Positions 1-30,525 of a stretch of 30,525 bases of DNA are shown in pieces. The notes under the pieces were generated by a model, which saw only the letters and a list, made by a program, of their open reading frames with translations, searched no databases and was not told the DNA's origin. The stretch is from a virus, in IMG/VR virus record IMGVR_UViG_3300043775_000330, positions 1-30,525 of that record; one strand, given 5' to 3'. The number at the start of each line of letters is the position of its first letter. The stretch's first letter is position 1. Position numbers and translations under genes: made by a program.

Positions 1-127
1 CTCCATCAATTGTAGTGTCAGTCTTAACATCTAATGTAATTCTGTTACCTTTCTCGATTGAGTCAGTGATCGCCTTAACATTGTCAGAATAAGTTTTTAC
101 TAATGCCTCTTTCAAAGTCTTAGCTCC
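1..127. repeat. Terminal direct repeat, left copy (circular assembly overlap)
   Basis: Bases 1-127 are identical to 30399-30525. The repeat lies inside one open reading frame (the major capsid gene), and that frame stays open across the join. Exactly 127 bp is a common maximum k-mer length in short-read assemblers, so this is best read as the overlap of a circular contig and not a biological terminal repeat. It indicates a complete, circular or circularly permuted molecule of 30,398 bp. Confidence 0.95.
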
Positions 128-355
128 TTGAGTCTTAGGTGCATCAACTGCCTTTTCAGACATTGCCTCAATACGACCTTCCATTTTTGCAATAGCTTTC
201 TCCATTTCAGAGTTCTTAACTTCGATAGACTTGAAGTTGTCAAGCTCGCTTTTTAATTGAGCAACCTCATCCTTTGTTGGAACTGTTGCCATTTTTTCAG
301 AGAACAAACCGTTGATCTTTTCAACAACTTGCTCCGGTGTTAAATTGTTTTCCAT
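1..355 (-). CDS. Major capsid protein, N-terminal part (continues at the right end of the window)
   Basis: The ATG at 355-353 opens a frame that stays open to base 1 and continues in frame at 30398 after circular closure, giving a 404-residue protein ending at 29539. Residues 1 to about 80 (starting MENNLTPEQVVEKI) are charged, helical and probably coiled-coil, with Glu/Lys-rich heptads. In HK97-type major capsid proteins such a segment is the delta or scaffolding domain, which guides prohead assembly and is removed by the prohead protease. That protease is encoded immediately upstream (375-1253), which fits. An A-rich stretch (AAAACAAA) precedes the start, typical of Bacteroidota translation starts. 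Only the N-terminal part is in this segment; the capsid fold is at 29539-30525. Confidence 0.93.
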   Translation of the reverse strand, partial: MENNLTPEQVVEKINGLFSEKMATVPTKDEVAQLKSELDNFKSIEVKNSEMEKAIAKMEGRIEAMSEKAVDAPKTQGAKTLKEALVKTYSDNVKAITDSIEKGNRITLDVKTDTTIDG

Positions 356-374
356 TTTGTTTTAAATTAAAAAA

Positions 375-1253
375 TTAAAGTTTACTAATTACCTCACTCC
401 AATCAAATGCTTTTTGCTCCGGCTCATACAGTTTAACAGAATGGCTTTCCGGTTCTGTTTGTGCGAGTAAAGTCAATTGACTTGACAGGAAGTTGGCTTT
501 CATTTCGAGTTCAAACAAACGCTCATCTGAGCCCTTTCCATTTGCTAAGGCTTTGATTACTGTTTGTAAATCATCTGAAATCTTATCTATGTATGTTTTT
601 TTAGTTTCGCTTTTCATGATGTCAACCACATTAGTTAACTCATTTGCTCCAAAGGTAACAGCAGATCCCTCCCAAAGTTTAACCTCTTGGAGTAGTGTGA
701 AACCACCTAATGGATTAGAACTATCCTTTACGAATTTAGTCTTATCAGATACCCTTTGGAATCCTACTGAATGCTCTTTAATGATACCCTCTTGATAATC
801 TCTCCATGCATCCTCTCCCATTGTTGAGGTGCCTAATCTACCCACAGCAAAGAGTCCATTGTCATCTTCCTGTAACTTACTGAATACTCCGATCTGTTTC
901 TCCCAGTCATGATGCCTTAGAAATGCAATCTTACGATTTGATGCAGCCTGTGGCCCCCTCTCTTGGATGGATTTTTTAAATGCACCCTTTTGGATCACAT
1001 CATTATCAGAGTCTACATTACCAAACTTTGCCAAATAAACAGCAACTTCCCTCTTGGAGGAGTCCATGTCTTTAATTTCAAAGCCGCTTTTTATCTCATA
1101 TTTACTCATACTCTTTGTGTTATCGGTCCATGCTGTTGAACATATTGCAAAACGTTGATCACTGTCATACTCACTGTTCATGCTCTCATCACTCATGCAA
1201 CGTCCAATGAACTGCTCCTCATTCTCATCTCCTGTTGGCTTAGGTATTGGCAT
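375..1253 (-). CDS. HK97-family prohead protease
   Basis: A 292-residue protein that processes the capsid precursor during prohead maturation. The catalytic pair expected of the HK97 gp4/S21-like (assemblin fold) family is visible: His114/His115 in FLRHHD, and Ser162 in the EHSVGF motif, preceded by the usual strand-rich segment with DVIQKGAF (about 85-92). The first 45 residues, starting MPIPKP with a CMSD and an FAICSTAW segment, form a small extra domain that I recall from head-module proteins of many Bacteroidota phages; its role is unknown to me. The start overlaps the portal stop by 14 nt, and the gene sits between portal and major capsid protein, the classical order. The C-terminal 70 residues are helical and may be trimmed by self-cleavage. 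Confidence 0.93.
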   Translation of the reverse strand: MPIPKPTGDENEEQFIGRCMSDESMNSEYDSDQRFAICSTAWTDNTKSMSKYEIKSGFEIKDMDSSKREVAVYLAKFGNVDSDNDVIQKGAFKKSIQERGPQAASNRKIAFLRHHDWEKQIGVFSKLQEDDNGLFAVGRLGTSTMGEDAWRDYQEGIIKEHSVGFQRVSDKTKFVKDSSNPLGGFTLLQEVKLWEGSAVTFGANELTNVVDIMKSETKKTYIDKISDDLQTVIKALANGKGSDERLFELEMKANFLSSQLTLLAQTEPESHSVKLYEPEQKAFDWSEVISKL

Positions 1254-2664
1254 TTTGTATTGGATTAGTTATCATTGAATTTGCTGTTACAGGATCATAT
1301 CCATAGTAGTTAACCAATGTATTGATAGCTGTTTGTCTATCCATCTGGCCACCACTCACTGCATTATTAAGCGAGATGATACCATCCAAACCACCGACTG
1401 TTCCTTTGAGATTAGTCTGAGCCTGTGCCAATGCAGCTGCCTGAGCCTCTGTTCTATCTTGTTTCTGTAACTCAATATCGAACTCCTCTGCATATTGCTG
1501 TTGAGTGATCACTCCATCTCTAAGCATAACTGACCATGTATCTACTTTTGTTTTCTCTGCCTGAGCTTTTACCTGCTCATCATCTTGAAGTATTGGCAGA
1601 TGTTGGAAGTTAGCCTGTAGATAGTACTCACCTTGCAATCCCCATTGAGCTATCATTGAATCATACATCTGTTGAGTCTCTGGAATGATTGTATCAGTGT
1701 AAGCCATACGAATTGAATCCCTCACATTGCTGAATGTCGCACCCTTCTCACTTGAAAATAGGTTGTAATTCAATCCAAATGCATCAATGATTGCCAGCTT
1801 ATCCTCTGTTAACTCCTCAAATAACATGAGGTCTCTTGTTGGATAAGACATTGGCTGCCAGTTCACATTGGACTCAGTAATTATTAACTCATCTTTTTGT
1901 CTACGATACCAGTCTTTTTGTATTTTTTGTCTCTCCTCTGGAGTCATTGGAATAGCTCCTCCCATGTCATTACTCTGAGCTGATAAGATACCAATGGCTC
2001 CTAAGTTCTCAAGTAATACATTACGCTTATTATAGCTGGCCATGATGTTTGACAATGGTAATCTGAGTGAGTCAATGCGAGATATTGGTCTGACAATGTT
2101 CATACCATCTGCAGTTGTCAAATAGATTGAATCCTCTAATTGAATTGTCTCTTTGGAACCATCATCATAAGTGAATACAAACGAGTCAATGAGGTCATTG
2201 ATCTCCATTTGCTTTAATTTCTTACCACTTAGATTAATTTTTATCTTGTTGTTTGGTAGTGTTATAATCAAATTACGCTGTCCAAAGGACCTTACAGGGC
2301 AGTAAGCAACCACATTCGAGTACAAAGCATCCTGTACACTCATTGAATAGACTACATCTGACCATGATTGCACTCCATTAGGCTTAGTAATTAGGTCATT
2401 AATCCAGTGATCAGTGATTAAGTTACCATCCTTATCAAATAATGTTGGAACATTAGAGCTCATCATAGTGGCTCTCTTGTTAATAACTGATCTTAACTCT
2501 GGTATATCAATGAATAACCTCCATGCATCCCCAGTATCAAGCCACACAGCCTCTTTTTTACCCCATATCTGCACTGCAGGTGGGAATATTTGACGTGTCA
2601 AGTTACGATACCTATCTGTATTAGCGTAATTATCAACGAACGCACTAAGGAAATTGAATGCCAT
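1240..2664 (-). CDS. Phage portal protein (HK97-like)
   Basis: A 474-residue protein between the terminase and prohead protease genes. The dodecameric portal is the head vertex through which DNA is pumped. Features of HK97/SPP1-type portals are visible: an early helix-rich segment (DIPELRSVINKRATMM, about 53-68), a central strand-rich wing with DSIYLTTADGMN, the SPLS-like RLPLSNIMASYNKRNVLLENLGAIGIL segment (about 200-228, two pieces), then the stem/crown region with ERQKIQKDWYRR and a DAFGLNYNLFS motif. The C-terminus is Gln/Ala-rich (about 400-440), as is usual. The start ATG at 2664 is 8 to 10 nt from the likely transcription start of the candidate promoter at 2680-2706, so the portal may also have its own transcript. 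Confidence 0.9.
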   Translation of the reverse strand: MAFNFLSAFVDNYANTDRYRNLTRQIFPPAVQIWGKKEAVWLDTGDAWRLFIDIPELRSVINKRATMMSSNVPTLFDKDGNLITDHWINDLITKPNGVQSWSDVVYSMSVQDALYSNVVAYCPVRSFGQRNLIITLPNNKIKINLSGKKLKQMEINDLIDSFVFTYDDGSKETIQLEDSIYLTTADGMNIVRPISRIDSLRLPLSNIMASYNKRNVLLENLGAIGILSAQSNDMGGAIPMTPEERQKIQKDWYRRQKDELIITESNVNWQPMSYPTRDLMLFEELTEDKLAIIDAFGLNYNLFSSEKGATFSNVRDSIRMAYTDTIIPETQQMYDSMIAQWGLQGEYYLQANFQHLPILQDDEQVKAQAEKTKVDTWSVMLRDGVITQQQYAEEFDIELQKQDRTEAQAAALAQAQTNLKGTVGGLDGIISLNNAVSGGQMDRQTAINTLVNYYGYDPVTANSMITNPIQNANT

Positions 2665-2679
2665 TCAATATTGTTTTGG

Positions 2680-2706
2680 CAAATGTAATCATTATTTTAA
2701 TACAAA
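2680..2706 (-). promoter_or_regulatory. Candidate Bacteroidota promoter in front of the portal gene
   Basis: On the minus strand TACATTTG (2687-2680) matches the -7 consensus TAnnTTTG, and TTTG (2706-2703) could serve as the -33 element. The spacer is 15 nt, shorter than the usual 17-23, so the match is weaker than at 7716, 12255 and 15252. It lies in the 56-nt gap between terL and portal, one of the few gaps in the head module. The predicted transcript would have a leader of only about 8 nt. Confidence 0.4.
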
Positions 2707-2720
2707 AAAGGGGGTTTAAA

Positions 2721-4094
2721 TTATGCCAGCTGTCTGAACATAGATTGAGCGAAGATTGATAAACCTGCCAGGCAATCCGGTGCATCATCATTCTTATTCT
2801 TACCTTCCTTGCTGAAATGGAGCACATTCTGGATAAACAGCTCACATTCTGGGGTGCCATTGTTAACGAATGTAATCCTTTGCTGGATCCAAACAGATTG
2901 CATGATGATACGTGTTATCTTATTCACTGAGTTATGGACTGGCAGTATCCTGCTGTTGGTCATCTTTTGCAATCCCCTTGCAAACATAGCCCCCATACTA
3001 TTGGACTCTACCCTGCAATAGGTGACATTCCACTCATTGAGCTTGTTGGCAATCAATGGCATGGTGATATCAGTATTGGACTTGTTGAATACATAATCAA
3101 CCAAATAGAACTCATTGCCTGCCACTGCCAAAATAGCGAATGCAGTGAAGTCAGCCCCAGCATCTGCCACATCACAGTAAGCAATGCACCCCTGGACCTT
3201 ATCTTTGATGCTGTTGAACTCAGTTAATGGAATAGTTTTGAGGTCATTGAACAACCTACCTTGAATATCAACAGGTGATTGCATATATTCAGCCTCCCAG
3301 ATACTTGGCTCAGTACGTTTTTTCTTATCCATGTACTCATCTGTTGTCATCACTGACTCACAAAATGAGCGACCATCTATCAATGCAGGGATAACTATTG
3401 ACTTATCATACATCCCATCATTCATTTGCCTACCTATCACATCATTCAAACTCCATCGAGTACCTATGTCAATCCTCTTGCATCCACTCTCAAAACGGCT
3501 GTCATGTGTTGCCTCCTTCCATTGGATGATGCGTTCATTCTGAGTGTCTGACAATGCCTGTTCTAATCCTGTGTAAAGGTCATCGGTAACTGCAATGTTA
3601 TCTGCTCCAAATCCTATGATAGTACCTCCCACCCCTGCACCAAAGTAACTGACTTGCTTGGCAGAGTTAGTGTTCCATCCTTGAAGGTTTGCCTTATCCT
3701 CACTCAGTTGAACGTTAGGGAATACCTGTTTGAACTTATCACTCTTCACAATATTACGCACATCATAAGAGAATTTCAGATATAGTGTTGCCGTGCATGC
3801 GTTACGCATTACTGACTTTGCAGGGTTCCTGCCAATGGTCCATGCACAAAACAATGAACTGACATAGGACTTTCCTGCCCTTGGAGGCATGGATACACTT
3901 AATGATCTAATCTTATTATCTTCTATCTCTTGGAATGACTCTGCGACACTGTGTAGAAATAACCTACTTTCAAAGAATGCCTGGTCATAGTAGAGGCAAA
4001 ACTCCCAAAACTCCCGGCGGCAAAGTTCGAGGCGTAATATCTGTAGTATTGCGTTTTGCTTATCATTCACCTTTGAGGAGTTGTCTGATATCAT
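2721..4094 (-). CDS. terL: Terminase large subunit (ATPase-nuclease)
   Basis: The 457-residue motor that cuts concatemeric DNA and pumps it into the prohead. ATPase motifs: Walker A PPRAGKS (70-76) and Walker B IAVTDD (167-172), with DIGTRWS (about 209-215) as a likely coupling motif. RNase H-like nuclease motifs: Asp308 in YCDVAD, Glu363 in RVESNS and the acidic NDDAPDCLAGL segment near 437-447, all spaced as in phage terminases. The start overlaps the TerS gene by 32 nt, suggesting translational coupling. The last 56 nt before the portal gene are untranslated. Confidence 0.95.
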   Translation of the reverse strand: MISDNSSKVNDKQNAILQILRLELCRREFWEFCLYYDQAFFESRLFLHSVAESFQEIEDNKIRSLSVSMPPRAGKSYVSSLFCAWTIGRNPAKSVMRNACTATLYLKFSYDVRNIVKSDKFKQVFPNVQLSEDKANLQGWNTNSAKQVSYFGAGVGGTIIGFGADNIAVTDDLYTGLEQALSDTQNERIIQWKEATHDSRFESGCKRIDIGTRWSLNDVIGRQMNDGMYDKSIVIPALIDGRSFCESVMTTDEYMDKKKRTEPSIWEAEYMQSPVDIQGRLFNDLKTIPLTEFNSIKDKVQGCIAYCDVADAGADFTAFAILAVAGNEFYLVDYVFNKSNTDITMPLIANKLNEWNVTYCRVESNSMGAMFARGLQKMTNSRILPVHNSVNKITRIIMQSVWIQQRITFVNNGTPECELFIQNVLHFSKEGKNKNDDAPDCLAGLSIFAQSMFRQLA

Positions 4095-4410
4095 CGGAGC
4101 TTAATCCAGTGAGATCTACATTGGTTTGAGTTTGTTCCACTTGCTGAATAGGTGCACCATATCCACTATCCATTAGGGCCTTATAGGCATTTGTATCACC
4201 TTCCCTGGCTTTCTTAATGAGTGCCAATGTCATGGCATCCTCTTGACTTACAACTTCATTTTGACCTGTCAATGGATTGGTAATACTCTGCTCCATTTCA
4301 AGCCAATACTTAGCTATTGTACTCCTGTTTTTAGATCCCTTTGGACGTCCATTAGGATTGCCACTTTCCCCTTTTCCCCAACGTGGTTCTATGTCTTTAA
4401 ATCCTGCCAT
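4063..4410 (-). CDS. terS: Probable terminase small subunit (DUF5681-like)
   Basis: A 115-residue protein directly upstream of, and overlapping, terL. The N-terminal segment WGKGESGNPNGRPKGSKN (about 11-28) is the Gly/Asn/Arg-rich motif of DUF5681-type proteins, which in Bacteroidota phages usually occupy the small terminase position. The middle (about 55-95) is helical, with AMTLALIKKAREGDTNAYKAL, consistent with an oligomerising DNA-recognition subunit. I infer function from position and this motif; there is no direct sequence proof of DNA binding. A tandem 11-bp repeat lies a few bases upstream of the start and could be a target site. Confidence 0.75.
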   Translation of the reverse strand: MAGFKDIEPRWGKGESGNPNGRPKGSKNRSTIAKYWLEMEQSITNPLTGQNEVVSQEDAMTLALIKKAREGDTNAYKALMDSGYGAPIQQVEQTQTNVDLTGLSSDDIRQLLKGE

Positions 4411-4413
4411 AAT

Positions 4414-4435
4414 ATCGTTGTAAAATCGTTGTAAA
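4414..4435 (+). repeat. Tandem 11-bp direct repeat upstream of terS
   Basis: Two perfect adjacent copies of ATCGTTGTAAA (4414-4424 and 4425-4435) end 25 nt upstream of the TerS start codon on the gene's template side. An 11-bp period places equivalent bases on the same helix face. Possible roles are an operator, or a recognition site for the small terminase (a pac-like site), since such sites often sit in or near terS. Confidence 0.6.
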
Positions 4436-4448
4436 GATACTCAATAAA

Positions 4449-4670
4449 TCAAAACATGTTTGCCATGAGGTAATAAAGACCTATCAATGCCAGTGCAACT
4501 ATCACTCTCATAAGGCTTTCTGTTGCTTTTTTAGGATCATATATCCACTTTTGAATAGTCTCACAGCTCTTCCATGGCATGAATAATAGAACGAACTTAT
4601 CTGCAAAGTATAACAGTGCGAATACTGGCAGGATCATGAGCCCTAATGTTACCTTGATTTTATGCCTCAT
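4449..4670 (-). CDS. Small two-span membrane protein, unknown function
   Basis: A 73-residue protein with two hydrophobic segments, about residues 8-31 (LGLMILPVFALLYFADKFVL) and 55-72 (VIVALALIGLYYLMANMF), joined by a polar loop containing WKSCETIQKWIYDPKKATES. The N-terminus is basic (MRHKIK), so both ends probably face the cytoplasm. It overlaps the preceding gene by 11 nt and is the last gene before terS. The two-span shape is compatible with a second holin or antiholin, or a superinfection-exclusion protein, but it lies about 20 kb of transcript from the main lysis genes, so no role is assigned. Confidence 0.7.
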   Translation of the reverse strand: MRHKIKVTLGLMILPVFALLYFADKFVLLFMPWKSCETIQKWIYDPKKATESLMRVIVALALIGLYYLMANMF

Positions 4671-4848
4671 TGTGTATATTTTTTACTTGATTGTATAATC
4701 TAAACTCTTGTTTCATTCCATTATCCCACACTACATTGATAACAGTGTCAGTGTGATCCACAATGGTGCCCAGTGGCTCATCATTGATGTAAGCTGTTTT
4801 GGTCTCAAAGTTGAATGAGTAAACATTCTTAGTCTCTTTTGAGTTCAT
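4660..4848 (-). CDS. Hypothetical small protein
   Basis: A 62-residue protein without a recognised family. It starts MNSKETKNVYSF and is rich in beta-branched and aromatic residues (YSFNFETKTAYIND, INVVWDNGMKQEFRLY), suggesting a compact all-beta fold. It overlaps both neighbours by 11-20 nt, so the small genes from 5288 to 4449 form a tightly coupled run. No membrane segment or metal-binding motif is visible. Confidence 0.65.
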   Translation of the reverse strand: MNSKETKNVYSFNFETKTAYINDEPLGTIVDHTDTVINVVWDNGMKQEFRLYNQVKNIHNEA

Positions 4849-5014
4849 AGTAATTGTTTATTTCGTTCTTTAATACGTTTATCCTCTTGGCATAGTTCAA
4901 TGCATCAATAGGATTACAAATATAATCAAATCCAATATCTGTTATGACATCCACCAATTTGAGGGCTGTATCCTGGTCCTTGGCTATCTTAATTATCTCA
5001 GATGTATGAATCAT
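4829..5014 (-). CDS. Hypothetical small helical protein
   Basis: A 61-residue protein, apparently all-helical and mixed-charge (starting MIHTSEIIKIAKDQDTALK), ending NEINNYYELKRD. There is no recognised family. Overlaps of 17 and 20 nt with its neighbours support it being real and translationally coupled. It may be a small host-takeover protein, but nothing in the sequence proves that. Confidence 0.6.
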   Translation of the reverse strand: MIHTSEIIKIAKDQDTALKLVDVITDIGFDYICNPIDALNYAKRINVLKNEINNYYELKRD

Positions 5015-5288
5015 TTATTATCTTATTTCTGACTAAAAAATTATGTTTCATTGAGTTACTCATTGATCTTTTGAACATTCTATATTCGTACACTTTCCCA
5101 TCCTTTGTCTCATGTGTTACCTTGAATAGGTTGATGTTGTCGCAGAACCAACGAATCTCATATCTATTGAGCTCCTGACATCTCAGATACCTATCTTTGA
5201 ATAGTATAGAATACAGCCGCCCAAATGTTTCATTACTTACAGTAACAGCAAATGGTTTCTGTTTTCTATGCAGGTCAATGATTAACAC
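4998..5288 (-). CDS. Hypothetical protein, GTG start
   Basis: A 96-residue protein that begins with GTG (5288-5286); no ATG lies near the 5' end of the frame. It is rich in Arg, Lys, Tyr and Phe (for example YEIRWFCDNINLF and VYEYRMFKRSMSNSMKHN). The basic, aromatic composition could suit nucleic-acid binding. It is the first gene downstream of the GC-rich inverted repeat region 5319-5425, so it and the genes after it may be controlled there. No family is recognised. Confidence 0.55.
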   Translation of the reverse strand: MLIIDLHRKQKPFAVTVSNETFGRLYSILFKDRYLRCQELNRYEIRWFCDNINLFKVTHETKDGKVYEYRMFKRSMSNSMKHNFLVRNKIINDSYI

Positions 5289-5318
5289 TTGGCTAAGGTA
5301 ATTAAAGTTATCAACATG

Positions 5319-5425
5319 ACAAAGGGGAGCTGTTATACTCCCCCTTGTGGCTTACCAGAGCCGAATGTGATCCCCCTTGTGTGCATATTCATTACTTCCC
5401 AGGTTTCTGATCTGAACAAGGGGGG
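5319..5425. promoter_or_regulatory. Intergenic region with four ACAAGGGGG-type repeats (operator array or structured RNA)
   Basis: There are four copies of an ACAAGGGG core. Plus-strand copies are at 5319-5329 (ACAAAGGGGAG) and 5416-5425 (ACAAGGGGGG); minus-strand copies are at 5348-5338 and 5380-5371. The first two form a hairpin with an 11-bp stem (one G-T pair in one strand's RNA) and an 8-nt loop at 5330-5337. The other two form a second inverted pair 35 nt apart. The minus-strand copies are spaced 32 bp, about three helical turns. No T-run follows the hairpin on the minus strand, so it is not a standard terminator. The gap lies just downstream of the small HTH gene (5521-5739), an obvious candidate binder. 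The rest of 5289-5440 shows no convincing gene. Confidence 0.55.
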
Positions 5426-5440
5426 TGGTTTTGCCGAACC

Positions 5441-5524
5441 TCAGTTATTAATCTTATCAAGTATTGATTGAGGAGTCTTATACTCCCATCCATACTTATT
5501 GTATATCTGTATTAAGTAGTTCAT
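5441..5524 (-). CDS. Possible 27-residue protein
   Basis: The ATG at 5524-5522 overlaps the TGA of the HTH gene as ATGA, the coupling seen repeatedly in this genome, and the frame ends at TGA 5443-5441. The product starts MNYLIQIYNKYGWEYKTPQ and is amphipathic with several aromatics. No family is recognised. The start overlap is the only support, so it may be spurious. Confidence 0.4.
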   Translation of the reverse strand: MNYLIQIYNKYGWEYKTPQSILDKINN

Positions 5525-5739
5525 TTCTTTACTAAGTATTTGAATGCATTATCATAGAACGAACCTCTCACCTCATTGCCATTCATGAACCTGTACAGTG
5601 TAGCTGCATTGACGTTCATATCCTCTGCCATGTGAATTAGTTTATATCTGTATGACAGTTGATCAGTTAGTTCTCTCCTGAGCCACTCAGAGAATGACTC
5701 ATCGAGATTGAGATATACTGTCTTAGAACGGTAAGTCAT
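5521..5739 (-). CDS. Small helix-turn-helix DNA-binding protein (putative regulator)
   Basis: With the start at ATG 5739 the product is 72 residues. A longer frame to 5847 is open, but it would overlap the SSB-like gene by 125 nt and adds an unconvincing N-terminus, so MTYRSKTVYLNLDE or the nearby ATG at 5748 is preferred. Residues about 36-60 (LIHMAEDMNVNAATLYRFMNGNEV) have the Cro/XRE-type spacing: helix, turn around Val-Asn, recognition helix with Thr-Leu-Tyr-Arg. At this size it resembles Cro-like repressors. It overlaps the SSB-like stop by 17 nt. The inverted GC-rich repeats just downstream (5319-5425) are plausible operators. There is no lysogeny module, so a timing or copy-control role is more likely than an immunity repressor. 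Confidence 0.6.
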   Translation of the reverse strand: MTYRSKTVYLNLDESFSEWLRRELTDQLSYRYKLIHMAEDMNVNAATLYRFMNGNEVRGSFYDNAFKYLVKK

Positions 5740-6058
5740 CTGGCTCATCTGTTGGTTGTACACTTGTAGATGCCGGATCAATGAACTCCTTATCATGTGT
5801 AACTTTCCACACGTCCAAAGTGTTGTAATAACGTCCATTGAACTCACGTCCTCTTAGGTTGAATGATACATCAACAACTTGAGACTTTCTTAATGGAGCA
5901 ACAGCATCCATCTTATCATTGACTGCCTGGAATAAGATATCCTGTGGATACTTAGAGTCAAGTGTTGTGATTACAAATTCTCTCACTGAGAATCTATCTG
6001 AGATCACTTTGACCTCATTGATGAGCTTAACGGCTCCTTTGATTGTTAAATCTGACAT
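5723..6058 (-). CDS. Single-stranded DNA-binding protein-like (DUF3127 family)
   Basis: A 111-residue protein with the DUF3127/OB-fold pattern: RFSVREFVITT (about 22-32), KYPQDILFQ (about 36-44), then a basic VVDVSFNLRGREFNGRYYNTLDVWKV stretch given here as two parts of one beta region (about 61-86). The C-terminus ends DEPDDLPF, the acidic tip used by bacterial SSBs to recruit replication and repair enzymes. It lies downstream of the ERF and exonuclease genes, as expected for a recombination and replication module. Binding of ssDNA is inferred from the family resemblance and the tail; DUF3127 itself is poorly characterised. Confidence 0.8.
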   Translation of the reverse strand: MSDLTIKGAVKLINEVKVISDRFSVREFVITTLDSKYPQDILFQAVNDKMDAVAPLRKSQVVDVSFNLRGREFNGRYYNTLDVWKVTHDKEFIDPASTSVQPTDEPDDLPF

Positions 6059-6089
6059 TGTTTGTATTTTGTTTTAAATTGTTAATAAA

Positions 6090-6302
6090 TTAATCTACTC
6101 TCTCCGGGAAGTACACTGGATCAGATGTTACATGTATAATCTCTTGCACAACCAAATTGGCGTAATGTGTAGCCAATTCAAAATCTGGTTTGTATTGAGC
6201 CTCATCATCATAAGAGTTTCTGATGTCTGCCATCCTTGATGGGTTTGTTAAAAAAGCAGCTACTAATGTAGTGACTAACTTTGCTTTGTCTTTTTGTGTC
6301 AT
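6090..6302 (-). CDS. Hypothetical protein
   Basis: A 70-residue, mostly helical protein (starting MTQKDKAKLVTTLVAAFLTN). No family is recognised. It sits between the exonuclease and SSB-like genes with short A-rich gaps and shares with the next gene a size and composition typical of small accessory replication proteins. No catalytic or metal-binding motif is visible. Confidence 0.65.
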   Translation of the reverse strand: MTQKDKAKLVTTLVAAFLTNPSRMADIRNSYDDEAQYKPDFELATHYANLVVQEIIHVTSDPVYFPERVD

Positions 6303-6320
6303 TTTGTTTTGGGTTTTAAA

Positions 6321-6515
6321 TTATAAATATCTCTCTTTAAATTTAGCAGACTGAATAAATGTTCTATCTGTTAATGCCTTAGCATAATCATGTGACATCT
6401 GTGCTATCAATGCATGTGGATGATCTGCATCCGGTGCCAGTCCATTGCCAATACTTGACAATAAACCATTCATTGCCATTAACATGGCCTGCTGGTAAAA
6501 TTCTTCTTTTTCCAT
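6321..6515 (-). CDS. Hypothetical protein
   Basis: A 64-residue, mainly helical protein (starting MEKEEFYQQAMLMAMNGLL) containing a DADHPHALIAQMSHDYA segment with three histidines. I recognise no family. It is only 2 nt from the stop-start junction with the exonuclease gene, so it is probably co-translated with it. The length and Met/Ala richness suggest a helical-bundle accessory protein. Confidence 0.65.
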   Translation of the reverse strand: MEKEEFYQQAMLMAMNGLLSSIGNGLAPDADHPHALIAQMSHDYAKALTDRTFIQSAKFKERYL

Positions 6516-6517
6516 GG

Positions 6518-7141
6518 TTATTTGTTGTTTAATTCGTTTACATACTTAGAATAATACTCATTACAGTAAATGAGTTTCTCCCTTATCAAGTCCTCAATCT
6601 CCTCATCACGTTCATATCTGAGCACAGTTACTCTATGATGCATTGGAATGTGATCTACTCGATGGATGGATAAGTTATCCCATTCATTGAGTAAGTCATC
6701 TGGAGTAGTGTACATGGTATAGACTAACTCAAAGGCAGGTCTATCATAAAGCCACATGTATGCTCTACCTTGCCACTCATAGTCTGAGTTCTCACCTTCG
6801 GATGGTGTTGCCGGGAAGGTATCCAATGACCAGGAGCTCTTGATGTCAATGATGAGGTCATCTGTTATAATGTCACAGCATCCAGACATGTACTCATTCT
6901 CTACTCTGACAGTGTTCTTAACATACTTATTTGTAAATCTCACATCATTGAGTAACTTGATACCCACATGCTCCCAATCAGTACCCTTGATCATGGGCTT
7001 AGTCTTTATCTCTGTAGTGTATCCGTAAAAGTCCTGCTTAGCAATTTTTCTAATCTCACTCTTTGCAGTCTCAGACAATGGATCTGACTTACTCCTTGAG
7101 TTGGTCATGAGCTTACCTAATTGTGATGGTCTCCATTTCAT
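6518..7141 (-). CDS. PD-(D/E)XK exonuclease (YqaJ/lambda-exo-like)
   Basis: A 207-residue predicted nuclease. The PD-(D/E)XK core is visible: Glu57 in DWEHVG, Asp90 in GCCDII, Asp99-x-Lys101 in LIIDIKSS, and the downstream Gln124 in EWQGRAYMWL that typifies YqaJ/Cas4/lambda exonuclease relatives. It overlaps the ERF gene through ATGA (start 7141, ERF stop 7138), the usual pairing of a 5'-3' exonuclease with an annealing protein. The two probably make recombinogenic 3' overhangs and anneal them, producing concatemers for packaging. The product is slightly shorter than lambda Exo (226 residues). Confidence 0.85.
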   Translation of the reverse strand: MKWRPSQLGKLMTNSRSKSDPLSETAKSEIRKIAKQDFYGYTTEIKTKPMIKGTDWEHVGIKLLNDVRFTNKYVKNTVRVENEYMSGCCDIITDDLIIDIKSSWSLDTFPATPSEGENSDYEWQGRAYMWLYDRPAFELVYTMYTTPDDLLNEWDNLSIHRVDHIPMHHRVTVLRYERDEEIEDLIREKLIYCNEYYSKYVNELNNK

Positions 7142-7695
7142 AGTTGTGCCTCCTGTTCTTTGGTTAGGTGAAACTTAGACTTGAGCTCCTCAACTGTGAA
7201 CTCCTTAGACTTAATCTTAATTAAAGCATTGTTGAAACGCTCAGTTGATAATGTCTCTTTGACTATCTCTTTTGGCTGCTCCTCTTTGCTTGCTTTCTCA
7301 CCATCATCATCAACAGCCTGTAAAGATAATGCAGCCTGTAATGTATATCTACGATAGTAAGTTATTGCAGATCCCATGTTTTGAGGTGTTACTCCTTGAG
7401 GCAAGTCCATACATGATTGAAGTGTTGCACCTGAGTCAATGTCAACTATCTGAGTACATACGCTGTTACCTTGGATAGGCTGTAATAATATCATGCCGTT
7501 CTCTAATAAGATAGGCTCAACCGCATCCAGTATGGCATTGAGGTCTGCATACTTAGAATGATGACTTTGTGCATTCTTAATTACCTTACCGATTGCTAAC
7601 TTACAACGGTGTAACTTTTGGTGTAGAGTTAGGACTCCCCCTAACTCATTCAGCTCATTGATTTTCTCAGTGGCTGTTTTGATTTCTTTTTGCAT
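7138..7695 (-). CDS. ERF-family single-strand annealing recombinase
   Basis: A 185-residue protein. The ERF (P22-type) signature is clear: KNAQSHHSKYADLNAILDAV (about 40-59), LLENGMILLQPI, then TPQNMGSAITYYRRYTLQAA (about 104-123) and an AVDDDGE acidic end of the core. The C-terminal 55 residues are charged and probably bind partners. ERF anneals complementary ssDNA and works with the exonuclease encoded next (6518-7141). The gene has its own strong promoter at 7716-7746, so it may be expressed separately from the primase operon. Confidence 0.92.
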   Translation of the reverse strand: MQKEIKTATEKINELNELGGVLTLHQKLHRCKLAIGKVIKNAQSHHSKYADLNAILDAVEPILLENGMILLQPIQGNSVCTQIVDIDSGATLQSCMDLPQGVTPQNMGSAITYYRRYTLQAALSLQAVDDDGEKASKEEQPKEIVKETLSTERFNNALIKIKSKEFTVEELKSKFHLTKEQEAQL

Positions 7696-7715
7696 AACTT
7701 GTTTTTTACTTTCAG

Positions 7716-7746
7716 CAAAGATAAGAAAACTTTGCAGATTTACAAA
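7716..7746 (-). promoter_or_regulatory. Bacteroidota-type promoter for the recombination genes
   Basis: On the minus strand TTTG (7746-7743), a 19-nt spacer, then TATCTTTG (7723-7716), a full match to the TTTG/TAnnTTTG consensus with preferred spacing. The start of transcription would fall near 7709, about 14 nt before the ERF start codon. It fills the 60-nt gap between the 120-aa gene (stop 7756) and erf. Confidence 0.75.
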
Positions 7747-7755
7747 TTAAAGTTA

Positions 7756-8118
7756 TTAACATACTATTGTTAATTCCTCCCCAGTGAGTGCAAAGTATAA
7801 GTTTTGGAGCTGGTGAACGTACTGAATTTCTTTATACCAATCACCATACTCATTGAAATAGAAATGACAATATAAACCATCTTTTGCATCAATATCATAT
7901 CCACCTATTTGAAATAGATCCTCAAATTCACTATATTGAATGCCAAACTTCAACAACCATTCTTTGTTTATTGGTATCCCTTCAAAACAATTTATCAACC
8001 TCCATGCCTTAGAGGAGTAGATGTATTCATTTTCAATACCATCAACCAACCATGATATTTTGTGGCCTATTCCTTTGACATAGTTACCAACTCTTAGATC
8101 ATTCGATTTCAAACTCAT
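7756..8118 (-). CDS. Conserved phage hypothetical protein (LRxGN type)
   Basis: A 120-residue protein. The N-terminus (SNDLRVGNYV) and C-terminus (YVHQLQNLYFALTGEEL) resemble a small conserved protein that I recall as widespread in Bacteroidota phages and prophages, usually near replication genes and without known function. The central part is rich in Tyr, Trp and Gly. It overlaps the 36-aa gene upstream by 20 nt and is the last gene before the ERF promoter. Confidence 0.75.
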   Translation of the reverse strand: MSLKSNDLRVGNYVKGIGHKISWLVDGIENEYIYSSKAWRLINCFEGIPINKEWLLKFGIQYSEFEDLFQIGGYDIDAKDGLYCHFYFNEYGDWYKEIQYVHQLQNLYFALTGEELTIVC

Positions 8119-8209
8119 ATCTTATTTTTTTATTTGTTTTTCTAATCCTTCGTTTCTTAGCCTTGATATACACATCATATCTGACTAATGGGGATGGCTT
8201 GTGTTTCAT
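8099..8209 (-). CDS. Basic 36-residue protein
   Basis: The ATG at 8209-8207 overlaps the TGA of the VRR-NUC gene as ATGA, and the frame ends at 8101-8099 inside the next gene. It starts MKHKPSPLVRYDVYIKAKKR and has over ten Lys/Arg in 36 residues, clustered in the middle, then an acidic end (FEIE). It fills what would otherwise be an empty 87-nt gap between two coupled genes. The composition suggests nucleic-acid or ribosome binding, but no family is recognised. Confidence 0.6.
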   Translation of the reverse strand: MKHKPSPLVRYDVYIKAKKRRIRKTNKKIRYEFEIE

Positions 8210-8682
8210 AATCCTAATACAAATTTCTCATACCAAGTAACAAAATCATCAAAATTTCTAACAATAATATAAACACCTCCAGCATTTTCAATCGCTTTTT
8301 GATACTGTTTCTGTGCTTCACTTTGTTTGTCCTTTTGCTTAATCTCAATCTTAACTGACCTGCCTCTGATAGTAGCAGATATATCTGCTGTTCCTTTGGT
8401 TGACTGTCCAGGTGTCCACTTCCCTGGCAGCTGCTTTGTGTGAGCCATCATACCTGAGCCAACTTGTATCTTAGCTCCTTCCCTGTACTGACCTTGAGAT
8501 GAGATTCTCTCAGCTTGACCTCCCATGAACTGTATCCATGCAATGACACATTTTGTCAAGGCATTGGCATTGTTATCATTCCATTCTGTTTTAGGGATGT
8601 ATGCCTCTGGCATGTTTGGATATTTCAGTTTCAAACTCTCCATCATGAGAGCATTGAGTTTTGATTTGTTTATTTTTTTCAT
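8206..8682 (-). CDS. VRR-NUC domain nuclease
   Basis: A 158-residue predicted nuclease of the VRR-NUC branch of PD-(D/E)XK enzymes. Key residues: Asp100 in KGTADIS, Glu113-x-Lys115 in VKIEIKQ, Gln124 in EAQKQYQ, and the family's closing segment AGGVYIIVRNFDDF (about 134-147). Phage VRR-NUC proteins are often found beside D5-type primase-helicases and are thought to cut branched or flap DNA. The N-terminal 60 residues carry no recognised motif. It overlaps its upstream neighbour through ATGA. Confidence 0.85.
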   Translation of the reverse strand: MKKINKSKLNALMMESLKLKYPNMPEAYIPKTEWNDNNANALTKCVIAWIQFMGGQAERISSQGQYREGAKIQVGSGMMAHTKQLPGKWTPGQSTKGTADISATIRGRSVKIEIKQKDKQSEAQKQYQKAIENAGGVYIIVRNFDDFVTWYEKFVLGL

Positions 8683-9803
8683 GATATATGATATAATATG
8701 TGATTTACTTTATCTACTCCTTTTGGTTGATGTCCAAACCATTCTGGCTGGCAGTCCTTAATAATCTTGAATACCTCCTGCTCCAAATTTCTAAGTCTAT
8801 TAATTTCCTCCTGGTATCCTTTAATGATATCAATATAGGATTTGTTGAGTCCTGCCTGTGTGTCAGTTTCAATTCGTAATTTCTCTTGATATTCTCTAAT
8901 TGACTGCTCAAGGATTGAAATTTTAGATTCCCAGGATGGTTGTTGTATTGATTTTTGATAGACTCCAATTGTGTACTCAAGTTGTTTGATTTGTTCTCTA
9001 AGTTCTGGAGCTCTATTTGATTCTTTAACCTCATTTGATTCAATTGCTCCTCGCTTATCTGCCTCAAGTTCTTCAATTCTATCTCTAAGTTCTGTAAGTT
9101 TATTTGACTTAACTCTCTCAATTGCTGTATATTCAATAGCTTTTTTTCGTGATATGTTCTCTCTCTCTCCTCTCTCTCTTGAAATTTTATCTCTAAGTTC
9201 TGCAAGTTTTCCTTCTCCATCTTGTATTCTTCGTGCAAGTTCACTAATTTCTGTAACTCCGATGATATTATCTCTTTGACTGATTTGATTTCCTTTATCA
9301 TCTATGTAAATTTTAAATGTTAATATCTGATTTTGTTTTATAAATTCCAATTTTCTATCACTTACCTCACTTGTTTTGATTATCTCAATGACACATTGGG
9401 TTCCACATGGGAGCTCTGCCATGACATCTGCTCTGAATTTACTGTCAATGATTCGTATCTCTTCCCTTGGATTGACTAAAAATACCTTATAATTTTTTAT
9501 ATTTATATACTGTTTTTCAAGTATTGTAAATTTAAACTGCTTATGTTCAAATGATTCAGAGTCTTTATCATGTGAATAGGTGTAATCAACTCCATTAATA
9601 TTGATTTTTTGATTGGATAATGTCCTCCAGTGGTCAACTTGCTTAGGTAAATTGCAAAGTAAATTCAATTCAATCTGCAGTCCAGGATCTAAATACCATT
9701 TTCTTTGACTAAATGTTATTGCCACCTCAATTGAAACCATACTGCCATGCTCATCATAAGCATAAGGATATTTATTTGTTCTATTAGAATGGAAGGTCCT
9801 CAT
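8679..9803 (-). CDS. CoiA-like PD-(D/E)XK domain fused to a long coiled coil
   Basis: A 374-residue protein. Residues about 110-168 look like the nuclease part of competence protein CoiA relatives: Asp126 in FRADVMAELP, Glu140-x-x-Lys143 in CVIEIIKTSE, then SDRKLEFIKQN and a strand ending FKIYID. Spacing between the acidic residues is normal, but the ExxK form is looser than the usual ExK, so activity is uncertain. Residues about 190-345 are a continuous Glu/Lys/Arg/Leu coiled coil. The C-terminus (WFGHQPKGVDKVNHIL) is compact. It overlaps the primase gene by 20 nt and the VRR-NUC gene by 4 nt, placing it in the replication operon. It could be a DNA-end processing or structural partner of the replisome. 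Confidence 0.7.
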   Translation of the reverse strand: MRTFHSNRTNKYPYAYDEHGSMVSIEVAITFSQRKWYLDPGLQIELNLLCNLPKQVDHWRTLSNQKININGVDYTYSHDKDSESFEHKQFKFTILEKQYINIKNYKVFLVNPREEIRIIDSKFRADVMAELPCGTQCVIEIIKTSEVSDRKLEFIKQNQILTFKIYIDDKGNQISQRDNIIGVTEISELARRIQDGEGKLAELRDKISRERGERENISRKKAIEYTAIERVKSNKLTELRDRIEELEADKRGAIESNEVKESNRAPELREQIKQLEYTIGVYQKSIQQPSWESKISILEQSIREYQEKLRIETDTQAGLNKSYIDIIKGYQEEINRLRNLEQEVFKIIKDCQPEWFGHQPKGVDKVNHILYHIS

Positions 9804-12150
9804 CTTTTTTAGTGTTTGGGATGTCAGATTTTATCTCATAGTATCTTTGACCATTGCTTGATACATTATCAATCTCAATTTTCTTAAATTCAAAGTAAGC
9901 TCTTATCCATGAGTTGAAATTTCTATTAGTCAGCCACTTTTTAAAGTCCTCATATTCACTTACAAATGTTTCAAACCATTGCTTATAGTTTATCTGTTGT
10001 CCAGGAGTGAACTTTTTATCATCCATCCAATCAATGAATTCCTTAGATGTTTGGTTAATTAGCTTTCTAATCTTTAAGTTTTTATGTTCATAGGCCACCA
10101 ATCCATGCTCAAGATAGTATTGAATGCAGTTAATCATAAAATGGTCAAATCGGGCCCACTCATCTGTATCCCAATCATCAAACAACATACAGTTGAACTC
10201 ATCAAGTGGTGATCTATGAGCTCCAAAGTAGCTTGATAGTTCCACTTCAAACATTCTGCGAGTGAATGATCCACCCTCTGCCCGGATTGTGTAGTTAGTT
10301 GAAATCAATACCTTTGGTGAGTCCTTAACTGGGAGCTTGACAGCATCCTTACCTTTGTACTCAATGGTAATTCCCTCTGTAATTATGCTAAAAAGTTTCT
10401 CAAAATCAAAATTTTTCTTAACATCATCAAATGCAAGGACTTGACAGTCAGTTGAAACAGTCTGATAAGGGAATGATTTGTTAAAATCAAAGGTCTTACC
10501 ATCAATAGTAGATACTTTTTTCATTTGACTAATGGCATTTGTCAGCAATCCCTTACCACTACCCCCATTTGGATTGTCAGAAATAACCTCATCATTCAAG
10601 ATAATTGCCTTATTGTTGGCATTAGTTTTATAAGAGTGCAACATGTATCCGATAACTGACTTCATGCTGTTGTATCTCTCCACCTCTTGACCTGAGATTA
10701 ACCATAGGAATGTTCTGAACATGCTCTCATGATGATCCTCTGTAATGAAATCTCTTTTAATAACTTGATCCTTCCAAATATAGAAATCAAGCTCATCATA
10801 ATCATATATCTCATACTTATCTTGATAGACTTTAACAGCATTATTCTGATAATATATCATAGCAAAATCCTTCTCATCCTTTAAAAAGTCAACATGAGCA
10901 GTATCAATCATTGATAGATAAGGTGTTGTGAATAGCTTTGTTCTATTTGCACATAAATTGAATACATCAATCTCATTGGCTGCCTCTAAATTTCTAATCA
11001 CATGATCTTTTATCTTATATTCGTTCACCTCCTCAAGGAAATTTTCTGCCTTTGATATGAATACAAATGTCTTATCATTACCAACTGGATAATATTTGTA
11101 ATAGTTCAATGACTGCAAATACAATTTCATTTTGAATGAGTTGATTTGCAACTTACCATCTGAGCTGTATTCCCAAAACTCATTGATTTTGGTAGTTTCT
11201 CTTATGATGTTAATCTCATTATTGAGTTTTTCAGTGTCAATGTCAGAGAATTGCTGTTGTATATCCTTCTCTTTTTTGCCACTCATGACCATTGCCATTA
11301 GTTTCTTTTTTCGTGGCTTATCCTCAAAGAATTTACTACTAAATTGTGCAGTATGTTTGTAAGCAGAGTTAACAATGTTTGTTATTTCAGCAACAGGAAA
11401 GCCAGCCTCTGCATATCTTGAGCAATATACCATGGCAGTTTGTTTGTTCACTCCAAAGTCATTGAATGCAGCTGCTAATTTAAACACTGAGTTATTTCTG
11501 TTGGTCCTATCATAGTGTTTTTGGAACCATATTACTAACTTATTAGCAATAACATCTTGATCATTTATTGGTATATTAGTCACATCACCTATCTCAATTG
11601 GCTCTATGTCTATTATCTGAATAGTTGGAGTATAAACCTCTGCCTCTAAGTTCACATATATCAATGGATCATAAGATTCAAAACAAGCCCTTGACACATC
11701 ACTGCCAGATGGATCTAAGTTTGGATATTTCTCTTTGATGGACTTGAATATATTTTTGAACTCATTATCATTGGCAACAGGTGGTATTCTATAAAGTACC
11801 TTCACTCCATTTCGAGGTGATATCCATGCAGAGAATACATGAATGTCTGACTTAATATTCTTTTTTAACTCCTTTGCCTCATCAAGTGAGCTCAGATCAT
11901 CAAAATCCAATACCATTAAACCGGATGATTTCTTTAATCCACTCTTTGACCTGGTGTTGAACTGACCATTAAAGCAAACAACTGGAAGTTGGACCTTTAA
12001 AAATTTTTGCTCATCCTCATCCTCGGTGTTCCTAATCTTTTCAACCAATTCCTTTGATGCTCCATCCTTGATACGATCTAAGAAATGACCAACATCTTTA
12101 TTAAGTTTTGGTGCAGTGTCTTTTACTTGTTTAAAAAATGATACCTTCAT
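9784..12150 (-). CDS. Primase-helicase: BT4734/VirE-N primase-like domain plus SF3 (D5-type) helicase
   Basis: A 788-residue replication protein. N-terminal domain (1 to about 175): BT4734/VirE-N-like, an archaeo-eukaryotic-primase-type region with LDFDDL (81-86), SAWISPRNGVKVLYRI and SGSDVSRACFESYDP (148-162). A helical linker at about 200-270 resembles a PriCT-type segment. The C-terminal SF3 helicase has Walker A NPNGGSGKG (526-534), Walker B VLAFDD (571-576), motif C KVLISTNY (613-620) and an Arg finger near R631/R632. The last residues are KKDEDLPF, an SSB-like acidic tip. It probably primes and unwinds phage DNA at the AT-rich region just upstream. The start at ATG 12150 follows a structured leader and a promoter. 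Confidence 0.9.
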   Translation of the reverse strand: MKVSFFKQVKDTAPKLNKDVGHFLDRIKDGASKELVEKIRNTEDEDEQKFLKVQLPVVCFNGQFNTRSKSGLKKSSGLMVLDFDDLSSLDEAKELKKNIKSDIHVFSAWISPRNGVKVLYRIPPVANDNEFKNIFKSIKEKYPNLDPSGSDVSRACFESYDPLIYVNLEAEVYTPTIQIIDIEPIEIGDVTNIPINDQDVIANKLVIWFQKHYDRTNRNNSVFKLAAAFNDFGVNKQTAMVYCSRYAEAGFPVAEITNIVNSAYKHTAQFSSKFFEDKPRKKKLMAMVMSGKKEKDIQQQFSDIDTEKLNNEINIIRETTKINEFWEYSSDGKLQINSFKMKLYLQSLNYYKYYPVGNDKTFVFISKAENFLEEVNEYKIKDHVIRNLEAANEIDVFNLCANRTKLFTTPYLSMIDTAHVDFLKDEKDFAMIYYQNNAVKVYQDKYEIYDYDELDFYIWKDQVIKRDFITEDHHESMFRTFLWLISGQEVERYNSMKSVIGYMLHSYKTNANNKAIILNDEVISDNPNGGSGKGLLTNAISQMKKVSTIDGKTFDFNKSFPYQTVSTDCQVLAFDDVKKNFDFEKLFSIITEGITIEYKGKDAVKLPVKDSPKVLISTNYTIRAEGGSFTRRMFEVELSSYFGAHRSPLDEFNCMLFDDWDTDEWARFDHFMINCIQYYLEHGLVAYEHKNLKIRKLINQTSKEFIDWMDDKKFTPGQQINYKQWFETFVSEYEDFKKWLTNRNFNSWIRAYFEFKKIEIDNVSSNGQRYYEIKSDIPNTKKDEDLPF

Positions 12151-12248
12151 AATAGTGATAAAAAAACCCCTTAACTCCTTTGGGATCTGACGTCCAAATT
12201 CATTAAGAGGCTTAGTAACTTCTTTAGTTCTATATTGTCAGATCGAAC
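12151..12248 (-). promoter_or_regulatory. Structured 5' leader of the primase-helicase mRNA (possible attenuator)
   Basis: A leader of about 98 nt is predicted from the promoter at 12255-12288. GATCTGAC and GTCAGATC (12244-12237 and 12191-12184 on the transcript strand) form a perfect 8-bp closing stem. The 3' arm of that stem overlaps a second, weaker hairpin: AUCCC at 12186-12182 pairing with GGGGU at 12170-12166 (one G-U). This second hairpin is followed directly by seven U residues (12166-12160). The two pairings cannot coexist, the layout of an attenuator or a ligand- or protein-controlled switch. The downstream hairpin alone is weak (5 bp, 11-nt loop). Confidence 0.45.
12171..12203 (-). 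CDS. Possible 10-residue leader peptide
   Basis: ATG at 12203-12201, then Asn-Leu-Asp-Val-Arg-Ser-Gln-Arg-Ser and TAA at 12173-12171. It covers the 3' arm of the 8-bp leader stem and stops in the loop of the terminator-like hairpin, so a translating ribosome would change which stem can form. There is no run of a single amino acid as in classical biosynthetic attenuators. Chance cannot be excluded for so short a frame. Confidence 0.25.
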   Translation of the reverse strand: MNLDVRSQRS

Positions 12249-12254
12249 CGTTCA

Positions 12255-12288
12255 CAAATGTAATAATAATTTTAATATGTACTGCAAA
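12255..12288 (-). promoter_or_regulatory. Bacteroidota-type promoter for the primase-helicase operon
   Basis: On the minus strand TTTG (12288-12285), a 22-nt spacer and TACATTTG (12262-12255) match TTTG/TAnnTTTG at the long end of accepted spacing. Transcription would start near 12248. The -33 element touches the nearest of three GTACT repeats (12276-12285), so a protein bound there could control the promoter. Confidence 0.6.
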
Positions 12289-12327
12289 TGTTCTGAAATA
12301 TTTTTATTTGTACTGAGTTTGTACTGA
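12276..12327 (+). repeat. Three iteron-like repeats (TTTGTACTGA)
   Basis: TTTGTACTGA occurs at 12307-12316 and again at 12318-12327, 11 bp apart. A related copy, TATGTACTGC, is at 12276-12285, 31 bp from the first. The spacings are close to one and three helical turns, so all three could face the same protein. The third copy abuts the -33 element of the primase promoter. Candidate binders are the DnaA-domain-IV-like protein (12605-12985) or the primase itself. Confidence 0.55.
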
Positions 12328-12547
12328 TTAAATTATTTATTATCAATTACTTAACTATAAATAGCACAAAAAAACAAAAAAATTTAGCTCAAAAAAACCT
12401 ACAAAAAAAAAATGATTGACTAAAAAAGTATATATAATAATAAAAAAAATATAGTAAAATATATACTATATATAATAGGGTTTCAATTGTACTTTTGTTC
12501 TAATGCTAACTGTCTGATTTTCAATGATAGTTAAAAATTGATAGCAC

Positions 12548-12583
12548 AAAAAAATCCCCTAAGCTCGTTTGCAAAGGGGATTT
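12548..12583 (-). terminator. Intrinsic terminator of the first early operon
   Basis: The transcript strand reads AAATCCCCT (12583-12575), a 14-nt loop, AGGGGATTT (12560-12552) and then a U-run to 12548. This is a perfect 9-bp stem with uridine tail, 21 nt after the stop codon of the DnaA-domain-IV-like gene. It ends the unit that starts at the promoter 15252-15282. Confidence 0.88.
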
Positions 12584-12604
12584 CGAGAGTAATAATTTAA
12601 AAAA

Positions 12605-12985
12605 TCAAGTATGCAACTCCAAAGTTAAATCTTTGTAGAGATTATTCTTAATTCTAAATTTAATTTTTCTCAATTGTTTTAAACAAAAACAGTTCATAAT
12701 ATCATCAACAAGGTCATGATCTTCATTATAATTCTCAAATATTAACATGAGCTCCTCAATATATTCCAGGTATATTTTATCTTTGATTGAGATTAGATCA
12801 TGATGAGTTTTAAGTCCATGTATCACACTTGCATGGTCTCTGTTGAACATGGCTGCTATCTCATAGAGTGTCAATCCTTCCTCTCTGAGTAGGTTGTAGA
12901 GATAGAAACGTTTGTAAGTGTAGTGTCTATATCTGTGGCGCGCTTTGAGGTTGTTATCCTCAATGTATTGTATTATGTCAGTCAT
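12605..12985 (-). CDS. DnaA domain IV-like DNA-binding protein (no ATPase domain)
   Basis: A 126-residue protein whose residues about 25-62 match the C-terminal DNA-binding domain of bacterial DnaA: a YLYNLLREEGLTLYEIAAMF helix pair, then FNRDHASVIHGLKTH, close to the DnaA signature of Arg-Asp-His followed by Ser/Thr-Val-Ile-His. There is no AAA+ domain, so it binds DNA without ATP-driven opening. The remaining 60 residues are acidic then basic, with no known motif. It is the last gene before a terminator and next to the AT-rich region with iterons, so a role as origin-binding protein or as a decoy or recruiter for host DnaA is plausible. It could instead be a transcription factor. Confidence 0.75.
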   Translation of the reverse strand: MTDIIQYIEDNNLKARHRYRHYTYKRFYLYNLLREEGLTLYEIAAMFNRDHASVIHGLKTHHDLISIKDKIYLEYIEELMLIFENYNEDHDLVDDIMNCFCLKQLRKIKFRIKNNLYKDLTLELHT

Positions 12986-13077
12986 TTTTCGTTAAAGTAA
13001 TTATAAATTAATCCTATTCCAATTATTAAAAATCCCATTGCAAAAGTAAATATTGCCATTTTTGCCTCCTCAGCCAT
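12982..13077 (-). CDS. 31-residue single-span membrane protein
   Basis: ATG 13077-13075 lies 8 nt inside the end of the upstream gene, and its TGA (12984-12982) overlaps the ATG of the DnaA-like gene as ATGA. After MAEEAKMA comes one hydrophobic helix (IFTFAMGFLIIGIGLIY, about 9-25), then a short polar tail YNYFNEK. The exact fit between two genes supports translation. It may act on the host membrane early in infection; no family is recognised. Confidence 0.65.
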   Translation of the reverse strand: MAEEAKMAIFTFAMGFLIIGIGLIYNYFNEK

Positions 13078-13450
13078 TGGACACCTCCTCTACTTCATAA
13101 CCATTTTCAATAAACCATTCTAATGTATCCGGCATATTATTTGGATAGTTGTAATCTTGCAGGCATCCATTACCATCAAGGTAACAATACCACCAAAATC
13201 CTAACTCTTCCTCCATGGCATCCTCAAACCATACTCTGTATTGTTTCATATTAATTAAACCTATATCCTTCAAATACTGCTCATGTTTCTCTGGAGTGTC
13301 TAATTCATCTGGCATTCCATACTGATCCATTCCTATTGCTATGCGAATAGCTCCTCTAATTACTGAGTCTGGGTGTATTGAGTTACCATTTTGCAGCATT
13401 ACCTCTATACTTTCAAGTAGCTGTAGCATTTCTAAGTTTTGTTTTTTCAT
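13070..13450 (-). CDS. Hypothetical acidic protein
   Basis: A 126-residue protein, acidic, with many Trp/Tyr/Glu residues in the second half (FWWYCYLDGNGCLQDY) and a terminal WFIENGYEVEEV segment. I recognise no family. The N-terminal 45 residues are helical (MLQLLESIEVMLQNG, then IRGAIRIAIGM). Acidic DNA-mimic proteins can look like this, but that is speculation. It is tightly linked to its neighbours: 1 nt after the 29-aa gene and overlapping the 31-aa membrane gene. Confidence 0.7.
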   Translation of the reverse strand: MKKQNLEMLQLLESIEVMLQNGNSIHPDSVIRGAIRIAIGMDQYGMPDELDTPEKHEQYLKDIGLINMKQYRVWFEDAMEEELGFWWYCYLDGNGCLQDYNYPNNMPDTLEWFIENGYEVEEVSNG

Positions 13451-13451
13451 G

Positions 13452-13541
13452 TTAATTAAATTTAGTTACATAAATTAAGGCATCCAATGCAATACAAACT
13501 TGCTGCACTTTTTTCTTTTGTTTTGGTGTTAATGCTTTCAT
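13452..13541 (-). CDS. 29-residue basic protein
   Basis: ATG 13541-13539 follows the stop of the 52-aa gene after 1 nt, and the TAA (13454-13452) is followed after 1 nt by the next ATG. The sequence starts MKALTPKQKKKVQQVCIALD and ends in a hydrophobic, aromatic tail. The N-terminal half is a basic amphipathic helix. Only the perfect stop-start joints and minus-strand coding context support it. Confidence 0.55.
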   Translation of the reverse strand: MKALTPKQKKKVQQVCIALDALIYVTKFN

Positions 13542-13542
13542 T

Positions 13543-13701
13543 CTATTCTGATTTAAATTTTTTATTCCAATATTCATTCCACGTTAATCTTACTTTTTTA
13601 TTACACTTATAGCAATGTGTGCTATGAACATATATAAATTTATGGTTGCAATAGATATATTTTCTAATAAACATTTTTAACCATTCTACTGCTGTTTTCA
13701 T
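13543..13701 (-). CDS. 52-residue putative zinc-binding protein
   Basis: ATG 13701-13699 overlaps the TGA of the 81-aa gene as ATGA, and the frame closes with TAG at 13545-13543. It contains Cys18-x-His20 and Cys30-x-x-Cys33 with further histidines (H26, H29), a likely small zinc site, in a very basic protein (starting MKTAVEWLKMFIRKY). The C-terminus is rich in Lys and Trp. Zinc and charge suggest nucleic-acid binding. No known family is recognised. Confidence 0.6.
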   Translation of the reverse strand: MKTAVEWLKMFIRKYIYCNHKFIYVHSTHCYKCNKKVRLTWNEYWNKKFKSE

Positions 13702-13943
13702 GATAATCTCTTTTGTTCGTTAATACCTTTGAATAGCTCAGAGCTTGACTCAATCATGCCGGTGGCCTTGAGATAATCAACCTCAATCTTTGCACTCTGT
13801 ATTATAACAGAGCCAATTGTTGCCACTGCCTGTGCTTTTTCAATTTCCTTATTAAGCTCCTCCATTGTGAGCTCATCATTATCCAATCTCTCTAATGCTG
13901 AGAATAAGTGATCACGTAGATCATTGATTTTGTTTCTTGCCAT
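13698..13943 (-). CDS. Conserved phage hypothetical protein, helical
   Basis: An 81-residue protein, almost entirely helical and amphipathic (starting MARNKINDLRDHLFSALERLD), with an AVATIGSVIIQSAKIEVDYLKATG segment seen here as two adjacent helices (about 39-62). I recall related small proteins being common in Bacteroidota phages near HNH and replication genes, without assigned function. Probably a dimerising helical hairpin. The start overlaps the HNH gene by 23 nt. Confidence 0.7.
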   Translation of the reverse strand: MARNKINDLRDHLFSALERLDNDELTMEELNKEIEKAQAVATIGSVIIQSAKIEVDYLKATGMIESSSELFKGINEQKRLS

Positions 13944-14538
13944 TGATTTTCTTTTTAAGTTTACTATTTAATTTAATTACTTCCTGTATCTCAACAGGAA
14001 ATCTTTGTATGGTATTCCTATCCATGTTATTACGCATGTCAATCATTTCAAGGTTATTAATATCCCAATGCATTGTGTTGCCATCTTTAAACCTCACAAC
14101 ATGACCAGGAGGGATTGACCCATTATGCTCCTCCCACACCACTCTATGCATCAACCTCCAATCACTATCTTTTATCTTGATGTATGCATAAGTCCTGCCC
14201 TCTTTGTCAGTTCTAAAATTGATAGTTCCAACCGGTTGTGTGTTATGTGGTTTGCTACCTTTTTTAAACATGGTAGGTTTAACTCTATCATAGATATGTT
14301 CCGGCATCTTAGCACCTTTGTTGTGAGGTTTATTACCTTTTGTAAATCTATGCTTTTTTCCAGCCTCAATTAGATTATGTCTGCCAGATGTTTCAGATGC
14401 AAGATATTCTTTTGACTTATGCAATCCCATTCTGTGAGCTTTATTTGCCACAGTGCAGTACTTAAGTCCAAGCTCATTAGCCAGGTCAATGGTTCTCATG
14501 TGAGGGAATTTTTCTTTTATAATATCATCTAAGTTCAT
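13921..14538 (-). CDS. HNH endonuclease
   Basis: A 205-residue protein. An N-terminal helix-turn-helix-like part (MRTIDLANELGLKYCTVANK, about 14-33) precedes two NUMOD-like GNKPHNKG / GSKPHN repeats (about 68-75 and 94-99), then the HNH_3-type domain: His131 in LMHRVVWEEHNG, His146 in PPGHVVRFKDGN and Asn161/Asn162 in DINNLEMID. This is the layout of free-standing phage homing endonucleases and of some packaging-associated HNH enzymes. It lies in the early operon far from terL, so a homing or host-DNA role is more likely than a packaging one. The very basic C-terminus (LKKKINGKK) would aid DNA binding. Confidence 0.85.
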   Translation of the reverse strand: MNLDDIIKEKFPHMRTIDLANELGLKYCTVANKAHRMGLHKSKEYLASETSGRHNLIEAGKKHRFTKGNKPHNKGAKMPEHIYDRVKPTMFKKGSKPHNTQPVGTINFRTDKEGRTYAYIKIKDSDWRLMHRVVWEEHNGSIPPGHVVRFKDGNTMHWDINNLEMIDMRNNMDRNTIQRFPVEIQEVIKLNSKLKKKINGKKQNQ

Positions 14539-14550
14539 ACTCTCTCAATT

Positions 14551-14766
14551 TTAATGATTAGTTTCTCCCAAAGGTTGCTCATTCTGCGAGCCTCCCATTC
14601 TGAGTCTGCTTGCACAGTCTTTTTTAATATCCTCCAAGCTCCTCCCATGTATCCTCGATAGTGTATTGTCCACATTTTTTAATAGTTTTAAATATTTATA
14701 ATATCTGATTTCATCAAAGTTATCCCAATAACTGATAATTGCTAAGTTGATTTTAGGCTCTCTCAT
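14551..14766 (-). CDS. Hypothetical protein
   Basis: A 71-residue protein starting MREPKINLAIISYWDNF at ATG 14766, 1 nt after the stop of the 32-aa membrane gene. An upstream in-frame ATG at 14775 lies inside that gene and is less likely. It is Tyr/Arg/Leu-rich, probably helical, with a KDCASRLR segment. No family is recognised. It is probably co-translated with the HNH gene that follows after 12 nt. Confidence 0.6.
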   Translation of the reverse strand: MREPKINLAIISYWDNFDEIRYYKYLKLLKNVDNTLSRIHGRSLEDIKKDCASRLRMGGSQNEQPLGETNH

Positions 14767-14767
14767 G

Positions 14768-14866
14768 CTATCCAATTACTCCAATGTACATCAATATACC
14801 TACAACTGTCAAAAGTGCCACAGAAACGATAAAAATGTCCTGTATTGCTTTAATATCTTCATTCAT
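14768..14866 (-). CDS. 32-residue single-span membrane protein
   Basis: ATG 14866-14864 lies 2 nt after the stop of the zinc-protein gene; TAG 14770-14768 precedes the next ATG by 1 nt. The first 10 residues are acidic and polar (MNEDIKAIQD), followed by one long hydrophobic helix (IFIVSVALLTVVGILMYIGV). It resembles the other tiny membrane protein at 12982-13077 in layout: short acidic head then a single helix. Unknown function; perfect fit between stop and start codons supports it. Confidence 0.7.
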   Translation of the reverse strand: MNEDIKAIQDIFIVSVALLTVVGILMYIGVIG

Positions 14867-14868
14867 GA

Positions 14869-15225
14869 TTAATAAGTTTTAAGGTTTGACAAATAAAGTT
14901 CTAATCTTGCAAGAGCTCTTGACTGAATATTAAGTCTATGCTTATACTTAGGAAGTAACTCATAGAACATGCCTTTGCTAAGGTCTTTTAATGTGTCAGA
15001 TGTCAATCTAATGCGAGTCAACATTCCATCAATCATGTACTCAACATCCTCAATTCTACACTCAACTTGAATGATTGCCTCCTCATCTTCGATATGGCCT
15101 TCACCATGACACTCCTCACATGTTACTGAATAGTCATAAGATGGACACTCATCCCATGAGTCATTGGCTGCAATTGTTCCACTGCCACAGCAAGTGTTAC
15201 ATTCTTTGATAAATTCTTTTTTCAT
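14869..15225 (-). CDS. DnaJ-type zinc-finger protein, first gene of the early operon
   Basis: A 118-residue protein from ATG 15225. An extended frame to 15273 would overlap the promoter at 15252-15282 and is rejected. Two CxxCxGxG motifs, CNTCCGSG and CEECHGEG, form a DnaJ-like zinc-binding half-domain in the first 45 residues. The rest is helical and charged. Without a J-domain it cannot stimulate DnaK in the classical way; such half-modules also occur in small phage regulators and in tryptophan-attenuation inhibitor proteins. Being first behind a strong promoter, it is likely one of the earliest proteins made. Confidence 0.75.
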   Translation of the reverse strand: MKKEFIKECNTCCGSGTIAANDSWDECPSYDYSVTCEECHGEGHIEDEEAIIQVECRIEDVEYMIDGMLTRIRLTSDTLKDLSKGMFYELLPKYKHRLNIQSRALARLELYLSNLKTY

Positions 15226-15251
15226 ACTTGATTTGTTAATTATTATATGAG

Positions 15252-15282
15252 CAAAGTTAATAACTATTTTCATATATGCAAA
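15252..15282 (-). promoter_or_regulatory. Strong Bacteroidota-type early promoter
   Basis: On the minus strand TTTG (15282-15279), a 19-nt spacer and TAACTTTG (15259-15252) match the TTTG/TAnnTTTG consensus exactly. Transcription would start near 15245, about 20 nt before the first early gene. It sits beside the late terminator at 15347-15405, so the late unit ends just before the early unit begins. The rest of 15226-15498 shows no gene I accept. Confidence 0.8.
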
Positions 15283-15346
15283 TAATTAAACAAAATAAAT
15301 ATTAACATTTGATTGTTGATAAGTGTCGATGTCAATAAAATGATAT

Positions 15347-15405
15347 AAAAAAACCTGCTAAGTGTGGGCGACCAGGGACTCCCCAATCCTTTAACCATAG
15401 CAGGT
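15347..15405 (-). terminator. Structured terminator of the late operon, bidirectional-looking
   Basis: An 8-bp stem ACCTGCTA / TAGCAGGT (15405-15398 and 15360-15353 on the transcript) is followed by seven U (15353-15347). The 37-nt interior folds further: GGATT and AGTCC (one G-U) close a GGGG tetraloop. On the plus strand a seven-T run (15412-15418) also follows the stem, so it could stop transcription both ways. It lies about 94 nt after the last late gene. The interior is unusually long and GC-rich for a terminator loop. Confidence 0.7.
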
Positions 15406-15498
15406 GTATTCTTTTTTTATAGTTCACCTATTCAGCTTGTGAGTAGAGGAACTTATTTGAGTGATCCGGTAACTGTTCTAATGGTAAGTATCCAGATA

Positions 15499-15786
15499 CT
15501 ATTTCCCTACCTTGAAACGTTTAAGAATGAACTTAACTACTCTCTTTGCTATGACTTTCCAAAGACCGCCTTTAGAGTCAACTTTCACCTCCACTCCTTC
15601 GGCAGTCTTGGAAATTTCAATATCTATATTTTTACCATCTAATTTAAACTCCTTATTAACCTCATCTTTGATGTATGAGATGTCAAGGTTTTTAGTGTCA
15701 ACATCCAGCTTGATGTTGGTTCCATCCTTTTCAAGGTTGATGTCTACATTATCAGTGTCAATTTTGACTGTTTTTTTCTTTGCCAT
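15499..15786 (-). CDS. Lysis-cassette protein with cationic amphipathic C-terminus
   Basis: A 95-residue protein from ATG 15786, 7 nt after the endolysin stop; an extension to 15831 would overlap the endolysin gene. The first 70 residues alternate polar and hydrophobic residues with repeated D-x-K-N-x-D-I/L-x patterns (for example NVDINLEKDG and NIDIEISKTAEG), suggesting a beta-repeat domain. Residues 73-95 are GGLWKVIAKRVVKF then ILKRFKVGK: nine Lys/Arg from 72 on, no acidic residue, one Trp, amphipathic as a helix. This resembles cationic antimicrobial peptides. As the last gene of the lysis group it may disrupt the outer membrane, like the phage disruptins. No signal peptide is seen. Other possibilities: nucleic-acid binding, or a structural protein. 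Confidence 0.6.
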   Translation of the reverse strand: MAKKKTVKIDTDNVDINLEKDGTNIKLDVDTKNLDISYIKDEVNKEFKLDGKNIDIEISKTAEGVEVKVDSKGGLWKVIAKRVVKFILKRFKVGK

Positions 15787-15793
15787 AACTATT

Positions 15794-16168
15794 TTATTTT
15801 GCCCATCTTGCTTTAACGTTCCTGTGGTCATAATGCACCCACGTGGAATAAGTACCTAATCCACCCTCTTCCATCTTACCGGCTGCAATAAGTTTCTCAA
15901 TCACAGCTGCCACCTCTTTTGGTGTCATGCCTGCTATCTTAAAATCTGCCGCCTCACCTGTAATATGACGTGAGGATTTTACCCCTTTAACCTTAGCATT
16001 AAAATCAGCTGTTCTGTACCCACTTGTTATTTTGATTGGTTTCTTTACCTCATCTCTCAACACTTGTAAATTCTTAGCAAGTGCAAAGATGTTTTGAAAT
16101 ACTGTATCTGAGATCACAAATCCATGCTTGTTAAACTCAGACAGGGTGAAATTATTTGTCAGTTTCAT
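15794..16168 (-). CDS. Endolysin: M15 family peptidase
   Basis: A 124-residue peptidoglycan peptidase of the M15 (D-Ala-D-Ala carboxypeptidase / L-Ala-D-Glu endopeptidase) type. Zinc ligands are visible: His68 and Asp75 in SSRHITGEAADF and His112 in TWVHYD, with Glu101 or a neighbour in the EEGGLG stretch as possible base. The ITSGYR motif (47-52) is the usual substrate-pocket strand. The single-domain size is normal for phages of Gram-negative hosts. It follows the holin-like gene after 2 nt, and no signal peptide is present, so it needs a holin for release. Confidence 0.9.
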   Translation of the reverse strand: MKLTNNFTLSEFNKHGFVISDTVFQNIFALAKNLQVLRDEVKKPIKITSGYRTADFNAKVKGVKSSRHITGEAADFKIAGMTPKEVAAVIEKLIAAGKMEEGGLGTYSTWVHYDHRNVKARWAK

Positions 16169-16170
16169 AC

Positions 16171-16422
16171 TTATTTTTTCGCTAAGATACGTTTTTTTGT
16201 TTCAACTATTGCTGTTGTATCTGCTTTTAATAATGGAGCTTGCGGCTGTTTCTCTTCAATAGGCTTTCTGTTATAATACTCATTCTTATCTAAACAGTTG
16301 TATAAACGGTCTTTAACATCCTGCACCTCAAAATGTGTGTAAGCAAGCCATAATGCTAAAACTCCAATGGCTCCTTGCTTTTTTATCACTTCAATAAATT
16401 GTGTTATAGGTATCATTTTCAT
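16171..16422 (-). CDS. Putative holin (single-span)
   Basis: An 83-residue protein with one hydrophobic segment (GAIGVLALWLAYTHF, about 17-31), followed by VQDVKDRLYNCLDKNEYY and a basic tail ending in several Lys. The order helix, then an acidic-basic coiled segment, recalls BhlA/UviB-like single-span holins. It stands directly before the endolysin gene, the usual holin position, and overlaps the 78-aa gene by 4 nt. The call rests on position and topology, not on strong sequence identity. Confidence 0.65.
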   Translation of the reverse strand: MKMIPITQFIEVIKKQGAIGVLALWLAYTHFEVQDVKDRLYNCLDKNEYYNRKPIEEKQPQAPLLKADTTAIVETKKRILAKK

Positions 16423-16655
16423 TTAACTTCGTATTTCGGTAGTTCTACATTATTAACCCAGTCTATAATGTCTTGGTCGTTCCAATCGCTTGTGTACGTG
16501 TAACCATCAAAGCTAACTCCAAAGTTTGTTGAAGGAGTTTGAAGGATAACATTTGCTGTGCAAACCTTGTCAATGATATTATCAACTACTGTTGTAACTA
16601 TCACATTTGGATTTACTATTTCTATGTTGAATTGCGGAAATTTATAAGTTGCCAT
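16419..16655 (-). CDS. Hypothetical protein between tail and lysis genes
   Basis: A 78-residue protein, beta-rich in its first half (YKFPQFNIEIVNPNVIVTTV) with one Cys and a closing WNDQDIIDWVNNVELPKYE. The order beta strands then short helix is seen in small structural or chaperone proteins at the end of tail modules. No known family is recognised. It overlaps the holin-like gene by 4 nt and lies 11 nt after the DUF1566 gene. Confidence 0.65.
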   Translation of the reverse strand: MATYKFPQFNIEIVNPNVIVTTVVDNIIDKVCTANVILQTPSTNFGVSFDGYTYTSDWNDQDIIDWVNNVELPKYEVK

Positions 16656-16666
16656 ATTTTTATATA

Positions 16667-17281
16667 TTAAGATAAAGTTGTTCCTGTTACTGTAAAAACA
16701 CGAACCGCAAAATAAGTATTTCTTTGAAGTGTTTTACTATAATTTAAAACGGGGTTTGTTGAATTGCTTAAAACAATAACCGAACTTCCTGTATCATTGT
16801 TATTTGTTGTTGAAGTCCAATGGCTTAATGTAGCTATTGAAAAGGGAGAATAATTAAGATTTGCACTAATACCCCAATTCATTAAATTCATTAACTCATT
16901 AATATTTGGTAATCTCCAACCACTTGTAAAAGTGCTTATTGACAAAGCCAATCCCCAATCTATTGCTTGTGCCCACGTTTGTAAAAGCGGAGTAGATAAT
17001 TGATAGTACCCTAAAACATTTGTTCCGTTGTAAGTGCTCCAATCTATTCTAATTCTATTTGTGTATGTCGTACCGCCTAACTCATCAGTAAATCTATTGG
17101 TGTTACCAAATGGATTATTACTTGCTAACACTGTGAATGATGTTGCTCGACCTGCCTCAAGATCACCATCATCACCAGTTCTGTATGATGTTGTTTGTCC
17201 TGTTTTCATTAAGGTCTGACCAACAGGAGCAGGGGTGGACGAACCACCACCACCGATCTTGAAGTTCAATGCACTTATCAT
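16667..17281 (-). CDS. DUF1566-like C-type-lectin-fold protein (putative receptor-binding or adhesin)
   Basis: A 204-residue protein. After a Gly/Ser-rich N-terminus (IGGGGSSTPAP) it has the DUF1566 pattern: TSGWRLPNINELMNLMNWG (about 119-137), then SHWTSTTNNND and a final YFAVRVF strand. DUF1566 domains adopt a formylglycine-enzyme/C-type-lectin-like fold used for carbohydrate or protein binding. The gene is the last large tail-region gene before lysis, where receptor-binding proteins often lie, and couples to its upstream neighbour through ATGA. Receptor binding is inferred. No reverse transcriptase or template repeat for diversity generation is found. Confidence 0.7.
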   Translation of the reverse strand: MISALNFKIGGGGSSTPAPVGQTLMKTGQTTSYRTGDDGDLEAGRATSFTVLASNNPFGNTNRFTDELGGTTYTNRIRIDWSTYNGTNVLGYYQLSTPLLQTWAQAIDWGLALSISTFTSGWRLPNINELMNLMNWGISANLNYSPFSIATLSHWTSTTNNNDTGSSVIVLSNSTNPVLNYSKTLQRNTYFAVRVFTVTGTTLS

Positions 17282-17583
17282 AGTACTAATATAGCAGATC
17301 CACTTGTTAACTTAACTGTATCAAAGATGTTTTGATTAGCAGGCGTTATGATTGTACCTGCTTTCAATGCAATTGCTGAATTGCCAATGTAGGCAGTCTT
17401 TTGCTCTGCTACATCCCCGACATGTTTAAGTGAGTTAATAATTGTATCCTCTAATAATACAACAGCTTTTACATTACCTGAATAAGTTGTTGTAGTGTTC
17501 AAAACAAATGTTCCATTAGCAGCTGAAAGTACTGCATCACTACCATTTTTTGAACTTAATTCGTATACTGATGGACTTGGCAT
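17278..17583 (-). CDS. Putative tail-tip or fibre-associated protein
   Basis: A 101-residue protein, beta-rich, Ser/Thr/Ala/Val-rich (starting MPSPSVYELSSKNGSDAVLS) with short repeating strands such as TYSGNVKAVVLLEDT and AGTIITPANQ. Such composition suits a trimeric beta structure at the tail tip. No family is recognised. It overlaps the DUF1566 gene by 4 nt, so the two probably work together. Confidence 0.6.
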   Translation of the reverse strand: MPSPSVYELSSKNGSDAVLSAANGTFVLNTTTTYSGNVKAVVLLEDTIINSLKHVGDVAEQKTAYIGNSAIALKAGTIITPANQNIFDTVKLTSGSAILVL

Positions 17584-17599
17584 AATTTTATTTTTGTTT

Positions 17600-17607
17600 C
17601 AAAGTTA
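17600..17607 (-). promoter_or_regulatory. Possible -7 promoter element before the tail-tip genes
   Basis: The minus strand reads TAACTTTG (17607-17600), identical to the -7 box of the early promoter at 15252-15259. No TTTG or TTG lies at the expected -33 distance (about 17625-17633). It is in a 44-nt AT-rich gap, so it may be a weak promoter or chance. Confidence 0.3.
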
Positions 17608-17627
17608 ATATTTTAAATTTTTATTTT

Positions 17628-18764
17628 TTAGTAGTAGGTTCTTTTGTTCTTAAATTTATCTGCAACCACACATTTTAAAGATGCTTTACGTGCAAAGTCA
17701 TAGTATGTTAATTCTGGACTTTGGCTCACAATTACAGGCAGGTCATTGATGCAATAATCATGGTTGTGAGCATTGTAATCTGATATGTAAAGATTATTCT
17801 CACTTAATAGATACAAATCAACAAGTGGTTGTGTTACGCATTTCAAAGATGGATCAACAAGTATTTCATACTCATTCAAGTTCTCTCGAATTACTCTCCT
17901 CATCTCTCGATTATTGTAAATGATATTATCTATCTCAGTGTTTGGTTGCCTGTTACCAATGAATCCATTGAATCTGTAAGTACTTTCAACACCACTACCA
18001 GAGAAATCAATCTGTTGTATCTCATGATATCCATCAAAGTTTGCTCTCAATCTGGCTGTTGCAATTGCATTCTGTATTGTGAATGGCAATAGTCTATATT
18101 TACCCCATGAGAATATGGCTTGAATGCCTGAGATATCATAATCAACCTTTAACTCATAGCATCCAATTCCATCTGATACCAGAACATCATTCCAATCTAT
18201 TGTAGTGTAGTAAGCATTAGCCTCATTAGGGAATGGAATTACTGATGGAATGTAAGTTGTTAACACACCATCTTTATATAACTTGAATGCAACATAATCT
18301 GCAGGATCACTGAGCTTTATCCATGCACTTGTCTTATCAGTCTCCCATGAGTTTGATGTGGACTTAGCCAGAACCAACTCCTCACAACAACACTCCTCAA
18401 ATCCTCTATCCTGTGGAGGGCAAATCTGAGGCAGCTTGATAGACTTATAATCAAAATACATTCGATCCTCATTCTTAGCACATTCACACTCAGTTGTTGC
18501 AGTTGTAACAGCAAATGAAAGCCATTGAGTAGTATTACCTAATGGACATGGATCACTTGTTTTTAAGCTGTCAACATAAGTTCCACCCCCAATAAGATCT
18601 GTAATATACCACGTATCAGAACCATCAAACCAGATATAATAAGTTGATCCAAAGTAAGTGAACTCAAATACATTGAATCCATTATACGTGCCGGATGCAT
18701 CAACCTCAAATTGTAGCGTTGAATAAGTACCAGATTGAAACGAAATATTAATGCAATCACACAT
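17628..18764 (-). CDS. Cys-rich tail or baseplate protein
   Basis: A 378-residue, mostly beta protein that starts MCDCINISF and contains many cysteines, including a dense CECAKNE / FEECCCEE region (about 90-130). An FGSTYYIWFDGSDTWYI strand pair lies near 34-52. I recognise no family. Its place among large late genes between tail hub and receptor-binding candidate implies a virion tail component. Cysteine clustering could reflect metal binding or disulfides in the mature particle. It overlaps the 727-aa gene by 8 nt. Confidence 0.7.
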   Translation of the reverse strand: MCDCINISFQSGTYSTLQFEVDASGTYNGFNVFEFTYFGSTYYIWFDGSDTWYITDLIGGGTYVDSLKTSDPCPLGNTTQWLSFAVTTATTECECAKNEDRMYFDYKSIKLPQICPPQDRGFEECCCEELVLAKSTSNSWETDKTSAWIKLSDPADYVAFKLYKDGVLTTYIPSVIPFPNEANAYYTTIDWNDVLVSDGIGCYELKVDYDISGIQAIFSWGKYRLLPFTIQNAIATARLRANFDGYHEIQQIDFSGSGVESTYRFNGFIGNRQPNTEIDNIIYNNREMRRVIRENLNEYEILVDPSLKCVTQPLVDLYLLSENNLYISDYNAHNHDYCINDLPVIVSQSPELTYYDFARKASLKCVVADKFKNKRTYY

Positions 18765-20940
18765 AGCAACCTTTTATTTTAGATGTAAATTTAACTCCAT
18801 TAGATAAGTTAACATTGTTTGGATTAAAGTAACAAGTTATAACAGCTAAGTTTGGAGCAGAGAATGTTAACGTGGCATAAAGTCCTGTAATGGGAGTCAA
18901 TGGATTAGCCAGGTTATTATCATAAGGCACAACAGTTGAACATATCCAGCGAGGTGCAGCCTCTGTTGGCTCAACTGTAATCATCCCCCACACTGTTGGT
19001 TGATCCCAATCTCCGGATGCAAGTAAATGAGTGGCCACAACATAATGTAGTTCACCTTCCACAACCACACCTACATTCTGAGCAGTACTTACCACTTGAA
19101 GTGTCATTGTTTGGTTTATATTAGCATCTGAATCATAGTCTTTAATTACAATATTCTCGCTGTAAATATAGTCAAGTCCATTAATGTCTGCTGTTATTCT
19201 TAGTTGTAAATCCCAATCTGGCTCAGTTCCATAAGGCAACCAATCTCGAGTCTGCCTATTTGGATAAAATATAGGGGCCGCATTAGGTTGGTTGATCCAA
19301 TATTCCCAACTGTAAAAGAATGGTAAATAAACTCTCATACCATAATGAGTAACAGTGTCAATGAACGCATCCCTCTCAAGTTGAGCAGTAAGTTTCTCAG
19401 ATGTTGTTGGAAGAGTTGTAATGACACTTTGAGATTGATTGATAGGATAGTAACCTCCGACCTTTGGAACGCTCGCAAAATCAAAGAATGAACTATTCAA
19501 TAGGAACTCTTCATTAGTAACTGAGTTAACCGCCCAAATCTCTGCCTTAGTATATCTCATATCTGCATTGATAGGAACTAAAAATTTACCAATGAATGCA
19601 ATATCATCCTCGATATTACCCTCAAATCCTAACTTAGTCACATTATCATTTGCAAAGTTTTGTGAGTGATCAACAAATCTATGAACAACCATATCCAAAA
19701 CTCCAGGAGCAGGTGGTTGCTCACTTAGTTGGCCCTCAAATAGCAACAGGTTTACTGTTCCATACTTGGCCCAAATGTAAAATAATCTATCACCAATACT
19801 ACGTGCATCCATGAAAGTTATGAATGCAGCATTCGGAGTGAACTCCCAATCCCATGTGGTCACTGTTCCAACAGTTACCGGATTGCTAAATTCAAGAGTA
19901 TATCCTGCACCACTTGGATTGAGTGGTGATGTCAATAAGATTGGAGCTGCACTTGTCTGAGTTTCAGCAAACATGCTTAACTCACTCTGATCAACTGTTT
20001 GATTTTTAAAATATGAATCATCCACAGGCATATATCCTGCTCCAAATCCAAAGGATGCACTTGCAGAATCAATTGAGATGGTGCCAGTCTGCACTGTATT
20101 AAACTCAAGAGATGTAATTCCAGTTACAAGTGAGGCATTAGCCACACCACTATTGAATGGCTCATCATACCAACCTGTGTCTGCATTGTCGCATATTACA
20201 TAAGTTAAGTTATTATTTGGATTGCCATAAGTACGCTGCCAAACTGTGCCAAAATAAGGCTTTAAACAGCCGCCAAAATCAAATGAGGATGGCAACATGG
20301 CACCGCCTTGAATGAACTCCACCTCTAAATCATAAGTCCTGGTCTTATTTGGATAAGTTGTTTGGTCAGTAATGGTTGCATTCACAGCATATTGCCCTGA
20401 CATGATGCCAACTTGAGTACCTGTTACCACTTGACCATTGATTGTGCCTGTAAGATCAAATAACAATTTATTTACTGAGCCATCTATTAAGCTGTTTGGA
20501 GTAATTGTTCCTGTTTGTGGAACAAAATTTAAGTTAAGCTCTAATCCATTACGCTTTGAGCCGCCCTTTTGCTTTGCTATGATGTAAACATATTGCGTTC
20601 CACTCTTCCATGTCAAATTATTATCAACAGTCATTGAGCCTGCACTCACAGTTAGAATATCAACAGTGTTTGTGTGATGCACTGAGCCATTTGTATTGTA
20701 AATTATGACCTCAATCTCATCACCTACCTGGAATCCCTCTGTTAAAAAGTTAGCTCCTGACAAATTTATCTGATCAAGCCCTGCAAAGTATGTTAACAAT
20801 ACAGATGGAGTCTCAGCAATAGCAATATTTTCAGTAATTGTACATGTAAATGTCTGCTTATCACCTGCATTCGCTTGGTAGAAATTCTTATTGACAGAGA
20901 ATATATCTTCAAAATCAATACTACTTATTAAAATTGGCAT
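18757..20940 (-). CDS. Large tail or baseplate structural protein
   Basis: A 727-residue protein, rich in Thr, Asn, Gly and aromatic residues and almost wholly beta by pattern. Early segments such as FSVNKNFYQANAGDKQTF look like immunoglobulin- or fibronectin-type strands; later stretches contain many repeats of polar and hydrophobic alternation (YSWEYWINQPNAAPIF near 545-560). I recognise no family. Position after the tail hub gene and size suit a baseplate wing or tail-fibre shaft protein. It ends KIKGCYV. It overlaps the small helical gene by 20 nt. Confidence 0.7.
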   Translation of the reverse strand: MPILISSIDFEDIFSVNKNFYQANAGDKQTFTCTITENIAIAETPSVLLTYFAGLDQINLSGANFLTEGFQVGDEIEVIIYNTNGSVHHTNTVDILTVSAGSMTVDNNLTWKSGTQYVYIIAKQKGGSKRNGLELNLNFVPQTGTITPNSLIDGSVNKLLFDLTGTINGQVVTGTQVGIMSGQYAVNATITDQTTYPNKTRTYDLEVEFIQGGAMLPSSFDFGGCLKPYFGTVWQRTYGNPNNNLTYVICDNADTGWYDEPFNSGVANASLVTGITSLEFNTVQTGTISIDSASASFGFGAGYMPVDDSYFKNQTVDQSELSMFAETQTSAAPILLTSPLNPSGAGYTLEFSNPVTVGTVTTWDWEFTPNAAFITFMDARSIGDRLFYIWAKYGTVNLLLFEGQLSEQPPAPGVLDMVVHRFVDHSQNFANDNVTKLGFEGNIEDDIAFIGKFLVPINADMRYTKAEIWAVNSVTNEEFLLNSSFFDFASVPKVGGYYPINQSQSVITTLPTTSEKLTAQLERDAFIDTVTHYGMRVYLPFFYSWEYWINQPNAAPIFYPNRQTRDWLPYGTEPDWDLQLRITADINGLDYIYSENIVIKDYDSDANINQTMTLQVVSTAQNVGVVVEGELHYVVATHLLASGDWDQPTVWGMITVEPTEAAPRWICSTVVPYDNNLANPLTPITGLYATLTFSAPNLAVITCYFNPNNVNLSNGVKFTSKIKGCYV

Positions 20941-21142
20941 ATTTATTCATTAAGTTATTAATTTCTGACATATCCTTTGACCTTTGAGCCGTATCCAAAT
21001 CCTTTAATAGTTGGTGAGCTTGTTCCGGATTATCTTTTTCAACCTCTTTTATAGCTAAATGTGCCATTGATAGCACTATATTTAGTGAATCTGTAAGGCC
21101 TTGAGCTGTTGATTGTAACTTATCTAACTGTTCCTGTGTCAT
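20921..21142 (-). CDS. Small helical tail-module protein
   Basis: A 73-residue, all-helical protein starting MTQEQLDKLQSTAQGLTDSL, with Gln/Leu/Asp heptads likely to form a helical hairpin or coiled coil. The start shares one base with the upstream stop (TAATG), so translation is coupled. It may be a chaperone for the adjacent large tail proteins. No family is recognised. Confidence 0.65.
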   Translation of the reverse strand: MTQEQLDKLQSTAQGLTDSLNIVLSMAHLAIKEVEKDNPEQAHQLLKDLDTAQRSKDMSEINNLMNKYANFNK

Positions 21143-22878
21143 TAGTTAATTATTTTTAAAGTAACCTTACCATTTGCCCAGTCAAGCGGCTCCTTATAGG
21201 TGATTGTTGCCAAACTTTTCTCATCAATCCATTCTATTCTGAGCACCTCACACCACTTATTGTTGGTAAAAATATAGTTACTGTTCTGCAAAGATACAAA
21301 TTGAGATTGTCTTAATCTTATTCGAGCCTCTTCGTGGATAATAAAATCATTATTTGCTATGAAATTAATGTAGTGAAAGTTATTCCATAAGGCTGTTGCA
21401 CTGTAATACAAATCATATTTAGACTGATCCAAATTAACCTCCAATGGATTGTTGCCTGCTGACTTAACATACAAGCTTTTGGTAACTCCAAAATATTCAT
21501 TGCTAATTTTCATTGCATTTTTACGATCTAATATCTGAGCATAAAGATTAGTTCCATTACCTCCAAATGCTTGATTGATTGCTTGTGTTGTGGCATCATA
21601 CAACAATACAAATGGAATAGCAAGCAATTCAAGTATGGATAATTTATTCTTTGGAGCACCGAGTGCAAAATTAATTCTCACCTCATTCAATCCTTTGATT
21701 GTAACAAGGTCTGCATTGGTTGTTGGAACTGCATTCTCAGTTGAGTATTCAGCCTGGTTACGACCAAACATAACTCCATCAATAGTATGAGTATCAGTGT
21801 AATCAAGTGAGTATGTAATGTAATATCTTTTCCAGGTATCCTCTGTATTGTAAGTGAACTGCTCATCACGTTCTGGCTGAATGTTCAATGCAGGATCTAT
21901 CTGTAATGATGTCTGCTGTTGTAACCAGTCTCTCCTCTCTAATCTCACAGTCTTATTTGCAGGATCTATAAACAGCTTTGCATTGAACTGTTTTAATACC
22001 TCATCAAGCCATGCTCCGAAGGTTGGAGTTGTATCAGATGCAGAACATACAGGCTTATTGAAACTATCTGCTAAATCATTTGAAGTCTTATCAAAGAAAC
22101 TCTCATTGTTTTTATCCAATGGAACCGGTAAAGTAAGCCATCCCGGTTGATTAGTAAAAATACTTGAAGGTAGTGCAGTATATCCTAAGAACTGACATCC
22201 CTTTGCAAGTATCTCTGAATATAAACAACCTTTAAAAAACTTTTTGCGAGGGAATATTATTGGAAATAACTGAGACATTAACACCGCCATTGCTGTCAAT
22301 AAACTTGCAAAGTATATCAATTTAATAGCAAATTTTGCAGCTCCAGAAATTGGATTAGCAATCAAATCAACTGTTGCCTCTGCTAAATCTTTATAGGCTT
22401 GAATGATTTGTAATGTTAACATGAATAACGCTATACTCATATTCAAAGCATCCATTGCAGCTGTGTTTGTTACCACATAATATCCTACATTCTTATAGTT
22501 AAAATATGCTGGATTATCTTTGACCATTAAATCAAATGAAGTTCCCCTGGCTTTCTCCCAAAAATCATCTGATCCATTTCGCCTCTTTAACTTGACCTCA
22601 ATCTCATGCTGTCTGATAATAGGCTTTGCAGCTGAATCAGATAAGTCAATATAGTAATCAAGCGATATGTTACCATCCATTTCGACAGTGTAAGGAATGC
22701 CAATGAACAGTCCATTGTTTTGAATCCAGGTCTTTATAAATTCATTGGCCTCACGTGGCAGGATAACAGTATCTACATTCAAACTCAATACATCTGGATT
22801 GCCTGTGAAGTCACTCACAACTCCAATTGAATCTCTGTTGCGTGGGCTTACCTCAATGCCGTTTAATAAGTGTCTCAT
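21142..22878 (-). CDS. Putative tail hub / baseplate protein with internal hydrophobic segments
   Basis: A 578-residue protein directly after the tape measure gene, the position of distal-tail or hub proteins. The first 130 residues are beta-rich (for example SLDYYIDLSDSAAKP). Unusually, residues about 142-160 (MDALNMSIALFMLTLQII) and 183-210 (FAIKLIYFASLLTAMAVLMS) are hydrophobic enough to be membrane helices. The rest is again soluble, with a KLFIDPANKTVRLERRDW region like the jelly-roll parts of hub proteins (about 295-315). The hydrophobic helices might enter the host envelope during DNA delivery. The family is not recognised with certainty. Confidence 0.65.
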   Translation of the reverse strand: MRHLLNGIEVSPRNRDSIGVVSDFTGNPDVLSLNVDTVILPREANEFIKTWIQNNGLFIGIPYTVEMDGNISLDYYIDLSDSAAKPIIRQHEIEVKLKRRNGSDDFWEKARGTSFDLMVKDNPAYFNYKNVGYYVVTNTAAMDALNMSIALFMLTLQIIQAYKDLAEATVDLIANPISGAAKFAIKLIYFASLLTAMAVLMSQLFPIIFPRKKFFKGCLYSEILAKGCQFLGYTALPSSIFTNQPGWLTLPVPLDKNNESFFDKTSNDLADSFNKPVCSASDTTPTFGAWLDEVLKQFNAKLFIDPANKTVRLERRDWLQQQTSLQIDPALNIQPERDEQFTYNTEDTWKRYYITYSLDYTDTHTIDGVMFGRNQAEYSTENAVPTTNADLVTIKGLNEVRINFALGAPKNKLSILELLAIPFVLLYDATTQAINQAFGGNGTNLYAQILDRKNAMKISNEYFGVTKSLYVKSAGNNPLEVNLDQSKYDLYYSATALWNNFHYINFIANNDFIIHEEARIRLRQSQFVSLQNSNYIFTNNKWCEVLRIEWIDEKSLATITYKEPLDWANGKVTLKIIN

Positions 22879-25800
22879 GATCTAACTTTGAATCTGTTGT
22901 AAACTGTTGTATTACCTTTGCGTGATGATTGAACTATCTCCATTGCTGACTGTGTTATCTCTCCCAGTTGTATGTTGGTTTCTGGTTTCTGTTTAATTAC
23001 CTCTGTAAGGTTATCTAACTTGTTTGCTAAGATAGCTAAATCCAATGAACTATGAGCCACATCCTGACCAACTAACCTGCCATTTTGATACTCCATTGCA
23101 AGCCTTGTTAACTGCTCATTTGTCAAGTTACCTATCTGATCATTCAATGACTTAGGAATAACTCTCTCATGTGGATGCAATACAGCGTGGAATCCTCCTT
23201 TACCATCTACTCCTCCACCTCTTCCAGTGTCCTCTGTTCCATCGTAGAACATAGGCAGTGAACTAATGAATGCCTGTAATAAACTTGCATCCTTGATAGT
23301 TTTCATTAATGCCGTCTCTGGATCTTTGGCAGCATGGCCAGCATAGGTTTGGTAAATAGTATTAGCTAACTCCATTCTTTGCTGTCTCTTTTGCTCTCTC
23401 TCTTTTTTCCTGTTTGACTCTGCAATTATACGCTCTTGTTCAGCTAAGGATTGTTGTGCATTGATGTTACCATTGGCAGCAAGTTCACGATAGTAATCTG
23501 CTTGTTTTTCAGCAGCTGCAATCTCTTTATCCATTTGTGATATACGTTCCTCTGATTGAGCTTTGAAAAAGTCAGTGGTTTTTTGTGCGAACTCTTGAGT
23601 GGTTTTCCATTTCTCCTCCTCTAATTTTGTTGCAACAGCATTGTATTTTTTCTCTAAGTTAGCAACAGCTTTGTTATAATCCTCTTGACTTGCAAAGGCT
23701 CCATCCTGTTTTAATTTATTGAGTTTATCTAACTCATTTTGGAATTGTAATCTCTCTTCAAACTCTTCTCTTTGAGTACCGCTAAGGCTTGCTAACTTGG
23801 CCTGGTTTTGTTTATCTTCAAATGCAACAGAATCCTCATATAGTTTTATGTTTTCCTGTCTCTCATTTTCAGCAATTTCCTCTGCATTTCTTTTCCTAAA
23901 TTCTTTTAAGGCCTCATATTCTTCACGATTTTTCTTAATATAATCCTCATTTACTTTAGTTAATTCAAGTTGTAAATTAGTTTCAATTTCTTTTATCAAT
24001 GTAGCCTTTTGTTCTGAGCTTGCTTTCATTGCCTTAACTTCCTCAATACGTCTTTGAGCAGCAATTTTAAGCTCTGTATAAGCTCTAACCTCATCATCTT
24101 TAATTTGCTTTATTTGCTCATCTTCAATTTCCTTTGTAAGGTCAACAGTTTTTTCCAACTCTTTGTTATAATTTTGTTGTGGAACTATTGAAGGTGCAGG
24201 TGGTGGTTTGAATTGTTCATGTTGTTCCATGTTTTCTTTTAACTCTGCGTTTTGTTTAGCAAAAATTTGTGATAAATCTTGGTTTACGCTTACAGTTTCT
24301 TGTGCAATTTTTAAACGTTCCTGTGAAACTCTAATATCTTCATTTAGAAAAGTTAATTTATCTTGGACATCTTTATTTCCAATCTTAATGTATTTATTTT
24401 CGCGTTTTTGTAATTCGGATCTTTCTTTTAACTGTTTGTTTAAAGTTAATTGAATTTCTTTTATTCTATCTTTTGCATTTAATTCATCCTCTATTGCTTG
24501 GGTTAATTTTTTTTCACCTCTTTGCAACATCATTTTTTCTTTTAATTTATTGATATAATCTTGTGTTGCTCTGGTAACATGATCTTGAAAAGCAGCCTCA
24601 TTTGATAAGTTTTGAATTGTTGTTCCATACTTAGAATTTATTTCTGATATTAAACTACTTCTCTCTTTGCTGCCAGCATTTGTATTTTTTAATTGAGTTG
24701 TCAAAGTTAAAAATCCACTTGCCTCTTGTGCTATTGCAGAGTTCATTTCTTTACTTAGTTGTAAATTTTCCTCCTGTACTTCTTTCCTTGCTTGTTCAGC
24801 TCTTTTCTCATCATCTGTTGCCTGAGTTAATTTATATATTGCAACAACAAGTGCAGCAACGGCAGCTGCAACCAATACATAAGGATTGAGTAACATACTT
24901 GCATTCAATCCCTTTGTTGCTACATTTGCCGCATTGGTTGCTGTTGTTTGTGCCACTGTTGCTGTGGTATCAACTTGTTTTGCTGCTGTAAACAATCCCA
25001 TCTTAGCCGCCGCCGCTGTGAATCCTGCTCTAATCTCTGTCAATGCATCACCTAATCCTCCCAATGTCTTTAATGCATCACCTAATCCTGCAAGGGCTTG
25101 GAGTCTTCGCATCCCCTCCAAAACATTCTCATTCTCAACACCTAATAATTGCATGGATGCCTCAACACCTTGGAATGCAGCAACACCAATTTGACCAGCC
25201 TTAGCAGTTGCACCGGCAAAGTTTTCCATTGCACTACCTGCTGTGGCCTTAACAACTGATTGAGTATCTTGGATTTGGTCTTTAAGTTCACCAGCCTGTT
25301 GAGTCATTTGTTGGAATCTTGGATCAGATGAGTCCATGTTCATTAACTCTCGAGTCAAATCTTTTAATTCCTTTTTAAGGTTACGTGTTGCACCCTCATA
25401 ATTACCTACATTTCTCTGATGTTGGCCAACAGTTGCATCAACTTTTTTCAATTGAGCATCTAATCGAGTAACAGTTTCAAGTAATTCTTTGCCCTCTGCT
25501 GTATTCTCTTGGTTGGTAACAGCCAAATCCTTATATGCTTTGCGTGCCTTGTTCAATTCAGCACTCAATTTACTGTATGCACTTGCCTCACTTGATGCTA
25601 ACTTAGCCGCTTTCTCCTGTTCTTTTGCTACCCTTGCAAGTTCCTGAGCTTGCATCTTTTGGAGCTTAACAATTTCCTGCTCTGCCTTTATTTTTTGTTG
25701 GTCTGCCTGGGCTTTTAATTTCTCAATCTGTATTGATTGCTGCATTAACTTATTTGCCTGCTCTGTTGCCGCTCCAAATTGCTTTAACTGTGCAGTTGAT

Positions 25801-25964
25801 GCCTGAGTATTGGCAGCAAGTTCACCTTTCAAACCCTGTGCAGTGGCTTTGAGTTCAGCCTGTAACTCATTAAACACTGCAAGTGTCTTAGTTGCTGAAT
25901 CCCTAACTCCTTTGAACAGATCTTCCTGCTCAAATAAATCACTGCTACTTATTTTTTTTGCCAT
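22875..25964 (-). CDS. Tape measure protein
   Basis: A 1029-residue protein, by far the longest here: long helical coiled coils over about 30-240 and 590-870 (dense in Lys/Glu/Gln), one hydrophobic segment near 355-378 (LNPYVLVAAAVAALVVAIY), and a C-terminal region with a GGGVDGKGGFHAVLHPHERVI-like loop around 920-945, given in part. Tape measure proteins set tail length at about 0.15 nm per residue, so a tail near 150 nm is expected. The hydrophobic region resembles those that help DNA cross the inner membrane. It overlaps both neighbours (4 and 20 nt), standard for siphovirus tail modules. Confidence 0.93.
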   Translation of the reverse strand: MAKKISSSDLFEQEDLFKGVRDSATKTLAVFNELQAELKATAQGLKGELAANTQASTAQLKQFGAATEQANKLMQQSIQIEKLKAQADQQKIKAEQEIVKLQKMQAQELARVAKEQEKAAKLASSEASAYSKLSAELNKARKAYKDLAVTNQENTAEGKELLETVTRLDAQLKKVDATVGQHQRNVGNYEGATRNLKKELKDLTRELMNMDSSDPRFQQMTQQAGELKDQIQDTQSVVKATAGSAMENFAGATAKAGQIGVAAFQGVEASMQLLGVENENVLEGMRRLQALAGLGDALKTLGGLGDALTEIRAGFTAAAAKMGLFTAAKQVDTTATVAQTTATNAANVATKGLNASMLLNPYVLVAAAVAALVVAIYKLTQATDDEKRAEQARKEVQEENLQLSKEMNSAIAQEASGFLTLTTQLKNTNAGSKERSSLISEINSKYGTTIQNLSNEAAFQDHVTRATQDYINKLKEKMMLQRGEKKLTQAIEDELNAKDRIKEIQLTLNKQLKERSELQKRENKYIKIGNKDVQDKLTFLNEDIRVSQERLKIAQETVSVNQDLSQIFAKQNAELKENMEQHEQFKPPPAPSIVPQQNYNKELEKTVDLTKEIEDEQIKQIKDDEVRAYTELKIAAQRRIEEVKAMKASSEQKATLIKEIETNLQLELTKVNEDYIKKNREEYEALKEFRKRNAEEIAENERQENIKLYEDSVAFEDKQNQAKLASLSGTQREEFEERLQFQNELDKLNKLKQDGAFASQEDYNKAVANLEKKYNAVATKLEEEKWKTTQEFAQKTTDFFKAQSEERISQMDKEIAAAEKQADYYRELAANGNINAQQSLAEQERIIAESNRKKEREQKRQQRMELANTIYQTYAGHAAKDPETALMKTIKDASLLQAFISSLPMFYDGTEDTGRGGGVDGKGGFHAVLHPHERVIPKSLNDQIGNLTNEQLTRLAMEYQNGRLVGQDVAHSSLDLAILANKLDNLTEVIKQKPETNIQLGEITQSAMEIVQSSRKGNTTVYNRFKVRS

Positions 25965-26529
25965 TTTGTGCCTTTAAATAACGTTCATATTCTCTTTGTA
26001 GTGTAAAGAACTCTTTAACACTTATCTCCTTTGTCTTAATCCATTGACCTAACCACTTCGACATGTGGACCAACATCTCCTCAATGCCTACTCCACCGCC
26101 TGCAGTGTTCAATATGTTCTTTAACCTGGTCTCTTCCATCTCTATTAAGGTCAATTTAAACCGATCACCTGTAATTACATAGTCAAGTTCCTGTATTGCC
26201 TTATCTTTTATCACTTTCAATATCTTTGCATGGACCTTTGACAGTCCAAATTCCTTAATGTACTCATCATGTATCTGTTCCCACATGATTAAATCATTTT
26301 GCTCTGAGCCTTTTTGAGCTGTTCTAAGGAACTTTATCTCACCGCCTAAGCATTTATACCAATTATAGATTGGAAGGTCCTCAATACTCTGATAATATCC
26401 TTCTAATCTCTTTGTCGTATCTCTCGAGGAGTTCGACTTGTAATTTGGTTTTGCTCTCCTCAGTGAGCCCAATAATGCCCTCCCCAAATTTTGTAAATAA
26501 GTTATCATTGCCTTTAATTGGATCTGCAT
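25945..26529 (-). CDS. Tail assembly protein upstream of the tape measure gene (start uncertain)
   Basis: The frame is open for 194 residues, but its first 45-49 codons overlap the end of the preceding gene in a different frame and look unlike a real protein. The clear part begins around IEDLPIYNWYKCLGGEI, just at the upstream stop (26381). No ATG, GTG or TTG lies near there; only ATT overlaps the TGA. So either an upstream ATG (26529 or 26508) is used, a rare start is used, or ribosomes shift frame from the previous gene (a +1 or -2 shift). Position and overlap mimic the lambda G/GT tail chaperone pair. The protein is helical and charged; no family is recognised. Confidence 0.6.
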   Translation of the reverse strand: MQIQLKAMITYLQNLGRALLGSLRRAKPNYKSNSSRDTTKRLEGYYQSIEDLPIYNWYKCLGGEIKFLRTAQKGSEQNDLIMWEQIHDEYIKEFGLSKVHAKILKVIKDKAIQELDYVITGDRFKLTLIEMEETRLKNILNTAGGGVGIEEMLVHMSKWLGQWIKTKEISVKEFFTLQREYERYLKAQNGKKNK

Positions 26530-26851
26530 CTATTTCAAAAAAATCTTTTCCCAACAAAAATACCATACTTCTGTAGAAATCACCACTATCAAGTAAATTA
26601 TATGGCTCACCTTCCAACTTTCGCCCATTACTTAGCATCTCTGTAGCAGCTGAATAAGTGGTGCGACCATTATCTTTGTTCCTTAATGGATTGCCTGTCT
26701 CATCAACACCCTCGCTGAGTAACTGATCCTGTTGAATGTACTCAACTATGATAGTATTTTGCAAGGTCTTATCTAAGAATACTCTCTTCCAAACCTCATC
26801 TGGCTTTAAAAAAGCTGCAATATTATCCAGTAAATTTATAGCCTCCTCCAT
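26381..26851 (-). CDS. Tail assembly or tail completion protein
   Basis: A 156-residue protein if it starts at ATG 26851 (MEEAINLLDNIAAF). A longer frame to 26884 begins inside the terminator hairpin, so it is rejected. The segment TGNPLRNKDNGRTTYSAATEM and a DSGDFYRSMVF motif resemble small proteins in Bacteroidota phage tail modules, function unassigned. It lies between the major tail protein and the tape measure protein, where tail chaperones and completion proteins occur. The 3' end (149 nt) overlaps the next open frame. Confidence 0.65.
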   Translation of the reverse strand: MEEAINLLDNIAAFLKPDEVWKRVFLDKTLQNTIIVEYIQQDQLLSEGVDETGNPLRNKDNGRTTYSAATEMLSNGRKLEGEPYNLLDSGDFYRSMVFLLGKDFFEIDADPIKGNDNLFTKFGEGIIGLTEESKTKLQVELLERYDKEIRRILSEY

Positions 26852-26868
26852 TTCAAAATCAAAGGTAT

Positions 26869-26907
26869 AAAAAAAGACCCGCACATTTCTGAACGAGTCT
26901 TTTTTTT
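26869..26907 (-). terminator. Terminator after the major tail protein gene
   Basis: On the transcript strand an A-run and GACTCG (26907-26894) pair with CGGGTC and a U-run (26881-26869), with a 12-nt loop and one G-U pair. It starts 18 nt past the stop of the major tail gene. As transcription must continue into the other tail genes, it probably works partially, lowering downstream expression. The plus strand also shows a T-run, so it could work in both directions. Confidence 0.75.
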
Positions 26908-26924
26908 GGTTTATAGCTATTTGA

Positions 26925-27830
26925 TTAAGCCGCCGTAAACGTAAAGGATCCAGTGAAACCGTCTTTTACTACTGAAACAGTATATTCGTCACCAGAAACA
27001 AACGTTTTCAATAAAGTATACGTTCCTGCCGGTAATTCTGAAACGGCTGTTGGGTTACCAAACGAAACCGCATTGGTTACGTCATAAATATCCCAATCAG
27101 TTAATCCCGTAACGCCTTGTAAAAGGATAGGGTTTAACGCTGTTCCATAATCAAATGTAGCATTCAAAGTTACTGAAACCGTTGACACTTGTGAAACATA
27201 CGCCAAATTAACATCAATCAATCCAGTCAATGTGTTGAAGTCAAGGTTTGCCTCTGTTGCTGTGATCATGTACATAGTTGAATCATCAAACAAACGATCA
27301 AAGTCAAATGTTAACATGATTTTCTGTACAGTTGAATCAGTTGCAAACATGAATGTAGGGTTCCATGATTGGTTATCTACAGGGATTGGATATAAATATC
27401 CATTCACTTTTGAGCCAATTAAGTTACCTGTTACATCAACAACGTACACTCCGAAGTTTACACAACGGCCTGCTTTCATTTTACCTAATAAGGTTGGAGT
27501 TGAATCCTCTCCCCACAACTCACCAGAGAATGATCTTTTGCCTTCTCTCAAAAATGCCATACGTCCAGAATTAGCCTCCTCGAATTGAGACTCTGCCTTT
27601 GGAAGTTCTACATTTTCAAATGCCGGTAAAGGAAACCATCTCTTTGATGCATCTGCCTCATTTACTAAGCTATTCCATGTTGGAAGTGGAGCAGATAAAT
27701 CTATCCCATTCAATGTTCCATCATTGGCGTTCAATGGAACCATTATTAATTTACTTGTTACGCTCTGAATAGGAACGCACCCTGGTCTCCCTGTGTTGCC
27801 GAGACCAGCATTACAATTACATCCTGCCAT
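26925..27830 (-). CDS. Major tail protein with C-terminal Ig-like domain
   Basis: A 301-residue protein in the expected tail-tube position. The N-terminus is Cys-rich (MAGCNCNAGLGNTGRPGC), followed by VTSKLIMVPLNANDG, a strand pattern I recall from Bacteroidota major tail proteins. Residues about 30-205 form the tube-like domain, with KRSFSGELWGED and IMLTFDFDRLFDD strands. Residues about 210-301 are a separate Thr/Val-rich immunoglobulin-like domain, typical of surface-displayed add-ons. The DNA for this last domain is rich in CpG (about 17 in 26931-27205 against one in 27206-27420), suggesting separate origin. A partial terminator follows, consistent with high expression. Confidence 0.8.
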   Translation of the reverse strand: MAGCNCNAGLGNTGRPGCVPIQSVTSKLIMVPLNANDGTLNGIDLSAPLPTWNSLVNEADASKRWFPLPAFENVELPKAESQFEEANSGRMAFLREGKRSFSGELWGEDSTPTLLGKMKAGRCVNFGVYVVDVTGNLIGSKVNGYLYPIPVDNQSWNPTFMFATDSTVQKIMLTFDFDRLFDDSTMYMITATEANLDFNTLTGLIDVNLAYVSQVSTVSVTLNATFDYGTALNPILLQGVTGLTDWDIYDVTNAVSFGNPTAVSELPAGTYTLLKTFVSGDEYTVSVVKDGFTGSFTFTAA

Positions 27831-27842
27831 TTTTTCTATTTT

Positions 27843-28508
27843 TTAGCATTTACAATTCTGTTTATATTTCGTTAATCTTATTCGTAGCTCAACACCACTT
27901 AAATTAGCATCCAATATGTTTTGAAAATATCCATTCGCTTGCTCAGTTCCAAATCGAGTGAAGTTCACTATCTCATATCCTTCCAGAGTTTTATATGATG
28001 GGCTGTTATCAATCACCTCAATGAACTTTTCAGCCAGCTTACTCATTGGCACAACAACATTATCAATGTGGTCCTTAGTGTAGTAATTCACAATGTCAGT
28101 CTCATCAAGGAAAAATATCCTCAAATCACTCTCCCATTCGTAAACACTCTCACGCCCAAACCTCTGATATCTCACATCATGCAACAACCATACTAATGGA
28201 GTTTTTTGTGTGAGGTCATTGCTTACTGCTGTCCATTCATTGTTGGCAGATATTTTAGTCCCTGGCACAAAGTAAGGCTGTGGAAGTGCGAGCACCCCTG
28301 TTGCATTACCTGCCTTAATCCACTCATCTGTCTCAATGACTGTGATTAACAATGGACCATTAACAGGATCTGTTATGTACTTTCCAACTCTTGCATAAGA
28401 AGTGTCACATGTGGTTGTGATACCTTGATTTGGATCGTATATCCCATAGATATAAATATCAATCTGATTAACCAAATCCTCTATTGCCTGAGATACATCC
28501 TGTGTCAT
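27843..28508 (-). CDS. Head-tail or tail-terminator-like protein
   Basis: A 221-residue protein starting at ATG 28508, which forms an ATGA overlap with the connector stop; a TTG 6 nt upstream is less likely. It has alpha-beta composition, with LVNQIDIYIYGIYDPN near the start and FLDETDIVNYYTKDHIDN later. The C-terminus ends KQNCKC, an unusual pair of cysteines. I do not recognise the family. The place between connector and major tail protein fits a tail terminator or head-tail joining protein. Confidence 0.7.
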   Translation of the reverse strand: MTQDVSQAIEDLVNQIDIYIYGIYDPNQGITTTCDTSYARVGKYITDPVNGPLLITVIETDEWIKAGNATGVLALPQPYFVPGTKISANNEWTAVSNDLTQKTPLVWLLHDVRYQRFGRESVYEWESDLRIFFLDETDIVNYYTKDHIDNVVVPMSKLAEKFIEVIDNSPSYKTLEGYEIVNFTRFGTEQANGYFQNILDANLSGVELRIRLTKYKQNCKC

Positions 28509-29290
28509 AACCAATACGCTGTTAATTTAGGAACTCCTCTGAATTTTCTATAATCACCTATGCCAACGTATGTAAGTTCTATTATTGCGTTATCATCACC
28601 TCCTGGCAGTATAAATGTGTCACCTATTGTGTAGTTCTTACCTGCATTTACTATGGTAACATCTTCGACATCTGAGCCGCTTTGTGTGACTGTAATATTA
28701 ACTGTCAAGCCTGTGCCTGTTCCACCTGTTAAACTTACATTTGTTTGGTCAGCATATCCAGTGCCCCCACTGATCAAATTCAGTGAAACTGCTTGACCTA
28801 ATGGGGGAGCTGTGGTATATCTTATGAAATCTCGAATTGAATTATAGGATCTTATTGCCTCATTGTAACGAGTGTACATCATGCTAAATAAAGTATTTGC
28901 CACTGTACTGTTCTCATTATCTGGCTTTACTAATCCTATTGGCGTGATTTGATTACTCAAGTCTTTGACATATTCAAAATAAACAAATCCTTTCAACATC
29001 TCTTTAATCCCCTCTGAATCCAATTGGTTTACACCCTCATATATTCCATTGAAATAATAAAAGTTGTATCCCAAATCCTCCGATAATGGATTAAATAAGA
29101 CTAAGAAATTAGGGCTTTGAGGTACGTTGTTTAACAGGTCACTTTGAAAATCATTGTACAAAGTAATTCCAAACAACTCCTTTAAATATCGTGGCTCATA
29201 CCGGTTAATATAATCCTGCAATTTAGCTTGGTCATACATACCTGTACTTACTTGATATTTACCCGTAAAATCTTGTATTGAAAGTATCAT
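28505..29290 (-). CDS. Head-tail connector (DUF6712-like) with an inserted beta domain
   Basis: A 261-residue protein. Residues 1-160 are helical with a QDFTGKYQVST start and RYEPRYLKELFG, resembling DUF6712-type connector proteins that bind the portal ring. The C-terminus (RKFRGVPKLTAYWL) also fits that family. Between them, residues about 165-245 hold an added GGTGYADQTNVSLTGGTGTG and VNAGKNYTIGDTF beta-rich segment of the kind seen in phage fibre and surface repeats. This insert would probably sit on the outside of the neck. The rest of the connector is of normal size. Confidence 0.65.
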   Translation of the reverse strand: MILSIQDFTGKYQVSTGMYDQAKLQDYINRYEPRYLKELFGITLYNDFQSDLLNNVPQSPNFLVLFNPLSEDLGYNFYYFNGIYEGVNQLDSEGIKEMLKGFVYFEYVKDLSNQITPIGLVKPDNENSTVANTLFSMMYTRYNEAIRSYNSIRDFIRYTTAPPLGQAVSLNLISGGTGYADQTNVSLTGGTGTGLTVNITVTQSGSDVEDVTIVNAGKNYTIGDTFILPGGDDNAIIELTYVGIGDYRKFRGVPKLTAYWL

Positions 29291-29291
29291 T

Positions 29292-29525
29292 TTATTTTAT
29301 TTTGCCGTATCCTTTTTTAACCAATATCTCTGCCTTTGAGCCAAGCATCTTCCACACTTGACCTTTTGCAAGTCCAGGGAAGGTGCCATTGCTAATGAAT
29401 GTATACTCTTTGTTTGGATCTAAGCTCACAGCCTCAACAGTTTCAACTGCCTCAACTTGTGGAGCCTCAATCTTATTCTCAAGTTCTACATTAGCAATCT
29501 TCTTTTTGCGTGGTTTCTTTTCCAT
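29292..29525 (-). CDS. Small head-module protein
   Basis: A 77-residue protein with a very basic start (MEKKPRKKKIAN), an acidic Glu/Val-rich linker (about 12-32), and a compact end with EYTFISNGTFPGLAKGQ and VKKGYGKI. It lies 13 nt after the capsid gene and 1 nt before the connector gene. I recall similar short proteins following the capsid gene in Bacteroidota phages; function unknown. Possible decoration or connector role. Confidence 0.65.
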   Translation of the reverse strand: MEKKPRKKKIANVELENKIEAPQVEAVETVEAVSLDPNKEYTFISNGTFPGLAKGQVWKMLGSKAEILVKKGYGKIK

Positions 29526-29538
29526 AATGGATTAAATT

Positions 29539-30525
29539 TTAGTCGTTGATTAGAGCTATATCAGTTGCGATATCTGATTGAACAAACGCATCAACATCAT
29601 TACCTTTGATGTAAGCTACCAAACGAGCCTCACATAAGATAGTAACCATGTTACGAGTAAAGTCATCATTCTCATATCCTACTGACATATTCATGTCCTC
29701 TCTGAACTTGATGTTGAATTTAGTGAAGTCACCAACTACCAAAGTACCTGCAGTGATATTGTTTGAAGATACAATCATTAAACCAGCCAACATCATGTTT
29801 GCATCCCAAAATGCAGGATAAGTGTACTCTCCAGATGATGTCTTAGTCAATTCGATTTTAGCAACATCCTCTGGGTTCAATAGAACGTGAGTAGGCTCAA
29901 AGTTAGCAGCTTGAATCTGAGCTTTTGCAATTCTAATTAAATCAGAAATGTTTGCCCCTGGGATAGTACCTGCAAATGTACCTGCTGAAAAGTTAGGTGC
30001 AGCTGATAATAAACCATTTAAGTCAACACCACCTGCTCCATTTATTAATGAGTTGTCAATAGTTTGCTCAATAGCTTCCATCAATTCAGTGTTGATTTCA
30101 GATCTAACGAATGATAAGTCAGCCAACATCTCTTTTGAAACTTTGATGTAAGCAGCAACTTTTTTCACTTCCTCAGAAACCTCCTCATATTTAACCTCTC
30201 CATTGAATTTAGCACCTGCCTCATTCACCCACAAAGTACCTTCACCTGTTGGAGCAACTTGTTTTGTTTGTTGGATGTAAGTAACGAATTTAGATGTAGT
30301 TGTTCCTACGTTAGAGATCTCACGTATTCTACGAATAGGACGTGCAATTCTGTTTACTCCTGGCTCTAATACACTCAATGCAACGTTACCAGAGTAATCT
30401 CCATCAATTGTAGTGTCAGTCTTAACATCTAATGTAATTCTGTTACCTTTCTCGATTGAGTCAGTGATCGCCTTAACATTGTCAGAATAAGTTTTTACTA
30501 ATGCCTCTTTCAAAGTCTTAGCTCC
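29539..30525 (-). CDS. Major capsid protein (HK97 fold), main part; N-terminus is at 1-355
   Basis: The frame runs in from base 355 through the window start and ends at TAA/TAG-side 29539, for 404 residues in total. Capsid-fold features: SVLEPGVNRIARPIRRIREISN (an N-arm, given in part), WVNEAGAKFNGEVKYEEVS (E-loop-like), VAAYIKVSKEMLADLSF and INTELMEAIEQTIDNSLINGAG (P-domain spine helix), then THVLLNPEDVAKIEL and NMVTILCEARLVAYI (A-domain). This is the normal pattern for HK97-like capsids in which a delta domain is removed. T number cannot be deduced. The gene is cut only by the arbitrary opening of the circle. Confidence 0.95.
   Translation of the reverse strand, partial: GAKTLKEALVKTYSDNVKAITDSIEKGNRITLDVKTDTTIDGDYSGNVALSVLEPGVNRIARPIRRIREISNVGTTTSKFVTYIQQTKQVAPTGEGTLWVNEAGAKFNGEVKYEEVSEEVKKVAAYIKVSKEMLADLSFVRSEINTELMEAIEQTIDNSLINGAGGVDLNGLLSAAPNFSAGTFAGTIPGANISDLIRIAKAQIQAANFEPTHVLLNPEDVAKIELTKTSSGEYTYPAFWDANMMLAGLMIVSSNNITAGTLVVGDFTKFNIKFREDMNMSVGYENDDFTRNMVTILCEARLVAYIKGNDVDAFVQSDIATDIALIND
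30399..30525. repeat. Terminal direct repeat, right copy
   Basis: Exact copy of bases 1-127. It lies within the major capsid gene, and joining the two copies restores one uninterrupted frame of 405 codons including the stop. Confidence 0.95.

Follow-up and report, generated by a model that had tools for sequence, protein, structure and literature searches.

Spanins, both the Rz/Rz1 and the unimolecular type (PMC6139136), are missing from 13% of surveyed phages (PMC6139136, PMC12819732). How phages of Gram-negative hosts get through the outer membrane without spanins, and whether they encode disruptins, are both stated as open questions (PMC12819732). The lysis-cassette protein described here, hereafter F, resembles several known systems in part. 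Like spanins, it is encoded behind the endolysin in the cassette and is proposed to act at the same outer-membrane step, but it has no lipobox, TM segment or signal sequence. The PhiKT disruptin (Holt et al. 2022, via PMC12819732), as far as the account in that source goes, shares with F a small size, an association with lysis, a cationic amphipathic helix (predicted in F), the lack of a lipobox or TM anchor and a phage in which no spanin was detected. Compared by the same description, it is a short amphipathic-helix peptide, whereas F proteins are 80-95 aa long across the family and contain an acidic, beta-rich, duplicated domain. Antimicrobial peptides of the LL-37 type are similar to the last 24 residues of F in charge and amphipathicity, whereas the predicted helix of F is embedded in a conserved, folded-looking protein. 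The T4 antiholin RIII (PMC8385771, PMC9409239) is a small, soluble, lysis-associated protein of the cytoplasm, as F is predicted to be, and a coupling of F to the holin would fit this likeness. By description, F is set apart from RIII by its cationic C-terminal helix and its position in a holin-endolysin-F operon.

The window (the whole stretch of DNA analysed, 30,525 nt) carries a perfect 127-nt direct terminal repeat (positions 1-127 and 30399-30525) and was therefore taken as a complete genome of about 30.4 kb. The late operon, on the minus strand, runs from the tail genes through a putative holin (H1), an M15 endolysin and F to a hairpin followed by a T-run. H1 (16171-16422, 83 aa, with one hydrophobic segment, GAIGVLALWLAYTHF) gave no significant match in PHROG, Pfam or NCBIfam; it is considered a putative holin by its position, its hydrophobicity and its conservation upstream of the endolysin. 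The endolysin (15794-16168, 124 aa) is a Peptidase_M15_3 protein (Pfam PF08291, E = 1.6e-19; PHROG 894, endolysin, E = 1.5e-35). F, a subtype A member of its family, was confirmed as the gene behind the endolysin (15499-15786), where the sequence-only reading had placed it; it is a minus-strand ORF of 95 aa (MAKKKTVKIDTDNVDINLEKDGTNIKLDVDTKNLDISYIKDEVNKEFKLDGKNIDIEISKTAEGVEVKVDSKGGLWKVIAKRVVKFILKRFKVGK). Its start codon lies 7 nt past the endolysin stop (15794). A longer F ORF, reaching to 15831, was rejected: it overlaps the end of the endolysin, and the ATG at 15786 is the start kept in relatives. F fell outside both the hydrophobic-segment and the lipobox candidate sets. No significant family match was obtained for F against Pfam, PHROG, NCBIfam or PDB profiles (best E values for the window protein, all sub-threshold: PHROG, 0.0077; Pfam, 0.05; NCBIfam, 0.26; PDB profile, 0.04). 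One subtype B member reached E = 0.001 in Pfam, still below the cut-off.

Relatives of F were found in well over a hundred uncultured freshwater phages. The family was found only in uncultured IMG/VR phages, where three scans that overlap one another confirmed 68, 127 and 204 stretches, and searches of cultured phages and of GTDB genomes found none. After duplicate fetches were removed, F lay directly behind the endolysin, or behind a NUMOD4/HNH gene inserted after it, in all 132 distinct junctions (the inserted gene, between an M15 endolysin and F, accounting for 4 of these); F was also present in 43/43 loci with sequence beyond the endolysin when the search started from the M15 endolysin, and in 111/111 cassettes with room when it started from the two putative holins, the three counts not being independent samples because the searches overlap in the contigs returned. 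On genomic context, then, F is strongly supported as a lysis-cassette orphan, and the cassette membership first read from the window alone extends to the family. The homing-endonuclease gene (NUMOD4/HNH) sits exactly between the M15 endolysin and F in loci L113, L125, L126, L127 and L128, and in L013, L018, L020, L037 and L038.

Three types of endolysin were found adjacent to F: the M15 type of the window, a distant M15 type (about 28% identical) and an L,D-transpeptidase-like protein. Because F is kept with all three, its link is to the cassette rather than to any single enzyme. In about half of the cassettes, the M15 type is replaced by the L,D-transpeptidase-like protein, which has HGxTYN and SEGC motifs (examples at L066:2204-2752, L049:3457-3999 and L010:3279-3866). 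Its matches to YkuD (E = 0.013) and to an endolysin PHROG (E = 2e-4) are weak, so it is possibly an unannotated endolysin type. The constant position of F beside an endolysin, where the late region ends after the tail genes, together with its beta-rich domain and cationic helix, would also suit an envelope-targeting or virion-associated factor (for example, one that binds LPS or peptidoglycan and aids the endolysin or coats progeny) instead of a membrane disruptor. We regard this as very unlikely, given that F is retained when unrelated enzymes replace its partner endolysin and that no known binding domain was found in it.

Residues 72-95 of F (15502-15573, minus strand) make up a cationic amphipathic C-terminal segment, KGGLWKVIAKRVVKFILKRFKVGK, predicted by AF2 to be helical from residue 76 to 91 and conserved in homologues. 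The segment has nine K/R, no D/E and a Trp at position 76. The sequence-only reading had reported nine basic residues, no acidic residue and a Trp near the start of the tail, all of which stand, but the length is 24 residues instead of 23. The 43 predicted proteins gave 8,669 windows of 23 residues; at least eight basic residues without an acidic one occurred in just three, and these overlap and all belong to the F tail. After F, the most basic C-terminus encoded by the genome had a net charge of +5. When the residues of F were shuffled, the C-terminal 23-mer reached a net charge of at least 9 in 0.3% of cases, a cut slightly stricter than the +8 of the real 23-mer. Residue shuffling and the proteome window scan thus ruled out chance composition as the source of the tail.

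The tail was maintained across the full-length family members examined. Members of subtype A (68-99% identical to the window protein) start with MAKKK and end in WK.[IV]AKR[IV]VKF[IVL]L[KR][KR]FK; those of subtypes B and C, with about 40% identity to it, start with MAKKVGRPKK and end in FLKA[VIL]ATLASKF[IV]VKRFKK(K). Two loci, L304 and L305, encode an A-like F of 47% identity that ends in FWKMVGKRIAKWISKKFSKK, and the cationic amphipathic C-terminus of the L305 member reads WKMVGKRIAKWISKKFSKK. Full-length relatives, down to about 40% identity, had a C-terminal 21-mer with a net charge of about +6 to +8 and an amphipathic pattern. The median net charge of the C-terminal 21 residues was +8 in every subtype; a few subtype A values were lower, some of them perhaps from ORFs truncated where a contig stops. 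The hydrophobic moment was weaker in subtypes B and C (0.31-0.33 vs. 0.54), which also have no Trp. Homologues lacking the basic tail, which had been named in advance as grounds for abandoning the disruptin proposal, were absent among the full-length members examined. Body and tail alike showed dN/dS values of 0.02-0.2, indicating purifying selection throughout.

The remainder of the protein (residues 1-71; 15574-15786, minus strand) has a basic MAKKK start; the rest is acidic and beta-rich and contains an NxD[IV] beta-hairpin unit in duplicate, and the net charge of the body is about -3 in subtype A. This conserved acidic domain, built from the duplicated unit, represents three quarters of F. 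The duplication shows in residues 8-50 and 48-95, which are copies related to each other (hhalign score 22.3, E = 1.4e-4, vs. scores of at most 15.9 in 40 column-shuffled controls), which bears out the earlier description of F as repeat-rich. The AF2 model, built with 24 relatives, predicts a beta-beta-alpha arrangement twice (strands 14-19, 22-27, 54-60 and 65-71), with the tail as the second helix; confidence is modest (mean pLDDT 63, pTM 0.50), and a second run with a deeper alignment was worse (pLDDT 39). With this model of modest confidence as the query, the fold search of BFVD and PDB gave nothing at E ≤ 0.001. Since the tail would be the helix of a duplicated beta-beta-alpha unit, its packing into the fold is possible, and it could be a packed helix that is basic on one face rather than a free peptide acting on membranes. 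Set beside the definition of a disruptin as a short cationic amphipathic-helix peptide, the tail has a net charge of +8, no acidic residue and a predicted helix, and the protein as a whole is 95 aa long with an acidic beta-rich domain.

The basic N-terminus suggests a further reading, in which F is a nucleic-acid-binding or other cytoplasmic late protein that is merely the last gene of the late operon. The MAKKVGRPKK start of subtypes B and C resembles an AT-hook, and two weak, sub-threshold matches were seen, one with a KH-domain model from archaea (E = 0.0029) and one with an Lsr2-like PHROG (E = 0.34). However, subtype A lacks the GRPKK motif, no family match was significant, and the perfect association of F with the endolysin holds across three endolysin types and differing downstream genes. 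We therefore consider a nucleic-acid-binding role quite unlikely.

The host is likely a member of the Bacteroidota, judging from the rarity of SD-like leaders (2/40 genes), the A+T richness of the leaders (76%) and the closest cultured endolysins, which are those of Flavobacterium phages (54% identity). All frames of the complete genome were scanned for a lipobox with both strict and relaxed patterns, and no independent gene on the coding strand contained a candidate. The only strict match (18317-18472) was discarded as an alternative frame inside a tail gene. With no lipobox protein on the coding strand of the window, no spanin was detected. The earlier statement that no spanin-like gene is seen near F consequently holds genome-wide, and a true spanin pair elsewhere, which would have counted against the proposal, was looked for in the complete genome and not found. 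A coding-strand lipobox protein was likewise absent from 8 of the 10 relatives scanned, most of which are records with terminal repeats and others of which may be fragments. The other two relatives (G004 and G007) encode an 80-aa lipoprotein, MKK[VI]FI...LTSCKKECNCG..., which lacks a hydrophobic segment at its C-terminus; its gene lies outside the cassette, some 1.1-1.4 kb downstream of F. This small cysteine-rich lipoprotein, seen in two relatives at L220:6866-7108 and L224:13255-13503, may function as an o-spanin or in exclusion.

Our leading reading, which we hold tentatively and at somewhat less than an even chance, is that F is an accessory lysis protein that opens the outer membrane in phages without detectable spanins. 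It is drawn from the charge and amphipathicity of the tail, the lack of export signals and the missing spanin gene; a Gram-negative host and the outer membrane as the target are both what we infer. F would be made late from the holin-endolysin-F operon and would stay in the cytoplasm, because it has no signal peptide or TM segment. Once the holin opens the inner membrane, F would escape together with the endolysin, and after the peptidoglycan is cut, the cationic amphipathic C-terminal helix would insert into the anionic outer membrane. The acidic beta-rich domain perhaps delivers or masks the helix. Of the disruptin-type role first proposed for F, cassette membership, the kept tail and the absence of a detectable spanin speak in favor, whereas the acidic beta-rich body, the equal constraint on body and tail and the tracking of holin type speak against. 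Several observations weigh on the outer-membrane reading itself: unlike a free antimicrobial peptide, F consists mostly of an acidic domain under strong conservation; the tail may be packed into a fold; subtypes B and C have the weaker hydrophobic moment and no Trp; two relatives have the small lipoprotein outside the cassette; and the F subtype follows the holin type (140/141), a pattern not expected from outer-membrane disruption.

Ahead of the endolysin lies a gene for either H1, with one TM segment, or H2, with two hydrophobic segments. These are unrelated putative holins that alternate at the same position. H2 has a weak match to a holin PHROG (E = 0.0036), and no cultured-phage relatives of H1 or H2 were found. 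H1 occurred with subtype A in 73 cassettes and H2 with subtypes B and C in 67, the single discordant cassette of the 141 being cut by a contig end. Judged by well-supported branches, the endolysin switched holin/F background at least twice in each of the two endolysin trees, making four switches or more. Because the F subtype tracks the holin type, a holin-regulator role is a serious rival: F would be a cytoplasmic holin partner (an antiholin or co-holin), and its basic helix would attach to the holin or to the inner membrane and determine when lysis occurs. The lack of an export signal agrees with this role, for which T4 RIII, a cytoplasmic antiholin, is a precedent (PMC8385771), and the concordance persists despite the endolysin exchanges. 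However, L304 and L305 combine an H2-type holin with an A-like F, a second exception that is not cut, and F has no similarity to known antiholins. Within types, moreover, holin-F distances correlated better than endolysin-F distances in only 1 of 4 sets, so that cassette linkage can explain much of the holin-F pattern. Strict holin-F coupling is weakened by both the exception and the distance test. A functional link between holin and F is possible on these comparisons, and we consider the holin-partner role, the main rival, fairly unlikely.

Under the outer-membrane reading, a more specific proposal, which we think doubtful, is that in a whole clade of uncultured freshwater phages spanins gave way to a folded disruptor of the outer membrane, a protein of duplicated beta-beta-alpha design, the second helix of which is membrane-active. 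If true, such a folded disruptor would represent a structural class new among outer-membrane lysis proteins, one that was retained through free exchange of the endolysin. The F family is a concrete candidate for crossing the outer membrane, being present in every checkable cassette of the group independently of endolysin type. It offers two main subtypes and one complete spanin-less genome, and its proteins are small and directly testable in standard lysis-complementation assays.

On both sides of the lysis genes, further features were noted, all on the minus strand. Just upstream, a 204-aa protein (16667-17281) with a sub-threshold Lcl_C match (E = 3.9e-7) was present only in some subtype A phages. 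Downstream of the cassette, a 32-aa hydrophobic ORF, MNEDIKAIQDIFIVSVALLTVVGILMYIGVIG (14768-14866), was read by eye. Downstream of F, the conserved nested hairpin and T-run (15362-15412; CACCTGCTATGGTTAAAGGATTGGGGAGTCCC[CT]GGTCGCCCACACTTAGCAGGTTTTTTT) had no Rfam match and likely represent the terminator of the late/lysis operon (fold z = -2.3). The element was near-identical in phages with A, B and C cassettes, and this conserved terminator is possibly mobile.
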